The notes below the pieces were generated by a model, which had not been told where the DNA came from, did not search any database, and saw only the letters and a program-made list of their open reading frames with translations. From assembly GCF_015732185.1 (NCBI RefSeq), contig NZ_WIQM01000016.1, positions 62,001 to 126,000 on the forward strand: a DNA stretch of 64,000 nucleotides. Direction: 5' to 3'. This DNA comes from Pectinatus haikarae. GTDB taxonomy: Bacteria > Bacillota > Negativicutes > Selenomonadales > Selenomonadaceae. Position 1 is the stretch's first letter. Every line of letters starts with the position of its first letter. Below are positions 1 to 64,000 of the stretch, one piece after another. The position numbers and the translations under genes were made by a program.

Positions 1-1
1 T

Positions 2-553
2 GAAGCAATGATTGTCGGTGTTATAAAGATGACTGATAAAATTGTACTGCTTTTGGATTTTGAACGCATTATAGCGGAAATAAACGCGGAAATAAATCAT
101 AAACTTTCTACCGTGGAAAAGGCAGACAGTTCGGTAGAAGCTGGCAGAAGAAAGAAGCATGTGGTTATTGCTGAAGATTCAAAAATGCTGCGCGATCTGC
201 TCGTTAACACGCTTCACGAATCTGGTTATGAATTTGTACGTGATTTCAATAATGGTAAATCTACATATGATTATCTCCAAACGTTGAAGGATGCAAATGG
301 TCCTATCACCGATCATGTTAATATGATCATCTCTGATATTGAAATGCCCCAAATGGATGGACATCGTTTATTAAAGCTTATTCGTGAAGATAATGTACTG
401 GGAGATGTTCCTGTTATCCTCTTTTCCTCACTTATAAATGAAGAAATGCGTTTGAAGGGTGAACGCCTTGGTGCCACCGCTCAAATTTCCAAACCAGAAA
501 TAGGCGAATTGATAAGCTTGATGGATGATATAGTTTTTAAAGCTAATAAATAA
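2..553 (+). CDS. cheV: CheV-type chemotaxis adaptor/response regulator, 5' truncated
   Basis: This is the C-terminal part of a CheW-receiver fusion; the reading frame is open to the window edge, so the start lies upstream. The first 25 or so residues match the end of a CheW domain (VGVIKMTDKIVLLLDFERI). A receiver domain follows, with the acidic pair in VIAEDSKM, the phosphorylatable Asp in ISDIEMPQMDG and the conserved Lys in QISKPE. CheV couples chemoreceptors to the CheA kinase and is tuned by phosphorylation of its receiver. A plain chemotaxis response regulator is less likely because of the CheW tail. The gene ends about 25 bp before a hairpin terminator. Confidence 0.85.
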   Translation, partial: EAMIVGVIKMTDKIVLLLDFERIIAEINAEINHKLSTVEKADSSVEAGRRKKHVVIAEDSKMLRDLLVNTLHESGYEFVRDFNNGKSTYDYLQTLKDANGPITDHVNMIISDIEMPQMDGHRLLKLIREDNVLGDVPVILFSSLINEEMRLKGERLGATAQISKPEIGELISLMDDIVFKANK

Positions 554-576
554 ATACATCTATATATTAAATAAAG

Positions 577-615
577 AACAGGCATACTTTCACTTGTAAA
601 GATGCTTGTTTTTCT
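577..615 (+). terminator. Rho-independent terminator after cheV
   Basis: A stem of about 13 bp (AACAGGCAT-A-CTTT with AAAGATGCTTGTT, one bulge and one G-U pair) has a 7-nt loop and runs into a T-rich tail. It lies just downstream of the cheV stop codon. Confidence 0.7.
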
Positions 616-620
616 ATACA

Positions 621-770
621 CTATTTTATCATTAAATCAATATACTGCTGCGCTTGGTAAGCATCAGTCAAATGTAGATTTTTAAATATATATTCAAGAT
701 ATTTATAAGCATCTATTTTATCTACTTTGCAGGTTCCCATTATGCTGTATAATGTATATTGTTTTTGCTC
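621..770 (-). pseudogene. IS66-family transposase 3' remnant
   Basis: Read on the minus strand, this frame encodes 49 residues ending in a stop, with the segment YSIMGTCKVDKIDAYKYLEYIF. That matches the pattern of the small C-terminal domain of IS66 transposases (LYSLI-TCK-N-V-P--YL-Y-). An in-frame stop lies two codons upstream and no further transposase frame was found, so this is a decayed tail rather than a gene. The identification rests on pattern recognition only. Confidence 0.5.
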
Positions 771-1016
771 TTTTTATGCGGCCTTTTGCTTTCGTCTGAT
801 TCATTTTATGTACTGCCAGACCTCGATGGAAATGCAAATTAAGTTGATTTTAAATTGCTTACTGCTTTTTGTTAAGTTAATACGAAAAAAATAGTGTATG
901 GATATAAAAGAAATATTTTTCATTTCGACATAATGAATCGGTATGATTCTTATAGATACAATGTAAAGCTTTTATATTTTATGAATAAGACACTAGAATA
1001 AAGGATTGTTTTAGTT
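771..1016. other. AT-rich spacer, no gene seen
   Basis: With the IS66 remnant, this makes a gap of about 460 bp between cheV and the next gene. The bases beyond the remnant could be more decayed insertion-sequence DNA, but no frame supports that. An AT-rich promoter region probably precedes the gene at 1017. Confidence 0.5.
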
Positions 1017-1628
1017 ATGCTTCATTTTAAAATCAAAAATAAAATATTAATCTTCATTATTGTTATTATAGTAATATGTGGGTGTTTTTACAAAGTTTTT
1101 AATAATTTTGCTGCTTTAAAAGAAGGTAAGTTGGTTGATATACAAAATAAACCAGAGGGTGTTTCTCGAAATTCCTTTAGTCAAGAAGCAATGTGTAATC
1201 CGTATAATTTGACATGGACGGGTATTACACTTATCAACAATACATTTAAAGTGCTCCATAACCCTAAAACATCAATATCAGATATATTTGATGGCAATAT
1301 TATGAAACTTCCCAATGATGAATACTATGCAGGTGCATATACGTTACGTGATAATTTACAGTGTCCATTATTTTGGATATCGAATAATGATGAACTTTCT
1401 TTAGGATTTCAACTAGAAGGATCAGATAAAAACATTCAATCCATTTTTTCTACACTTTTTGAAAATTTAGGCGAGACTACACAAAAAGAAGAAACGGATT
1501 CGCAAAAAAAATATTATTGGCTCAATAAAATTTATAGAGGAAAAAAATATTTTATTGAATGTGATATATCTACCAACAATGATAATAGTTTATTATTAGT
1601 AGTATTTCATCCTCAAATTTATCATTAA
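1017..1628 (+). CDS. Hypothetical membrane-anchored protein, 203 aa
   Basis: I do not recognise this protein. It starts with a short basic stretch and one hydrophobic segment (about residues 8-26, ILIFIIVIIVICGCF), so it is probably tethered to the inner membrane with the rest facing outward; the Cys after the segment is not in a clear lipobox. The remainder is polar, Asn/Lys-rich and has no motif I can name. Base composition is more AT-rich than that of its neighbours, and it sits between insertion-sequence debris and a gene-poor spacer, which suggests recent acquisition. The start has only a weak purine-rich site upstream. Confidence 0.6.
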   Translation: MLHFKIKNKILIFIIVIIVICGCFYKVFNNFAALKEGKLVDIQNKPEGVSRNSFSQEAMCNPYNLTWTGITLINNTFKVLHNPKTSISDIFDGNIMKLPNDEYYAGAYTLRDNLQCPLFWISNNDELSLGFQLEGSDKNIQSIFSTLFENLGETTQKEETDSQKKYYWLNKIYRGKKYFIECDISTNNDNSLLLVVFHPQIYH

Positions 1629-2034
1629 ATATAATAAATAAGGCCTCCTACATGCTCATCGACGTTGATTTAGACATATGTACCCACAAGATGTGAAAAA
1701 TACTGACCTATTTAAAACCGGTCTGTACGGCGACAGCTGGGTCATTGGCACTGTAAATATTGGAAAGTTCTGAAATTAAACAAAGGCAATAACCACCTTC
1801 TGATAGTTAATTTATGGCGGTCCAATTAACCGGAACTATCAACTTTTTTCAAATATCCACCGGAGATTTGAAAGATTATTTGTACAACCAATATGATTAA
1901 AAGCTACCACCGGTAGCTTCGAAAAGTGACAAAGAGGATGTGACAAAATGATTTCTCATTTTGTCACATCCTCTTAAAATTGCATATATTCCTTTCAAGC
2001 ACAAAAAGTTTACAAAATGCGATGCATTTTTATA
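1629..2034. other. Gene-poor spacer with hairpins
   Basis: About 400 bp without a convincing gene. A 31-codon open frame from 1678 is too short to assign. A hairpin with stem GATAGTT/AACTATC at 1802-1840 is followed by a T-run and may terminate plus-strand transcription. A second hairpin at 1902-1918 (AGCTACC-ACC-GGTAGCT) has a T-run on the minus strand. Confidence 0.5.
1932..1975 (-). terminator. Long perfect hairpin downstream of budA
   Basis: A perfect 20-bp inverted repeat (arms 1932-1951 and 1956-1975) surrounds a 4-nt loop. It lies about 60 bp past the budA stop. On the minus strand it is followed by a T-rich stretch and then the second hairpin at 1902-1918, so the two may act as tandem terminators of the acetoin operon. 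Confidence 0.65.
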
Positions 2035-2754
2035 TCAGCCTTCCGTTATTTTGATTTCATTCATGAGATCGTCTCTCGAAAGTTTTGCTTCAAGGAATGA
2101 CTTCACATCCGGCGTATATAGATTCATGTGTGATTTTTGATCTATAGATATACTTACCGAATCAGTCACATAATCAAACACATGCCCGCCCCTTGACAAA
2201 GCATCATCGATAAAATGGAAATGATATCCGGCAACAGCTATCCCCTGTGCGTAGTAGGGTGTCCAAAAACCAACGATTTTTCCTTTTACATTTTCGAATT
2301 CTATCGTTTGCTGAGCAGCCACAGCCTGAGTCATCGGAATGTATTTTTCCTGATAGCTGACCGTCCTCGTGCTTACTTTTTTAAAAGTTCCTTCAATGCA
2401 AATGGCATAAAAAAGATTTTCACTGGGAACCAGATTCCTTAAAATCTTTTCAAAATCAGCTTTTGTTGTCGGCTGATCAACCAGATGCCTCAACTGAGGC
2501 TGAAAATAAGTAACCGTGCAAAAGGGCGTTGTATCCCGATCGGTCATCGGCAGAGCGAGCCCATCACGTAAATGATAAAAATTGCCGTTAAAGCCAATAA
2601 GCTCTCCATCCAAATGATCAAAGGTACCTATCCCAAAATTACCGTGCATTGCCAGATGTTCATAATTCAATACACCATCATAAACACCGTCAAGCAGCGC
2701 AGTCATTGTTGAAACTTGATATATTTCTCCATATAACCGAGATTTAGCATTCAT
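2035..2754 (-). CDS. budA: Alpha-acetolactate decarboxylase
   Basis: This enzyme converts (S)-2-acetolactate to (R)-acetoin and CO2 in the cytoplasm, the second step of the acetoin branch from pyruvate. At 239 residues it has the family's usual length. The family's zinc-binding histidines are visible as GYHFHF (H178, H180) and GGHVFD (H191), and the N-terminal YDGV and GNFGIGTF segments are typical. It lies 62 bp downstream of alsS on the same strand, so the two genes should be co-transcribed; the pair is sufficient to make acetoin from pyruvate. No 2,3-butanediol dehydrogenase gene is nearby. Confidence 0.95.
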   Translation of the reverse strand: MNAKSRLYGEIYQVSTMTALLDGVYDGVLNYEHLAMHGNFGIGTFDHLDGELIGFNGNFYHLRDGLALPMTDRDTTPFCTVTYFQPQLRHLVDQPTTKADFEKILRNLVPSENLFYAICIEGTFKKVSTRTVSYQEKYIPMTQAVAAQQTIEFENVKGKIVGFWTPYYAQGIAVAGYHFHFIDDALSRGGHVFDYVTDSVSISIDQKSHMNLYTPDVKSFLEAKLSRDDLMNEIKITEG

Positions 2755-2816
2755 AGTAACACCTCATTTTTTAATTATATATTAACCGTTCCAACAGATT
2801 TCGTTTCACAGCAAAA

Positions 2817-4517
2817 TCAATTCAGCTGATTAGGCAGCATAGTTTTTCCCAATTCAATATTGTCGCTATAATCTATAGGAACATCCACTACCACAGGCCC
2901 ATCCTGATAAGCCAATGCTTCCTGTATAACGTGCTCCAGATCAGCGGGTTTATTGACACGAAGCCCCTTGGCTCCAAAAGCTTCAGCATACTTTACTATA
3001 TCAACAGTACCAAAATCAACACCGCTGGTTCTGCCGTATTTCATCATCTGCTGAAATGCCACCATATCATAGGAACCATCTCTCCAAACAAAATGTATGA
3101 TAGGAAGCTTCAGCCGCACCGCTGTTTCAAGTTCCATAGCAGAAAAAAGAAAGCCGCCGTCGCCTGAGATAGAGATTGTTTTGGCATGATCATTGACAAG
3201 TGATGCCGCGATGGCCCACGGTAAAGCTACACCAAGAGTCTGCATGCCATTGCTGAACAGAAGTGTTTTTGGTTCATAAGTACGAAAGTGCCTTGCCATC
3301 CAAATATAATGCGAACCCACATCACAGGTAACTGTTGTATTATCAGCTATAGCCCCGCGCAATGCATGGATAAAATGCAAGGGGTGGACAAGACGCTGGC
3401 TGCTGTTTTCCGGCATACGGTCATTGCGGGCCAGCTCATCACGCATTTTATTAAGAAAGCTATGCGCTGCTGTCGAGAAATTTATAGGTTCAAGACGTTT
3501 TTCCAATTCATTGACAGTTGCCTCAATGTTGCCGATAAGCTCAATATTTGGTTGGTAAAAATTATCTATAGCAGATGATCCTTCATCCAGATGAATAATA
3601 ACACGGTCCTGATTTTGATTCCAAAATTTAGGATCATATTCCACCGGATCATAGCCAATAGTCAACAATACATCCGCTTTTTCCAGTACCTGATCACCAG
3701 GCTGATTACGAAATAATCCGACTCGTCCGAGAAAATTCATTTCCAAATCTCTGGAGATAAGACCTGAAGCTTGAAACGTTTCAACTACCGGTATGCTGCA
3801 CTTTCTGAGCAAAGAACGAACCGCACGTACAACAGAAAACCGGTTTGCCCTGATACCCGCAAGGATAACAGGCATTTTAGCATATTTTAAAGCTGCGACC
3901 GCCTTTTCCATAGCACTGCTGGACGCTGTGCCGAGTTCCAATTTGGCGATATGGCCAAAAGGCCTGGCAGAAGCTGTTTCTGCAAGTACGTCCTGCGGAA
4001 AGCTGACCACAGCAGCTCCCTGCTTTGAAGACTCTGCAGCCCGGAAAGCATTCATCATAACTTCCGGCACGGTATTTGCATTTATAACCTCAGCACTGAA
4101 TTTTGTTATAGGCTTGAATACCGAAACATTATCCAATGCCTGATGCGTTTGTTTTAATTTATCATCACGGCTGACATTGCCCACAAGCGCAACAACCGGA
4201 TCATTTTCCACATTTGCAGTAACAAGACCTGTTGCCAGATTAGTCGCACCCGGTCCTGAAGTAACCATGCACACTCCCGGTTTACACGTCAGACGCCCAA
4301 CTGCAGCAGCCATAAAAGCCGCGTTTTGTTCATGGCGGCATACTATAAGTTCAGGTCCGTGATCACGCAATACATCAAATACACGGTCAATTTTCGCTCC
4401 GGGTATGCCGAATATATATTTCACACCCTGTTTTTCCAAACTTTCGACAACCAATTCAGCTCCGGTCAGCTGCTGTGTTTTTTTCAGCACTGCCTTTTTC
4501 ATTTCAAGTTGTTTCAT
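2817..4517 (-). CDS. alsS: Catabolic acetolactate synthase
   Basis: This thiamine-diphosphate enzyme condenses two pyruvates to 2-acetolactate. The 566-residue protein has the TPP-activating Glu in the RHEQNAAF segment (E63) and the GDGGFLFS...FVWRDGSYD cofactor-binding motif near residue 450. Segments such as [18 protein letters not shown] and GYDPVEYDP are those of the FAD-independent catabolic AlsS/BudB type rather than the biosynthetic IlvB type, and no regulatory small subunit gene is adjacent. The ATG is preceded by a GGAGG site at good spacing. It is transcribed away from alsR and followed by budA, so the likely physiological role is overflow and acid-limiting acetoin production. Confidence 0.95.
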
Positions 4518-4584
4518 GGACCTATCCTCCCTTTGAACTATATCATAAATTTCATTAATTGATTTTGCTTTCTTCTATAAATAT

Positions 4585-4613
4585 AATATAACATGATAAA
4601 AATGATTGTTCAA
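4585..4613 (-). promoter_or_regulatory. Predicted alsS-budA promoter
   Basis: On the minus strand a -35 box TTGAAC (4613-4608) and a -10 box TATATT (4590-4585) are separated by exactly 17 bp. They lie in the 145-bp divergent region between alsS and alsR, where an AlsR-type LysR regulator would be expected to bind. I did not find a clear T-N11-A operator. Confidence 0.6.
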
Positions 4614-4662
4614 TTAGTATTTTTCGATTATTATAATAGGTATAAACTATGGGAGTGATATT

Positions 4663-5574
4663 ATGGAAATAAGAAGACTGCAATATTTTATTGCCGTATG
4701 CAAATATCTGCATTTTACAAAAGCCGCGGAAAGCCTGCATGTTGCCCAGCCGACTCTGAGCCAGCAAATTCAATTGCTTGAACAAGAAACAGGCGCTCAG
4801 CTTTTTGACAGACTAGGCAAAAAAGTAATACTAACTCCTGCCGGAAAAATATTATTCCGCCACAGTATGCGTATTTTTGATACGATGGAACAGGCAAGGA
4901 CAGAAATCAGCCAGCTCAACGGACTGGAACGTGGCAGGATAAAGGTCGCCTGCCTGGGCACATATCTGGCTATGGAAACAGTCATTGCATTTCACAAACA
5001 GTATCCCAAAATACATATAGAATTGGAGCAGCTGTCTACCGGTCAGATACGGCATAAGTTACTTCAAAATGAACTCGATTTTGGCGTCGTTTTTCTTCCG
5101 CTGGCAGATAAAGAATTAGAAGCCATACCTTTATATCAAGAAAAAATGGTCGTTATGGCAGCAAAAGACCATCCGTTTGCTGCCGAAAAAAAAATCACCT
5201 TTGACCAGCTGGGAACTGTACCGTTAGTCATGATGTCAGAAAATTTTATCATCAGAAGAATATTTGATCAAGCCTGTCAGGAAAATGAGCTGGCATTTAC
5301 TCCTATTCTTGAGCTGAGCCAAATGGAAGACCTGCGGGAAATGGTGGAACAAAACATTGGTGTCAGTGTGCTTCCGTATTTATATGTACGAGATATGTGC
5401 AGCCGTTACAATATCTGCATCGTAACATTTGCGGATATATCCATAGAGCGCAGAATAGGCATCGTTTATCGCAAGGGGCGTCATATGTCTGCTGCTTCAC
5501 TCGAATTGATTGAAAAATTGCGCATCTTTTTTGCTGAGCTTAAATTGGAACATGCTGTACACAAAAATATTTAA
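4663..5574 (+). CDS. alsR: LysR-type regulator of acetoin genes
   Basis: This 303-residue LysR-family activator has an N-terminal winged helix-turn-helix (MEIRRLQYFIAVCKYLHFTK...VAQPTLSQQIQLLE, residues 1-60) and a C-terminal effector-binding domain from about residue 90. It is divergent from alsS-budA with a 145-bp shared promoter region, the arrangement of Bacillus alsR-alsSD, where AlsR activates the operon in response to acetate and low pH. Family membership is clear from the sequence; the target is inferred from position. The start has a GGGAG site 7-8 bp upstream. Confidence 0.85.
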   Translation: MEIRRLQYFIAVCKYLHFTKAAESLHVAQPTLSQQIQLLEQETGAQLFDRLGKKVILTPAGKILFRHSMRIFDTMEQARTEISQLNGLERGRIKVACLGTYLAMETVIAFHKQYPKIHIELEQLSTGQIRHKLLQNELDFGVVFLPLADKELEAIPLYQEKMVVMAAKDHPFAAEKKITFDQLGTVPLVMMSENFIIRRIFDQACQENELAFTPILELSQMEDLREMVEQNIGVSVLPYLYVRDMCSRYNICIVTFADISIERRIGIVYRKGRHMSAASLELIEKLRIFFAELKLEHAVHKNI

Positions 5575-5585
5575 ATATATTTTTT

Positions 5586-5627
5586 GTAACATTTGTTACG
5601 GTTATTATAAAATCATTCTGTTAAACT
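5586..5627 (+). promoter_or_regulatory. HcpR-type operator and promoter of the three-gene unit
   Basis: The palindrome GTAAC-ATTT-GTTAC (5586-5599) has flanks TTT and GG. An extended -10 box, TG-T-TAAACT (5619-5627), follows. If that box is correct, transcription starts near 5634 and the palindrome is centred at -41.5, the class II activation position of Crp/Fnr proteins. The same arrangement recurs before hcp. Confidence 0.75.
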
Positions 5628-5674
5628 AAGCATATCAGATGATCAATCTTGACATTTACAGGAGGATATATTAT

Positions 5675-6904
5675 ATGAACCCATACTTTTCTCTTTCAGA
5701 TAAAGTGTACGATGTGACTGAACGCTATCCGGAGCTGATTGACTGGCTGGCTGAAAATGGCTTTGAAAACCTGCGCAACGATGTTATGCGTAAAACCATA
5801 GGCAGAACAATTTCATTGGAAACTGCTTTTCGCAGTAAAGAGCTTTCTCCTGAACTGCTTGAAAAACAGATGGTTGAAATCATACAGAAAAAGTGCCAAA
5901 AAGATGATTCTGCTTCTGTTATTCAGCATACTGACAGTGATGTGATAAATGTTGCCGGTGTTCTACCGTGCCCTATTCGTGTGCAGCTTTTAGAAAAACT
6001 GGATAACTGGCTGGAAAATCAAAAGGATGATATAAAATACGAATTGCCTGCGGCGAGCATGGGAATTGAATGGCTGCGGGAAAGTATCGAAAAAAGCAAA
6101 ACCGATGAACTGGCAGATATTTATTTATCAGCAGGATTCAGCTTATTTTTTGATAAACATATTATGGGCAGGCATATGGATGCCGGTATTTTTTCCGATC
6201 TTACCGGAGAAAAAAAGCTCAATGCGCATTTTGATAATAATGAAATTGACCTTAAAGATCCTTTAAAGCGTTATTCTATAATCGGAGCCGTTCCCGCTGT
6301 CTTTATGGTAAATACTGAGTTATTGGGTGAACGCGCTTTTCCAAAAAGCTGGTCTGATCTGCTGAAGCCGGAATTTGCTGATACTATTGCCCTGCCTATG
6401 CAGGATTTAGATTTATTTAATGCCGTACTGTTAAACATTTATAATAACTTTGGTGAAGCAGGCATATCCAGTCTGGGAAAAAATTTATACGCAGGCATGC
6501 ATCCGTCTGAAATGGTAAAATCTGCCAAGCGGAAAAAATCAGAACAGTCGCCTTTGATAACTATCATGCCATACTTTTTTACCTGCATGATTGATGAAAA
6601 AGGACCGATAAAAGCTGTGTGGCCTGAGGAAGGTGCTATAATCAGTCCGATATTTTTATTGACAAAAACTTCTTCCCAGAAAAAGATTCAACCGTTGGTT
6701 GATTTTCTCTTTTCTAAGGAACTGGGAGAATTATTCTGCCTGGACGGTAAATTTCCATCTACCCATCCCCAGGTGAACAATGGGCTCTCACCTGAGCAGA
6801 AATTCATATGGCCGGGTTGGGATTTTATCCATTCACACGATATAGGTAAGATTTTAGCTAAATCACGTCTGATCTTCAGCAAGGCATCGGGAGGAATAAT
6901 ATGA
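5675..6904 (+). CDS. DUF1858/substrate-binding-protein-like fusion, Hcp-associated
   Basis: A 409-residue protein in two parts. Residues 1 to about 70 resemble the DUF1858/ScdA-N helical domain (SDKVYDVTERYPELIDWLAENGF), but without the cysteines common in that family. Residues 85-400 look like a periplasmic-binding-protein fold of the iron/thiamine type (VNTELLGERAFPKSWSDLLKPEF, WPEEGAIISP). There is no signal peptide or lipobox, so it should be cytoplasmic. I chose the ATG at 5675 because AGGAGG lies 7 bp upstream; an in-frame ATG at 5639 has no such site. Its stop overlaps the next start (ATGA). The ligand is unknown. With its neighbours it may handle a metal or cofactor for the hybrid cluster protein; that role is inference. 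Confidence 0.7.
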   Translation: MNPYFSLSDKVYDVTERYPELIDWLAENGFENLRNDVMRKTIGRTISLETAFRSKELSPELLEKQMVEIIQKKCQKDDSASVIQHTDSDVINVAGVLPCPIRVQLLEKLDNWLENQKDDIKYELPAASMGIEWLRESIEKSKTDELADIYLSAGFSLFFDKHIMGRHMDAGIFSDLTGEKKLNAHFDNNEIDLKDPLKRYSIIGAVPAVFMVNTELLGERAFPKSWSDLLKPEFADTIALPMQDLDLFNAVLLNIYNNFGEAGISSLGKNLYAGMHPSEMVKSAKRKKSEQSPLITIMPYFFTCMIDEKGPIKAVWPEEGAIISPIFLLTKTSSQKKIQPLVDFLFSKELGELFCLDGKFPSTHPQVNNGLSPEQKFIWPGWDFIHSHDIGKILAKSRLIFSKASGGII

Positions 6905-7602
6905 ATTTGATAATTTTTTCAGGGCCGCCCTCATCCGGTAAAACTTCTGTTATACTGAAAGTCATAGAATCTTTCCAGAGAAGGAAAATAAATGTTGGTG
7001 CAGTGAAATTTGATTGTCTTTATACCGATGATGACAAACTTTATGAAAAAGCTGGTATTCCAATAAAAAAAGGACTTTCCGGCGCTTTATGCCCAGATCA
7101 TTTTTTTGCCTCCAATATCGAAGATGTAGTCAAATGGGGGAACAAAAAAAAGCTCGATCTCTTGATAACCGAATCAGCCGGATTGTGCAATCGGTGTTCA
7201 CCCTATCTTGTAGGTGTAAAGGGTGTCTGTGTTATTGACAATCTTTCAGGAATAAATACGCCGAAAAAAATTGGTCCTATGCTCAAATCCGCTGATCTGG
7301 TAGCGATAACCAAAGGGGACATAGTTTCGCAGGCAGAACGGGAAGTTTTTGCCTCCAGAGTCAGTGCAGTGAATCCCAAAGCTGTAGTCATGCATATTAA
7401 TGGTCTCAGCGGGCAAGGTGCCTATGAACTCAGCACAATGCTTTATGATGAAAAACAACATCTGCATTCGGTGCAGGGGATGAAATTACGCTTTCCCATG
7501 CCGTCGGCAATGTGTTCATACTGCCTCGGTGAAACAAGAATAGGTCAAAACTATCAAATGGGCAATACAAAAAAAATGATCTGGGAAGACGGTGAAAAAT
7601 GA
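6901..7602 (+). CDS. SIMIBI-class GTPase (HypB/CobW-like), Hcp-associated
   Basis: This 233-residue soluble protein has a P-loop, GPPSSGKT (residues 8-15), and a TKGD guanine-specificity motif (137-140), the pattern of HypB/UreG-type metallochaperone GTPases. Two CxxC pairs (C96-C99 in LCNRCS, C205-C208 in CSYCLG) could bind metal or an iron-sulfur cluster; the second lies in an unusual C-terminal tail. It overlaps the genes on both sides by 4 bp, so the three products are translationally coupled. By analogy with nickel-inserting GTPases it may drive a cluster assembly or repair step. No substrate is shown by the sequence. Confidence 0.75.
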   Translation: MNLIIFSGPPSSGKTSVILKVIESFQRRKINVGAVKFDCLYTDDDKLYEKAGIPIKKGLSGALCPDHFFASNIEDVVKWGNKKKLDLLITESAGLCNRCSPYLVGVKGVCVIDNLSGINTPKKIGPMLKSADLVAITKGDIVSQAEREVFASRVSAVNPKAVVMHINGLSGQGAYELSTMLYDEKQHLHSVQGMKLRFPMPSAMCSYCLGETRIGQNYQMGNTKKMIWEDGEK

Positions 7603-8606
7603 AAAGATTAACTATAGCACAAATCTTGCATCAATATCCCTTCACGGTTGAATTTTTTCAACAGAATCGTTTGGATATAACTGGTTTTGAACAATTATGT
7701 TTTGAAGACTACCTGGAGCAACTAGATGAAAGGGAGCTTGAGGAAAAAGCCATAGATCCGAAAAATCTGCCGGAAGAGCTGAATGAGTATATCAGGCAAA
7801 TGTCCATTTTCCTGGGTTTGGAAAAGAACAATAAAGTTCAGTCCCTGACTATTCTGCCGGGACATGACAAAAAGGCCGTGCCTGAAAATTTTGACGAACT
7901 GGTGATTCTGCCTTCACAGATCGTTGCCATAGTGGGCCCAACCGGTTCAGGCAAAAGCAGACTGCTGGCAGACATTGAATGGGCGGCACAGAGGGATACT
8001 CCTACAGGACGCAGCATTTTGATCAACAACACACTGCCCGACGCAAAGTGGCGCTATTCTCCCAACAATAAATTGGTAGCGCAATTATCACAAAATATGA
8101 ATTTTGTAATAGATTTAAGTGTCAAAGAATTTTTACGGCTGCACGCACAAAGCCGCATGGCAGAAAATGAACAAAAACTTTCTGCAGAGATATTGGCAGA
8201 AGCTAATAAACTGGCAGGAGAATCTTTTTCGGAGGACACTCCCGTTACCAGCCTGAGCGGTGGACAGTCGCGTGCTCTTATGATAGCTGATACAGCCATT
8301 TTGAGTGCCTCGCCTATCGTTTTAATAGACGAAATAGAAAATGCCGGTATAGACAGGCGAAAAGCTCTGGAGCTTTTGATTTCACAAGATAAAATTGTTT
8401 TGATGGCAACTCATGATCCCCTGCTGGCTCTAATGGCTGACAGACGGATCGTCATCCGTAACGGCGGAATTGATGCGGTATTGGAAACAACACAAGATGA
8501 AAAGAAATTACTGGAAAAAATGAATCGTCTTGACTGTATAATGCAAACGGCAAGACGAGAGCTTCGTGCCGGAAAAACACTTCATCCCGAAAAAATCTTC
8601 GTTTAA
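7599..8606 (+). CDS. Soluble ABC ATPase with N-terminal DUF1858-like domain, Hcp-associated
   Basis: A 335-residue protein. Residues 1-75 resemble DUF1858 (TIAQILHQYPFTVEFFQQNRLDITGF). The rest is an ABC ATPase with Walker A GPTGSGKS (113-120), signature LSGGQ (219-223), Walker B VLIDEIE (241-247) and a switch His in THD (271-273). No membrane segments are present and no permease gene is nearby, so it is not an ordinary transporter ATPase. Its N-terminal domain is of the same kind as that of the first gene in the unit, suggesting the two dock to each other or to a shared partner. The start overlaps the GTPase gene (ATGA). Confidence 0.75.
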   Translation: MKRLTIAQILHQYPFTVEFFQQNRLDITGFEQLCFEDYLEQLDERELEEKAIDPKNLPEELNEYIRQMSIFLGLEKNNKVQSLTILPGHDKKAVPENFDELVILPSQIVAIVGPTGSGKSRLLADIEWAAQRDTPTGRSILINNTLPDAKWRYSPNNKLVAQLSQNMNFVIDLSVKEFLRLHAQSRMAENEQKLSAEILAEANKLAGESFSEDTPVTSLSGGQSRALMIADTAILSASPIVLIDEIENAGIDRRKALELLISQDKIVLMATHDPLLALMADRRIVIRNGGIDAVLETTQDEKKLLEKMNRLDCIMQTARRELRAGKTLHPEKIFV

Positions 8607-8644
8607 AAACTACAGCAGTTTTATTGCCAAAGGAGGTGGCTGTT

Positions 8645-9319
8645 TTGCTGACAGAATTAAAAGACAGCCCGCTGTTTTCCGGTATGACAGAAGCAGAAAT
8701 AGAAGATTGCCTGACTTACAGCGGTGCTAAAATAGTTGCTTATAAGAAGGATGATATAATATTCCATCAGAAAGAACTGCCCTCGAAGCTGATGATGCTG
8801 CTAGACGGAGTTGTGGTCATTGGCAATAATTCAAGTGATGGCAGAAGAAGCGTCGTTGCTACCTTTAACAGCACAGGTGAATTATTCGGAGAAGTCTTTG
8901 TTTTCCTGAATAAGAAAAGTTATGATCATTATGCACAGGCAGCCGCAGCGAGTAAAATATTGCAGATCCCCCGAAATTTTATTTACAGCGAAACAAATCA
9001 AAAAACTACTTGGCAATCTAAGATAATAGCCAATATTTTATCAATCTTGGCACATAAGGCTTATTTTTTGAATCAACGCCTGCAGGTTATGTCGTGTGCC
9101 ACGCTCCGCCAAAAAACAGCAAAAGTCTTACTGCAAAATGCAGCTGCTGACGGCAAGGTAACTTTGGGAATGAACCGTGAAGCCTTGGCAGATTTTTTAA
9201 ATGTAGCCCGCCCGTCATTATCCAGAGAACTGATGAAAATGCAGGAGGATGGCCTACTGCTTATAAAAAAGAAAACGATATATATCAAAAACATTGAAGA
9301 ATTGAGAAATATTTTATAA
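8645..9319 (+). CDS. hcpR: Crp/Fnr-family regulator (HcpR-like)
   Basis: A 224-residue regulator with a cyclic-nucleotide-binding-like beta-roll (about residues 8-120) and a C-terminal helix-turn-helix (MNREALADFLNVARPSLSRELMKM). It lacks the N-terminal cysteine cluster of FNR. In anaerobes, HcpR-type members activate hcp in response to nitric oxide or nitrite. The assignment follows from its place between the three-gene unit and hcp, and from identical palindromes in front of both. I chose the TTG at 8645 because AAAGGAGG ends 8 bp before it; an upstream TTG at 8624 overlaps that site. It lies about 38 bp after the ABC gene. Confidence 0.8.
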   Translation: MLTELKDSPLFSGMTEAEIEDCLTYSGAKIVAYKKDDIIFHQKELPSKLMMLLDGVVVIGNNSSDGRRSVVATFNSTGELFGEVFVFLNKKSYDHYAQAAAASKILQIPRNFIYSETNQKTTWQSKIIANILSILAHKAYFLNQRLQVMSCATLRQKTAKVLLQNAAADGKVTLGMNREALADFLNVARPSLSRELMKMQEDGLLLIKKKTIYIKNIEELRNIL

Positions 9320-9332
9320 ATAATAAAAATTT

Positions 9333-9374
9333 GTAACCAGTGTTACGGATTTTTAGTCTTATGCCTGCTATGAT
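9333..9374 (+). promoter_or_regulatory. HcpR-type operator and hcp promoter
   Basis: The palindrome GTAAC-CAGT-GTTAC (9333-9346), again flanked by TTT and GG, is followed by an extended -10 box TG-C-TATGAT (9366-9374). The predicted transcription start is near 9381, which centres the palindrome at -41.5, as at 5586. Confidence 0.8.
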
Positions 9375-9421
9375 AGATGTATTGAAGGGTTAATAAAATA
9401 TTTTAGGAGGATATCATTATC

Positions 9422-11077
9422 ATGGAAAAGAAAATGTTTTGTTTTCAGTGTCAGGAAACCGCAGGCTGCACTGGCTGCACCCAAGTAGGTGTATGCGGAA
9501 AGAAACCGGAAGTTGCCGCTATGCAGGACCTGCTGGTTTATGTGACTAAAGGTTTATCAGCAACTGCCGAACAATTGCGCAAGGAAAATAAAAAAGTGTC
9601 CCGCACTATAAACCACATGGTCACAACAAATCTTTTCACTACTATAACAAATGCCAACTTTGATGAAGCCACTATTATAAAGCGTATTTTCAGTACCTTG
9701 GAAGAAAAGGAAAAGCTTTTGTCACAGGTGGAAAATAAAGACGCTCTGCCCGATGCAGCCAGATGGACATCCGCAAGCAAAGATAATTTCCCGGAAAAGG
9801 CAGCTGCAGTTGGTGTTCTTTCTACTGAAAACGAGGACATCCGCAGTCTCAGAGAACTTATTACTTACGGTTTAAAAGGACTTGCTGCTTATACTAAACA
9901 TGCCAATACGCTTTTACAGGATGATGAAAAACTGGATGCCTTTATTCAATCATCTTTAGCTAAAACTCTTGACAATTCGCTTAGCATAAATGATTTGGTG
10001 GCGCTTACTCTCGAAACAGGAAAATATGGTGTCGATGGTATGGCACTTTTGGACAAAGCCAATACGTCATCCTACGGTAATCCTGAAATAACAAAAGTTA
10101 ATATTGGCGTAGGAACTCGTCCGGGAATCTTAATATCCGGGCATGATTTACGAGATATGGAAATGCTGCTTAAACAAACAGAAGGCACCGGCATAGATGT
10201 GTATACACATTCTGAAATGCTGCCGGCACATTATTATCCCGCTTTCAAAAAATACTCTCATTTTATAGGCAATTATGGAAATGCATGGTGGAAACAGAAA
10301 GAAGAGTTTGAAAGCTTCAACGGCCCTATACTCATGACCACAAATTGCATTGTTCCTCCTAAAGACAGCTACAAAGATCGTCTTTATACCACGGGGGCAG
10401 CAGGATTTCCCGGGTGTAAGCATATAGACGGCGAGGTCGGTAAAGAAAAAGATTTTTCGACTATAATTGAGCACGCCAAACGCTGTGCACCTCCTATAGA
10501 ATTGGAACGCGGCGAAATAGTGGGCGGATTTGCGCATAATCAGGTATTGGCTCTGGCAGATACAGTAGTCGATGCTGTTAAAAGCGGTGCTATTAAAAAA
10601 TTTGTTGTTATGGCTGGCTGCGACGGTCGTCATAAAACCAGAAACTATTATACTGATTTTGCGAAAGCACTGCCTAAGGACACTGTTATCCTGACTGCCG
10701 GCTGTGCAAAGTATAAATACAACAAACTTGATCTTGGTGCTATTGGCGGTGTGCCGCGTGTACTGGATGCGGGGCAATGCAACGACAGTTATTCGCTGGC
10801 AGTCATTGCGCTGAAACTGAAGGAAGTGTTCGGCCTTGACGATATCAACGACCTGCCCATTATATATAATATTGCATGGTATGAACAAAAAGCAGTGATT
10901 GTTCTGTTGGCGCTTTTATATCTCGGTGTAAAAAATATTCATCTCGGCCCTACTTTGCCTGCTTTTCTTTCACCAAATGTTGCCAAAGTATTGGTAGAAA
11001 ACTTTGGTATTGCCGGTATTACAACTGTTGAAAACGATATAAATTTATTTTTTGATGAATCTGCCGTACAAGCATAA
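9422..11077 (+). CDS. hcp: Hybrid cluster protein (Hcp, hydroxylamine reductase family)
   Basis: This 551-residue cytoplasmic iron-sulfur protein carries a conventional cluster and the 4Fe-2S-2O hybrid cluster. It acts as a nitric oxide reductase, and as a hydroxylamine reductase in vitro. The N-terminal C7-x2-C10-x8-C19-x5-C25 spacing is that of class I proteins. Further conserved cysteines lie in [23 protein letters not shown] and [11 protein letters not shown] strong AGGAGG precedes the ATG. No hcr reductase gene follows; a hairpin terminator is downstream, so hcp forms its own unit under the HcpR-type site. Confidence 0.95.
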
Positions 11078-11190
11078 AAGCATATTGGACCTATGTGCCA
11101 GCCCTGCACAAATATAATTACATTATTATAAATGAGCAGCTAAAGTCCATTAAAATCATTGATTTAACCATGGTGTATATTTTAATTTCC

Positions 11191-11228
11191 AGACGTTTGA
11201 TATTAACAATATTGAACGTCTATTTTTT
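11191..11228 (+). terminator. Terminator after hcp
   Basis: A 14-bp stem (AGACGTTTGATATT with AATATTGAACGTCT, two G-U pairs) has a 3-nt loop and is followed by a run of T. It lies about 115 bp past the hcp stop. Confidence 0.75.
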
Positions 11229-11718
11229 ATGTATTTTTAAATAAGGCAGGCAGCTTTTTCATAAAAGGGCCCCATAAGTTAGATTTTTTAGTCTAACTTT
11301 ACGTGGTCACTGCATAAACACGTGCTGTTTTTACGGCTTGCAACAATGTGGAGCAAAAAAATATATCAAAAACCGAACAACATCCCAAAGGGTTGTTAAA
11401 CATAATATATAAAATATGTAAGATATGCAGCAATTAAACCATAATACACTATTTATACCATTCTTCAAAATCAAAAAAATTTGGCAATTAATTCATAATT
11501 TACGTTTATATTATCTCCAATGTATGATATTATTATAAAAATGATAGATATATTCCCCTTCCGAGTGGATTTTTGAATATATTTGAATTTTAGGGATTAT
11601 CTTTCACAGAATGAAACTGCCTTTTTACTAAACCGATTCTATTAAAAAAGTAAGTGATATAGGAATTTGATCATCGGTTAAATTTTATTTTGCCTTTTAT
11701 AGAAATACGGAGGAGAAA
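11229..11718. other. Long AT-rich leader region with an IS-end-like hairpin
   Basis: About 490 bp without a gene, upstream of the diguanylate cyclase gene. A hairpin at 11276-11299 (AAGTTAGA/TCTAACTT), followed by ACGTGGTCACT, resembles terminal sequences of IS3-family (IS150 group) elements, so it may be a scar; this is weak. I saw no c-di-GMP riboswitch. Confidence 0.35.
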
Positions 11719-13437
11719 ATGCAATTATTACATCTTGATAGTGATAAGCTTTTTTCAGAAAAGATAAAAAATATTGCTCAAAAAAATGGTTTTACCTATA
11801 AAAGGGCAATATCCACAAACGAAGTTTTTGAAAAATTTGATACTGGAAAAACGGGATTGCTGGTCATCGATGAAGATATTGATTGGATGCTAAACAATGA
11901 ATCTGTTCGTGTCATTATCTCCAGAGATTTTATTTGCCCGCCCATTATTGTTATAACATCCAAAAAAGATCTGCGGATAAAAAAGAAATGTTTCAATATG
12001 GGAATAATGGGATATTTCGAAAAAGAATTATTCAACAGCAGCCGCTTTGTAAAATATCTCAAAACTATTCAAAAAGAAACGGGAAATATAGATCTGATAC
12101 GAAAAATTCATATTGCTGTGCTTGATGACAGTCAATTTACGCTCAGAATCATGCGTGTCTTTTTTGATATGCATGGGATTAATAATGTCGCTTATTATCA
12201 AAGTCCGTCAGAATTCTTACAGCAGAAAATGGACTATGAACTTTTTCTTATTGATCTGGTTCTGCCTGAGCATGACGGAGACGATATTATTGAATACATA
12301 CGAGAAAAAAATCAAGATGCAATGATCATCCTAATGACAGCTTATACTAATGAAAATATCTTGGCACACTGTTTGAGTATTGGTGCCAATGATTTTATAT
12401 TAAAACCTTTAGAAATGAAAATATTTATGGCCAGGATAAGTTCTTGCATAAATCATTATTATCTCCAAAGAGAAATAAGCATAAAAAATGACCAGCTTTT
12501 TGATATGGCTACAAGGGACAGCTTGACAACTCTATATAATCGCGCTTATTTTGCAAAAATATGTGAAAAAAAAGTAAAAGAAAATTTGGCTGCTGATTTA
12601 CCATTTTCTTTTATATTAATGGATATTGATCATTTCAAAACTGTTAATGATCAATATGGTCACTTAAAAGGTGACTATGTTCTTAGAGAACTTGCCAAGG
12701 TTCTAAAAGAAAATCTAAGAAATTCTGATATTATCGGTAGATGGGGCGGCGAGGAATTTACTATTTTGATGGATAATGCAACAGTAGAGTCTTCCACAGA
12801 AGTTGCCGAAAAGATAAGAGAGGTCATAGAAAAACATTGCTTCAACGGTATAAGGCAGATAACCGTTAGTATAGGTGTAGCACAATGGCAGAAAGGTGAT
12901 GACAGAGAAATACTGTTCAGAAGGCTGGATCATTCATTATATCTGGCAAAACTGACAGGACGCAATAAGGTAGTAAGCAACGCTGAACTGCATATGGTAC
13001 AGGGAGACAAACCTATGACGATCGAGTGGGGCCTTTTTTTCAAAAGCGGCAATGACAAAATCGATGCAGATCACAGTAAATTGATCGGAATGTTAAATAA
13101 ATTCATTTATCTGTGCTTTGATAAAAATAAGAAAAAAGAAATGGATAATCTTCTTATTGAATTTGCCCAAGAGATAGTTGATCATTTCGACAGAGAAGAA
13201 GAAATACTCAAAGATTATAAATATCAGAACTATAAAGACCACAAAAATGTCCATGCCGAACTTGTAACCAAAACTTTAAAACTGCTCAAGAACTATAATG
13301 ATAATAATCTTGAACCTATAAATGTTGCAAAATATTTAGTGCAGGAGGTCGTCATTGGTCATATTGTCAGACATGATTTTAATTTCTATAATATCTTCAC
13401 ACATCATGAGAATGAAAATATGATAGTCAAGTCATAA
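11719..13437 (+). CDS. REC-REC-GGDEF-hemerythrin diguanylate cyclase
   Basis: A 572-residue cytoplasmic signalling protein. Residues 1-115 form a degenerate receiver-like domain. Residues 130-250 are a full receiver (acidic pair D136/D137, phospho-acceptor D179 in LIDLVLPEHDG, K229 in ILKPLE). Residues 262-425 are a GGDEF domain with an intact GGEEF active site (343-347) and an RxxD product-inhibition site (RNSD, 334-337). Residues 430-555 are a bacteriohemerythrin domain (IDADHSKLI, HFDREEE, HKNVHAE, HIVRHDF) that would bind a di-iron centre sensing O2 or NO. It should make cyclic di-GMP under control of phosphorylation and of O2/NO. A GGAGG site precedes the ATG. No cognate kinase is adjacent. 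Confidence 0.9.
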   Translation: MQLLHLDSDKLFSEKIKNIAQKNGFTYKRAISTNEVFEKFDTGKTGLLVIDEDIDWMLNNESVRVIISRDFICPPIIVITSKKDLRIKKKCFNMGIMGYFEKELFNSSRFVKYLKTIQKETGNIDLIRKIHIAVLDDSQFTLRIMRVFFDMHGINNVAYYQSPSEFLQQKMDYELFLIDLVLPEHDGDDIIEYIREKNQDAMIILMTAYTNENILAHCLSIGANDFILKPLEMKIFMARISSCINHYYLQREISIKNDQLFDMATRDSLTTLYNRAYFAKICEKKVKENLAADLPFSFILMDIDHFKTVNDQYGHLKGDYVLRELAKVLKENLRNSDIIGRWGGEEFTILMDNATVESSTEVAEKIREVIEKHCFNGIRQITVSIGVAQWQKGDDREILFRRLDHSLYLAKLTGRNKVVSNAELHMVQGDKPMTIEWGLFFKSGNDKIDADHSKLIGMLNKFIYLCFDKNKKKEMDNLLIEFAQEIVDHFDREEEILKDYKYQNYKDHKNVHAELVTKTLKLLKNYNDNNLEPINVAKYLVQEVVIGHIVRHDFNFYNIFTHHENENMIVKS

Positions 13438-13475
13438 ATATTTTTCTTGGACATAGGTTATCTTTTACTAACAAT

Positions 13476-13504
13476 TTGACTTTTTATTTAATAAATGATA
13501 TATT
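13476..13504 (+). promoter_or_regulatory. Strong sigma-A-type promoter
   Basis: TTGACT (13476-13481), a 17-bp spacer and TATATT (13499-13504) form a near-consensus promoter. The hairpin terminator at 13541-13569 lies only about 30 bp past the expected start near 13511. Confidence 0.55.
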
Positions 13505-13510
13505 ACTAGT

Positions 13511-13569
13511 ATAATATTATTGCTCGAGCCACTCCTCTTTACTGCCGGTTAATACCGGCAGTTTTTTTG
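13511..13569 (+). ncRNA. Candidate short RNA of about 59 nt
   Basis: A transcript from the promoter at 13476-13504 would end at the terminator at 13541-13569, giving a short RNA with an unstructured 5' half and a terminator hairpin. Without expression data it could equally be a terminator for the upstream gene that happens to follow a promoter-like sequence. Confidence 0.3.
13541..13569 (+). terminator. Strong Rho-independent terminator
   Basis: A perfect 9-bp stem (ACTGCCGGT/ACCGGCAGT) with a 4-nt loop is followed by seven or more T. The remaining sequence to 14010 is AT-rich and shows no gene. Confidence 0.85.
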
Positions 13570-14010
13570 TATAGGAATAACAATAATAGTGAATTTATCG
13601 CTGTTTTATCAAATGTCTAAAACCTATTCTTCTCTGTAATACTAATAATTTGATAAAATTTTTTTCTTTATCTATTCTTTTCCATAAAATTTTACGCAAA
13701 TATTTAAAAGTTAATTTGATTCGATGCTTTTTTTATTTACTGATGTTTAAAAAATGCGGAAATAAGACTGCTGTTCCTGCATTTTTCTTCTTTTTAACCA
13801 AGTTTTTTTATATTTTGCCGCTCTGTTCAGCTGCCACATATTTTTTTAATTTTGGAACATATTTAAAGGCAGCAGTAAGTAAAACAATAGTATGGTATTT
13901 TTCACTATTTTGGAGTATAATAACAAAATGTAATAGCAATCATGATAAAAAGGAATCAGATAAATGAATCCAATAATAGGATTCTGAGTTTTTATATTGG
14001 AGAAGGGTGG

Positions 14011-15306
14011 ATGATCATTTTGAGCAGAAGTTTTTTCAAATCTCTTCATTTTCAGGTATTGATTTCAATCATATTAGGTATTTTATTCGGGTATTTATAT
14101 CCAACGCTTGGTACGGATATGAAACCGCTTGGCGATGCATTTATAAAATTAATAAAAATGATTATTGGACCGATTATATTCTGTACCATTGTTTGTGGCA
14201 TTGCAGGCATGGGGGATATGAAAAAAGTAGGCAGAGTAGGCGGAAAGGCTCTTCTATACTTCGAAACGGTCACAACATTTTCTCTCTTTTTTGGTATCTT
14301 ATTAGTTGAAATTTTAAAACCAGGCAAAGGGATGAATATTGATCCGTCTACACTTGATGCTTCTTCTGTATCAATGTATGCACAGGCAGCTCAAGCTCAT
14401 TCTGTCGGGCAGTTTTTTATGAATATAATCCCGAATACAGTAGTTGATGCTTTCGCTAAAGGCGAAATTTTACAGATATTGCTTTTTTCTGTAATTTTCG
14501 GCTGGGCATTATCTAAAATGGGGGAAAAGGGAAAACCTCTTTTGCAAATAATCAGCGATGTTTCCCATACCTTTTTTAAGATTGTAGACATTATTATGAA
14601 ACTCGCACCGATCGGAACTTTTGGCGCTATGGCTTTTACGATTGGCGCATATGGTATAGAATCGCTGGGCAGCCTGCTCAAGCTTTTAGGGACTTTCTAT
14701 CTTGCCTGTTTCTTATTTTTGTTATTTGTAATCTGTCCGATAGCCAGATGGGCAGGAATAAATTTTTGGCGATACTTGTGTTATTTTAAAGATGAACTGC
14801 TTATAGTATTCGGCACTGCCTCTTCGGAAAGCGCCTTACCGCGCATGATGGAAAAATTAGAAAAGCTTGGCTGTTCAAAATCCATTGTCGGACTTGTTAT
14901 TCCGACAGGTTATTCTTTCAATCTTGACGGAACATCGATCTATCTTACTATTGCAGCAATATTTTTAGCTCAGGCAACGAATACTGATTTAACATTCATG
15001 CAGGAAGCAACTATTATAGCGGTTTTACTGCTGACTTCAAAAGGCGCGTCGGGTGTCACAGGAAGTGGTTTTATAGTTCTTGCCGCAACCTTGACCAGTA
15101 TGCCTTCCATACCTGTTGGCGCCTTAGCGCTTATCTTCGGAGTTGATCGTTTTATGACCCAGGGACGTGCTCTGACAAACCTTATTGGCAACGGAATTGC
15201 TACATTTGTAGTAGCTGAATGGGAAAAAGAGATAGATTACAGTAAAATGCAGGAAGTTGCCTGCGACAGCAAAAAATTTGCAGAACATAAAATGGCAATA
15301 AAATGA
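14011..15306 (+). CDS. dctA: C4-dicarboxylate:cation symporter (DAACS family)
   Basis: A 431-residue inner-membrane symporter that would import succinate, fumarate, malate or aspartate with protons or sodium. Family motifs are clear: [21 protein letters not shown], the [10 protein letters not shown] segment, the [12 protein letters not shown] hairpin and [20 protein letters not shown]. The last is closer to DctA than to the glutamate carrier GltP. I place the start at the ATG at 14011, which has a GGAGAAGG site and gives the family's usual N-terminus; an in-frame ATG at 13942 would add 23 polar residues. It is a single-gene unit with a terminator downstream. Confidence 0.85.
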
Positions 15307-15380
15307 TTTGGGGTTATAAACATATACTTCAGTGCAATATATAAACTGCCGCCTACAATAGACGGTTTATAAACATCACA

Positions 15381-15418
15381 AAAACCTGCCTGGCAATTCT
15401 ATGCCTACAGGTTTTTTT
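15381..15418 (+). terminator. Terminator after dctA
   Basis: The outer stem AAAACCTG/CAGGTTTT holds an inner GGCA/TGCC stem and is followed by a T-run. Confidence 0.8.
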
Positions 15419-15490
15419 CGTTTTCAATGCAAAGGATAAGAAATAAAAACGGCGAATTTAATTATATGTATAATATTTTGAGGTGAAAAA

Positions 15491-16342
15491 ATGAAAGTAT
15501 TGGTTACAGGCTGTACCGGACAGCTGGGTTTTGATGTCTGCCGGCAGCTCAAAGAAAAAAATATTGAATATTATGGAGCGGTAAGAGATGATTTTGATTT
15601 AAGAAATCAAGCAGCTATTGTAAGCTTCATAGAAAAAATTAAACCTGATGCGGTCATTCACTGCGCTGCGTATACTGCTGTGGACAAAGCTGAAGACGAA
15701 CCGGAGCTTTGCCGTCAGATAAATGTCACGGCAACACGCACGATAGCTGAAATCTGCAAAACAATTAATGCAAAAATGCTGTATATAAGCACTGACTACG
15801 TTTTTACCGGTACAGGTGATCATTTTCAAGAGGTAAACGATAAAAAAATTGCTGTGAATGTTTATGGGCAATCAAAATTGGATGGTGAATCAGCTGTGCG
15901 CAATACGCTGAAAAATCATTTTATAGTACGTGTGTCTTGGGTTTTTGGCATAAAGGGACATAATTTTATACGTACAATGCTGAATTTGGCTCAAAATCAC
16001 AGCACACTCAGAGTAGTAAATGACCAGATCGGCTCACCAACTTATACCGCTGATTTAGCCGTCTTATTATGCAATATGGTATTAAGCAATAAATACGGAA
16101 CCTATCATGCCACTAATGAGGGTATCTGTTCATGGAAAGACTTTGCCGAAGAAATATTTAGGCAAGCAGCCGTTAATACAGCCGTTATCGGTCAGTTGTC
16201 AGCAGAATATCCAACCAAGGCCAGACGACCTCTGAATTCAAGATTGAGTAAAAAATCTCTGGACGATGCCGGATTTCGCAGATTACCTGATTGGCATGAT
16301 GCACTGCAAAGATATTTAAAAGAAATAAACTTAGAAAAATAA
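15491..16342 (+). CDS. rfbD: dTDP-4-dehydrorhamnose reductase family protein
   Basis: A 283-residue short-chain dehydrogenase-type protein. The N-terminal TGCTGQLG motif binds NAD(P)H, the catalytic Tyr-Lys pair is in VYGQSKLDGE, and STDYVF supplies the serine/threonine region. RfbD makes dTDP-L-rhamnose for lipopolysaccharide or other glycans, which suits an outer-membrane-bearing cell. The other rhamnose genes (rfbA, rfbB, rfbC) are not in the window, and the gene stands alone between two terminators. A related sugar-nucleotide reductase is possible. Confidence 0.85.
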   Translation: MKVLVTGCTGQLGFDVCRQLKEKNIEYYGAVRDDFDLRNQAAIVSFIEKIKPDAVIHCAAYTAVDKAEDEPELCRQINVTATRTIAEICKTINAKMLYISTDYVFTGTGDHFQEVNDKKIAVNVYGQSKLDGESAVRNTLKNHFIVRVSWVFGIKGHNFIRTMLNLAQNHSTLRVVNDQIGSPTYTADLAVLLCNMVLSNKYGTYHATNEGICSWKDFAEEIFRQAAVNTAVIGQLSAEYPTKARRPLNSRLSKKSLDDAGFRRLPDWHDALQRYLKEINLEK

Positions 16343-16361
16343 AAAAACTTATCAAATTATA

Positions 16362-16411
16362 CCAAAAAAACACTGTACTAAAATCAATGATTTTAGTACA
16401 GTGTTTTTTGG
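16362..16411. terminator. Bidirectional terminator between rfbD and the Ser-rich gene
   Basis: A perfect 18-bp inverted repeat (AACACTGTACTAAAATCA and its complement) is centred on position 16387. It has A-runs on the left and T-runs on the right, so it can end transcription from both converging genes. Confidence 0.9.
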
Positions 16412-16419
16412 TCAGACAG

Positions 16420-16842
16420 TCATTCTTTACCGTCTGACGATGTGCTATCATCGGAAGATGATGATTCGGCTGATTTTTCGGCGTTTGATACACCGGAAGC
16501 AGGCACGGAAGATGAACTTGTATCAGAAGAAGTCTGTTCAGAAGATATTTTCTGAATTATATTTTGGATCTTGGCATCTTGTCCATAAGTCAGGACACTA
16601 TAAAGATCCGAGCTGGTAGTGTCATTATCCGATAAATAATTTGCCAAAGAAGCATTCTGCATTTGTAATGAGGAAACATATTCATCCAGCTCTTGTGTTG
16701 CTGAAGATGTATCATTTGATGAAGTCTTCGTATCGGTCCCACCAGCCGCCGCAGAATTTTTGTTGGTGGTTTCAGATGACGATGCACTGTCTGAAAACAA
16801 TGTTGATAGCAAACTATTTGATACATTGCTAATAATAGACAT
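16420..16842 (-). CDS. Small Ser/Thr-rich protein of unknown function, 140 aa
   Basis: I do not recognise this protein. Serine and threonine make up roughly 40% of its residues, with Ser tracts near both ends and a more ordinary central stretch (about residues 50-100, LDEYVSSLQMQNASLANYL...YSVLTYGQDAKIQNIIQKI). It has no signal peptide, membrane segment or cysteine. An AAGG-type site precedes the ATG, and a shared terminator lies just past the stop, so it looks like a real single-gene unit. The composition suggests a disordered, perhaps surface-associated or scaffold protein; that is a guess. Confidence 0.6.
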   Translation of the reverse strand: MSIISNVSNSLLSTLFSDSASSSETTNKNSAAAGGTDTKTSSNDTSSATQELDEYVSSLQMQNASLANYLSDNDTTSSDLYSVLTYGQDAKIQNIIQKISSEQTSSDTSSSSVPASGVSNAEKSAESSSSDDSTSSDGKE

Positions 16843-17245
16843 CCCTTACCTTCTTTCACTATGTATAACATTCATTGAAACCCTATAAATACTATCGTCA
16901 ATTTGCAAAAAAATTTAAGAGATATTTACATATTTATTTAATTTGACCGCTAGGATATTATTGACATAATATTATTCTCATTTTTGCGGTAAATATCAAT
17001 TTATATTGTTTTATCCTTGTCATCAAAAATCATATAAATTACATATCACATCTATATTAATAAATAATCTAAAACATTTAAAAAAAAACATCCCTTGTTA
17101 AATCTTTAATAGTATCTATTTTATATATAATAATATAAAAATAACTACTTTACTTTTATATCGTAAGATAGTATTATAATGTCATAGATAAAAAGTTACC
17201 TGATAATAAAAAATAATTAATAAGTACTAGAAAGGGTTGTTTATA
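16843..17245. other. Very AT-rich spacer
   Basis: About 400 bp with no gene. A TATAAT box at 17175-17180 is a plausible -10 element for the gene at 17246, without a good -35 box. Nothing else was recognised. Confidence 0.5.
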
Positions 17246-17557
17246 ATGAAAAAAAACATATTTGCTTTATCAGCTATTCTTCTTGGAGTTGCTTTTACAG
17301 GAGTAACTCATGCTAACCCCGTTGATGCACCGTTTGCGATAACCAATATGAGCAGCAGCGAAAAGGGTATTTACAGGACAGTTGACAATAATCCTACTTC
17401 CTACAGCAAGAAAGAAATTAATGGTCATATTTATGAAAGCTGGGTTGATAATAATACAGCATATACAAAAGTTGACGGTAATGTGGTTAAAGCTTATAAG
17501 ATTGATAATGATTTAGAAAGAGATCCGTTCATAAATATGAGCAGTAATTTAAGATAA
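17246..17557 (+). CDS. Small exported protein of unknown function, 103 aa
   Basis: The ATG at 17246 follows an AAAGGG site and opens a classical signal peptide (MKKNIFALSAILLGVAFTGVTHA) with likely cleavage before NPVDAP. The mature part is about 80 polar residues without cysteine and with no motif I know. In a diderm cell it would be periplasmic or outer-membrane-associated. It is a single-gene unit ended by a hairpin terminator. Confidence 0.65.
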   Translation: MKKNIFALSAILLGVAFTGVTHANPVDAPFAITNMSSSEKGIYRTVDNNPTSYSKKEINGHIYESWVDNNTAYTKVDGNVVKAYKIDNDLERDPFINMSSNLR

Positions 17558-17578
17558 TAATACTCTCCTTGCTTTTAT

Positions 17579-17620
17579 AACAAGATTTGGATAATAAAAT
17601 CCGAATCTTGTTATTTTTTT
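17579..17620 (+). terminator. Terminator after the small exported protein
   Basis: The stem AACAAGATT-GGAT/ATCC-AATCTTGTT, with a small internal mismatch, is followed by a T-run. Confidence 0.8.
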
Positions 17621-17833
17621 ATTGAGAATTTTCATTAACAAAGATTAAATAATACCGAAATTATGCAAAAATCCTGAATCTAATTATTGATGTCCTATAA
17701 AACACAGCAATAATATAAGGCTGATACAAGCTTTACCTGACATGCGTTGTCTTTGTCTTTAAATTATAAAAGCGCTATAATTAATATTAATATTTTAAGA
17801 GATATTAATATGTAAATTTTGAGGGGGATTTTC

Positions 17834-18388
17834 ATGCTAAAACAGGAAAGCTCACTTACAGGGAAACATATACTTTTTGCTGTAAGTGGGGGCAACGCCG
17901 TATGGCAAAGTGTAGAGACAGTGACAAGATTGAAGCAGGCAGGTGCGGATGTTCATGTAGTAATGACAGCAAGTGCCTTAAAGTTTTTATCACCCGTAAG
18001 TTTTCAAAGAGCTTCCGGCAATAAAGTAGAAACTGATATGTGGGAAAAATTGACCGAGATGAGTTCATCTCATATACCACTATCCAAGCTGGCCGATATT
18101 GCCATAATTGCTCCGGCAACAGGCAATATTATAAGCAAACTTTCCTGTGCTATCGCGGATGATACACTCACGACCATGCTGCTGGCCTGTGAGTCCCCTA
18201 TTTTTATAGCACCATGCATGAATCCTGTCATGTATAAAAATCCTATAATGCAGGAAAATATTCTCCGTTTGAAAAAATATGACACTCATTATAAATTTAT
18301 AGAACCTGATGAAGATAAAAAGAAGGGAAAAATTCTGCCGCCTCAGGACATAATAGATGAAATCGAAAAATACTGTCTAACTATCTAA
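17834..18388 (+). CDS. CoaC-like flavoprotein (phosphopantothenoylcysteine decarboxylase family)
   Basis: A 184-residue single-domain flavoprotein of the homo-oligomeric FMN-containing Cys decarboxylase family. The catalytic His is in SSHIPLSKLAD and the FMN-binding segment is APATGNIISKL...IADDTLTT. The substrate-recognition motif reads PCMNPVMY instead of the usual PAMNxxMW. It lacks the CoaB ligase half found in bifunctional CoaBC. The ATG at 17834 follows GAGGGGG. It may be a stand-alone CoaC or a decarboxylase acting on another cysteine-containing substrate; the altered motif favours caution. Confidence 0.7.
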   Translation: MLKQESSLTGKHILFAVSGGNAVWQSVETVTRLKQAGADVHVVMTASALKFLSPVSFQRASGNKVETDMWEKLTEMSSSHIPLSKLADIAIIAPATGNIISKLSCAIADDTLTTMLLACESPIFIAPCMNPVMYKNPIMQENILRLKKYDTHYKFIEPDEDKKKGKILPPQDIIDEIEKYCLTI

Positions 18389-18402
18389 TATGTAGAATGT
18401 TA

Positions 18403-18474
18403 TTATCTGATATCAGCAAAAAAAGATTTTCTATCTCTTTTTAGGAGAAGGAAAATCTTTTTTATATCAGATAT
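18403..18474. terminator. Large bidirectional terminator hairpin
   Basis: The outer arms TATCTGATAT/ATATCAGATA enclose the inner arms AAAAAAGATTTTC/GAAAATCTTTTTT. It sits between the converging flavoprotein gene and the ABC transporter operon. Confidence 0.8.
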
Positions 18475-18487
18475 GTTTTGCAGAAAA

Positions 18488-19135
18488 TCAATAACTTTTT
18501 GCAGCTAAACGCTTATGCTCCCATCTGGCAAGCAAAGATAAACTGTAATTCAAGATAAAGTATATTAATGCAACGCAGCCCATGATCGCAAACAAGTGGC
18601 TGGTATCGCTATACCGGCCTATCAAAATCATGCTTCGTCCTGTAAGCTCTTCCGTTCCCACTGCCCACACAAAAGAAGAATCTTTTATCACCGTGGTAAA
18701 CTGAGAAACCATAGGAGGGATTACATTACGATATGCCTGCGGCAAAATGATATGATATACTATTTGCCATCTGCTGAACCCTTGAGAAAGAGCCGCCTCA
18801 AACTGCCCCTTCGACACGGAATTTATACCGCCGCGCACGATTTCCGCCATGATGGCCCCTGTGAATACAGACATAGCCAGTATGCCCGACATGGTCGGCG
18901 GCAGCGGTGTCATGAACCGCGCAATCAACACACATAAAAGACAAGGTATGTTTCGTACGACATCCACATAAATACCCGCTATATGTGCTAATACGGGTAT
19001 TTTCAAGTATCTGGCTATACCGATCATCGTGCCGAGCAAAACACTGAATATTATGGAAAAGAAGCCAATTTCCAAGGTGACTTTAAACCCACCCATTAAA
19101 AATAAAAAATTATTCGCTTCAAATAACTCTGCCAT
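18488..19135 (-). CDS. Polar amino-acid ABC transporter permease 2
   Basis: A 215-residue inner-membrane permease of the HisM/GlnP family, with about five membrane segments and the EAA coupling loop (AALSQGFSRWQIVYHIILPQAYRNVIPP). It is the last gene of a four-gene unit and starts 3 bp after the first permease. The two permeases should pair as a heterodimer with the ATPase at 20755 and the lipoprotein at 19810. The substrate is likely glutamate, aspartate or glutamine, judged from the binding protein. Confidence 0.88.
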   Translation of the reverse strand: MAELFEANNFLFLMGGFKVTLEIGFFSIIFSVLLGTMIGIARYLKIPVLAHIAGIYVDVVRNIPCLLCVLIARFMTPLPPTMSGILAMSVFTGAIMAEIVRGGINSVSKGQFEAALSQGFSRWQIVYHIILPQAYRNVIPPMVSQFTTVIKDSSFVWAVGTEELTGRSMILIGRYSDTSHLFAIMGCVALIYFILNYSLSLLARWEHKRLAAKSY

Positions 19136-19138
19136 TCA

Positions 19139-19810
19139 TCACACCTCAGCTTTCTTTTCCAGCTTATTGATGTATTTGCTCAGAAGAAAACATATAATCC
19201 AGTATGATACTCCTGCTGTAAAATATGCAGGTCCATAGTACATATTGCTTCCCGACCATGAGTCTGCCTGATACATCAGATCACCACCTGCTATCATAGC
19301 CAGCACCGATGTATTCTTTACAAGATTGATTGCCTGATTGGCCATAGCCGGCAGCATTACCTTCTTTGTCTGCGGCAGGATTATATACCACATAGCCTGC
19401 CAGTAATTGAATCCCTGTGACATAGCTGCTTCAAGCTGCCCTTTGGAAACAGACATGATGCCGCCGCGTACAGCTTCCGCCATATATGCTCCCGTATAAA
19501 CGCCAACGCCAATGATTCCGATCAGCAAAACCGGCATCACTATGTGAATATGCGGTAAAGCATTATAAATAAAGATAACTTGTATGACCAGTGGCGTGTT
19601 CTGAAAAAATTCGACATATACACGATTCAGTGCCCGAATAACCCTATTGGGAAAAACGCCGGCGATACCAAAAACTATCCCCAATAATATTGACAGGACA
19701 AGTGCCCCCACTGTCACTTCCAGAGTTGTAGTAAGTCCGTCAATAAAAAGCTCCCGTGCATCGAATAATGCCTGCCACTTATATAGTGCAAAAGGATTGT
19801 TGACATCCAT
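19139..19810 (-). CDS. Polar amino-acid ABC transporter permease 1
   Basis: A 223-residue membrane protein of the same HisM/GlnP family, with the coupling loop AAMSQGFNYWQAMWYIILPQTKKVMLPA. Its ATG overlaps the stop of the binding-protein gene (TAATG), which implies translational coupling. It is a paralogue of the next permease and presumably its dimer partner. Confidence 0.88.
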   Translation of the reverse strand: MDVNNPFALYKWQALFDARELFIDGLTTTLEVTVGALVLSILLGIVFGIAGVFPNRVIRALNRVYVEFFQNTPLVIQVIFIYNALPHIHIVMPVLLIGIIGVGVYTGAYMAEAVRGGIMSVSKGQLEAAMSQGFNYWQAMWYIILPQTKKVMLPAMANQAINLVKNTSVLAMIAGGDLMYQADSWSGSNMYYGPAYFTAGVSYWIICFLLSKYINKLEKKAEV

Positions 19811-20649
19811 TATTTATTAAGTTTCCATTTCACAAGAAGTTGATCCAATTCGCCGGAATCTTTCATTTCTTTTACTGTATCATTAATAATTTTAGCTAAT
19901 GCTTCATTTCCTTTTTTAGTTGCCGCGCCGTATTCCTGCGGTGCAAATTTATCCGGAAGAATTTTTGTTTGATCATCAATATAACCGGCGAGATTTGACG
20001 TATCCATAGCATAAGCCGAAGCACGTCCAGACATCAAAGCAGCCTTACATTCCGGATAGGTTGGAAATTCAGCAAATTTGACCTCTATACCGGCAGCCTT
20101 CGCCGCATCTTCTACTGCTTTTTTTGTCGTTGCTCCCTGAGGAACAGCAATAGTTTTACCGTTGAGATCTTTAATAGAGCTGATATTATCTGACTGTTTT
20201 ACCAATAGTCCCACAGGATCGGTATAATATGGCATACTAAAATCATATTGCTTTTTGCGTTCATCATTTATTGTATAGGTAGCAATAACAGTATCCAATT
20301 CACCGCTATCCAGTAATGGCCCGCGTGTCTTTGCTACAACAGGCGTAAATTCAATTTTTGAAGGATCATTGAATATTTTTTTGGCAATAGCTTTTGCCAA
20401 ATCAATTTCAAAACCTTCCAATTCACCACTATCGGGATTTTTATACCCGAACAAAGGAACATCTACTTTGCTGCCTACTTTAATATAGCCTCTGTCTTTA
20501 ATTGTTTTCATAATATCACCCGATGCTGCTGACGAAGAAGCTGATGAAGAGGAGGCCGAGTCTTCACTTCCACAGCCCGTGGCCAGTAAAGACAATCCTG
20601 TAATTGCAGTCAGAGCTAAAACCATTAATTTTTTCTTTGATAAAAACAT
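19810..20649 (-). CDS. Glutamate/aspartate-type ABC substrate-binding lipoprotein
   Basis: A 279-residue lipoprotein with signal sequence and lipobox LLATGC (lipidated Cys near residue 26), a Ser/Ala linker, then a family-3 solute-binding domain (KVGSKVDVPLFGYKNPDSGELEGFEIDLAKAIAK, TYTINDERKKQYDFSMPYY). The pattern is close to PEB1/GlnH proteins that bind aspartate, glutamate or glutamine. It would capture the amino acid in the periplasm for the two permeases downstream. The GGGAGGG site fits the ATG chosen. Confidence 0.88.
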   Translation of the reverse strand: MFLSKKKLMVLALTAITGLSLLATGCGSEDSASSSSASSSAASGDIMKTIKDRGYIKVGSKVDVPLFGYKNPDSGELEGFEIDLAKAIAKKIFNDPSKIEFTPVVAKTRGPLLDSGELDTVIATYTINDERKKQYDFSMPYYTDPVGLLVKQSDNISSIKDLNGKTIAVPQGATTKKAVEDAAKAAGIEVKFAEFPTYPECKAALMSGRASAYAMDTSNLAGYIDDQTKILPDKFAPQEYGAATKKGNEALAKIINDTVKEMKDSGELDQLLVKWKLNK

Positions 20650-20754
20650 AACTATTACCCTCCCAAATTAAAATTATTATCCTTCATATTTTTAAGATAA
20701 GTTTCTTAGCCAAATCTACTCGATAATCGAAACAACAAACTCAAAATAATGACC

Positions 20755-21477
20755 CTACAAAATTTTGCTGAGAAACTGCTGAGCTCTTTCATTCTGAGGA
20801 TTATCAAAAAAAGCTGACGGCGTTCCCGTTTCGAGGATCTGTCCGTCGGCCATAAAAATTACATGATCAGCCACTTCACGTGCAAATCCCATTTCATGTG
20901 TTACGCACACCATAGTAATACCACTGTGTGCCAAACCGACCATAACATCAAGAACCTCTTTTATCATTTCAGGATCAAGTGCTGATGTCGGTTCATCAAA
21001 AAGCATTATTTTAGGATGCATATTAAGGGCCCGTGCAATGGCCACACGTTGTTGCTGCCCACCGGAAAGCTGTGAAGGATAAGCACTTGCTTTATCTTTC
21101 AAACCCACTCTGGCGAGAAAATCCAGCCCGGACTGTTCAGCCTCATCTCTATTTTTTCCCTGAACCAGAATAGGTGCTATGGTTAAATTTTCCAAGACAG
21201 TTTTATGCGGATACAGGTTAAACTGCTGGAAAACCATTGCCGCTTCCTGCCGTATTTTTTTTAACTGGGCTTTCGATTTCATAAGATTAATGCCGTCAAC
21301 TGTTACTTCTCCACTATCGGGTTTTTCCAGTTGATTGATACAGCGTATCATTGTACTTTTTCCTGACCCGCTTGGGCCGATAACTACTACTTTTTCTGCC
21401 GGTTTCACGTGCAGATTTATATCTTTAAGAACATGATTATTGCCAAAATACTTATTAACGCCTGATAAATGTATCAT
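20755..21477 (-). CDS. Polar amino-acid ABC transporter ATPase
   Basis: A 240-residue ATPase of the GlnQ/HisP type: Walker [10 protein letters not shown] near residue 34, Q-loop [10 protein letters not shown], signature LSGGQQQR, Walker [14 protein letters not shown] and switch His in [13 protein letters not shown]. It is the first gene of the four-gene unit, with GGAGG before the ATG. A terminator-like hairpin in the leader suggests control by premature termination. Confidence 0.92.
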
Positions 21478-21504
21478 TTTTTATCCTCCTTTTCTATAAA
21501 AGTA

Positions 21505-21543
21505 TAAAAAAAAACGCCGCGGTCGAATACAGACCATAGCGCC
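21505..21543 (-). promoter_or_regulatory. Leader hairpin with long T-run (candidate attenuator)
   Basis: On the minus strand the leader folds CGC-TAT-GGTC with GACC-GCG and is followed by about ten T. It lies between the predicted transcription start and the ATPase start codon. A 21-codon open frame starts within it but has no clear ribosome-binding site. Confidence 0.5.
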
Positions 21544-21562
21544 ATTGCTTAAGTATGGAATA

Positions 21563-21591
21563 AGTATAAATCATTAAATATATTTTGTCAA
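21563..21591 (-). promoter_or_regulatory. Promoter of the amino-acid ABC operon
   Basis: On the minus strand, TTGACA (21591-21586), a 17-bp spacer and TATACT (21568-21563) give a near-perfect sigma-A promoter directly upstream of the leader hairpin. Confidence 0.8.
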
Positions 21592-21712
21592 CACATTCAT
21601 ATATGTTAAATATATTAATAAATATCACTGTTTTTTATTAAAAAATGCATACTGTTCAAATATAAAGTTTATATATTATTAATAAAGAAAAATGAAAATC
21701 CGTAAAGATAAT

Positions 21713-21742
21713 ACAAAAGAGAGAAGACTGCTCTTCTCTCTT
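21713..21742 (-). terminator. Terminator after tRNA-Cys
   Basis: A perfect 11-bp stem (AAGAGAGAAGA/TCTTCTCTCTT) with a 4-nt loop and short T-run on the minus strand lies 12 bp past the tRNA. Confidence 0.75.
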
Positions 21743-21754
21743 ATATATACTGTA

Positions 21755-21829
<75 letters not shown>

Positions 21830-21996
21830 ACTAGAACGTGTATCATTATATATAATTTTTCTCGTATTGTCAATCTTTTTTTTCTTTCATTTCAATTTGC
21901 CTATTCTCTTCATAATTAATTGACGCCATATAATTTAATAGTTATACTTAATTATAGCAAATGAACTCAATAAAAACTATACTAGGAGGTATTTTT

Positions 21997-22584
21997 TTGA
22001 AGTATACAATAAGAATGTTGACTTTAACAGTGCTGTCTCTCTTTGTTTCACTCTCTGCAGTATTTGCTATGCCTGCAACCAAGGCCTCATTAATGGATGA
22101 ATCCTTTGATTTATCTTCTATTCATTCCATTGCTGTTGCTGCACCGAATTACATTCAGACAAAAACTGGACCTGCTCCGGACGCTGTGACAGCATTAATT
22201 GCCCAGACCGGCTTTGATTCCAGAGATTTGAAGAATATTACCATAATACCCTATTCAGTAATTGCTGAAAATATGAAAAACGAATCCGGTATTGATTTAC
22301 AAACTAGTGATAGAAATACGGCGAAAAAGCTGTTCAAAGAAAATGCGGCCAAATATGCCGATGCATATCTTGTAGTTACTATTGCCAACGACAGCCGTGT
22401 CGTGCTGTTTTACGATCTTTACTCTTCTAAGACGAGCTCATATCTGTACTCTTACAGAGTCATAGGCGGCGGTCAAGGTGACAACAATATAAATTCATAT
22501 AAATCCTTTAATGAACTTTTCTATAAAGGATTATCTGATTCTATAAAAGAGCAGCATAAAGACGATTCTAAAACTAAAAAATAA
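21997..22584 (+). CDS. Exported protein of unknown function, 195 aa
   Basis: I chose the TTG at 21997 because AGGAGG lies 7 bp upstream and a clean signal peptide follows (KYTIRMLTLTVLSLFVSLSAVFA, cleavage before MPATKA). The in-frame ATG at 21961 would place that site inside the gene. The mature part (about 170 residues) has no cysteine and no motif I can name; its pattern of strands and helices (IHSIAVAAPNYI, YADAYLVVTIAND) recalls small periplasmic stress or envelope proteins. It is a single-gene unit. Confidence 0.65.
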   Translation: MKYTIRMLTLTVLSLFVSLSAVFAMPATKASLMDESFDLSSIHSIAVAAPNYIQTKTGPAPDAVTALIAQTGFDSRDLKNITIIPYSVIAENMKNESGIDLQTSDRNTAKKLFKENAAKYADAYLVVTIANDSRVVLFYDLYSSKTSSYLYSYRVIGGGQGDNNINSYKSFNELFYKGLSDSIKEQHKDDSKTKK

Positions 22585-22721
22585 CAGGCAGGTAGCTTGG
22601 GTAAAAATTTTTCACACTAAAATTTAAAATTCATCATATTTTGATAGCTGTACATCAGCTTAAAATTGTCTGTAATAGACGAAAGATTGTCATATATGGA
22701 CTCTCCTATGAGTGTTGTCAT

Positions 22722-22771
22722 ATAAAAAGGCCGTTGCATAGATGATAATTTATGCAACGGCCCTTTTTATA
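22722..22771. terminator. Bidirectional terminator upstream of the arg cluster
   Basis: The long stem ATAAAAAGGCCGTTGCATA/TATGCAACGGCCCTTTTTAT has one extra C and a loop of about 10 nt. It separates the exported protein gene from argC. Confidence 0.85.
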
Positions 22772-22802
22772 GAAGTTTTTAAAAGATTTATCAATAACCA
22801 TG

Positions 22803-22832
22803 TTGCACTTTTATGCATAAAAGATGTATAAT
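22803..22832 (+). promoter_or_regulatory. argC promoter with possible ArgR site
   Basis: TTGCAC (22803-22808) and TATAAT (22827-22832) lie 18 bp apart. The overlapping sequence ATGCATAAAAGATGTAT resembles an ARG-box half-palindrome pair, which would let an ArgR repressor block the promoter. The operator call is tentative. Confidence 0.5.
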
Positions 22833-22869
22833 TATAAGGTAATTAGCAAATAAGGAGATGATTTATCGT

Positions 22870-23904
22870 ATGAAGGTCAGTATAATAGGCGCTACCGGTT
22901 ATGCAGGAGTTGAATTGCTGCGCATACTTCACAATCATCCAGAAGCTGATATAGCATATCTGACATCAGAGAGCAGCGCAGGTAAAAAAATATCTGACAT
23001 ATATGAGCATCTGCGCGGTATCTATGATCAGGTTCTTATAAGCATGGATAATATCAAACAAATCGCCGCCGAAAGTGATTTCCTTTTTATCTGTCTGCCG
23101 CATGGTCATGCCATGCAAGTCGGTAAAACAATTGAAAATCAAAATACGCGTATCATAGATTTGGGTGCCGATTATCGTTTCACGGACACAGCTGTTTATG
23201 AGGAATGGTACAGAGTAAAACATACACACAAAAATGCTGCCCGTGTTTACGGGCTTGCCGAGCTGCACAGACAAGAAATCAAAACAGCAAAAATAATAGG
23301 CAATGCCGGTTGTTATACTACAGCCAGTATATTGGCTCTTGCACCGTTGGTAAGGGAAGGTTTGATAGACCCGTCCACAATTATTATCGATGCCAAATCA
23401 GGTGTGTCCGGGGCAGGGCGTTCAGCAAAACTTGCGAATCATTTTCCTGAGCTATATGATAGTTTTAAAGCATATGCGGTCTCTTCACACAGACACACAC
23501 CGGAAATAGAACAGGAACTTTCTTCTCTGGCGGGAGAACATATCATTCTCAATTTTACGCCGCACCTGCTCCCAATGTCACGCGGTATTTTAAGCACCTG
23601 TTATGCAAATTTAACTGCCGGTACAGCTTATGAAAAAATCGACGATGCTTTTATTAAAGCGTACGGTTCAGAGTTTTTTATTCGTCTTCTTGGCCGAGGT
23701 ACATACCCTACCACAAAAAATGTTCGCGGCTCCAATTTTTGTGATATAGGCTGGCATATTGATGAAAGGACCGGCCGCGTAATCGTGCTGTCAGCTATTG
23801 ATAATCTGGTCAAAGGTGCAGCAGGACAAGCCGTGCAAAATTTCAACATTGCCTGTGGTTTTGAAGAAAATACTGGATTGCTGATGACACCGATATACCC
23901 TTAA
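22870..23904 (+). CDS. argC: N-acetyl-gamma-glutamyl-phosphate reductase
   Basis: This 344-residue NADPH-dependent enzyme makes N-acetylglutamate semialdehyde, the third step of arginine synthesis. It has the Rossmann motif GATGYAG, the catalytic Cys in GNAGCYTT and the segment KSGVSGAGR. I take the ATG at 22870, which fits the family N-terminus; an ATG at 22858 directly abuts the AAGGAG site. It is the first gene of argCJBDFGH. Confidence 0.95.
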   Translation: MKVSIIGATGYAGVELLRILHNHPEADIAYLTSESSAGKKISDIYEHLRGIYDQVLISMDNIKQIAAESDFLFICLPHGHAMQVGKTIENQNTRIIDLGADYRFTDTAVYEEWYRVKHTHKNAARVYGLAELHRQEIKTAKIIGNAGCYTTASILALAPLVREGLIDPSTIIIDAKSGVSGAGRSAKLANHFPELYDSFKAYAVSSHRHTPEIEQELSSLAGEHIILNFTPHLLPMSRGILSTCYANLTAGTAYEKIDDAFIKAYGSEFFIRLLGRGTYPTTKNVRGSNFCDIGWHIDERTGRVIVLSAIDNLVKGAAGQAVQNFNIACGFEENTGLLMTPIYP

Positions 23905-23937
23905 TTGATATAAACAACATATTTAGGAGGTTTTTTA

Positions 23938-25143
23938 ATGTTAAAAGAAGACAAGGCAGGTATAACATATGCGAAGGGATTTAAAGCCGCTGGAATAAAA
24001 GCAGGTATAAAAAAAAGCGGCAACCCTGATCTGGCTCTTATCGTAAGCGATAACGACGCAGCTGTAGCCGGCACATTTACCCAGAATAAGGTTGCCGCCG
24101 CACCTGTTTATGTTTCAAAAAAAGTAGTCAGCTCCGGCAGTGCACGAGCAATTATTGCCAATTCCGGTTGTGCTAATGCCTGCACGGGTCAGCAGGGAAT
24201 GGATGATGCAAAAAAAACTGCAGAATTAACAGCATCTCAGCTTGGCATAGAACCGGATGACGTTGTAGTCGCATCTACCGGCGTAATAGGCGTCACGCTG
24301 CCCATGGATAAAATCCAAACAGGCATAAAAACTGCTGCTGCTGTACTCAAGGCTGACGGAAGTGAAGCTGCAGCAAGTGCCATTATAACTACCGATACTT
24401 ATATAAAGTCGTTGACTACCAGCATGATCATAGACGGTAAGGAAGTCCGCATCGGTGCTATTGCCAAGGGTGCCGGAATGATCCAGCCCAATATGGCAAC
24501 AATGCTGTGCTTTATTACCACCGATGCCAATATAGATCAGGTTCGCCTCCAGCTCGCTCTTTCTGAGATAGTAGAAAAATCATTTAATATGATCTCGGTA
24601 GACGGGGATATGAGCACAAATGACATGGCAGTGATTTTTGCCAACGGACAGGCCGGAAACAAGAAAATTGTTAAAAATGATGCAGATTTTAAGATCTTTT
24701 ATGATGCATTATCCGAACTTTGCTGTGAAATGGCTCAAAAAATCGCCGCTGATGGAGAAGGCGCCACTAAGTTTCTGACAATTAATATTCATAATGCTGA
24801 AAATTTTGCAGACGCAAAAAAAATTGGCATGTCCATAGCAAACTCTCCTTTGGTAAAAACAGCCTTCTTCGGTCAGGATCCAAATTGGGGACGTGTTCTT
24901 TGCGCTGCAGGTTATGCCGATGCTAATATGATACCGGAAAAAACCGTGGTAAAATTCGGTAATATAACAGTTTATGAAAACGGTACAGGAGCTTCTTTTG
25001 ATAAAAAAGCCCTGCAGAAAATCATGGCAGAACATGACATTATCATCGATATAGACCTCAGCCTCGGTTCTACCGATGCCACTGTATGGACCTGCGATCT
25101 TTCCTATGAATATGTTAAGATAAATGGTGAATATCATACCTGA
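23938..25143 (+). CDS. argJ: Glutamate N-acetyltransferase/ornithine acetyltransferase
   Basis: A 401-residue enzyme that transfers the acetyl group from N-acetylornithine to glutamate, so that acetyl groups are recycled. The self-cleavage and nucleophile motif is visible as KGAGMIQPNMATML, with Thr the new N-terminus of the beta chain. No argA or argE gene is in the cluster, so the cyclic pathway is used. Some ArgJ proteins also use acetyl-CoA; the sequence does not decide that. AGGAGG precedes the ATG. Confidence 0.95.
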   Translation: MLKEDKAGITYAKGFKAAGIKAGIKKSGNPDLALIVSDNDAAVAGTFTQNKVAAAPVYVSKKVVSSGSARAIIANSGCANACTGQQGMDDAKKTAELTASQLGIEPDDVVVASTGVIGVTLPMDKIQTGIKTAAAVLKADGSEAAASAIITTDTYIKSLTTSMIIDGKEVRIGAIAKGAGMIQPNMATMLCFITTDANIDQVRLQLALSEIVEKSFNMISVDGDMSTNDMAVIFANGQAGNKKIVKNDADFKIFYDALSELCCEMAQKIAADGEGATKFLTINIHNAENFADAKKIGMSIANSPLVKTAFFGQDPNWGRVLCAAGYADANMIPEKTVVKFGNITVYENGTGASFDKKALQKIMAEHDIIIDIDLSLGSTDATVWTCDLSYEYVKINGEYHT

Positions 25144-25156
25144 GGAGTTGGCTGTT

Positions 25157-26047
25157 GTGGAATTTTCTGCCGAAATGAAGGCATCTATTCTGGTGGATGC
25201 CTTACCGTATATACAGAATTTTTACGGAAAAACCATTGTTATAAAATATGGCGGCAACGCTATGGTCAATGATGATCTGAAAAACAAAGTAATGCATGAT
25301 ATTGTGCTGATGAAATATGTGGGGATCCGCCCTATAATAGTTCACGGAGGCGGCCCTGATATAACAGGTTTTCTGAAAAAATTTGGCAAAGAATCTCGGT
25401 TTGTCAGCGGATTGCGTGTTACAGACAAGGAAACTGTCCAAATTGCTGAAATGGTACTTGTCGGTAAAATAAATTCAGAAATCGTCAGCCGCCTGAATAA
25501 ACTCAGCGTAAATGCCGTCGGGCTCAGCGGCAAAGATGCAAAGCTTATTATAGCAAAGAAAAAAATGGCTGTCATACATAACATGGACGGCAGCTCAGAA
25601 AAAATTGATATAGGCTTCGTAGGTGAAGTAGAAACGATTAATACAGAGCTTTTAAACGATCTTCTTGATCAAAACTATGTTCCTGTAATAGCACCGATCG
25701 GAACAGGCAGCGATGATTCCAGCTATAATATCAATGCTGATTATGTAGCGGCAGAAATTGCAGGGGCAATGCATGCTGAAAAACTGCTTCTTTTAACAGA
25801 TATTGAAGGTATCTATCATGATTATAATGATAAAAACACTTTTCTTTCTACATTGACCCAAAAACAAGTAAAAGATATGATTGCCAAAGGCGAAATCAGC
25901 GGCGGCATGATTCCAAAAGTGGAAGCGTGCCTCTGTGCCCTTGAAAAAGGCACCGGCAAAACCAGTATTATTGACGGACGCCAAGCGCATTCTCTTATCT
26001 TGGAACTTTTTACTTCACAGGGAATCGGCACACAGGTAATACGCTGA
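25157..26047 (+). CDS. argB: Acetylglutamate kinase
   Basis: A 296-residue amino-acid kinase that phosphorylates N-acetylglutamate, the usual feedback-controlled step. Typical motifs are VIKYGGNAM, VHGGGPDI and GGMIPKVEACLCAL. I prefer the GTG at 25157, which follows a GAGGAG site; an ATG at 25124 would overlap argJ and leave that site inside the gene. An N-terminal helix of about 20 residues before VIKYGG is present, as in arginine-sensitive hexameric enzymes. Confidence 0.92.
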   Translation: MEFSAEMKASILVDALPYIQNFYGKTIVIKYGGNAMVNDDLKNKVMHDIVLMKYVGIRPIIVHGGGPDITGFLKKFGKESRFVSGLRVTDKETVQIAEMVLVGKINSEIVSRLNKLSVNAVGLSGKDAKLIIAKKKMAVIHNMDGSSEKIDIGFVGEVETINTELLNDLLDQNYVPVIAPIGTGSDDSSYNINADYVAAEIAGAMHAEKLLLLTDIEGIYHDYNDKNTFLSTLTQKQVKDMIAKGEISGGMIPKVEACLCALEKGTGKTSIIDGRQAHSLILELFTSQGIGTQVIR

Positions 26048-26078
26048 GTATCGGTCTTAATATTAGGAGGTTATATAA

Positions 26079-27269
26079 ATGAAGGCTGAAGAAATATACA
26101 GTGAAGATGCCGCACATTATCTTCCTGTTTTTGCACGTTACAAAATAATTCTTGACCACGGCGAAGGACCTTACGTATATGATATACGCGGAGAAAAATA
26201 TCTCGATTATTTGGGCGGGATAGCTGTAAATGTTTTGGGCCATAATTATCCTGCTCTTGTGCAGGCAATAAGTCAGCAGGCCGCAAAAATGATCCACTGT
26301 TCCAATCTTTATTATACAGAAGCTCAGGCAACAGCTGCTGCTAAGCTGAGTGAAATAAGCGGCATGGACAGAGTGTTCTTCGGCAATTCCGGTGCAGAAG
26401 CAAACGAAGGTGCAATAAAGCTGGCCCGGAAATATGCTCACATATCCGATCCTGACAAATCACTCATAATAGCCGCAAATCATAGTTTTCACGGACGCAC
26501 ACTCGCCACGCTCACTGCCACAGGACAGCCCAAATACCATGAAGGCTTCGGACCTCTGCCTGAAGGCTTTACTCATGTGGACTACAATGATATAAAACAA
26601 CTGGAAGAAAAGATGGATGAAAAAACATGTGCAGTCATACTGGAAGCAATTCAGGGCGAAGGCGGTGTGCATGTTCCCGACGAAGATTATCTGCAAAAAG
26701 TACGTGCGCTTTGCGATAAATACAATGCCTTATTGATATTCGATGAAATACAATGTGGGATGGGACGCACCGGCACCTTTTTTGCCTATCAGCAATTTGG
26801 GGTCAAGGCAGACATTGTAACTCTAGCTAAAGGATTGGCAGGTGGTGTCCCCATAGGAGCTTTTATGACAAGCAATAAAATTGCGGCAGCTTTTCATGCC
26901 GGTGACCACGGTACGACCTTTGGCGGCAATCCGCTTGCCTGTGCGGCAGCAAATGTTGTTTTGGATGCCATTTCCCATGACGGACTTATGGAAAATGTAA
27001 AAAAAGTAGGCGCATATTTGACAGATCAGCTGAAGATGCTGCAGAGCAAATATCCGGCTCTTATCAAAGAAGTGCGCGGACGAGGTTTAATGATAGGCAT
27101 GGAAATAACCAAGCCGGGCAGAGATATAGTAGATGACTGCCTCAAAGAGGGTATGATAATTAACTGCACTGCGGGCAATGTACTGCGTTTTGTCCCTCCT
27201 TTGATAATAACCAATCGCCATGTTGATGAGTTGATCCCTGTTCTTGACGAAGTTTTCGCAAAATATTGA
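26079..27269 (+). CDS. argD: Acetylornithine aminotransferase
   Basis: A 396-residue pyridoxal-phosphate enzyme of the class III aminotransferases that converts N-acetylglutamate semialdehyde to N-acetylornithine. The PLP-binding Lys is in VTLAKGLAGG and the cofactor aspartate in LIFDEIQCGMGRTG. It follows argB by 31 bp with an AGGAGG site. It could also serve lysine synthesis as a diaminopimelate aminotransferase, as some ArgD proteins do. Confidence 0.94.
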   Translation: MKAEEIYSEDAAHYLPVFARYKIILDHGEGPYVYDIRGEKYLDYLGGIAVNVLGHNYPALVQAISQQAAKMIHCSNLYYTEAQATAAAKLSEISGMDRVFFGNSGAEANEGAIKLARKYAHISDPDKSLIIAANHSFHGRTLATLTATGQPKYHEGFGPLPEGFTHVDYNDIKQLEEKMDEKTCAVILEAIQGEGGVHVPDEDYLQKVRALCDKYNALLIFDEIQCGMGRTGTFFAYQQFGVKADIVTLAKGLAGGVPIGAFMTSNKIAAAFHAGDHGTTFGGNPLACAAANVVLDAISHDGLMENVKKVGAYLTDQLKMLQSKYPALIKEVRGRGLMIGMEITKPGRDIVDDCLKEGMIINCTAGNVLRFVPPLIITNRHVDELIPVLDEVFAKY

Positions 27270-27381
27270 TTTGGTTCGGCTGTCCATATTTTATCAGCGC
27301 ATTATAAAATCATGATATATATTTTCCAAAGCAAATATTTTTAATTAAAATATAGCAATACATTATCAAGGAGGTTTTTTT

Positions 27382-28326
27382 ATGCTTTCATGTAAAGATT
27401 TATTATCAATACATGATCTGACAGTTGAAGAGGTAGAAGAAATCCTGACCTTTGCACAAGAACTTAAGGCTATGCAGAGGGCCGGTATTGAACACCATCT
27501 GCTGGAAGGTAAAACACTCGGAATGATTTTTGAAAAATCATCAACACGAACACGTGTTTCTTTTGAAACAGGCATGTACCAGCTCGGCGGACAGGCTCTT
27601 TTCCTTTCAAATCGTGATCTGCAGATTGGCCGCGGAGAACCGATAAAAGATACAGCCCGGGTTCTGTCCCGCTATCTTGATGGAATAATGATCCGTACCT
27701 TTGAACATGAAAAGGTTGAAGAATTTGCCCATTATGCCGACATCCCTGTTATAAATGCTCTGACCGATCTGCTTCACCCCTGTCAGGCACTTACTGATCT
27801 GCTGACCATCAGAGAACATAAAGGACAGAATCTGAAGGGTTTAAAGATGGCTTATATCGGTGATGGCAATAATATGTCACATTCACTGATGTTCGCCTGC
27901 GCCAAAACCGGCATCGATTTCGTTGCCGCGACACCGAAAGGCTATGAACCCAATACTGATATACTGGTAAATGCCAAAGCTGACGCAGCTGAAACATGTG
28001 CGACGATCACTGTTACAAATGATGTAACTGAGGCTGCCAAAAATGCCGATATTTTATATACAGATGTATGGGCCAGTATGGGACAGGAATCTGAGCATGA
28101 TAAACGAATGAAAATATTCCGAGAATATCAGATAAATGCAGATATCCTAAAACTTGCAGACAAGCGCGCTATGGTTCTGCATTGTCTTCCGGCACATCGC
28201 GGTGAGGAAATAACAGATGATGTCCTAGAAGCCCATGCTGATGAAATTTTTGATGAGGCAGAAAATCGTCTTCATACGCAAAAAGCGATCATGGCTCTTT
28301 TGATGGGCGATCACCATCATCACTGA
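27382..28326 (+). CDS. argF: Ornithine carbamoyltransferase
   Basis: A 314-residue enzyme forming citrulline from ornithine and carbamoyl phosphate. It has the carbamoyl-phosphate motif STRTRVSF, HPCQALTD and the ornithine-binding HCLPAHRGEE. The start is well placed after AAGGAGG. The natural C-terminus ends in four histidines (GDHHHH), which is unusual but encoded in the genome. A gap of 112 bp separates it from argD; no terminator was seen there. Confidence 0.94.
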   Translation: MLSCKDLLSIHDLTVEEVEEILTFAQELKAMQRAGIEHHLLEGKTLGMIFEKSSTRTRVSFETGMYQLGGQALFLSNRDLQIGRGEPIKDTARVLSRYLDGIMIRTFEHEKVEEFAHYADIPVINALTDLLHPCQALTDLLTIREHKGQNLKGLKMAYIGDGNNMSHSLMFACAKTGIDFVAATPKGYEPNTDILVNAKADAAETCATITVTNDVTEAAKNADILYTDVWASMGQESEHDKRMKIFREYQINADILKLADKRAMVLHCLPAHRGEEITDDVLEAHADEIFDEAENRLHTQKAIMALLMGDHHHH

Positions 28327-28355
28327 TAATAAAATAATTTAAGGAGTGTTTATCA

Positions 28356-29567
28356 ATGGAACAAATAAAAAAAGTTGTACTTGCATATTCAGGCGGTCTC
28401 GATACATCTGTTATCATTCCCTGGCTCAAGGAAAATTACGGCGGCTGTGAAGTTATAGCCGTATGCGCCGATATCGGTCAGGGTGATGAATTGAACGTTG
28501 TTCATGACAAGGCATTGAAATCAGGAGCGTCAAAAGTTTATATTGAACACCTTACACAGGATTTTCTGGAAAATTATGTATGGCCTACATTACAGGCAGG
28601 CGCAGTATATGAAGGAAAATATCTTCTCGGTACGTCATTTGCACGTCCTTTAATTGCAAAACGCCTTGTAGAAATAGCTCAAAAAGAAAATGCCGACGCA
28701 ATTGCCCACGGCGCCACCGGCAAGGGTAATGATCAGGTCCGCTTTGAATTGACTGTTAAAGCATTGGCCCCCAATATCAAAATAATCGCGCCATGGCGTG
28801 AATGGACACTCAAATCCCGTGAGGAAGAAATAGCTTATGCCAACAAACATGGCATTCCTGTCGCCTCAGAAAATAAAACATACAGCATGGACAGAAATAT
28901 CTGGCATCTGAGTCATGAAGGTTCTGATCTTGAAGATCCTTGGAATGCACCTAAAAACAGCATGTATCTTGTTTCCAAGGCTCCCGAAGATGCATCAGAT
29001 AAACCTGAATACATATCCATTGATTTTGAGAAAGGTATCCCTGCAGCTGTAAACGGTGAAAAAATGACAGCTGTGGCTTTATTGGAAAAATTAAATGAAA
29101 TAGGCGCAAAAAACGGTATTGGCATAACCGATATAGTTGAAAACCGTCTTGTCGGTATGAAATCACGCGGCGTTTATGAAAATCCGGGCGGAGCACTTCT
29201 GTATTACGCCCATAGAGAACTTGAATATCTGTGTCTGGACCGTCAGACCTTCCATTATAAAGAAACAGTTGCCATACGTTACGGTGAGCTGGTTTATGAT
29301 GGAATGTGGTTTAGTCAGCTGCGCGAAGCCTTGGCAGCTTTTGTTGACAGTACACAGCAAACCGTCACAGGTACTGTTAACTTAAAACTTTATAAGGGTA
29401 ATATTATGTCTGCCGGCGCAAAATCTCCTTATTCTTTATACAGCCATGATTTTGTTACTTTTGAAGCAGATGATGTATATGACCAGACCGATGCCACCGG
29501 CTTTATCAACCTTTTTGGTCTGCCTCTCAAGGTCCGTGCAATGATGCAGGAAAAAGCAGGTAAATAA
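28356..29567 (+). CDS. argG: Argininosuccinate synthase
   Basis: A 403-residue ATP-dependent ligase that joins citrulline and aspartate. The PP-loop motif [10 protein letters not shown] is at residues 10-19 and the conserved [14 protein letters not shown] segment near residue 115. It lies 30 bp after argF with an AAGGAG site and only 4 bp before argH. Confidence 0.96.
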
Positions 29568-29571
29568 TCAT

Positions 29572-30996
29572 ATGGGCGAACAATTATGGGGCGGCAGATT
29601 TTCTAAATCGACAGACGAAATGATAAATGAGTTTCAGGCTTCCATCCAGTTTGACAAACGTATGTATCACGAAGATATCGCGGGCAGCATCGCTCATGCC
29701 CGCATGCTGGCAAAATGCGGTATAATTTCTGATGATGACTGCCTAAAAATTACAGACGGCCTAAAAGCTATATTGACCGATATAGAAACAGGAACTTTTG
29801 ATTTTTCTGTTGATCTCGAAGATATCCATATGAATATTGAAAAAAGACTTACCGATAAAATCGGCGAAGCTGGCGGCCGGCTGCACACTGCCCGCAGCCG
29901 GAACGATCAGGTCGCGCTTGATACACATATCTATGTCCGCAGAGAAACAGCTGCCGTATCCCGGCTTATCCTTGAACTGCAAAAAGCTTTCGCAGAAACT
30001 GCACGTAAATACAGCGATGTTATCATGCCTGGTTATACTCATTTACAGCGGGCTCAGCCCATTTTATTTTCACATCATATGCTCGCTTATTTTTCAATGC
30101 TTTGCCGTGATTTTTCACGTTTTGAGGGAGTATATGACCGCTGTGATATAATGCCGCTCGGTGCCGGTGCTCTCGCAGGCACTACCTTCCCAATCGACAG
30201 ACAGCTGGTAGCTGATCAGCTCAACTTTTCATCAGTTTATGCGAACAGTCTCGACGCTGTCAGTGATAGGGATTATATAATGGAATTTCTTTCATCCGCA
30301 TCAATCCTGATGATTCATCTGAGCCGTATAAGCGAAGAAATAATTCTATGGTGCTCCCGCGAATTCGCCTTTATAGAACTGGATGATGCCCACTGTACCG
30401 GTTCAAGCATGATGCCGCAGAAAAAAAATCCGGATGTTTCGGAACTTGTCCGCGGTAAAACGGGACGCGTGATAGGGCATCTTATGGCTATGCTCACCAC
30501 GGTGAAAGGACTTCCTCTTGCTTATAATAAAGATTTGCAGGAAGATAAGGAAGGACTTTTCGACACCATAGATACCATAAAATTCAGTCTCGCAGTTTAT
30601 GCCCAGCTCATTCGCGGAATGAAGGTAAACAGAGAAATAATGCTGAAAGCTGTCCGGGAAGATTTTTCCAATGCCACCGATCTTGCCGACTATCTGGTCA
30701 AAAAAGGTCTGCCGTTCAGACAGGCTCATGCCGTTTCAGGCAAAGCGGTCCATTATTGCATTGAACAGCACAAATGGCTGGAGGATATGACTATGGAAGA
30801 ATTTAAAAAACTCTCTGACTTATTCGAGCCTGATATAAAAGAAGCAATAAAGCCGGAAACCTGCGTGAAAAATCGCGATTCTTACGGAGGTACGTCTTAC
30901 AATCAGACTCAAATACAACTGGCTTCAGCAGAAGAGATCCTTTTGAAGCAGCAAAAGAAGCTTGATTTTTATCATTCCCGGAAAATAGAAATTTGA
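29572..30996 (+). CDS. argH: Argininosuccinate lyase
   Basis: A 474-residue member of the fumarase/aspartase superfamily that releases arginine and fumarate. The signature loop is [12 protein letters not shown] and the catalytic His lies in [11 protein letters not shown]. It closes the arginine pathway and is followed by a terminator. Confidence 0.96.
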
Positions 30997-31071
30997 TTGT
31001 TTTTCCAACCTGTAAAAAAACAGCTGTGTAGTTCTTTTTATCTTGAGTTTCAGTGATCAATGTTTTTAATT

Positions 31072-31104
31072 AATGCACGCTGTTCATAAAAGCGTGCATT
31101 TTTA
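31072..31104 (+). terminator. Terminator after argH
   Basis: A perfect ATGCACGC/GCGTGCAT stem with a loop of about 11 nt runs into TTTTT. Confidence 0.8.
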
Positions 31105-31124
31105 GTATAGCAAAGGATTATTTT

Positions 31125-32966
31125 ATGAATTCGATCTTATTTATCGCACCTCATCAGGAAATAGCCGACAAAGCCCAAAATATATTAGAATACATGGGCA
31201 TATCCATTCCCGTAATCACAGCGTCCAATCAAGATGCCGTACAGGCAGCCATATCATATCGGCAAGCCTCAATAGTGATAAGCCGTGGTGGTACTGCCCG
31301 TGACATACGCACAAGCACAGATAAAATGGTAGTCGACATACACACTGCATTTATAGATATAAGTACTGCTGTCCAAAAATTAGCTGCCCAAGGCAGTAAA
31401 GACATAGCCATCGTCTCTGCAAACAATATAATAGAAAATGCCCGTATCAAATTCGATTTTGGACAGACTTCAGTCAGATTATGCCCCTGCGTTGATGATG
31501 ATGATATCATCAGAGAAGTAAAAGAACTCTATAGTACCGGCATAGACGGCATTGCCGGTGATATAAAAGCTATACGAACTGCCGCCGCATTAAATATACA
31601 AAACCGTGCTTACATCAAATCAGGTGATATTTCTATTACTAAGGCAATTGAAGAGGCACTGGCCCTTGCCAACTATGAACAAGTAAAACAGCTGCGCTTG
31701 AAAACAATGCAGTCTATCATTGACAATATCGACGAAGGCATAATAGTATATGATCAGAATCACCATATCATTTTTTCTAATAAAGAAGGCCAATCCATCA
31801 TAAAAAATGGTTCTATATTTTCTTTATCAGACCGGCAGAAAAATTTTTCTGAACTGCTTCATGGATATAAAGGCAAAATAATGGAGATAAATTCAGAAAA
31901 AGTGTTATTGGATATCATTCAGCTTAATGTAACTAAGGATTATCAAAATGATATATTAATTTTTCAGAAAGTCAGTAATATTGAAAATTCAGCCAGAAAA
32001 ATTAGATCAGCACTCCATCAGAAAGGTTTATATGCTAAAAAAAATTTTGACGATATAATTTATTCCTCCGAAAAGATGAAGATTATTCTAATGACTGCCA
32101 ATAAGTTTGCCGAATCAAATTCTACAGTGCTGATTTACGGAGAAACAGGAACGGGAAAAGAAGGACTGGCTCAAAGCATCCACAATGCCAGCTCTCGCCG
32201 TGATAAACCTTTTGTGTCGGTAAACTGTGCTTCACTGCCCCCAACGCTCATAGAATCAGAACTATTCGGCTATGTAGACGGAGCTTTCACCGGTGCCCGG
32301 CGCTCCGGCAAAAAGGGCCTGTTTGAAATGGCACATACTGGGACAATCTTTCTTGATGAGATAGGCGATCTGCCGCTTGATATGCAAAGCCGCCTTCTGC
32401 GTGTTCTGCAAGAGCGGGAAATTATGCGTATAGGCGATGATAAAATATTACCTATTGATATACGGCTTATCTGTGCCACCAATAAAAATCTCAAAAACCT
32501 TATCAGAGATGGTCTTTTTCGTCAGGATTTATATTACCGCATAAATGTTCTGAGAATTACTCTGCCCCCGCTGCGTGAGCGCCGGGAAGACATAATGCCG
32601 CTGTTTTATTTTTATCTTGATCACTATATACCTGATCGGAACGATACATCAATATCCTTACCGGTAAAAATAACTGATTATCTGCAAAATTATCCATGGT
32701 ATGGGAATGTGCGTGAACTAAAAAATGCGGCAGAAGTCATGGCCTTTAGTTATAATAAAAACATATCCCTGCCGCAGGTAAAAAATATTTTAGACGATGA
32801 TCTTAATGAAACAAGTGAAGACTGTATATTGAATATCAACGCCGGCGGCAATTTAAAAACAATAGAGAAAGATATAATCTATCAGCTGCTTAAAAAATAT
32901 TCCGCGGACGAAGTATGCCATATGCTGAATATAAGCAGAGTCACACTGTGGAGAAAATGCAAATAA
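31125..32966 (+). CDS. Sigma-54-dependent activator with PrpR_N sensor
   Basis: A 613-residue enhancer-binding protein. Residues 1-180 resemble the PrpR_N ligand-binding domain (SRGGTARDIR), and residues 190-290 a PAS-like domain. Residues 305-540 are the AAA+ domain with Walker A GETGTGKE, the intact sigma-54 contact loop GAFTGA and Walker B GTIFLDEIGDLP. The end is a Fis-type helix-turn-helix (SADEVCHMLNISRVTLWRKCK). Related proteins control propionate or amino-acid fermentation genes. No -24/-12 promoter was recognised nearby, so its target is unknown; it need not regulate arginine genes. Confidence 0.88.
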   Translation: MNSILFIAPHQEIADKAQNILEYMGISIPVITASNQDAVQAAISYRQASIVISRGGTARDIRTSTDKMVVDIHTAFIDISTAVQKLAAQGSKDIAIVSANNIIENARIKFDFGQTSVRLCPCVDDDDIIREVKELYSTGIDGIAGDIKAIRTAAALNIQNRAYIKSGDISITKAIEEALALANYEQVKQLRLKTMQSIIDNIDEGIIVYDQNHHIIFSNKEGQSIIKNGSIFSLSDRQKNFSELLHGYKGKIMEINSEKVLLDIIQLNVTKDYQNDILIFQKVSNIENSARKIRSALHQKGLYAKKNFDDIIYSSEKMKIILMTANKFAESNSTVLIYGETGTGKEGLAQSIHNASSRRDKPFVSVNCASLPPTLIESELFGYVDGAFTGARRSGKKGLFEMAHTGTIFLDEIGDLPLDMQSRLLRVLQEREIMRIGDDKILPIDIRLICATNKNLKNLIRDGLFRQDLYYRINVLRITLPPLRERREDIMPLFYFYLDHYIPDRNDTSISLPVKITDYLQNYPWYGNVRELKNAAEVMAFSYNKNISLPQVKNILDDDLNETSEDCILNINAGGNLKTIEKDIIYQLLKKYSADEVCHMLNISRVTLWRKCK

Positions 32967-33013
32967 AAACAAGCAGCAGACTGTTTCAAAAACAGTCTGC
33001 TGCTTGTTTTTTT
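32966..33013. terminator. Bidirectional terminator between the sigma-54 activator and proS
   Basis: A perfect stem of about 18 bp (ACAAGCAGCAGACTGTTT and its complement) with a very small loop, A-run on the left and T-run on the right, lies between converging genes. Confidence 0.9.
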
Positions 33014-33069
33014 ATCTTCATATTTATATCACTCATCAGGAAATTACCTTTGACTCTTTTAACTATAGG

Positions 33070-34776
33070 TCAAAGCTCTTCCAGTAAAGATTTTATATTT
33101 TTTACATAACCATCTTTTGTATCATAAATCGTCTTACCGTTTTTACGCACTTTTATTTCTATCTTATCTTCTTCAACAGCCTTCGGACCTATCGTCACAC
33201 GCAAAGGATAGCCAATAAGATCAGCATCTTTGAATTTTACACCGGGACGTTCTTTTCTGTCATCCAGAAGCACATCTATCCCTTCTTTTTTCAGTTCAGT
33301 ATAAATTTCTTCTGCCAGTTTCATCTGTGCTTCATTTTTGGCATTTACAGGAACAAGAACAACTTCATACGGTGCGATAGCTCTTGGCCAAATTATACCA
33401 TTTTCGTCATGATACTGCTCTATGGCCGCTGCCATTGTGCGGCTTACACCGATACCATAACATCCCATTACCAATGGTTTTTCCTTGCCATTTTCATCCA
33501 GAAAAGTTGCCCTCAATGCGCTAGAATACTTTATTCCCAGTTTAAATACCTGCCCTATTTCTATGCCGCGTGTTATATCCACCGAAGCGCCGCAATGCGG
33601 GCAGGCATCATTTTTTTGAATAAGGCGGACGTCTTTTACCATCACCTCACCAAAATCACGTTTCGGATTGGCATTTACATAATGCATATCAGTTTCATTT
33701 GCACCGCAGCAGGCATTTTTCATTTCCATAACGGTTTCATCAACAACGACTATCGTTCCCTTTTTCAAACCTATAGGACTCATGAATCCCGGGATTCCTC
33801 CAGCAGCCAAAATCACATTTTCATCTGCCATTCGGAGATTTACCGCCTCTACAGCGTTTTGCAATTTGATTTCGTTTACTTCATGGTCTCCTCTGACAAA
33901 AACGCAGATCAGCCTGTCCTTTTCATCCTGAAAGGCCACCGCCTTAATACTTTTTTCAATGGGCAGCTTCAAATACTCAATAACAGCTTCAATAGTTTTG
34001 GCATTTGGTGTAGCTGTTTTTTGCAAAGGCAGCTCATCTTCATTTTTGGAATATAAAACTACAGATTCAGCCTTTTCTATATTGGCAGCATAATCACATT
34101 TTGTGCAGACAGCAATCTCGGATTCACCGTTTTTAGCCAGAGCTGTAAATTCATGGGTATTGCTGCCGCCGATAGCACCGCTGTCAGCCTCTACCGGACG
34201 AAAAACAAGACCGCATCTGGAAAAAATTTTAGTATATGCATCATACATTTTCTTATATGATACATCCAATCCGTCCTCATCCTTATCAAAAGAATATAAG
34301 TCCTTCATAATAAATTCACGTCCACGCATCAGACCAAAACGAGGCCGAATTTCATCACGATATTTATTTTGAATTTGATAAAGAAGCAGCGGCAGCTGCT
34401 TATATGACCGAACCTCGTTGCGCACTAAATCTGTTATTATTTCCTCATGTGTCGGCCCAAGACAAAATTCCCTGCCGTGCCTGTCATTAAGTTTGAACAT
34501 TTCCTCACCGAAAACATCCCAACGGCCTGATTCACGCCAAAGTTCCGACGGCTGCATGATAGGCATAGCGATTTCCTGTCCGTCTGCCCCATCCATTTCC
34601 TCACGTACAATCTTTTCTATTTTACGCAATGTTCTCCACGCCAGCGGCAGATATGTATAGACTCCCCCCGCGGCTTTCCTTATAAAACCAGCCCGAAGCA
34701 TCAGTTGATGACTGGGAATTTCAGCTTCTGCCGGTACTTCTCTCAATGTAGGTGCATAAAGCTTAGACGCGCGCAA
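33070..34776 (-). CDS. proS: Prolyl-tRNA synthetase, bacterial type
   Basis: A 568-residue class II synthetase that charges tRNA-Pro. Class II motif 2 ([22 protein letters not shown]), a YbaK-like editing insertion (about residues 230-385) and a C-terminal anticodon-binding domain ([21 protein letters not shown]) are all visible. It is the last gene of the large minus-strand housekeeping run, ending at the bidirectional terminator. Confidence 0.96.
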
Positions 34777-34847
34777 TTACAAAACTCCTCTTATCCGTTA
34801 TTTAATAGCAATTATTATATATAAACCCCGCTTGAAAATAAATGCCT

Positions 34848-35909
34848 TTACAGCTGCGATATTTTATCTATTTCTTTAAATAACTGTGAAACCAAATCAT
34901 TTTCCGGAACTTTCCTTATTATTTTTCCCTTACGGAACAGCAATCCTTCTCCCTTACCGCCAGCAATACCAATATCAGCATCTCTTGCTTCACCCGGACC
35001 ATTTACTACACATCCCATTACAGCAACCTTTATAGGTACAGAAATATCTGCCAGCTTTCTTTCGATCTGATCGGCAATACCTGCCAGATTTATATTGCAG
35101 CGTCCGCAGGTGGGACATGAAACAAGTGTAGGTCCATATTCTCTCAGACCGAGTGTCTTCAATATCTCGTTAGCGGCCTTTACCTCGTTCACAGGATCTC
35201 CTGTCAGCGATATGCGGAAAGTATCACCAATTCCCTCAGACAACAATATTCCTATCCCCACAGCAGACTTGATAACACCTGTATTTGCCGTACCAGCCTC
35301 GGTTATCCCCAGATGCAGCGGATAGTCAGCCGTCTGACTCATTAGCCTATATGCTTCTATTGTCAATGGAACATCGTGTGACTTGAGGGATATTTTTATA
35401 TCGTGAAAATCCATATCTTCCAAAATACGCACATGTTCCATAGCACTGTCTACCATTGCCTGCGCAGTAACATGTCCATATTTCAGCAGAATCTTCTTGT
35501 CAAGCGAACCTGCATTGACGCCTATGCGTATAGGTATATTTTTTTTCTTAGCAGCGCTGACAACCTTCTGAACCCGTTCTCTGTCGCCTATATTGCCCGG
35601 ATTTATACGCAGAGCATCGATTCCCTGTTCTATTGCGGTCAGCGCCAGTCGATAGTCAAAATGTATATCAGCAACAAGGGGCATGTCCGTTAGATTTTTT
35701 ATATTACCTATATTTTGTGCAGATTCCATATCGGGTACAGCCATGCGGACAATATCGCAGCCTGCCCTCGCCAGTGCACTTATCTGTCCAACAGTGGCTG
35801 CTGTGTCATCAGTCTTCGTATTAGTCATAGATTGAACGGAGACAGCTGCGCCTCCGCCAATCTTTATCTTTCCTATATGAATTTGTCTGGTATACTTTCT
35901 TTCTATCAT
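34848..35909 (-). CDS. ispG: 4-hydroxy-3-methylbut-2-en-1-yl diphosphate synthase
   Basis: A 353-residue 4Fe-4S enzyme of the methylerythritol-phosphate isoprenoid pathway. The cluster cysteines are in SCPTCGRCN and [11 protein letters not shown], and the N-terminal TIM-barrel start VQSMTNTKT is typical. It lies downstream of rseP and dxr, so two steps of the pathway are in one gene run with the lipid-carrier genes uppS and cdsA. Confidence 0.95.
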
Positions 35910-35945
35910 TTTTTAAATAATCTCCCAAAATTTTTTGCTGTCAGA

Positions 35946-36986
35946 TCAACCGAACCAGCGGGAAAAATCCTGGGCGGTGGCAAAAAACATCAGCATCAGA
36001 AGCAGTGCCATACCTATAAACTGAGACCTGCGCATCAGTTCAGGGCTAAGAGGTTTTCCTCTCACCGCTTCTATCAGCAATGTAAAAAAATGCCCTCCGT
36101 CAAGCGCCGGTATAGGCAGCAGATTGATTATTCCCAAATTAATACTAAGCAGGATCATTATATTCAATACTGACTGTATCCCTACCTGTGCAGCCTCTCC
36201 GATAATAGCCGCAACCCCAATCGGGCCTGCCAAATCAGCATGAACGGTACCCATAATCATACCTGCAAGAGAAGCAACCATCGTATAAATAATAAACCAT
36301 ACCTGTCTGGCAGCCAAAAGCAATGACTGTGGCAGACTCACAGACGTGTTTTCTGTGGCAGCGACAACTCCCACCATGGCTTGTTTTGCGCTCTTATCAT
36401 ACTCCGGTATAATATTTGCCGTTCGAGTATCGCCATTGCGCAAATACTCAATATGCAAAACCTTGCCATCAGCAGATTTTACTTTGAGAGCAAATTCGTT
36501 CCACGTGTTTATTTTCTCACCATCTATCGAAGTTATAATATCTCCCTTTTCAAGACCGGCTTGTGCCGCCGGACGCTGCGCCACTACATTACCAAGCTGA
36601 GCTTCCTTCACAGGCGTCTGTATGCCCGATGTAAAAAGTACAGCCGCTATCAAAACATAAGCCAGAACAATATTCATCAGCGCACCGGCAATAATAACGA
36701 TCATTCTCTGCCAGACAGGTTTTGCCCAGTATGCACGTTCGCCGGCATCCTTATCATCTTGTTCCATTCCTGCGATTTTATTGAAACCGCCAAGCGGTAT
36801 TCCCCTTATAGAATACAAAGTTTCCCCATATTTAAAGCTGACCAATTTGGGCCCGAAACCTATAGCAAATTCATCTACGCGCATTCCTGTAAGCTTTGCC
36901 GTAACGAAATGTCCCAATTCGTGCACCAAAACCAATATGCCGAATACAACAACCACGGCAACGAGCATAGTTATACTAAAGCCCAT
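35946..36986 (-). CDS. rseP: Site-2 intramembrane metalloprotease
   Basis: A 346-residue inner-membrane zinc protease. The active-site HELGHF is in the first membrane segment, one PDZ domain lies near residues 125-200 (GLEKGDIITSIDGEKI), and LLPIPALDGGHFF supplies the third metal ligand. It would cleave anti-sigma factors or signal-peptide remnants. It sits between dxr and ispG, the usual place in many bacteria. Confidence 0.94.
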   Translation of the reverse strand: MGFSITMLVAVVVVFGILVLVHELGHFVTAKLTGMRVDEFAIGFGPKLVSFKYGETLYSIRGIPLGGFNKIAGMEQDDKDAGERAYWAKPVWQRMIVIIAGALMNIVLAYVLIAAVLFTSGIQTPVKEAQLGNVVAQRPAAQAGLEKGDIITSIDGEKINTWNEFALKVKSADGKVLHIEYLRNGDTRTANIIPEYDKSAKQAMVGVVAATENTSVSLPQSLLLAARQVWFIIYTMVASLAGMIMGTVHADLAGPIGVAAIIGEAAQVGIQSVLNIMILLSINLGIINLLPIPALDGGHFFTLLIEAVRGKPLSPELMRRSQFIGMALLLMLMFFATAQDFSRWFG

Positions 36987-37139
36987 ACTAATCCTCCATT
37001 ATTTAGCAAAATAACATCCCTGCAAAGATGGCAGTTTTAATTTACTGATTCGAACAGGCCGCTGCCTATTTTCTCTATACAGCATATAGTATATCATTTT
37101 AAACCTGCTAAAGTAAAATATATTGATAAAATCGTATAT

Positions 37140-38294
37140 CTATCCCATTTTTGACAATAAATCACAGGCAAACTTACGCACTGCCGCATCTGTAGAAAAA
37201 AGCACTTCTGCGGTTATATCATAAACAGTTTTATGTGCCTGCATAGAAGTCTCGACTATAGAATAGATATCCAGAAATTTTATCTGTCCTGCTAAAAAAG
37301 CCTCAACGGCTATTTCATTGGCGGCATTCATCGCACAAGGCATAGTCCCGCCTGTTCTGCCAGCTTCATATGCCAAATCTATTCCACGAAAAGTTTCTGT
37401 ATCAGGCTTTTCAAAATCAAGCCGGGACAAATTCCAAAAATCAAGTTTTTCAGCTGCAAGCTTTGTTCTTCCGGGATAGGTAAGTGCATATTGAATAGGC
37501 AGCCGCATATCCGCAGTTCCCAATTGGGCCATCACTGTCCCATCGACATATTCTACCATGGAATGAACTATACTTTGCGGATGCACCACTACTTGAATTT
37601 TATCATAAGGTATATCATAAAGCCAGTGGGCTTCTATTATTTCCAATCCTTTATTGAGTAAAGTAGCACTATCAATCGTAATTTTTTTCCCCATTGACCA
37701 TGTCGGGTGGGCAAGACATTCCCTAGCCGTAACATACTTCAGTTCCTCCGTTTTTTTACCGCGGAACGGTCCGCCGGAAGCTGTAAGCAGAAGTTTATTA
37801 ACATCTTTTTTTTCATTGCCCTGCAAACATTGAAAGATAGCGCAGTGTTCACTGTCAACCGGCAATATATGAACTTTTTTTTGTTTTGCCATCGACATTA
37901 CCAGTTCACCGGCAACCACCAATGTCTCTTTATTTGCCAAGGCTATATTCTTACCGGCTTCTATCGCCGCCAAAGTCGGTTTCAACCCCGCAAACCCCAT
38001 CAAAGAGGTAACGACCGTATCGCTATTCTCGTAAGCGGCAGCGGCAATTAATCCATCTTCACCGGAAAATATCATAGTTTTGCCCGAATATCTCGATTTT
38101 AATTTTTCAGCAGCATTTTCATCACATAAAACTGCTATATCGGGTGCAAATTCTTCTATCTGTTCCTCCAACAGCTTATCATTTTTATTGGCTGCCAAAG
38201 CTTTTATTGCAAAGAGATCACGGTGCTGCCTAATGACTGATAAAGTCTGAGTGCCTACAGAACCGGTTGATCCCAGTACCGAAATATTTTTCAT
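37140..38294 (-). CDS. dxr: 1-deoxy-D-xylulose 5-phosphate reductoisomerase
   Basis: A 384-residue NADPH enzyme that makes methylerythritol phosphate. It has the Rossmann motif LGSTGSVG, the NKETLVVAGE and DSEHCAIFQCLQG segments, and the metal and substrate region ASGGPF. I start at the ATG at 38294, which follows a GGAAGGA site; an upstream TTG at 38312 overlaps that site. It begins 20 bp after cdsA. Confidence 0.95.
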   Translation of the reverse strand: MKNISVLGSTGSVGTQTLSVIRQHRDLFAIKALAANKNDKLLEEQIEEFAPDIAVLCDENAAEKLKSRYSGKTMIFSGEDGLIAAAAYENSDTVVTSLMGFAGLKPTLAAIEAGKNIALANKETLVVAGELVMSMAKQKKVHILPVDSEHCAIFQCLQGNEKKDVNKLLLTASGGPFRGKKTEELKYVTARECLAHPTWSMGKKITIDSATLLNKGLEIIEAHWLYDIPYDKIQVVVHPQSIVHSMVEYVDGTVMAQLGTADMRLPIQYALTYPGRTKLAAEKLDFWNLSRLDFEKPDTETFRGIDLAYEAGRTGGTMPCAMNAANEIAVEAFLAGQIKFLDIYSIVETSMQAHKTVYDITAEVLFSTDAAVRKFACDLLSKMG

Positions 38295-38314
38295 CAAAAA
38301 ATCCTTCCGCAATT

Positions 38315-39160
38315 TTACTGTATCTGATGTAATAAGTATTTGTAAAAGAAAATATAAAAATAGTACACAAGCGGTGCTGTAAAAATCAAACTGTCGAAAC
38401 GATCAAGAACACCACCATGCCCCGGTATAAGATTACCCGAATCCTTAATACCTGTATACCTCTTAAATATTGACTCGACCAGATCACCCAGCGTAGCAAC
38501 AATTGCCACAAGTACTCCCAAAAAGCACATCGACCACAAAGGAAACCCCGCATACCAGCCTGCCAGTGATACAGAGGCTACAGTACCGATAAGTCCGCCG
38601 ACAAAACCTTCTATGGTTTTTTTAGGACTGATAAGCGGACACAGTTTATGTTTGCCCAGAAAAAAACCTATAAAATAGGCGAAAGTATCACTCGCCCATG
38701 TACCGATAAGCGTCAGCCAAATCAAATATAACCCAATATCAATTCCGCCAGCTGCCAATAGATGCCCGGTAAAACCAAGCCGCAGCTGCATTATGTAATA
38801 AAAACCACTGCCAATATAAAAAACCCCGGTAAAACCTATACACGAAGCCAACGGCGAAAATTTTTCATAACAAAACACCATTCTAAACAAAAATACAGTC
38901 ATCACAAGTGCCGCTGCCGGCATGAAAAGGCTTATATGTTTATTTATACCGCCAGATCCGCTCAGCACCAGGAAAATAACAGCTGCCGTTCCTAGCCAAA
39001 GAGGAAGCATGATATTTTTTTCGGCAAAAGCACGTACATATTCCTGCCAAGCCAAAACAGCCAATGCGGTAACACAAAGCATGTATATAAATCCGCCATA
39101 CATTATGATCATGAATGCTGCCGCAATACCAATTATTCCAGATATAATTCTTGTACCCAA
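38315..39160 (-). CDS. cdsA: Phosphatidate cytidylyltransferase
   Basis: A 281-residue inner-membrane enzyme with about eight membrane segments that makes CDP-diacylglycerol for phospholipids. The signature near the C-terminus, GDLVESIFKRYTGIKDSGNLIPGHGGVLDRFDS (in pieces), is clear. I choose the TTG at 39160, 7 bp after a GGGGG site; a TTG at 39166 is too close to it. It starts 15 bp after uppS. Confidence 0.92.
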   Translation of the reverse strand: MGTRIISGIIGIAAAFMIIMYGGFIYMLCVTALAVLAWQEYVRAFAEKNIMLPLWLGTAAVIFLVLSGSGGINKHISLFMPAAALVMTVFLFRMVFCYEKFSPLASCIGFTGVFYIGSGFYYIMQLRLGFTGHLLAAGGIDIGLYLIWLTLIGTWASDTFAYFIGFFLGKHKLCPLISPKKTIEGFVGGLIGTVASVSLAGWYAGFPLWSMCFLGVLVAIVATLGDLVESIFKRYTGIKDSGNLIPGHGGVLDRFDSLIFTAPLVYYFYIFFYKYLLHQIQ

Positions 39161-39175
39161 AAACAATCCCCCATA

Positions 39176-39952
39176 TTACTTATCATCCAGACCGCCAAAA
39201 CGCCTGTCCCTTTTTTGATAATCATTAATTGCCCGCAAAAAATCCTCAGGCATAAATTCAGGCCAATTTTTTTCAGTAAACCAAAGTTCTGCATATGCGC
39301 ACTGCCACAAAAGAAAATTACTTATACGCATATCACCGCTTGTCCTGATCAATAAATCAACGGGTGGCTGCTGTGCGGTATAAAGACTGTCATCCAAAAG
39401 CTGCTCATTTATATCTTTTATTTCTATATCTCTGCTCAAAACCCTTTGCGCTATATTCCTTGCAGCCATTACTATCTCATCACGCGCCCCGTAGTTTACG
39501 GCTATATTTAAACCCAGCCCCGTGTTATCAGCTGTCTTTTTTTCTCCCTTTTTTATCTGGCTTTGCAATTCACCGGACAGCTCTGTTAAACAACCGACAA
39601 ATTTAAGTCGTACGTTGTTCTTGTCCATTTCTTCAACTTCTGAATCCAGATAAACAGAAAACAGTTTCATAAGAAAGTCAACTTCAGCAGTCGGCCTTTT
39701 CCAGTTTTCTGTTGAAAATGCGTAAACCGTAAGAAATTTTATGTTAATGGAGCAGGCAGCTTTTACTATTTCCCGCAGTGAATCGACTCCTTTTTTATGT
39801 CCAGCCTTGCGGGGAAGTCCTCGTTTTTGTGCCCAGCGACCGTTCCCGTCCATTATAATGGCTATGTGTGACGGTAATAGGTCCGCGCTTATTTCATTGA
39901 GTTTTGCTGTCTCTCTCTTATTTTCAGTTTTGCAAAAAAAATTTTTCCACAT
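39176..39952 (-). CDS. uppS: Undecaprenyl diphosphate synthase (isoprenyl transferase)
   Basis: A 258-residue cis-prenyltransferase that makes the lipid carrier for peptidoglycan and lipopolysaccharide. Motifs are HIAIIMDGNGRWA (catalytic Asp), YAFSTENWKRP and LIRTSGDMRISNFLLWQ. I use the ATG at 39952, with an AGAGG site 10 bp upstream. A TTG at 39985 seems to have a better site, but that sequence is the arm of a terminator stem. Confidence 0.93.
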   Translation of the reverse strand: MWKNFFCKTENKRETAKLNEISADLLPSHIAIIMDGNGRWAQKRGLPRKAGHKKGVDSLREIVKAACSINIKFLTVYAFSTENWKRPTAEVDFLMKLFSVYLDSEVEEMDKNNVRLKFVGCLTELSGELQSQIKKGEKKTADNTGLGLNIAVNYGARDEIVMAARNIAQRVLSRDIEIKDINEQLLDDSLYTAQQPPVDLLIRTSGDMRISNFLLWQCAYAELWFTEKNWPEFMPEDFLRAINDYQKRDRRFGGLDDK

Positions 39953-39982
39953 AATACTGCAACCTCTTTGTTCTTGGTAATA

Positions 39983-40026
39983 CAAAACAAGTCCCTCTCC
40001 TTAAAAGTACAAAGAAGAAGAGGGAC
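39983..40026 (-). terminator. Terminator between the ferredoxin gene and uppS
   Basis: On the minus strand GTCCCTCT pairs with AGAGGGAC across a loop of about 20 nt and is followed by TTGTTTTG. The T-run is interrupted, so termination may be partial and leave some readthrough into uppS. Confidence 0.6.
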
Positions 40027-40033
40027 CCTTTCA

Positions 40034-40204
40034 TCAGGGAGCTTCAATCGCTGATACAGGACAGCCTGCCTGACATGCACCGCATTCTACGCAGGAAGCA
40101 TCATCAATTTCATAATGCTTGTCTCCTTCGGAAATTGCGCCGACAGGGCAGGTGGATGCACACGCACCGCAAGAAATGCATTCATCGTTAATTTTATATG
40201 CCAT
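40034..40204 (-). CDS. Small 2[4Fe-4S] ferredoxin, 56 aa
   Basis: The minus-strand frame encodes a clostridial-type ferredoxin with two classic motifs, CISCGACASTCP and CVECGACQAGCP, each supplying C-x2-C-x2-C-x3-C ligands. It would carry low-potential electrons, for example for pyruvate:ferredoxin oxidoreductase or for the MEP-pathway iron-sulfur enzymes. It begins 3 bp after the 67-residue gene upstream, with an AGGAGG site, so it belongs to the frr transcription unit. An electron-carrier gene is not usual at this place. Confidence 0.93.
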   Translation of the reverse strand: MAYKINDECISCGACASTCPVGAISEGDKHYEIDDASCVECGACQAGCPVSAIEAP

Positions 40205-40207
40205 AGT

Positions 40208-40411
40208 TTACACCTCCTTTCTCATCTTGGCCGCGGCAATCAACTGTAAAATGCCTTTTTCAATACATCTTTCTCTTACGACATATAAAATATCGGCATC
40301 AACTTTAAAATAACCATTGTCAGGGGGAATAGTGTAATCTACAACAAATTTGATTTTTTGCTTTTGCAGATCAAAAACAGCATCTGCCAAGAGCCACCCT
40401 GCATATTTCAT
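40208..40411 (-). CDS. Conserved-context small protein of unknown function, 67 aa
   Basis: This 67-residue frame starts 3 bp after the frr stop and ends 3 bp before the ferredoxin start, with a GGAAG site, so it is very likely translated. It has no cysteine and no membrane segment. The sequence (KYAGWLLADAVFDLQKQKIKFVVDYTIPPDNGYF) suggests a small alpha/beta fold. I do not recognise the family. Tight spacing hints at a role linked to the ferredoxin or to translation. Confidence 0.7.
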   Translation of the reverse strand: MKYAGWLLADAVFDLQKQKIKFVVDYTIPPDNGYFKVDADILYVVRERCIEKGILQLIAAAKMRKEV

Positions 40412-40414
40412 AAC

Positions 40415-40972
40415 TTAAACTTCCATGATTTCTTTTTCTTTAACAGTTCTTATATTATTTACTTCATTGACATATTTGTCAACAAGTTTCTGCATATCTT
40501 CCTGTGCTTTTTTAGCTTCGTCTTCCGCAATTTCTTTTGTTTTTTCCAATTTTTTGATAGCATCGTTGGCATCACGGCGGATATTTCTCAAAGCAATCTT
40601 AGCATCTTCAGCTTTTTTATTTACTATCTTTACTAATTCAGTACGTCTTTCCTGTGTAAGCTGCGGTATAGCCAACCGTACAACAGTGCCATCAGAGTTA
40701 GGATTAAGCTCCAATTCTGATTTCATAATGGCTTTTTCGATAGCATGCAGCATGGACTTTTCCCATGGTGCGATAATAAGCATCCTTGCTTCGGGGACCG
40801 ATATATTAGCTACCTGATTGATTGGTGTTGGTGTTCCATAATAATCCACCATTACTTTTTCAAGCAGGGCAGGTGTAGCTCTCCCCGCACGCAAAGACCC
40901 ATATTCCCGTTTCAATGCTTCTATAGCTTTTTTCATGCGGTCCTCATTTGAAGTGAATACATCCTTTATCAT
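40415..40972 (-). CDS. frr: Ribosome recycling factor
   Basis: A 185-residue protein of the usual length that, with EF-G, splits the post-termination ribosome. The N-terminal EDRMKKAIEALKREYGSLRAGRATP and the C-terminal three-helix bundle region are typical. It follows pyrH by one base. Confidence 0.96.
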   Translation of the reverse strand: MIKDVFTSNEDRMKKAIEALKREYGSLRAGRATPALLEKVMVDYYGTPTPINQVANISVPEARMLIIAPWEKSMLHAIEKAIMKSELELNPNSDGTVVRLAIPQLTQERRTELVKIVNKKAEDAKIALRNIRRDANDAIKKLEKTKEIAEDEAKKAQEDMQKLVDKYVNEVNNIRTVKEKEIMEV

Positions 40973-40973
40973 T

Positions 40974-41699
40974 TTATTTTATCCCCCCAACCACTGTACC
41001 TATGCATTCTCCAAGCGCAGCTTTCATTATATTACCCGGTTCATCGATATTAAATACAATAAGAGGAATCTTATTATCCATGCATAAACTTGTCGCCGTG
41101 GCATCCATGACAGCCAACCCGCGTTGCAGCACTTCAATATATTCCAGACTGTTAAACTTATGAGCATTAGGGTTATTATTCGGATCACTGTCATATACAC
41201 CGTCAGTATTCTTTTTCGCCATCAAAATCACATCGGCTTCTATTTCTGCCGCTCTCAATGCAGCCGTGGTATCAGTAGAAAAATACGGATTCCCCGTTCC
41301 TGCAGCAAAAATCACTACCCTGCCTTTTTCCAGATGGCGTACTGCGCGTCTTCTGATGTATGGTTCAGCTACCTGGCGCATTTCAATAGCTGATTGGACA
41401 CGCGTATTCACGTCTATTTTTTCTAAAGCATCCTGCATAGCAAGTGAATTCATCACAGTTGCCAGCATTCCCATATAATCAGCTGTGGTCCGATCCATAC
41501 CTTTTGCACTGCCGGCCAGTCCCCGCCAGATATTGCCGCCGCCCACTACGATACACACTTCAATACCACGCTTATATACATCTTTGATTTGATGGGCAAT
41601 AGATTCAACAACCTTAGGATTTATACCAAACCCCTGATCTCCCGCTAAAGCCTCTCCGCTCAATTTCAATACTACACGTTTATACTGTCTTATCGTCAC
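40974..41699 (-). CDS. pyrH: UMP kinase
   Basis: A 241-residue amino-acid-kinase-fold enzyme that phosphorylates UMP to UDP. It shows [22 protein letters not shown] and [15 protein letters not shown], the bacterial PyrH pattern. A terminator separates it from tsf, so pyrH-frr probably has its own promoter in 41700-41775. Confidence 0.96.
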
Positions 41700-41775
41700 T
41701 GATATATCCCCCGTCCAATATTAAATTGTGAATTCAGCACAATTTTCTTTATACCTATATGATATATCATATCTT

Positions 41776-41805
41776 CAAAAAAGAGAACACAAAATAGTGT
41801 TCTCT
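41776..41805 (-). terminator. Terminator after tsf
   Basis: A perfect AGAGAACAC/GTGTTCTCT stem with a 6-nt loop is followed by six T on the minus strand. Confidence 0.85.
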
Positions 41806-41826
41806 TTAAATTTTCTATAATATATC

Positions 41827-42480
41827 TCAGCCTTTAACTGCCGCCATTACTTCCGCAGCAAAATCATCTGTTTTCTTTTCAATGCCTTCACCAAGCTGAT
41901 AACGCACAAAACGGCGGATAGAAATATTTTCACCGATTTTAGCAATTTTAGCCGTCACAAGATCTGCGATACTCTGATCCTGATCTTTAATATAAGGCTG
42001 ATCCATAAGACAAATTTCCCTATAATATTTTTCAATGCGCCCGTCTACCATTTTTTCAACAATCTTTTCAGGTTTACCTTCGGCAAAAGCCTGCTCACGC
42101 AAAACCTTACGTTCATGTTCCAGATCAGCCTCATTCACTTCTTCTCTGCGAATACATTTAGGATTGGCCGCCGCTATCTGCATAGCTATATCACGTGCGA
42201 ACTCCTTAAAATCAGGTGTACCTGCAACAAAATCAGTTTCACAGTTTACTTCAACTAATACACCTATACGTCCATTCCCATGAATATAAGATGTGACAAC
42301 ACCTTCGGCAGCAACTCGATCTGCCTTTTTAGCTGCAGAGGATAAACCCTTTTCGCGCAGAAAATCTATAGCCTTAGCTTTATCACCGTCACATGCGGCC
42401 AAAGCTTTTTTGCAATCCATCATACCCGCGCCTGTTTGTTCTCGCAGTTCTTTTACCATTGCTGCTGTAACATTTGCCAT
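41827..42480 (-). CDS. tsf: Translation elongation factor Ts
   Basis: A 217-residue nucleotide exchange factor for EF-Tu, of the short Firmicutes/Thermus-like type. The N-terminal UBA-like domain ([19 protein letters not shown]) and the core [14 protein letters not shown] are clear. It follows rpsB in the standard order, with a GGAGGAG site. Confidence 0.96.
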
Positions 42481-42496
42481 TAATAAACTCCTCCTG

Positions 42497-42539
42497 TAAA
42501 AAGGGGGTAAAGGGCAACCTACCCCTTACCCCCTTTTTA
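42497..42539 (-). terminator. Hairpin between rpsB and tsf
   Basis: The arms TAAAAAGGGGGTAA and TTACCCCCTTTTTA form a 14-bp stem with a loop of about 15 nt. On the minus strand it ends in TTTTTA directly before the tsf ribosome-binding site. It may attenuate tsf relative to rpsB or protect the message end. Confidence 0.65.
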
Positions 42540-42551
42540 TTCTAATTTATT

Positions 42552-43286
42552 TTAGTTATCTTTTTCTTCTTCGCTGTTTTCCTGAGCAGCTTCTTCGTCT
42601 TCACCGCCCTGACGGCCTTCGAGTACGGCATCTGCCATACAGCCGGTCAGTAATTTTACGGCGCGGATAGCATCGTCGTTACCGGGGATAACATAATCGA
42701 TCTCATCCGGATCACAGTTTGTATCAACAATAGCTACGATAGGAATATCAAGCTTTCTTGCTTCAGCAACGGCAATACGTTCCTTGCGCGGATCTATAAC
42801 GAACAACGCACCCGGCAGTTTGTCCATTTCTTTGATACCGCCGAGAGCTCTTTCCAGTTTTTCTTTTTCACGGCGCAGCATCTGAACTTCCTTCTTTGTA
42901 AGAACCTCAAACGTTCCGTCTTCTTCCATGGCTTCAAGTTCTTTTAAACGATTGATGCTTTTTCTGATTGTGCCAAAATTGGTCATCATTCCGCCGAGCC
43001 ATCTTTCATTTACATAATACATATCGGCTTTTTTAGCCTGTTCTTTGACAGATTCCTGCGCCTGTTTTTTAGTACCAACAAACAGGACCGATTTGCCTTC
43101 TTCAGCAACCGAGCGGATAAAGTTATAAGCTTCATCGACTTTTCTAACTGTTTTCTGCAAATCAATGATATAAATACCATTTCTTTCTGTGAAAATGTAT
43201 TTTGACATTTTCGGATTCCAGCGTCTGGTCTGATGACCGAAATGAACGCCTGCTTCTAATAATTGTTTCATGGAAATAACTGCCAT
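42552..43286 (-). CDS. rpsB: 30S ribosomal protein S2
   Basis: A 244-residue small-subunit protein. [26 protein letters not shown] and [14 protein letters not shown] are typical S2 segments. The acidic tail ([16 protein letters not shown]) is longer than in many relatives. It heads the conserved translation run and has its own promoter about 110 bp upstream. Confidence 0.97.
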
Positions 43287-43397
43287 GATGGTGCACCTCC
43301 TGTTTTTTTATTCCTCCACGTATTCTTCCTGCTGCGCAAACCTTATATCAGGCACAGTAACAGCATAGACACGTGTGCGTTTTTTACACCGTCAAAT

Positions 43398-43426
43398 ATT
43401 ATATCATAATTTTTTTTTTCTAGCAA
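43398..43426 (-). promoter_or_regulatory. Predicted rpsB promoter
   Basis: On the minus strand, TTGCTA (43426-43421) and TATAAT (43403-43398) are 17 bp apart. The leader of about 100 nt that follows contains GC-rich complementary stretches (CGCACACGTGTC and GTTTGCGC) and could carry S2 autoregulation. The rest of 43427-43512 shows nothing. Confidence 0.65.
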
Positions 43427-43512
43427 CTATTAAAACCATGTAAAGAAAATCATCAATGTGATCTGAACCATATGTTTTCTTGTTTTTCTGCGATAAAAAA
43501 TCCTCGGATAAT

Positions 43513-43545
43513 AAAAAACAGCCCTCGTTTATTAACGAAGGCTGT
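43513..43545 (-). terminator. Terminator after SLH porin 1
   Basis: ACAGCC-TCGTT pairs with AACGA-GGCTGT with one mismatch and a 4-nt loop, followed by TTTTTTA on the minus strand. Confidence 0.8.
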
Positions 43546-43602
43546 CAAATCACGATCCATCAGACCATGACCAATATTTTTTTAAAGCTGTAAAACTCAA
43601 GA

Positions 43603-44973
43603 TCAGAAGAAGAATTCAACGGAGCCATATATTCTGTTGAAATCAGCATCTTGTCCGGAAACATCTTCGCCCAAATTCTTACCTTTGAAATAGCGTAAGG
43701 AAGCTAAGATATTCTGAGCAACGGTCCACTGACCGCCAACTTCCCAGCCTTTATAACCACGCTGTGCAGCATCATAGGTAGGTGCAAAAGTTGCAAATTC
43801 ACCAAGGTAACGATATGCTGTGTAAAGACCCCAGCTGCCTGCTTTAGAAGCATCAGCGCCTTTATAGGATAAGGTTATATCATAAGCTTTATCCTGATCG
43901 TCGCCTTCATAACCGCTGTAAGCATCAAGATTGCTCTTTGCATATACACCATATATATTGAAATCTTTATTAAATTTATAGCCTAAACCAGCTGACCAAA
44001 TATTGGTGTTTTCACCGCTTGCCTTTTGATAATCAGAGAATAATGCTTTTCCACCATCATTATCTCGGTTAATATTTCTCAAAGAATAATAACCTGCTAC
44101 ATATCCAAGACCTCTATCACCTGTTACTGCATGGCCTACTTCAAATGATGCATAATCGCCTGTTCCATCATAAGCAGTTGTTCTGCCAATATTGGCATCG
44201 GAATCAAAATCATAACGTCCGATAACAGCCTTCACATAAGTATCCTTATTTTTGCCAAGCTTCCAATTGAACTGAGCACCGCTGACATTATCATCCATGA
44301 TCATGCCTGATCCAAAAGCATCATCACTGTAGGTGTCAAGCTTACCTAATTTAGTATCAGCACCGAACAAAGGACCTTCTACATAAATACGATCAACTAC
44401 AGTATCGCTTTTATCACTGGTACCATTATTTGTGCTACCGCCGTTATTAGCAGAAGCAGAATTGGAATAGTATCTGATACGTGCATTGGCAGTCCAGCCG
44501 GAATCACCAATGAAAGCTTTTGGTTCAAGACGGAATTCATATTGGCTGTCATTTGTTCTGTCACCGCTCTGAGCTTTATCACCAGCATAATAATACTTTA
44601 ATTCTCCGCCCCATTTAACGTTGTCGGATTTTTTTTCGAGATCGGCAACACGTACACCGAGGTTGTCGAGTTCTTCGGAGAATTCTGCAGCAAGTTTATC
44701 GACAAGAGCTTTATCAGCTTTGTCGATATCGGTCTTGGTCATAGCTTTTGCTATGATCTGAGCCATTTCATAACGGGTCATGGTCTGCTGGCCTTTGTAA
44801 GTGCCGTCTGGGAAGCCGTTAACAACACCGTCAGAAGCAAGTTTTGATACAGCGTCATATGCCCAGCTGTCAGCCGGTACATCACTGAAAGGATTAGCTG
44901 CAGCGAAAGTAGTGCTGGCAGCACCGATTACCAGCGCACCGGTAATCATTGATACGAGAGTTCTTTTTTTCAT
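43603..44973 (-). CDS. SLH-domain outer-membrane porin 1
   Basis: A 456-residue precursor with a signal peptide (cleavage after TTFAAA). One SLH domain (NPFSDVPADSWAYDAVSKL...MTRYEMAQIIAKAM, residues 27-80) would anchor to the peptidoglycan or its modified polymers. A coiled-coil linker (residues 90-120) is followed by a beta-barrel of about 330 residues rich in alternating aromatic strands and ending in Phe (YGSVEFFF), the signal for barrel insertion. This architecture is typical of Negativicutes and tethers the outer membrane to the wall while allowing diffusion. Its first 368 bases are almost identical to those of the divergent gene at 45524. Confidence 0.92.
   Translation of the reverse strand: MKKRTLVSMITGALVIGAASTTFAAANPFSDVPADSWAYDAVSKLASDGVVNGFPDGTYKGQQTMTRYEMAQIIAKAMTKTDIDKADKALVDKLAAEFSEELDNLGVRVADLEKKSDNVKWGGELKYYYAGDKAQSGDRTNDSQYEFRLEPKAFIGDSGWTANARIRYYSNSASANNGGSTNNGTSDKSDTVVDRIYVEGPLFGADTKLGKLDTYSDDAFGSGMIMDDNVSGAQFNWKLGKNKDTYVKAVIGRYDFDSDANIGRTTAYDGTGDYASFEVGHAVTGDRGLGYVAGYYSLRNINRDNDGGKALFSDYQKASGENTNIWSAGLGYKFNKDFNIYGVYAKSNLDAYSGYEGDDQDKAYDITLSYKGADASKAGSWGLYTAYRYLGEFATFAPTYDAAQRGYKGWEVGGQWTVAQNILASLRYFKGKNLGEDVSGQDADFNRIYGSVEFFF
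44606..44973 (-). repeat. Inverted repeat, arm 1 (5' end of porin 1)
   Basis: These 368 bp match 45524-45891 in opposite orientation with only about three silent differences that I could find (for example GATATC versus GATATT). The match begins exactly at the two start codons and ends at KWGG, where the barrels begin to differ. The arms are 550 bp apart. Confidence 0.9.
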
Positions 44974-45079
44974 TAGAAATTCCTCCTAAAATTTTATGGC
45001 CTGAAATTTCAGTAAGGAAAGCCGTATGAGTATCCACGTTTCCTCAACTTTTTCATTACCTTATCTCAAGTCTGTAATC

Positions 45080-45108
45080 ATATTAACATATTGTTAATAT
45101 ATTGGCAA
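45080..45108 (-). promoter_or_regulatory. Porin 1 promoter
   Basis: On the minus strand TTGCCA (45108-45103) and TAATAT (45085-45080) are 17 bp apart. The leader of about 100 nt shares TTGAGGAAAC and a GGAAA/TTTCC hairpin with the porin 2 leader. Confidence 0.65.
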
Positions 45109-45384
45109 GCATTTTTTATAATAACTCGCCTTCCTCAGATGCCCGCAGTTATAGCCTATTTTGCGTATAGCTATTAGTTATAGTCAATATTTATTTACTT
45201 TAAAAAGGATCTATATTTTTTGAAAATGTACAATAGAAGGCTGTTCTTTTTACGTCAATTGCATTTTTCTTATTTTTTTATTCATATTTGATTTTCAGCT
45301 GACCAAAATTATGTATTACAGAAATATGCCAATTATTTTTATGTAAAAAATATATTAATTATGTATTATTTTTTATAAACAAAG

Positions 45385-45413
45385 TTGCGTATGTCAATAA
45401 ATAATGATAATAT
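45385..45413 (+). promoter_or_regulatory. Porin 2 promoter
   Basis: TTGCGT (45385-45390) and TAATAT (45408-45413) are 17 bp apart. The -10 box is identical to that of porin 1. The leader contains TTGAGGAAAC at 45446-45455 and a GGAAA/TTTCC stem, as in porin 1. The middle of the 550-bp region (45115-45380) is AT-rich with no gene. Confidence 0.65.
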
Positions 45414-45523
45414 GAAAAAGTATTTGAAATGACAGGTGTGAATTCTTGAGGAAACAAGGCTGCTCACTAATTTCCCTTTCATTTTAAGTACAAGAAATAT
45501 TAAAGATTTCAGGGGGAAATCCA

Positions 45524-45891
45524 ATGAAAAAAAGAACTCTCGTATCAATGATTACCGGTGCGCTGGTAATCGGTGCTGCCAGCACTACTTTCGCTGCAGC
45601 TAATCCTTTCAGTGATGTACCGGCTGACAGCTGGGCATATGACGCTGTATCAAAGCTTGCTTCTGACGGTGTTGTAAACGGCTTCCCAGACGGCACTTAC
45701 AAAGGCCAGCAGACCATGACCCGTTATGAAATGGCTCAGATCATAGCAAAAGCTATGACCAAGACCGATATTGACAAAGCTGATAAAGCTCTTGTCGATA
45801 AACTTGCTGCAGAATTCTCCGAAGAACTCGACAACCTCGGTGTACGTGTTGCCGATCTCGAAAAAAAATCCGACAACGTTAAATGGGGCGG
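45524..45891 (+). repeat. Inverted repeat, arm 2 (5' end of porin 2)
   Basis: The second arm of the 368-bp near-identical inverted repeat described at 44606-44973. The sharp end of identity at the barrel boundary suggests gene conversion or selection on the anchor domain. Confidence 0.9.
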
Positions 45892-46882
45892 CAGACTCAG
45901 ATATTACTACCGCGGTGTAAAAGATGATTCTGCTGCTAATAAAGACAGAACAAACGACACCCAGTATGAACTGCGCCTTGAACCAAAAGCCTTTATCGGT
46001 GATTCTGGCTGGACTGCCAATGCACGTATCAGATATTATTCCAATGCAGCCTCTGCTAATAATGGCGGCAGCACAAATAATGGTACCAGTGACAAGAGTG
46101 ATACAAAGATAGACCGCATCTTTGTCGAAGGACCTTTGTTTGGTTCGGATGCAAAACTTGGTAAAGTCGGCACTTACAGTGATAATGTATTCAATACCGG
46201 TATGATTATTGATGACAGCATCAGCGGTGCTGAATTCAATTGGACGTTCGGCAAAGATAAATCCAATTACGCAAAAGCTACCATAGGCCGCTATGATTAT
46301 AATTCCGGTGCTAATGTGGGCGTTTCCAACTATGCTTATGACGGCACAGGTGATTATACATCTTTTGAATTTGGACATAAAGCTAAAGACAAAGGTATCA
46401 GTGCTCTTGCCGGATATTATTCTTTAAGAAACATGGATTCCACTTTCTCCAAGTATGCTAAAGCAGATTCTGATAAAACCAATTTCTGGGTTGGCGGCTT
46501 AGGTTATAAATTTGACAAAAATATTCAGTTATTTGGACTTTACGCCAAGAGTGATATGGATGAAGCTTCTAATTATTTAGGAGACGATCAAAGCAAAGCT
46601 TATGATATTACTTTGAAATACAAAAACGCCGATATCGCTAAAGCAGGTTCATGGGATATCTATGCTGCATACCGTTATCTCGGTCAGTTTGCAACTATTG
46701 CTCCTACCTACGATATCAGTGCCCGTGATACTAAAGGCTGGCAGATAGGTACAGATTTTGTATTATCTAAAAATATACTTGCTATGGTTGAATATTACAA
46801 GGGCAAGAGATTATCTGCTGACTACAGCGGCAATGATGCTGATTATAATGCTATCTATGGCCGTGTTGACTTCTTCTTCTGA
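45524..46882 (+). CDS. SLH-domain outer-membrane porin 2
   Basis: A 452-residue paralogue of porin 1 with the same signal peptide, SLH domain and coiled coil, and a diverged barrel that also ends in Phe (YGRVDFFF). A second shared block lies in the barrel (GDSGWTANARIRYYSN and the ASANNGGSTNNGTSDKSDT loop), while surface-loop regions differ. Having two divergent porins with different loops may change permeability or phage and antibody recognition. GGGGG precedes the ATG. Confidence 0.92.
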   Translation: MKKRTLVSMITGALVIGAASTTFAAANPFSDVPADSWAYDAVSKLASDGVVNGFPDGTYKGQQTMTRYEMAQIIAKAMTKTDIDKADKALVDKLAAEFSEELDNLGVRVADLEKKSDNVKWGGRLRYYYRGVKDDSAANKDRTNDTQYELRLEPKAFIGDSGWTANARIRYYSNAASANNGGSTNNGTSDKSDTKIDRIFVEGPLFGSDAKLGKVGTYSDNVFNTGMIIDDSISGAEFNWTFGKDKSNYAKATIGRYDYNSGANVGVSNYAYDGTGDYTSFEFGHKAKDKGISALAGYYSLRNMDSTFSKYAKADSDKTNFWVGGLGYKFDKNIQLFGLYAKSDMDEASNYLGDDQSKAYDITLKYKNADIAKAGSWDIYAAYRYLGQFATIAPTYDISARDTKGWQIGTDFVLSKNILAMVEYYKGKRLSADYSGNDADYNAIYGRVDFFF

Positions 46883-46947
46883 TTTTTCTTTCATTCTTAT
46901 TTAAAGTCAAAGCAGTTGTTTGTTGGTTCTTATCCACTTAATAATGG

Positions 46948-46995
46948 AAAACCCTGAGCGTGGAGATTTATCTTCACGTTCAGGGTTTTATTTTA
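46948..46995 (+). terminator. Terminator after SLH porin 2
   Basis: AAAACCCTGA-CGTG pairs with CACG-TCAGGGTTTT (one G-U) with a loop of about 12 nt and a T-rich tail. Confidence 0.8.
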
Positions 46996-47150
46996 GTCTA
47001 TCAGCATAATTGATCGTTGGTAAATAATTCAGCAAAGAATATAAACAGGAAAATACAAATATCCGTTGAATTTTAATAAAGATAATTTTTTTGTGAAGTA
47101 TATTTATTGTCTGCTTTAAAACAGTGCATGCAAAATATATTTTAAAAACA

Positions 47151-47195
47151 AAAAGGCGTCAATGATGCGCAAAGAGAACGTATTATTGATGCTTT
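47151..47195 (+). promoter_or_regulatory. Leader hairpin upstream of the second amino-acid ABC operon
   Basis: AAAAGGCGTCAAT pairs with ATTGATGCTTTT (one bulge, one G-U) and runs into TTTTTATA just before the ribosome-binding site, like an attenuator. A short frame (47162-47224) crosses it and its TGA overlaps the next ATG; it has no clear ribosome-binding site. The sequence from 46996 to 47150 is AT-rich with no gene. Confidence 0.45.
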
Positions 47196-47220
47196 TTATA
47201 TTTATGAGGAGGATCTATTT

Positions 47221-48003
47221 ATGAAGCAAAATTGGAAACGATTAATTGCATGTTTATTTTCATTATTACTTGCCGCTGTGGCATTTACAGGCTGCGGTAA
47301 TCAATCATCTCAGGATGACAGTTCTCTGAAAGGAAAAAAACTGACAATAGGGATAGGCACTTATGCACCTTTTTCATACCAGGACCAGGATGGCAAACAA
47401 ATAGGTTATGATGTGGACTTGCTGGATGCACTGAGTAAGAAACTTGAATTTACTTATGATCTGAAAGTCATGGAATATGATCCTATGCTTATCTCCATCC
47501 AAAATAAAGAAATAGATATGGCGGCAGGACAGATCAGCATAACAGATGAACGCAAACAGAAAATAGGATTCAGCGATCCGTATTATTATGCTGGGCTGCA
47601 TGCTGCCGTAAAAAAGGATTCATCTATAAACAGCATGGATGATCTGCATGGGAAAAAAATTGCTGTGGAAAAAGGCACAGCTGCCCATATATACGTAACA
47701 AAGAATTATTCAGATTCTGATATTATTGTGTTTCCGCAACAATCAGCCGCATATTTGGAAGTAGAAAAAGGTGCGGCTGATGCAACACTTTATGATATAC
47801 CAAATGTCTTATATTATTTGCAGACTCATGCGGACAGTACTCTGCGCATAGCAGGAGAAGAAGTCCAAAAAGTGCCATGCGGTCTTGCCTTCCCAAAAGA
47901 CAGCAAATATATCAGCCAGATAAATCAAGCATTGAAAGAATTGAAAGATGATGGTACTATAGATAAGATACAGGAAAAATGGCTTAGCACAAAATCTTCT
48001 TAA
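47221..48003 (+). CDS. Amino-acid ABC substrate-binding lipoprotein
   Basis: A 260-residue lipoprotein: signal sequence and lipobox AFTGC, then a family-3 binding domain (IGIGTYAPFSYQDQDGKQIGYDVDLLDAL, ISITDERKQKIGFSDPYYY). GGAGG precedes the ATG. The substrate is probably a polar or aromatic amino acid such as glutamine, arginine or cystine; the sequence does not decide. It is the first gene of a three-gene transporter unit that has only one permease, which should homodimerise. Confidence 0.88.
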   Translation: MKQNWKRLIACLFSLLLAAVAFTGCGNQSSQDDSSLKGKKLTIGIGTYAPFSYQDQDGKQIGYDVDLLDALSKKLEFTYDLKVMEYDPMLISIQNKEIDMAAGQISITDERKQKIGFSDPYYYAGLHAAVKKDSSINSMDDLHGKKIAVEKGTAAHIYVTKNYSDSDIIVFPQQSAAYLEVEKGAADATLYDIPNVLYYLQTHADSTLRIAGEEVQKVPCGLAFPKDSKYISQINQALKELKDDGTIDKIQEKWLSTKSS

Positions 48004-48156
48004 ACTATCGCAAGAACAGGTGCAGGCTTTTGAATATCTTTCAAGAGTCTGCATTTTCTGAGTCCGCTGTTAATTTTGAGAACGATTTGCTGCCGGCAAA
48101 ATCGACAAATACTGCTGCAGCCAGGGAATGAACATCGAAAAAAGGAGGGGATGCCT

Positions 48157-48816
48157 GTGTTTGATTGGAGCAGTGCAATAATTGTTTTTCCCCGCATTGC
48201 CGAGGGAATGAAAATCACCATATACATAGCCGTATCAGGTATCGTCATAGGATTTATAATTGGGTTAGTGACCGGTTACATACGTACTACAGAGTACAAA
48301 CTTTTAAAGAAAATAATGGGGTTTTATGTATGGCTGGTGCGAAGCACACCAATAATCGTGCAGGCTTTATATATATATTTTGTACTGCCGCGATTGCTGG
48401 ATATTCCTTTTGACCGCAATTTGGCAGGGATTATATGCATCTCCATAAATGCCGGTGCCTACATCTCAGAAATAGTTCGCGGAGCTATACTGAGCGTACC
48501 TGTCGGTCAATGGGAAGCGGGCTTCTCCCTGGGCATGAATAGACTGCAAGTAATAACCCATTTGATATTTCCTTTGGCATTTAAAAATATGCTGCCCGCT
48601 CTCGGCAACCAATTTATCATAACGGTCAAGGATACTTCCATACTGACAGTTATAGGTGTCGCTGAGATGACATATCAGGCGGGACAATATGCCGCTACAT
48701 CATTTAATCTTGTAGAGAGCTATACAATATTGGCTTTATTTTATCTGTTCTTGATTTCAGTATTATCCGTTATTTTAAATCTCTTAGAAAAGAAAATGGG
48801 AGTTGGGACAAAATGA
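48157..48816 (+). CDS. Amino-acid ABC transporter permease
   Basis: A 219-residue HisM/GlnP-family permease with about five membrane segments and the coupling loop GFSLGMNRLQVITHLIFPLAFKNMLPA. I prefer the GTG at 48157, about 8 bp after AAGGAGGGG; the ATG at 48151 almost touches that site. The 150-bp gap after the binding-protein gene shows no terminator. Its stop overlaps the start of the ATPase gene (ATGA). Confidence 0.87.
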   Translation: MFDWSSAIIVFPRIAEGMKITIYIAVSGIVIGFIIGLVTGYIRTTEYKLLKKIMGFYVWLVRSTPIIVQALYIYFVLPRLLDIPFDRNLAGIICISINAGAYISEIVRGAILSVPVGQWEAGFSLGMNRLQVITHLIFPLAFKNMLPALGNQFIITVKDTSILTVIGVAEMTYQAGQYAATSFNLVESYTILALFYLFLISVLSVILNLLEKKMGVGTK

Positions 48817-49538
48817 TGGAAGTACGGCACTTAAAAAAGAAGTTTCAGGAAAATACTGTACTTGAAGATATCAATCTTTCATTTAAAAATGAGGATGTGA
48901 CTTGTATACTTGGTCCTTCCGGAGCCGGAAAAAGCACATTTCTCCGCTGCCTGAATCTATTGGAAAAACCTACTGAAGGGGAGATACTATATGAAGGCAG
49001 AAATTTATTGGACAACCAATTTGACATACGACAGCTCCGGGAAGAAGTCGGCATGGTATTCCAACATTTTAATTTATTTCCATTAAAAACAGCAGCCGAA
49101 AATATTATGCTTGCTCCCCGTCTTGTCAAAAAGATGGGAAAGAAAGAAGCCCGCAAGTGTGCTGAAACGATGCTCGCTAAAGTTGGTCTGGCTGACAAGG
49201 CTGATGCAATGCCTTCGTCACTTTCTGGTGGACAGCAGCAGCGTATAGCAATCGCGCGCGCATTGGCCATGCAGCCTAAAATGATCCTTTTCGATGAACC
49301 GACATCCGCACTTGATCCCGAATTAGTCGGTGATGTCCTCTCCGTAATGCGCAACTTGGCAGATGAAGGAATGTCAATGATAATTGTTACACATGAAATG
49401 AATTTTGCCAAAGAAGTTGCTGATAGAATTGTTTTCATGGCCGACGGCAGAATTATAGAAGATTCAGCGCCTGGACAATTTTTTTCAGCGCCCAAGACAG
49501 AACGGGCAAAAACTTTTCTTTCACGCTTCCTTATTTAA
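48813..49538 (+). CDS. Amino-acid ABC transporter ATPase
   Basis: A 241-residue GlnQ-type ATPase: Walker A GPSGAGKST, Q-loop VFQHFNLFPLKT, signature LSGGQQQR, Walker [14 protein letters not shown] and switch VTHEMNF. Two adjacent ATG codons are possible starts (48813 or 48816); the first overlaps the permease stop. It ends the operon. Confidence 0.92.
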   Translation: MMEVRHLKKKFQENTVLEDINLSFKNEDVTCILGPSGAGKSTFLRCLNLLEKPTEGEILYEGRNLLDNQFDIRQLREEVGMVFQHFNLFPLKTAAENIMLAPRLVKKMGKKEARKCAETMLAKVGLADKADAMPSSLSGGQQQRIAIARALAMQPKMILFDEPTSALDPELVGDVLSVMRNLADEGMSMIIVTHEMNFAKEVADRIVFMADGRIIEDSAPGQFFSAPKTERAKTFLSRFLI

Positions 49539-49732
49539 TTTGCACCACACAGCTATAGTTTCTTAACGAGAATTTTTTTATTGATCAGAAAAATAGATAT
49601 AAATTAACCAAACAACCGCTTACCGTAATCTCGAAGCATTTATTTATTGACGCTTCACCAATAGATCTAACATTTTTAAGACTTCTCCCCCATTAAACTG
49701 AAACCAATGCCCGGCATACAATTATAAAAAAA

Positions 49733-49790
49733 CACCCATGATATGAAGGAAATTATGCTAAAGTACTTTCATATCATGGGTATTTTTTTT
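49733..49790. terminator. Bidirectional terminator between the ABC operon and glnL
   Basis: The stem ACCCATGATATGAA/TTCATATCATGGGT has an A-run on the left and a T-run on the right. The spacer 49539-49732 shows no gene. Confidence 0.85.
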
Positions 49791-50682
49791 ATTTGCTGCA
49801 TTCAATATACAATGTGCGTAAAAATTTTTTACTATTTACATGTGTCTGTACTATCTGGGGTTTTTCTTCATTTTCCATCTTGCGCATAAGTGTATATATT
49901 TCAGCCATTTCAAAGTAGCGCGATGCATAATCATCAAACTTAGGATTTGTACAATCGACAATTCCCAATGAGGCAATATTGACCATTGCCTGAAAAACAG
50001 TACGTCGCATTCTCTGCTCGGCAGCCTTTATTTCTTTTTGCGCATCTTTACCATTTTTTTCTTTTACCAATAGAGCAAATATACTTTTCAGAGACGGAAA
50101 AGCTTTAGCAGTATCAACCATTTTCTCTTGCAGACACTGAAGCAGCAACAATATTTCATGGCTGCCACTCCCGCTGTCGATCCCAAGATCCTTCATCACC
50201 GCACTGCCATGTTCAATTACGGAAAAAGATTTATCCTTCAGCTTCTTGCTTTCATCAGTATCCGGATCATAAACAGTATGAAGACTTGTCCTTATATTAT
50301 CAACAAAACTTTTCAGGCAGGCATGTTCACTGACAGCGCGTATCACACCGATGATCTCGTTGCGATTTATGGGCTTTGTTATATAGTAATCCACACCAAA
50401 TGCGTAGGCATCACCCACCATCTCCTTGTTTTCTACCTGAGAAAGCATGATTATTTTCCCATCGAAACCATCTTTTATGTCCTTTACGGTTTGTATACCA
50501 TCCCGCACCGGCATCAGCATATCTATTATTAATATATCTATTTTTTTCATTTGCAGAAAGTTATTGTCCAGTGCCACGGCAGTATCTGCTATTTCTTCTA
50601 CTTCTCCCAGCTTATAATCCTCTATAATATCCTGCAACATGGTACAAACTGCCATATCATCATCTATTATCATGAATCTCAT
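49789..50682 (-). CDS. GlnL/YcbB-type response regulator
   Basis: A 297-residue response regulator. The N-terminal receiver has acidic residues in IIDDDM, the phospho-Asp in IIDMLMPVRDG and Lys in ITKPIN. The C-terminal half is not a standard output domain; its pattern (VMKDLGIDSGSGSHEILLLLQCL...AEQRMRRTVFQAMVNIASLG) matches the YcbB domain of Bacillus GlnL, which binds DNA. It follows the kinase gene by 10 bp. The stop codon touches the shared terminator. Bacillus GlnL responds to glutamine; here the neighbours suggest a dicarboxylate or aspartate signal, which is inference. Confidence 0.8.
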   Translation of the reverse strand: MRFMIIDDDMAVCTMLQDIIEDYKLGEVEEIADTAVALDNNFLQMKKIDILIIDMLMPVRDGIQTVKDIKDGFDGKIIMLSQVENKEMVGDAYAFGVDYYITKPINRNEIIGVIRAVSEHACLKSFVDNIRTSLHTVYDPDTDESKKLKDKSFSVIEHGSAVMKDLGIDSGSGSHEILLLLQCLQEKMVDTAKAFPSLKSIFALLVKEKNGKDAQKEIKAAEQRMRRTVFQAMVNIASLGIVDCTNPKFDDYASRYFEMAEIYTLMRKMENEEKPQIVQTHVNSKKFLRTLYIECSK

Positions 50683-50692
50683 AAACTAACGT

Positions 50693-52006
50693 TCATCCCT
50701 CTTCCACTTTTTCCAATGGAATATACAGTATACATTCCACATTGTCAATTCCGTTAGAATTCATTTTTACTATCCCACCAAGATATTCAACATGATTTTT
50801 TACATATGATAAACCGACACCCGTCGAAGCATTACCATCGCTGTCATATTTTGTCGTATATCCAGGCTGGAATACAAGATTCAGCCTGTTTGCAGGTATA
50901 AAGCTTCCTGTATTTACAATGGAAATACGAAGTCTGTCCTCATCTTTTTTCAAAAAAAGACTGATATTTCCTCTTTTATCAATGGCCTCTACGGCATTTG
51001 TCATCATATTGTTTATCATCGAAAGCAGAGTATAAGCATGCAGTTTAGGAATCTCTTTATCCAGATGCATGCAAAACACAATTTCTTTTTCAAGTGTTCG
51101 TGCGTATTTTTTATGTAAATTCATTGCCAGTTCCATTATTCTACTTGCCGGCAAGTATTCATCAAGCTTTTTATCCTTATTGTCAGTTATTTGCATCAAT
51201 CCTGAATAAACTCTCTGATTATCTTTTTTTATATTATGCAAAGTACCCGCCATATTGAGTACTTTTTGCGCTAAAAATTTTTCCTGATCGGTTTTTGCTT
51301 TTATTTTCAATTCTTCATAAATTTTATAACATTCGCGAGTAGCATTTTCGGCATTTTTCTGTGATCTGCTTAATTGTATTACTTCATTATAGACATTTGT
51401 CACTACCATCAGAATTTTTTCTTTTTCTCTTCGCTCCTGTTTCATACGAATTTCCATGGTATAAATTTGCGCTAAAAAGAAAAAACTTAAAATAAAAAAA
51501 CATCGCAGTATTGCAATAATAGTTATTTTAAAAATCATGATCAGAGTAGGAAAAGACCACAATACTCCCGATAAAATACAAGTAGCCGAAAGCTCTGCAA
51601 TACTAGCCGCGACCTCTGCAAAAATTGACCAACGGGCTATTTGCAGTGCTTTATCATACACGCATGCGCGGTCAAATTTGGGAATCAAAAAAAATCCTGC
51701 ATACACAAAATAATAGAAAAAGGTAGACGCATGAAACCAAACAGCCTGTCCAAAGTATATGCCACCAAGATAAACATCAAGTACCGCCCTGAAAACAACT
51801 ACAAACGCTCCCATACATATCCCTGTAAGAAGAAGAGACACATTGCGCATGGAAAGAATAAATAAAAGAAATACAGGCGACCCTAGGCTGATCTGGAATT
51901 TGGAAAAGATACCAGCAAAAGGATGTATTTTCAATTCCCCCGCAAGCGAAACACAGCCCAGCATAAATAAAAACATGCCCACATCCCGCTTACTGCTTGG
52001 ATACAT
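50693..52006 (-). CDS. GlnK-type membrane sensor histidine kinase
   Basis: A 437-residue kinase with about six membrane segments in the first 190 residues and no large periplasmic domain. A coiled-coil region leads to a phosphoacceptor-like motif, LHNIKKDNQR, near residue 265, and then an ATP-binding domain with N-box MINNMMTNAVEAI and G-box TGVGLSYVKNHVE. This resembles the GlnK/YcbA partner of GlnL. The ATG follows GGAGG. It is divergent from the DASS transporter gene, with a 317-bp shared control region. Confidence 0.82.
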   Translation of the reverse strand: MYPSSKRDVGMFLFMLGCVSLAGELKIHPFAGIFSKFQISLGSPVFLLFILSMRNVSLLLTGICMGAFVVVFRAVLDVYLGGIYFGQAVWFHASTFFYYFVYAGFFLIPKFDRACVYDKALQIARWSIFAEVAASIAELSATCILSGVLWSFPTLIMIFKITIIAILRCFFILSFFFLAQIYTMEIRMKQERREKEKILMVVTNVYNEVIQLSRSQKNAENATRECYKIYEELKIKAKTDQEKFLAQKVLNMAGTLHNIKKDNQRVYSGLMQITDNKDKKLDEYLPASRIMELAMNLHKKYARTLEKEIVFCMHLDKEIPKLHAYTLLSMINNMMTNAVEAIDKRGNISLFLKKDEDRLRISIVNTGSFIPANRLNLVFQPGYTTKYDSDGNASTGVGLSYVKNHVEYLGGIVKMNSNGIDNVECILYIPLEKVEEG

Positions 52007-52127
52007 AGCAATTCCTCCATATTAATTTCATCGCACTCCCACTATGTATTGTTTATTTTAACATAAAAATTATTTATTTCATATAAGAAAAAAGTTATTA
52101 AAATAAATTTTTTCAATAATATAAATT

Positions 52128-52153
52128 TTTTGTAGATTACTGTCGGATTTTGT
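52128..52153. promoter_or_regulatory. GlnL-like direct-repeat operator
   Basis: TTTTGT (52128-52133), TACTGT (52138-52143) and TTTTGT (52148-52153) are spaced by exactly 4 bp each, giving a 10-bp period. As I recall, the Bacillus GlnL site is TTTTGT-N4-TTTTGT. It lies 122 bp from the kinase gene and 171 bp from the transporter gene. Confidence 0.65.
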
Positions 52154-52172
52154 AGACCAAATTGTATATATA

Positions 52173-52186
52173 TTATGACGTCATAA
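52173..52186. promoter_or_regulatory. Perfect palindrome TTATGACGTCATAA
   Basis: A 14-bp perfect palindrome lies 20 bp from the GlnL-like repeats in the same divergent region. It could be an operator for a second regulator. The remainder of 52187-52323 shows only AT-rich sequence and a weak CTTGA/TCAAG pair. Confidence 0.4.
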
Positions 52187-52323
52187 ATCAATATAAATAT
52201 TCATTCAAATTTCCTTGATTTTTTCTAAATATCAAGAAAATACCTATCACTTTCAAGCAAAGTGTGTCATCTGCGGCAGATTTCATTATTATCTAGTGTT
52301 TATCTGGAAAGGGATTCACAAAA

Positions 52324-53748
52324 ATGGAAAAAGAAAATTCTTTACAAACTACATTCAAAAAAAGCCTTATCTGCGTTATCATAGGCTTGATAATTTGGTT
52401 TATCCCCATACCAAATGGTGTCAATCCGCAAGCATGGCATCTTCTGGCAATTTTTGTCGCCACCATTGCTGGTTTTATTCTTCAACCTTTGTCTATTGGT
52501 GCTGTCTCCATTATTGCTTGTACCGCTCTTGTTATATTTCATGTATTAAAAGCAGGTGAGGCTCTGGCTGGATTCAGTAATACTATTATATGGCTTATTG
52601 TTTCGGCCTTCATGTTTGCCGAAGGTTTTGTCAAAACAGGACTTGGCAACCGCATAGCTTACCAACTTCTCGCCAAGTTTGGTTCCAGTTCGCTACGCGT
52701 TGCCTATGTAATGAGCGTTGCTGATTTTATGATTGCGCCCTTCACTCCTTCAAACACGGCTAGAGGCGGCGGTATAATTTTTCCGATAGTAAACAGTATC
52801 TGTTCAGCCATCGGCGCCGCCCCGAACAAAGATACAAATCATCGTACAGCGGCATTTTTCATGTTCAGTTCCTACTGCGCGGTTATAACTTCCGCCTGCA
52901 TATTTCTCACCGGTGCCTCTAACAACGCGCTTGCCGCAACTTTATCAAATACATTATTCGGTGTAACTATCACATGGACAGACTGGTTCATAGCCTGCAT
53001 CGTTCCCGGTATTATACTGTCAGTACTCACTCCATGGCTGCTATACAAAATAATAAATCCGGAATTGAAATATACACCTGAAACCAAAGAAATGGCTAAA
53101 GAAAAATTGACCAAAATGGGCGCTATGTCCAGCGCAGAAAAAACACTCTGCTTGATCTTTATTTCTGCTCTATTTTTATGGGCCACCGGACCGATACATG
53201 GCATTGATTCTGCTTTTATAGCCTTGCTTGGTCTAAGTGCTATGTTGGCAGCCCATATTATTGACTGGAACGATGTGCTGAACCAAAAAGGTGCTTGGGA
53301 TGTTTTGATTTGGATGGGAATATTGGTCAACATGGCAGCATACTTAGCCAAGCTAGGACTTATGAATTATTTTGCCAAGACCGTTGGTGCCAGTCTTGAC
53401 GGTATATCATGGATAATAACGCTTATTGTACTTTCTGTTGTCTATGTTTATGCTCATTATGGACTGGCAAGCAACAGTGCTCATATAATGGCTTTATTTG
53501 GAACATTCGCATCCATACTCATAGTTGCTGGCGCCCCTGCATTAGGTATACTGATAATTTTTGGTGTTTTAGCCAACAGTTGTTCTTTCCTTACACACTA
53601 TGGGTGCGGTGTCACACCGATATTTTTCGGTGCGAATTATATAAGTCAGGGCAAATGGTGGAAAATAGGTTTTCTTATTTCAACAATTCATATTGTTGTA
53701 TGGCTGCTTATAGGCTTACCATGGATGAAATTAGTAGGCTTTTTCTAA
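52324..53748 (+). CDS. DASS-family dicarboxylate/anion transporter
   Basis: A 474-residue inner-membrane carrier of the divalent anion:sodium symporter family (2-oxoglutarate/malate translocator, CitT, YflS type), with about 12 membrane segments. Two substrate/sodium motifs are visible: APFTPSNTARGGG near residue 140 and the ASNNALAAT and ASNSAHIMA segments. Its place before aspartase and beside a GlnKL-type system suggests succinate, fumarate, malate or aspartate exchange; the exact substrate cannot be read from the sequence. Confidence 0.85.
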   Translation: MEKENSLQTTFKKSLICVIIGLIIWFIPIPNGVNPQAWHLLAIFVATIAGFILQPLSIGAVSIIACTALVIFHVLKAGEALAGFSNTIIWLIVSAFMFAEGFVKTGLGNRIAYQLLAKFGSSSLRVAYVMSVADFMIAPFTPSNTARGGGIIFPIVNSICSAIGAAPNKDTNHRTAAFFMFSSYCAVITSACIFLTGASNNALAATLSNTLFGVTITWTDWFIACIVPGIILSVLTPWLLYKIINPELKYTPETKEMAKEKLTKMGAMSSAEKTLCLIFISALFLWATGPIHGIDSAFIALLGLSAMLAAHIIDWNDVLNQKGAWDVLIWMGILVNMAAYLAKLGLMNYFAKTVGASLDGISWIITLIVLSVVYVYAHYGLASNSAHIMALFGTFASILIVAGAPALGILIIFGVLANSCSFLTHYGCGVTPIFFGANYISQGKWWKIGFLISTIHIVVWLLIGLPWMKLVGFF

Positions 53749-53906
53749 AATTTTATTAAAAAATATATCAATTTTTTTAAAGATGATATATAATACACGG
53801 GAAGAAGTATAATGTATACAATGTTCAATATGCATTAGTCTTTAATATAACTATACTTTTTTTAAATTAATAACTTATTTTAATTTCCAAAGAAAGGTGT
53901 ACCATA

Positions 53907-55295
53907 ATGAGAAAAGAACATGATTTTTTAGGTGAACTGGACGTACCTGACGATGTATATTACGGAGTTCAAACAATTCGTGCTAAAGAAAATTTCAATA
54001 TCACAGGACAGACAATAGACTCTGATTTTATTCAGTCCTTTGCCAAGGTCAAAAAAGCTGCCGCTCTAGCCAACATGCTGACAGGACGTTTGGATAAAAA
54101 AATTGGTGATGCTTTGATCAAGGCTGCCGATGAGATAATAGCGGGTGAGCTTCTCGATCAGTTTCCCGTCGATCCTATCCAAGGCGGAGCCGGTACCTCT
54201 ATAAATATGAACACCAACGAAGTTATCGTTAATCGAGCCTTGGAAATAATAGGCGAAAAAAAAGGTCGTTATGATATAATTTCACCAAACAATCATGCCA
54301 ATATGGCTCAGTCAACAAATGATTCATTTCCTACCGCGATTAAAGTATGTATCAGTCATAAAAGTAAAAAGCTTATTGCCGCTCTGGAATATCTTGCCGG
54401 TGAATTGGATAAAAAAGCAGAAGAATACAAGGATATTTTAAAAATGGGACGCACGCATTTACAGGATGCCGTGCCTATTACGCTCGGTCAGGAAATGGGG
54501 TCATATGCTTCTTCTGTGCGCCGCGGTATCAGACGTATCAAGACTGCTGTTGATTCTATTCATATAGTAAATATGGGGGCAACTGCCGTAGGTACCGGCC
54601 TGAATGCCGAGCCTAAATATATAAAAGCTGTAGCACATACTCTTTCGGAAGTTACCGGAGAAACTTTCAAAACTGCCGACAATCTCATCGATACTACCAA
54701 CAATACCGACGGCTTTGCTGATGTGTCAGCATCTTTGAAAGTGACTGCCCTTGTACTCATAAAAATGGCCAATGACTTTCGCCTAATGGCTTCCGGCCCG
54801 CGCTGCGGTCTTAATGAACTCAAACTGCCGCCGCGCCAGCCTGGTTCATCCATCATGCCCGGAAAAATAAATCCAGTCATAGCAGAAGTGCTTGACCAGA
54901 CATGTTACCAAGTCGTGGCAAATGATTTAGCCATTTCGCTCGGCGTAGAAAATGGACAGTTTGAGCTTAATGTAATGGAACCAATAATGGCATTTAATTT
55001 ATTCAACTCAATGAACTATCTGACAAACGCAGTAAATACCTTTGTGGATAAACTTCTCATCGGCCTGCAGCCAAACAGCAAGCAATGCCACAACTGGCTT
55101 GATAAAAGTGTAGGTATTGTCACAGCGCTTTTACCGCATATCGGTTATGAAAATTCGGCAATGCTTGCCAAAGAAGCTTATACAACAGGCGATTCTATCC
55201 GTGAAATAGTTTTAAAAAAAGGTCTTCTTCCAAAAGAAAAACTGGAACATATTTTATCACCTGAACAGATGACTCACCCGGGAATTGCCGAATAA
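53907..55295 (+). CDS. aspA: Aspartate ammonia-lyase (aspartase)
   Basis: A 462-residue enzyme that converts aspartate to fumarate and ammonia. It belongs to the fumarase/aspartase superfamily, with signature loop GSSIMPGKINP near residue 320 and the N-terminal YYGVQTIRAKENF. SIMPGKINPVIAEV and the C-terminal region fit aspartase better than fumarase C. It lies 158 bp after the DASS carrier; together they would allow aspartate uptake and its use as a fumarate source for anaerobic respiration. AGGTG precedes the ATG. Confidence 0.92.
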   Translation: MRKEHDFLGELDVPDDVYYGVQTIRAKENFNITGQTIDSDFIQSFAKVKKAAALANMLTGRLDKKIGDALIKAADEIIAGELLDQFPVDPIQGGAGTSINMNTNEVIVNRALEIIGEKKGRYDIISPNNHANMAQSTNDSFPTAIKVCISHKSKKLIAALEYLAGELDKKAEEYKDILKMGRTHLQDAVPITLGQEMGSYASSVRRGIRRIKTAVDSIHIVNMGATAVGTGLNAEPKYIKAVAHTLSEVTGETFKTADNLIDTTNNTDGFADVSASLKVTALVLIKMANDFRLMASGPRCGLNELKLPPRQPGSSIMPGKINPVIAEVLDQTCYQVVANDLAISLGVENGQFELNVMEPIMAFNLFNSMNYLTNAVNTFVDKLLIGLQPNSKQCHNWLDKSVGIVTALLPHIGYENSAMLAKEAYTTGDSIREIVLKKGLLPKEKLEHILSPEQMTHPGIAE

Positions 55296-55323
55296 CACAG
55301 ATATTCCATATAATCAGCGCCAT

Positions 55324-55402
55324 AAAAAACTCCCTGCTGTAAATACCGATGACTTTAAAAACAGATGTCGTCAATAGGTATTATAGCAGGGAGTTCTTTA
55401 TA
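55324..55402 (+). terminator. Terminator after aspA
   Basis: The outer arms AACTCCCTGCT/AGCAGGGAGTT enclose the inner arms AATACC/GGTATT. A T-rich stretch follows. Confidence 0.75.
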
Positions 55403-55470
55403 TTATAGATTATTTGATCAGGTCAAAATATTAATCAAGATTCCCGATACTTTTTATAAATGGAGACTTA

Positions 55471-55587
55471 ATTCAGACGGCGTTTTGACGCCACCTGAAT
55501 GGTAGTCAAAATTATCCAAGGACTTAGCCGCTCTTTACTCACCGCTTGCAGAAGCGGGAGTATTAGAGCGGGTTAGTCATCGGATAA
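55471..55587. repeat. Paired strong hairpins of unknown origin
   Basis: Hairpin A (55471-55500) pairs ATTCAG-GGCGT with ACGCC-CTGAAT around TTTG. Hairpin B (55512-55587) is a nested stem of 76 nt: TTATCC/GGATAA, GACT-A-CCGCTCT/AGAGCGG-TAGTC, then ACTC-CCGCTT/AAGCGG-GAGT with a GCAG loop. The pair lies between the ends of converging aspA and rlmN, after a separate aspA terminator. It looks like a transposon end, REP-like element or structured RNA. Only one copy is in the window. Confidence 0.6.
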
Positions 55588-55590
55588 AAA

Positions 55591-56661
55591 TCAGCCATTT
55601 TTTTGTGTCTTCTCACTGGATGATGCATCCAGATACTCGTTTCGCAATTGACCGCATGCCGCATTTATATCAGTTCCCATTTCTTTTCTTATCGTTGCAT
55701 TGATATGCTGCTTTTGTAAAATGTCCCAAAAGTTTTTTATTTTTTTTGCTGACGGACGGGTAAAACCTCTTTCCACCACCGGATTAATAGGAATAAGATT
55801 TACATTTGCCAGCTTATTTTTAAGAAGCCCGGCTAATGACTTTGCCTGCTCAGGACTATCATTGATATCATTAATAAGTATATATTCGTAGGTCACTCTG
55901 CGTTTTGTTTTCTCCGCGTAGTCGTCGGCTGCCTTTACAACATCTATCAAGGGATAACGTTTATTTACAGGCATGAGTTCAGAACGCAATTTGTCTTCTG
56001 GTGCATGCAGAGAAAGAGAAAGTGTTATCGGCAGGTTTTCCTGCGCCAATTTCTCCATCATTGGTATTATGCCAGATGTAGATACTGTAATATTACGGTA
56101 GCCTATATTCATACAATATTTTTCGTGCACCAATCGTATAAATGCCAACACATTTTCATAGTTCAGCAGAGGCTCACCACTGCCCATTATAACTATATTT
56201 CCTATGCGCTCATTATTTTTGCTGACCAGTTCCTGACTTTTCATGGCCTGAGCCAGCATTTCACCCTTAGTCATGTTACGATCCAATCCTTTTACCGTTG
56301 ATGCGCAGAACGAGCAGCCTACACTGCATCCTGCCTGTGAGGAGATACAAATGCTATTGCCATATTTTTGCCGCATCAATACGGTCTCTACTGCTACTTT
56401 ATCACTAAAGCGAACCAACATTTTATTTGTTCTTCCATCCTCAGACACTTTGTTATCAACGACTTCTCCACTGTCTGCCACAAGTTTTTGACTCAGCTCC
56501 TCACGCAAGGACAGTGGTAAATTAGTCATCTCGGCAAAATTGTAAATATTTTTCTGATATAGCCATTCTAAAATCTGTGCGGCCCTGAAGGAGGGCACTT
56601 TCATCGGTTTAAGTTTTTCCCTTAACTCATCCAGAGTTAAGCCAAAGATGTTTTCCTGCAA
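55591..56661 (-). CDS. rlmN: Dual-specificity 23S rRNA/tRNA m2A methyltransferase
   Basis: A 356-residue radical-SAM enzyme that methylates A2503 of 23S rRNA and A37 of some tRNAs. The cluster motif is CSVGCSFC. A conserved Cys near the C-terminus, in INAACGQL, would form the methyl-carrying site. It is closely related to Cfr, but the length and context fit RlmN. It follows rsmB by 19 bp. Confidence 0.95.
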   Translation of the reverse strand: MQENIFGLTLDELREKLKPMKVPSFRAAQILEWLYQKNIYNFAEMTNLPLSLREELSQKLVADSGEVVDNKVSEDGRTNKMLVRFSDKVAVETVLMRQKYGNSICISSQAGCSVGCSFCASTVKGLDRNMTKGEMLAQAMKSQELVSKNNERIGNIVIMGSGEPLLNYENVLAFIRLVHEKYCMNIGYRNITVSTSGIIPMMEKLAQENLPITLSLSLHAPEDKLRSELMPVNKRYPLIDVVKAADDYAEKTKRRVTYEYILINDINDSPEQAKSLAGLLKNKLANVNLIPINPVVERGFTRPSAKKIKNFWDILQKQHINATIRKEMGTDINAACGQLRNEYLDASSSEKTQKNG

Positions 56662-56680
56662 TATTTTCGCCTCTTTCCTT

Positions 56681-58012
56681 TTAGACTATTCTTCTCATAC
56701 GTGCAATAAAAAATCCATCTGTTTTATCAATATGAGGCAGTAACTGCAGCATATCGCCTCTGCCTCGCAAACGATCAGGCAGAAATTTATCTATAGATTC
56801 AAGTTTAAAATCCTTATGCTCCGCCAAAAATTTATTCACGACATCTCCATTTTCCCGTTTAAGTATCGTACAGGTACTGTAAACTATTATTCCGCCCGTT
56901 TTGACTGCCTCAGCAGCACTTTCCAATATTTTATACTGCGTCTGCGGCAATTTCTCTATTTCGTCTTTTGTCTTATTCCAGCGTGCATCAACTTTACGCC
57001 GCAATACGCCAAAACCGGAACAGGGCACGTCTGCCAGAACTTTGTCCGCCGTTTTACTGTACAGCGCCCCTATATTGCAGGCATCCTCCACATGTATTTC
57101 TATATTATCAAGACCAAGCCGTCTTGCGTTGTCTTCTATAAGCTTCAACTTATGTTCATGTATATCATTAGCGATAACTCTGCCTTTATTTTTCATGAGT
57201 GCAGCTATATGTGTTGTTTTACCTCCCGGTGCACTGCAAACATCTATAATCAGATCCGTTGGCATGGGAGCCATAACATGCGCCACAAGCATGGAACTTT
57301 CATCCTGTACAATAGCCATCCCATTTTCCAGAAAGTCCATTGATGCCAAAGAAGGGTGTTTGGTGCAGATCACAGCATCTGCACACAGGTGCGATCTTTC
57401 GCATATGGTGCCCTTCGCTGCCAAATATTCCATCAGCTGTTCGGCTGTCGTCTTCAACGTGTTGCAGCGCAGGGAAAGCGGCGCATCCTGGTTATTGAAG
57501 CTGCACAAAGCTTCCGTCTGTTTCATACCAAATTCAGCCGCAAACAAATTTACCAGCCATTCAGGATGCCAATATTTCAAAGCGGTATAGCTTGTCGAAT
57601 TTCCTGCTTTAGCAAAATCACATCTGCTGCGATCACGATCAATAGAACGCATTACAGCATTGACAAATTTTACCGTTCCTGCATGTCCATATTTTTTAGC
57701 AAGCTTGACTGACTCATTGCATGCTGCCGACACCGGAACCTTATCCATATAAATGAGCTGGTATATCCCCATACGCAATATCGTACGTATAACCGGGTGC
57801 ACTTTACTTACCGGCATTTTTATATATTGTCTCAATATCCATAAAAGGGTATCTCCTGACTTGACTGTTCCATATACAAGCTGTGTGATGAACCGGCGAT
57901 CCGTATCTTCCAGACTATTATTCTTAAAATATTTGCTAAGAGCAATATTTGCATAAGCTTTATTCTCATATATATCCAGCAGGATCTTCAAAGCAGCTTT
58001 TCTGTCATTCAT
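56681..58012 (-). CDS. rsmB: 16S rRNA m5C967 methyltransferase
   Basis: A 443-residue enzyme with an N-terminal NusB-like RNA-binding domain (residues 1-130) and a C-terminal SAM methyltransferase (IIDVCSAPGGKTTHIA). Catalytic cysteines are in ADVPCSGFG and YSTCTILKREN. Its start overlaps the stop of the DUF116 gene (ATGA), so the two are coupled. Confidence 0.95.
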   Translation of the reverse strand: MNDRKAALKILLDIYENKAYANIALSKYFKNNSLEDTDRRFITQLVYGTVKSGDTLLWILRQYIKMPVSKVHPVIRTILRMGIYQLIYMDKVPVSAACNESVKLAKKYGHAGTVKFVNAVMRSIDRDRSRCDFAKAGNSTSYTALKYWHPEWLVNLFAAEFGMKQTEALCSFNNQDAPLSLRCNTLKTTAEQLMEYLAAKGTICERSHLCADAVICTKHPSLASMDFLENGMAIVQDESSMLVAHVMAPMPTDLIIDVCSAPGGKTTHIAALMKNKGRVIANDIHEHKLKLIEDNARRLGLDNIEIHVEDACNIGALYSKTADKVLADVPCSGFGVLRRKVDARWNKTKDEIEKLPQTQYKILESAAEAVKTGGIIVYSTCTILKRENGDVVNKFLAEHKDFKLESIDKFLPDRLRGRGDMLQLLPHIDKTDGFFIARMRRIV

Positions 58013-58782
58013 TTATCGTTATTCCTATTCTTTTTTATTATGTATCGTTCTATTGCGACACGCACTTCTTCTAAATCTACTGTAGTATTATAACATGGAC
58101 CAAAAGGCCGGCTATTAAGGACACCGACAGCGGGCAGAGGATAGACATCCTGAATGCCGCTTGCCAGATCTCTTTCACAGGCTATGGCCAAAATTAATTT
58201 TGGATGGGTGCTTTTTACCAGATTTCTTGCCAATGTACCACCCGTCACCACGTGAAAATGGAATCCCATTTCTTCAGCCATCTTAAGCATAGCGCCGATT
58301 GTACAGGCACCGCATTTATGGCAGTTATTCACATCATATGTTATTTTATATTTACATGCTGCCAGCTGGAGACAATGTGGTGAAATAACAAGCAGCTCTT
58401 CGGCATGTACCTTGATATTGCTGCGCCCGATAAGCCGGTTATTGACATTGATAAATGACCGCTCTATGCTGCGGCGAGAGACACGCAAAAGTTTCCCCCA
58501 CAAAAGGATCAGCGGAAACAATAGATTCACTGCTTCATATATATATTTATGTCCGAAGCTGAATCTGGACAATGGGGAAATTATAAGAATTATATTCAAT
58601 AATGTCAGTAATGACAGACAAGAGATTATTATATATACGCCGAAAAAGAAAGACGGCAGATTTGCGGAAACTTCATGCAGTCCGAGATAGCTGATACGCC
58701 CTACTATTCCCACCAGCACCAAGAGTGTCGTTATACTTAAAAACATCAATAAAAGCAGCAATGTATTTTTATTTTTTTTCAT
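58009..58782 (-). CDS. DUF116-family membrane protein
   Basis: A 257-residue protein with two or three N-terminal membrane segments and a cytoplasmic DUF116 domain containing several cysteines (CLQLAAC, CHKCGACTIG, ACERDL), which suggests an iron-sulfur or zinc site. Its function is unknown. It commonly sits near fmt and rsmB in Firmicutes. I start at the ATG at 58782 (CGGAG site 6 bp upstream); the frame is open further up, but that would overlap the ABC gene. Confidence 0.8.
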   Translation of the reverse strand: MKKNKNTLLLLLMFLSITTLLVLVGIVGRISYLGLHEVSANLPSFFFGVYIIISCLSLLTLLNIILIISPLSRFSFGHKYIYEAVNLLFPLILLWGKLLRVSRRSIERSFINVNNRLIGRSNIKVHAEELLVISPHCLQLAACKYKITYDVNNCHKCGACTIGAMLKMAEEMGFHFHVVTGGTLARNLVKSTHPKLILAIACERDLASGIQDVYPLPAVGVLNSRPFGPCYNTTVDLEEVRVAIERYIIKKNRNNDK

Positions 58783-58807
58783 AATATACTCCGCTGTGAA
58801 TAAAAAT

Positions 58808-60550
58808 TTACTTCTCCGCCTGCTTATAAAATTGCATACGATAATAACGTGCATAAAGTCCATTCATTTTTATCAATTCATCATGACTGCCACGCTCTAT
58901 TATACCATGATGACGAATCACAAGAATTTCATCAGCATTTTGAATAGTACTTAACCTATGTGCTACGACAAGAGTCGTACGATTTTTCGAAAGCAGCTCC
59001 AATGATTCTTTTATATATCTTTCACTCTCGTTATCGAGCGCACTGGTTGCCTCATCCAGAATCAGGATATTGGGGTTTTTCAGAAAAACTCTGGCTATGG
59101 AAATCCGCTGCTTTTGACCGCCTGACAGACGTGTTCCCCGTTCACCGACAAGACTATCATATCTATCAGGCAGTGTCATTATAAAGTCGTGTATATTTGC
59201 CTGCTTCGCAGCAGCTGCAATTTCTTCATCAGATGCATCAGGAGCGCCATAAGCTATATTTGATTTAATTGTTCCATTAAACATATACACATCCTGTTGG
59301 ACAATGCCTATGTTTCTGCGCAGCGATTCCAATGTGATCTCTCTTATATCCTTGCCATCTATGCATATACTTCCCTCCGTCACATCATAAAATCTTGGTA
59401 AAAGAGAGCATATGGTAGTTTTTCCTCCTCCGGAGGGTCCAACTAGTGCAACTGTTTTTCCTGCTTTGACATGAAAATCTATGTTTTCCAATACCTGCTG
59501 CGTTTTTTCATAATGGAAGGAAACATGATTATAAGATATATCACCTTTTGCTGTACCGATATCCTGTGCGTTTTCACTATTTTTTATAGAAACATCGGTG
59601 TCCATTATCTCTACAAAACGACAAAAACCTGTGTAGCCTTTTTGAAATTGTTCTGTAAAATTCACCAGCATATTTATAGGATTGAGGAAAATTCCTATAT
59701 AAAGAGCGAAAACTGCCAGATCTGTCGGCTGCAATGTCCTCTGAGCAATAAAATACCCTCCTGCTGACAGTACCGCCATATAGCTGAGTCCGACAAATAT
59801 ACCGCCGCCTGCGACAAAACGTCCCATAGCCAGATAGCTTTCCGTTTTCGAATGGAGAAATTCATCATTACTGCGACTGAATTTTGCATGTTCGAGTTTT
59901 TCATTGCCGAAAGATTTTACAACTCTTATACCTGCAAGACTATCCTGCAAGGACGAATTGACATCCGCAATTTTTCTTCTGTTATCCAAGAATACAGCCT
60001 TCATTTTTCGATTCTGGCTTATACCAAAAAACAGCATCATGCACATTATAAAAAATAATATCATTGTCAGATGGATATTTATCATACCCATTAAAATAAA
60101 AGCTCCTGTTATTTCCAGTACGGCTAAAAAAATATTTTCGGGTCCATGATGGGCGAGTTCTGAGATATCAAATAGATCAGATACCAGTTTACTCATCATT
60201 ATTCCTGTATTATTCTTATCATAATAGGCAAAAGACAGTTCCTGATACTTTTCAAAAAGCCTCCTCCTCATTTCGCTTTCCATCCGTGCCCCCATTATAT
60301 GTCCCCATGTAGTTATATAATGCTGGCAGTAATAGCGGATGATATACATCACTATCATAATGCAGGCTATCAGCATACAGCTCCTGAATATATCTTTTTC
60401 TCCCTGAACGAAAAGAACATGCGTAGAATAATATAGAAGCTGGGGGAATGATAAATCAACGGCGGCCACCCATGTCGCGCATATTAAATCGAAAAAAAAT
60501 AACCGCTTATGCGGTTTATAAAATTCAATGAAACGTTTGAAAATATCCAT
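58808..60550 (-). CDS. ABC exporter, MsbA/lipid A type
   Basis: A 580-residue half-transporter: six membrane segments (residues 1-320), then an ATPase with Walker A GPSGGGKTT, signature LSGGQKQR, Walker B ILILDEATSALD and switch VVAHRLST. It works as a homodimer. In a diderm cell it could flip lipid A core or another lipid; the drug-exporter alternative cannot be excluded. It precedes the DUF116 gene by 25 bp. Confidence 0.88.
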   Translation of the reverse strand: MDIFKRFIEFYKPHKRLFFFDLICATWVAAVDLSFPQLLYYSTHVLFVQGEKDIFRSCMLIACIMIVMYIIRYYCQHYITTWGHIMGARMESEMRRRLFEKYQELSFAYYDKNNTGIMMSKLVSDLFDISELAHHGPENIFLAVLEITGAFILMGMINIHLTMILFFIMCMMLFFGISQNRKMKAVFLDNRRKIADVNSSLQDSLAGIRVVKSFGNEKLEHAKFSRSNDEFLHSKTESYLAMGRFVAGGGIFVGLSYMAVLSAGGYFIAQRTLQPTDLAVFALYIGIFLNPINMLVNFTEQFQKGYTGFCRFVEIMDTDVSIKNSENAQDIGTAKGDISYNHVSFHYEKTQQVLENIDFHVKAGKTVALVGPSGGGKTTICSLLPRFYDVTEGSICIDGKDIREITLESLRRNIGIVQQDVYMFNGTIKSNIAYGAPDASDEEIAAAAKQANIHDFIMTLPDRYDSLVGERGTRLSGGQKQRISIARVFLKNPNILILDEATSALDNESERYIKESLELLSKNRTTLVVAHRLSTIQNADEILVIRHHGIIERGSHDELIKMNGLYARYYRMQFYKQAEK

Positions 60551-60606
60551 AGAATACTCCTAAAACCAAATTTATATAAATACATTGTTTACCTGTCAAA
60601 GAAAAT

Positions 60607-61284
60607 TCACTCTATCTTCAGATCTTTCAATTTATCACCAAATAAATCTCCGAGCGAGTAGGTCATTGGCCGTCTTGGCTGCAAAACTTCCAACACCGGC
60701 TTCATTACTTTTTTAAAATTTGTCTTATCTCTCGACAAAATAAAGATCCTTGCCGTATTTTCAGCATCCCAGAGCGCATCATGCATACGTCCCACGAAAG
60801 CTTCACCCATGGCGCCCACAGCAGCCTGCAAAGTTATCATACGCTGCAGTCCCAGCATAGTGCAATATTCTTTCTGCAAGTCATACCACGAACAGCGCAG
60901 CACAGAATAATCGCCCAGCTTCATCTGTTTGAGCATAAATTCCTGCTCCATCTGCCGTCGATCATTTTCACTCCAGGCATATACTGCTACCTCTTCATCG
61001 GCTGAGCAGCAATCCTTCTGCCATTGGCAAAAATTATCCATAGCATGCTTAAAATGGGGTGCATCCTTCACAAGTTCATTGGTCACACCTGTCAATTCCT
61101 CATAGCGTCTGCCGATCTCATTGTACTGAGGTTTTACATACTGTCTGTATTGACTTTTCTTTTCATAGTTTTCATCTACTAGAATGGCACCTATTTCAAC
61201 TATTTCATTTTTGCATATACAGCGTTCTGCTTTAAATTTGTTTATTATTGGATTCATTTCTAAATCTAGTACGATATATTTCAT
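60607..61284 (-). CDS. DEDDh-type 3'-5' exonuclease
   Basis: A 225-residue exonuclease of the DnaQ/KapD-like family. The first acidic pair is in VLDLEMNP (exo I), the third Asp in YAWSENDRRQM (exo II), and exo III is HDALWDAENTA with the catalytic His. It lacks polymerase domains. The substrate may be RNA or DNA ends. It is the first gene of the minus-strand run. Confidence 0.85.
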   Translation of the reverse strand: MKYIVLDLEMNPIINKFKAERCICKNEIVEIGAILVDENYEKKSQYRQYVKPQYNEIGRRYEELTGVTNELVKDAPHFKHAMDNFCQWQKDCCSADEEVAVYAWSENDRRQMEQEFMLKQMKLGDYSVLRCSWYDLQKEYCTMLGLQRMITLQAAVGAMGEAFVGRMHDALWDAENTARIFILSRDKTNFKKVMKPVLEVLQPRRPMTYSLGDLFGDKLKDLKIE

Positions 61285-61483
61285 AGAATGACCCTTTCAT
61301 CCTGTAAGTATCATATTTTTCAGAAACGGCTGACCGCAGTATAAAATATGCCATTTATAAAAATACAACTATATATTCTTTTTCTATTTTACACCAACTT
61401 ATAAAATATGTACACACAATTTACGCTTACACTATCTGTAAGGGTTTTTATACCGGGAGGACAATATAACTCATAATAATTAT
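61285..61483. other. Spacer between exonuclease gene and IS200 element
   Basis: About 200 bp of AT-rich sequence. It probably holds the promoter of the exonuclease run on the minus strand. I saw no gene. Confidence 0.4.
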
Positions 61484-62170
61484 CCACCCGCATAGCGGGT
61501 GGTTTTTCCTTTTCGGGCATAGCCCTTTTTCACTGGCTGCGCATAAATGCGCCTTTTATTGGCCTGCCAGCCATGCAACTTTTATTTGCTACCCGTAAAC
61601 GGGTCTCTTGGATCAAATAAACTTAATTGGTCTGCTTCCTTATCTCGTTTTAACTGATTTGCTATATATTCTGTTATAGCTTTTGTGTCTTTTCCAACTG
61701 TATCTACATAGTACCCTTTGCACCAAAATTCGCGGTTTCTATACGCAAATTTCATATTCCCAAATTTTTGAAAGATCATTAAGCTGCTTTTCCCTTTTAG
61801 ATATCCCATAAATCCTGAAACACTTATCTTTGGTGGTATACAAACTAACAAATGTATATGATCTGGACATATTTCTCCCTCAATAATTTCTACATCTTTC
61901 CATTCACATAAAGTTCTCATTATATCTCGCAGTTCTTGCCGTTTTTCCTTATAAAATACCTTTCTACGATACTTCGGGGCAAAAACTATGTGATACTTAC
62001 AATTCCACTTCGTATGTGCTAAACTATGTGTGTCATTATTTTCTTGTTTCGGCATTTAGTGGCATCTCCTAATGTATAATCTGTATTTTAAGCTGGCAGG
62101 CTTATTTTCAGGTTAGCACATTAGGACTCACCGCTTAAGCTTTTTTGAACCACGCGACTATCGCGTGGTT
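61484..62170 (-). mobile_element. IS200-type insertion sequence
   Basis: One Y1 transposase gene is flanked by subterminal hairpins: CCACCCGC-ATA-GCGGGTGG at 61484-61502 (right end) and AACCACGCGA-CTA-TCGCGTGGTT at 62148-62170 (left end). Such imperfectly matched hairpins, instead of terminal inverted repeats, are the hallmark of IS200/IS605 elements. True ends lie some bases outside the hairpins and could not be fixed. No tnpB gene is present. Confidence 0.85.
61582..62055 (-). CDS. tnpA: IS200-type Y1 transposase
   Basis: A 157-residue HUH single-strand transposase: the metal-binding HUH motif in CPDHIHLLV and the catalytic Tyr in the GYYVDTVGKD segment. The frame is complete, so the element may be active. 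It cuts and joins single-stranded ends folded as the hairpins listed for the element. Confidence 0.93.
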   Translation of the reverse strand: MPKQENNDTHSLAHTKWNCKYHIVFAPKYRRKVFYKEKRQELRDIMRTLCEWKDVEIIEGEICPDHIHLLVCIPPKISVSGFMGYLKGKSSLMIFQKFGNMKFAYRNREFWCKGYYVDTVGKDTKAITEYIANQLKRDKEADQLSLFDPRDPFTGSK

Positions 62171-62184
62171 TTCTTTTATACAAC

Positions 62185-62217
62185 AAAAGGCGGAACATCA
62201 CAGCGTTCCGCCTTTTT
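62185..62217 (-). terminator. Terminator after the pyruvate oxidase gene
   Basis: A stem AAAAGGCGGAAC/GTTCCGCCTTTT with an 8-nt loop is followed on the minus strand by TTTTG. It lies about 45 bp past the stop and just outside the IS200 left end. Confidence 0.85.
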
Positions 62218-62261
62218 CCACATATATTCAGCAGTTTCCGAAAGTCTTCTCTGTTTAAAAT

Positions 62262-64000
62262 TTAATCAACATTGTTGAAAATAACAGATAATGCCGGCTG
62301 TGTTTTTTCATCCAATTTGTATTGTTCACGATATTCATCAATGGTTTTTTTATCATACAGGACAGGATCAACCGGTACTGTATGCGTATCTATCGGATCA
62401 ACATTTTTTATTTTCGCATCGAGCAGTATAGGTAGTTTATTGCCTTTTGCCTGCAATTCCTCAATTTTTTTAAGCGCATCTTGGAGTTCATGTAAATTAG
62501 CTGCCCTGAATCCTATAGCACCCATGTTTTCAGCCATAGCAGCCCATTCCGCTCCCAATAGATCTATCCCGTATAAAGCTTGTCCTGCCACTATTTTTTC
62601 ATGCTGGATAAAACCCAAAGATTTATTTTCTAAAACCACATTTATTACAGGTATATTGTATTTTACCTCAGTCAGAAGGTCAGGCATCACCATCGCATAA
62701 CCGCCGTCTCCGGAAATAGACCATACCTGCCGCTCAGGGAAGCTTAGTTTGCCTGCCAATCCTGCCGGTAATCCGTATCCCATAGTGCCATACCATGAGG
62801 ACATAGTCATTTTCTGTTTTCCGTTCAAAGGCAGCTGACGTATTGCCCATTCTGTGTTATTTCCCACATCAAGCGCAAAAACAGCATCATCATCAGCTAT
62901 CGATTTTATTCCTTTTATGACCCCTTCAGCAGATAAACCTTCACTGTCGTCATCTGCCAATTTATCCAGCCATTTATCCCAGTTCTGCTTATTGACTTGT
63001 GATGCCTTCAAAAAAACTGATTCCGTCCGCTGTTTTCCTTCTTTAAGCAATGCCGAAAGAAAAGATTTCGCATCAGCAGGAACGGTAATATCCGCGTCAT
63101 ACTGTTTGCCAAAATCGGCTATGTCATTATTTATTTGTATAGATTTTATATTTTTGGGAAGAAATCTGGCAAACGGGTAGTTAGTGCCGACAAATATTAT
63201 AAGATCTGCCATCTCACTTGTTTCAAAAGCCGGTTTGGTGCCCAGCCGTCCGCGGCAGCCCATATAATTTGGATGATCCGCAGGCATTATTCCCGTAGCA
63301 GGCGCAGTAGATAAGACCGGCATACTAAATTTCTCTGAGACAGCTGTTACTTCTTCAGCCGCATCACGTGCTCCCTGTCCTATCCATAATATCGGACGCT
63401 CTGCCTTATCAAGGCTATCAATAACGAGCCGGACATCTTCAGGCCTTGCCTGCAAAGGTTGACCGGTTCCGCTTACTTTTCGTGTTTTGAAGGGAACAAA
63501 GTCGATGATCTTCCCGGACAGATCATCGGGAATAATGACAACCGATATTGAATTTGAAGCGTACGCTGAACGAATTGCTTCATCAACGACATTTGGTATT
63601 TGTTCAGCACTGACTACTTGTTTATGAAATTGCGCTACATCGGCAAAAATAGGATCCTGATTCATTTCCTGAAAAAAATTGGTATTCATCACGCCTGTTG
63701 CAGACTGGCCGACTATCGCCAAAACAGGGACTCTATCCTGACGGGCATCATAAAGACCGTTGAGCAAATGCACGGCACCAGGTCCGGCGGATCCAAAACA
63801 TACACCTATTCTGCCTGTCAATTTTGCATCAGCTGCCGCTGCCAGAGAGCCGATCTCTTCATGGCGGACTTGAATATATTTCAGATTTTTTCTTTCCTGA
63901 TAGAAACCGTCTACTGTATTGTTTATAGAATCCGCGGTTATTCCGTAAATATGGTCAATCTCCCAACTAATCAACACACGTGCTAATGCCTGACCTGCTG
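62262..64000 (-). CDS. Pyruvate oxidase, 5' truncated by window edge
   Basis: A TPP- and FAD-dependent enzyme. The frame runs to the window edge, with upstream codons (AGQALARVLISWEIDHIYGI) continuing the family N-terminus, so about 5-10 residues are missing. It matches acetyl-phosphate-forming pyruvate oxidases of the Lactobacillus type: TPP Glu in VRHEEIGSLAAAADAKLTG, CFGSAGPGAVHLLNGLYDA and the GDGGYAMVMPDL cofactor motif. The reaction gives acetyl phosphate, CO2 and H2O2 from pyruvate, phosphate and oxygen. A quinone-linked or synthase-like activity is a lesser alternative. Confidence 0.85.
   Translation of the reverse strand, partial: AGQALARVLISWEIDHIYGITADSINNTVDGFYQERKNLKYIQVRHEEIGSLAAAADAKLTGRIGVCFGSAGPGAVHLLNGLYDARQDRVPVLAIVGQSATGVMNTNFFQEMNQDPIFADVAQFHKQVVSAEQIPNVVDEAIRSAYASNSISVVIIPDDLSGKIIDFVPFKTRKVSGTGQPLQARPEDVRLVIDSLDKAERPILWIGQGARDAAEEVTAVSEKFSMPVLSTAPATGIMPADHPNYMGCRGRLGTKPAFETSEMADLIIFVGTNYPFARFLPKNIKSIQINNDIADFGKQYDADITVPADAKSFLSALLKEGKQRTESVFLKASQVNKQNWDKWLDKLADDDSEGLSAEGVIKGIKSIADDDAVFALDVGNNTEWAIRQLPLNGKQKMTMSSWYGTMGYGLPAGLAGKLSFPERQVWSISGDGGYAMVMPDLLTEVKYNIPVINVVLENKSLGFIQHEKIVAGQALYGIDLLGAEWAAMAENMGAIGFRAANLHELQDALKKIEELQAKGNKLPILLDAKIKNVDPIDTHTVPVDPVLYDKKTIDEYREQYKLDEKTQPALSVIFNNVD

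Follow-up and report, generated by a model that had tools for sequence, protein, structure and literature searches.

The window, a stretch of 64,000 nucleotides from Pectinatus haikarae, holds two OmpM-type outer-membrane tether porins that are encoded back to back. The SLH porin gene ompM-A (43603..44973, minus strand, 456 aa) lies beside rpsB, and its divergent partner, ompM-B (45524..46882, plus strand, 452 aa), is likewise an SLH porin gene. Both proteins exceed the Pfam cut-off for the SLH domain at residues 28-71 (9.4e-13 for ompM-A and 1.3e-12 for ompM-B), and in both a signal peptide can be read by eye ahead of this domain. The ompM-B protein also matches Porin_5 (1.6e-5), with a score only slightly over the Pfam cut-off; the ompM-A protein has no Pfam barrel match, yet it can be aligned with ompM-B up to the C-terminal FFF. 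The best sequence matches in the PDB are the SLH-domain protein chains 8bys, 8bym and 8byt, which we take to be Veillonella parvula OmpM, and ompM-B aligns with 8bys_A over residues 3-439 (phmmer, E 1.6e-45). A protein search of the genome returned ompM-A and ompM-B, the same two genes as the DNA search.

This architecture, with a signal peptide, one SLH domain, a coiled coil and a barrel, is that of the OmpM and Mep45 SLH porins of the Negativicutes; unlike those porins as described, the genes here form a divergent pair in which the anchor is nearly identical in DNA. The accessible part of one report on V. parvula describes three OmpM genes in tandem, and thus, as here, several copies per genome (PMC5491611); in excerpts of another, trimers of OmpM attach the outer membrane to polyaminated peptidoglycan (PMC10628300). 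The ompM-A orthologue adjoins rpsB in all four of the other Pectinatus genomes, with one genome compared per species. In P. frisingensis the contigs stop within the intergenic region and the adjacency of its A and B genes is putative; the SBP/ABC genes were not found in its B-side stretch by tblastn.

The earlier note had claimed that the coding 5' ends are nearly identical, synonymous positions included, and the letters bear this out. Arm A (44606-44973, minus strand) and arm B (45524-45891, plus strand), which encode the signal peptide, SLH domain and coiled coil of ompM-A and ompM-B respectively, match at 365 of 368 positions, and the three mismatches, at coding positions 132, 153 and 249, are all synonymous. 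The gap-free identity is bounded by the ATG at one end and by the first barrel strand (WGG) at the other; a repeat search extends the pair, ungapped, to 423 nt at 94%. The arm DNA occurs at two places in the genome, with no third.

The genes diverge across a 550-bp spacer, which was said to hold one promoter for each, and we found a promoter-like site for each gene. That of ompM-A (TTGCCA-17-TAATAT with TGn, 45108-45080, minus strand) came from a consensus scan, and that of ompM-B (TTGCGT-17-TAATAT with TGn, 45385-45413, plus strand) was missed by the scan and found by eye; the letters of both were checked. The scan reported seven sites in the spacer compared to 3.4 (sd 2.2) in shuffled sequences, which is no clear excess, and the promoter calls thus depend on position and on similar sites, seen by eye, upstream of other Pectinatus A genes. 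The spacer also contains a second, short inverted repeat (45027-45047 and 45446-45466), which was absent from the earlier note and corresponds to two leader hairpins.

Divergence of anchors and barrels

The identity of the arms is best explained, from the pattern of substitutions, by recent gene conversion between ompM-A and ompM-B that left the leaders and barrels distinct. At fourfold sites in the anchor, the two genes differ at only 1 of 62, while either gene differs from those of other species at 14-21 of 52-59; in the barrel, the two genes differ at 35 of 83. The barrels follow orthology: ompM-A is 78% identical to the P. cerevisiiphilus A barrel and ompM-B is 85% identical to its B barrel, while A and B barrels are 68-69% identical. 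Similar anchors beside dissimilar barrels would also arise if an entire gene was recently duplicated and its barrel was then replaced or changed fast, with the anchor left unconverted, and this may apply to some other genomes in the set. It is highly improbable for this pair, given that P. cerevisiiphilus and P. frisingensis both carry a separate orthologue for each of the two barrels. Barrel orthologues, together with conserved A-type upstream regions, imply that the gene pair is older than these species and that the anchor identity is younger.

The same pattern is found family-wide, both at fourfold sites and in genome-label changes, and the proposal that gene conversion keeps wall anchors alike and lets barrels diverge is upheld. 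Among 78 ompM genes from 22 genomes, the anchors required 23 changes of genome label (the minimum is 21), compared to 39 for the barrels. Fourfold divergence within a genome was 0.338 for anchors and 0.474 for barrels. At synonymous sites, paralogues within a genome were closer than orthologues between genomes except in 4 of the 22 genomes (anchor excess nil or negative in 4/22).

We considered whether the anchor DNA might instead be under such strong selection on codons or overlapping RNA signals that synonymous sites barely change, with no conversion at all. Consistent with this idea, fourfold sites have changed less in Pectinatus anchors than in barrels when species are compared (18/59 versus 52/111 for ompM-A against P. 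cerevisiiphilus A), and part of the anchor similarity is thus due to slow synonymous change. However, the two genes of the window differ from other species at ∼25-36% of fourfold sites and from each other at 1.6%; the medians for 3257 pairs from different genomes are similar in anchor and barrel (0.611 and 0.604); and the clustering of anchors by genome persists with third codon positions alone (25 label changes versus 37 for barrels). Selection without conversion accordingly has very little to recommend it. In P. cerevisiiphilus, the A and B anchors differ at 13 of 60 fourfold sites, just under the cross-species values.

The direction of the conversion is ambiguous when all informative sites are used (ompM-A has 8 A-type and 5 B-type of 13, and ompM-B has 7 and 6); a B to A direction is indicated by the first 15 nt only. 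A shared anchor would let the pores diversify and leave the proteins compatible in wall binding and trimer assembly, since the OmpM trimer draws its SLH domains and coiled coil from three chains. We found no account in the open-access literature that combines the SLH domain, gene conversion and the outer membrane.

Upstream regions and orientation of the spacer

The earlier note had proposed a possible expression switch, in which recombination between the arms would turn 44974-45523 around and so swap the promoters of the two porins. Inverted arms this long and this similar, with ∼550 bp between them, are open to recombination in any RecA-proficient cell, and at 365/368 identity the arms do qualify as inverted repeats able to recombine; moreover, the layout recalls the sap system of Campylobacter fetus. 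The upstream regions point the other way. An A-type upstream region is joined to an A barrel in five of five Pectinatus genomes, and the A side is oriented alike in all five. Three of these five genomes carry both genes, and the same orientation in three two-gene genomes is weak evidence against frequent flipping (a 1 in 4 chance). The region upstream of ompM-A aligns locally with those of other A genes with z of 8.5-54.5, compared to 2.8-3.4 for B genes. Similarly, the B-type upstream region stays with B in P. haikarae and P. cerevisiiphilus (z 8.9); that of P. frisingensis B is strongly diverged (z 1.3 against ompM-B).

Each gene also has its own promoter-like site and its own leader, where a sap-type system has one promoter for alternative genes, and the exchange of two equivalent promoter-leader units would change little. 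In addition, a Pfam scan of the seven neighbouring proteins found no recombinase. One feature of ompM-A bears on the kind of recombination: it starts with a B-type first 15 nt (found in 3/3 B genes and 0/4 other A genes) and has an A-type leader, a combination that fits non-crossover conversion better than inversion because inversion would shift the leader as well. We therefore rejected promoter inversion as the main reading on the upstream regions of the five Pectinatus genomes, and consider such a switch very unlikely, although rare RecA-dependent inversion may occur in part of a population. The inverted repeat would be a by-product of divergent gene orientation, with no switch.

A hairpin and CU tract in the leaders

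Both leaders contain a hairpin with a 4-bp stem and a 12-nt loop, of consensus UGAGGAAACAUGGAYACUCA. The hairpin of ompM-A, with the stem UGAG/CUCA, lies at 45027..45046 (minus strand; match to the leader model R1 at 45019-45053, E 4.0e-7 in this genome) and that of ompM-B at 45447..45466 (plus strand; R1 match at 45440-45474, E 1.06e-3 in this genome). The two outer stem pairs covary as base pairs, with 25 doubly changed cells compared to 7.1 after shuffling (0/500); the inner two pairs are invariant and hence uninformative. In 59 other distinct sequences, outer-pair covariation was 17 versus 3.4 after shuffling, and the sequences of set A3, having been found with R1, are biased towards its stem. 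Two of the five covariation measures were no better than shuffles. When a five-pair stem was tried, 88.8% of cells were paired, with the fifth pair present in 31 of 59 sequences.

The hairpin is followed by a CU tract that complements the Shine-Dalgarno site of the same leader. In leader A, the putative anti-Shine-Dalgarno tract is CUUUCCUU (45014..45021, minus strand) and the Shine-Dalgarno region is UAGGAGGAA (44980..44988, minus strand). In leader B, the tract UUUCCCUUU (45471..45479, plus strand) is complementary to its own GGGAAA, with the Shine-Dalgarno region CAGGGGGAAA at 45510..45519 (plus strand); all letters were checked. Across leaders, both enrichment and complementarity are seen: CUCC is present in 39 of 65 tracts compared to 7.8 in shuffled ones, and the tract pairs better with its own Shine-Dalgarno site than with permuted partners (17.19 versus 14.30, sd 0.224; 0/2000), based on 134 of 141 leaders after seven with fewer than 50 nt from motif to start were dropped. 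For the 18 leaders from other classes, this test was not significant (z 0.8).

In isolation, the leaders fold with no unusual stability (z −0.90 and −1.88), and in the best fold of leader A, GAGGAAA pairs with the CU tract instead of forming the hairpin. Pairing of the hairpin 5' strand with the CU tract was rejected as a conserved feature; it is weak (mean z 0.90) and unspecific to its own partners (11.60 versus 11.71 permuted), and is thus kept as a possible alternative fold only.

Distribution of the leader

A regular expression for the leader matched upstream of 65 of 83 ompM genes and of none of the other 18, where the 83 are the genes in the fetched stretches that cleared an ORF and SLH pattern filter; some copies that were incomplete or divergent (for example G059:776968-778206) were left out, as was P. 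frisingensis B, in which an assembly N inside the anchor breaks the gene. The model R1, built from these 65 leaders of the class, has matches in 262 of 300 genomes of that class, where matches in contributing genomes arise by construction; this does not apply to the matches in two other classes (54/72 and 17/17 genomes). In a phylum-wide draw of 199 genomes, the leader was found in 38 of 49 Omp85-positive genomes but in only 1 of 150 Omp85-negative ones, the leader and Omp85 scans having been run separately on the same stated draw and the genomes lacking a match being listed in part.

In 86 of the 87 loci inspected, the leader sits in the same place and direction ahead of a single functional class of genes: it lies upstream of SLH porins in 58, and of secreted, barrel-like proteins that lack SLH in 28. 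Most of the loci inspected are best-scoring matches, as all 59 from the class and the first 20 from other classes were picked on score, not at random. Two of the 16 SLH-less proteins scanned exceed a Pfam porin cut-off. In Rfam, no family matched the hairpin up to E 1 in the window stretch and seven related loci; neither TwoAYGGAY nor other families gave a match overlapping it.

These observations suggest that the hairpin and CU tract form an ancient element for translational control of outer-membrane porins. The leader would act in cis, with a CU tract that could mask the ribosome site, and porin synthesis would be set by a factor recognising the invariant loop or by pairing between GAGGAAA and the CU tract. 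The invariant core GGAAAC..GG and the inverted-repeat-like ends do look like a short operator, as expected if the motif were a DNA site for a transcription factor. But the motif is located 3' of the promoter-like sites, always faces the same way with respect to the gene at the loci inspected, has outer stem positions that covary as base pairs, and is followed by a Shine-Dalgarno-complementary tract, and a DNA operator is therefore unlikely.

CsrA sites carry an AUGGA-type consensus in a short hairpin, and the leader hairpin has AUGGA in its loop; CsrA itself is found in 84 of 150 class genomes. However, the leader is present in 15 of 20 listed CsrA-negative genomes (46 more are unlisted), one CsrA-negative genome carries nine copies of it, and leader B itself has GGC in place of the second GGA. 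CsrA as the general partner was rejected on the occurrence of the leader in CsrA-negative genomes; CsrA is an unlikely partner of the leader, and we give the reading of the hairpin as a CsrA site hardly any credence.

Discussion

Taken as a whole, an account in which the locus is an OmpM pair with an anchor homogenised by conversion, a conserved leader hairpin and CU tract that would exert translational control, and an inverted repeat that is a by-product, is in our view quite probable. In the C. fetus sap system, divergent surface-protein genes have identical 5' ends that encode the anchor, and one promoter is moved among genes; the Pectinatus genes share the divergent layout and the identical anchor-encoding ends, but each has a promoter-like site and a leader, and orientation is constant in the genomes compared. 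Inversion at Lactobacillus slpA/slpB swaps a silent gene with an expressed one. Those surface-protein genes also have shared ends in inverted orientation, but both Pectinatus genes appear equipped for expression.

RNA-based regulation of porins is well established in Proteobacteria; we found no description of it in two-membrane Firmicutes in the open-access literature, in which we also found no account joining Veillonella, a small RNA and OmpM, and no mention of the leader motif as a literal sequence. The parts of the OmpM literature examined make no mention of anchor gene conversion or a leader RNA. In a partly accessible report, two porins are named as targets of Yfr1, a trans-acting cyanobacterial RNA, in Prochlorococcus (PMC6778093); the likeness would be control of porin genes at the RNA level, and the difference is that the conserved part here sits in the mRNA leader. 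Like the cis-regulatory leaders in Rfam, the element combines a structured 5' leader with a Shine-Dalgarno-complementary tract; unlike them, its hairpin has no Rfam match up to E 1.

We lean, by a small measure, towards the hairpin and CU tract being an undescribed RNA family that controls porin translation across the outer-membrane-bearing Firmicutes, descends from a two-membrane ancestor and marks a single origin of the outer membrane. If so, inheritance from that common ancestor would imply a shared post-transcriptional switch with a common partner, as well as a non-protein marker. Whether the Firmicutes outer membrane is ancestral is posed as an open question in the accessible part of PMC5007114, and the leader bears on it. 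The leader tracks Omp85 across at least four classes and thus offers a direct handle on how tether and pore content are set. Finally, the conversion of the anchors suggests that a single stalk for wall binding and trimer formation remains common to the OmpM paralogues, in which case mixed trimers might be expected.

Homogenisation of the OmpM anchor

The two divergent genes, ompM-A (43603..44973, minus strand) and ompM-B (45524..46882, plus strand), share 365 of the 368 bases of their arms (44606-44973 and 45524-45891) in an arm-to-arm alignment, and all 3 differences are synonymous; the earlier note had described 5' coding ends nearly identical even at synonymous positions. The arms extend from the ATG to the first barrel strand and encode the anchor (signal peptide, SLH domain and coiled coil); DNA and protein searches of the genome found these 2 copies and no third. 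Judged from their sequences, both proteins are OmpM-type SLH porins, a family already known: Pfam matches SLH in both and Porin_5, just above cut-off, in B, and PDB chain 8bys_A, which we take to be V. parvula OmpM, aligns with nearly all of B (E 1.6e-45).

Gene A adjoins rpsB in this and four other Pectinatus genomes. Gene B occupies the same divergent site, beside amino-acid ABC genes, in P. cerevisiiphilus. It is also present in P. frisingensis, but there the contigs end such that A-B adjacency is not visible, and the B-side stretch yielded no ABC genes. For the other two genomes, the stretches fetched show only A at the corresponding place. The P. frisingensis ompB (L021:7833) has an N and a broken frame inside the anchor, and the contigs stop in the intergenic region; such breaks would be expected if short-read assembly were misled by near-identical anchors. 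In the window, a response regulator with a YcbB domain (49789-50682) lies near the amino-acid ABC genes 3' of ompM-B.

The barrels follow their own orthologues across Pectinatus species (78% for A and 85% for B against P. cerevisiiphilus, 68-69% across types). At fourfold sites, the window's A and B differ at 1/62 positions in the anchor versus 35/83 in the barrel, while either anchor differs from those of other species at 14-21 of 52-59. The A-B anchors of P. cerevisiiphilus differ at 13/60 fourfold sites, only slightly under the cross-species level, which makes homogenisation there either weaker or older. In ompM-A, the first 15 nt are those of 3/3 B genes and 0/4 other A genes, despite A-type DNA upstream. 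A conversion tract ending near the ATG explains this pattern; an inversion would have moved the leader (the 5' untranslated stretch) too. The remaining informative sites do not settle the conversion donor.

Similar results were obtained from 83 ompM genes of 27 genomes. Fourfold divergence within genomes is 0.338 for anchors and 0.474 for barrels, and is lower for the anchor in 101/131 same-genome pairs and in 18/22 genomes (Wilcoxon P 1.8e-4); between genomes, it is 0.611 and 0.604. In trees built for 78 genes (22 genomes), genome labels change 23 times for anchors (minimum 21) and 39 times for barrels. Thus, anchor homogenisation is a habit of the family, and the earlier proposal of gene conversion that holds the anchor constant while the barrel varies is supported. 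Conversion inside multigene families is a known process; our literature search found no report of it for OmpM anchors. OmpM is described as a trimer with a triple coiled coil as its stalk and with each SLH domain contributed by a different chain (PMC10628300). This structure is a plausible reason for anchor homogenisation, and mixed trimers may form.

Upstream regions of the two genes

The earlier note had also placed one promoter for each gene in the 550-bp spacer, and indeed each has a promoter-like site, both being of one type. Its further proposal, that inversion between the arms acts as an expression switch, is not supported. In comparisons of 250-nt upstream stretches among Pectinatus genomes, the region upstream of ompM-A aligns with those of A genes in the four other genomes (z 54.5, 30.3, 8.5 and 11.2) and hardly aligns with those of B genes (z 2.8-3.4). 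For ompM-B, the matching stretch is that of the P. cerevisiiphilus B gene (z 8.9); P. frisingensis B gives no alignment (z 1.3) and is too diverged for use. The presence of two promoter-like sites, the retention of A-type DNA upstream of A genes and the lack of a recombinase among 7 neighbouring proteins all argue against a switch, although a rare inversion between the arms is possible. The spacer also contains a short inverted repeat (45027-45047/45446-45466, 81% complementary), which corresponds to the two leader hairpins.

A hairpin in ompM leaders

When the leaders were compared, a short element became apparent; its consensus is UGAGGAAACAUGGAYACUCA, and it has a 4-pair stem and a 12-nt loop. 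The exact pattern occurs 8 times in five Pectinatus genomes (1 or 2 each), always in ompM leaders, and 0 times when read backwards. A regular expression that fixes only the loop and inner pairs matches upstream of 65/83 ompM genes; 18 have no match. In these 65 sequences, the two outer pairs have 25 doubly changed cells versus 7.1 in shuffles (0/500), and 93.8% of cells are paired versus 83.2% (0/500); two other measures, how many pairs change doubly and how many pair types occur, are not above shuffles (377/500 and 61/500). In 59 further distinct sequences, found using the covariance model built from the 65, 97.9% of cells are paired and 17 are doubly changed versus 3.4. Counted over 30 other-class motifs, the four pairs form in 30, 30, 30 and 27. 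With matches considered up to E 1, no Rfam family overlaps the hairpin, and we found no Rfam entry for the leader and no description in a literature search covering mostly non-subscription journals.

The model matches 262/300 genomes of the class (E 0.01). The genome itself has exactly 2 matches, the two ompM leaders (next E 0.35), and G013, a genome of the same family, has 9 on contigs C3, C5 and C6, with at least 5 in ompM clusters on one contig. Omp85 is a mark of the outer membrane. In a phylum-wide draw of 199 genomes, 39 have the leader (35 outside the class) and 49 have Omp85; the leader is present in 38/49 Omp85-positive genomes, leaving 11 without a match, and in 1/150 Omp85-negative genomes (G487, E 8.1e-4; Fisher P 1e-29, ignoring relatedness). 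Two further classes, searched whole around two new genomes, have the leader in 54/72 and 17/17 genomes, and 24 more positive genomes (including G487) fall outside all three classes; thus, at least four classes carry it.

We read the genes behind mostly best-scoring matches, with signal peptides judged by eye. In the class, 51 of the 59 loci lie in front of an SLH porin and 7 in front of a secreted SLH-less protein (L168, L175, L178, L180, L184, L186 and L197, all porin-like), while a contig end truncates the remaining 1; in other classes, the 28 loci divide into 7 in front of SLH porins and 21 in front of secreted SLH-less proteins. When 16 of the SLH-less proteins were scanned with Pfam, a porin cut-off was passed by 2 (L175, Porin_5; L216, Porin_4), while 4 have weak sub-cut-off barrel-type matches and 10 have none; their assignment as barrels is thus in part an inference. 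Because the seven SLH-less proteins of the class carry it too, the leader appears to go with the pore, not with the anchor. The distance from hairpin to start codon is usually 60-80 nt, but in three other-class leaders, L207, L214 and L217, it is ∼260 nt to the start codon chosen.

Proposed control and origin of the leader

A CU tract lies ∼7-15 nt 3' of the hairpin; CUCC occurs in 39/65 tracts versus 7.8 in shuffles. The tract is complementary to the Shine-Dalgarno region (mean z 2.60 versus shuffled tracts), with UUUCCC opposite GGGAAA in leader B and UUCCU opposite AGGAA in leader A. In 134 leaders, the fit of the tract to its own site is 17.19, compared to 14.30 with sites of other leaders (z 12.9, 0/2000); the 18 other-class leaders alone have no such effect (z 0.8). 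When folded alone, neither leader is unusually stable. The fold of leader B contains the hairpin, whereas the most favourable structure for leader A lacks it and has GAGGAAA paired with the CU tract. Based on this complementarity and these alternative folds, we propose that the leader would control translation through alternative pairings of the CU tract, the choice being made by a factor that would read the invariant loop. CsrA is an unlikely candidate, since 15 of the 20 listed CsrA-negative genomes carry the leader.

Whether the outer membrane of Firmicutes is ancestral is a question posed in PMC5007114. The leader might have spread together with porin genes instead of by descent; its occurrence in several classes agrees with inheritance from an ancestor that had two membranes.
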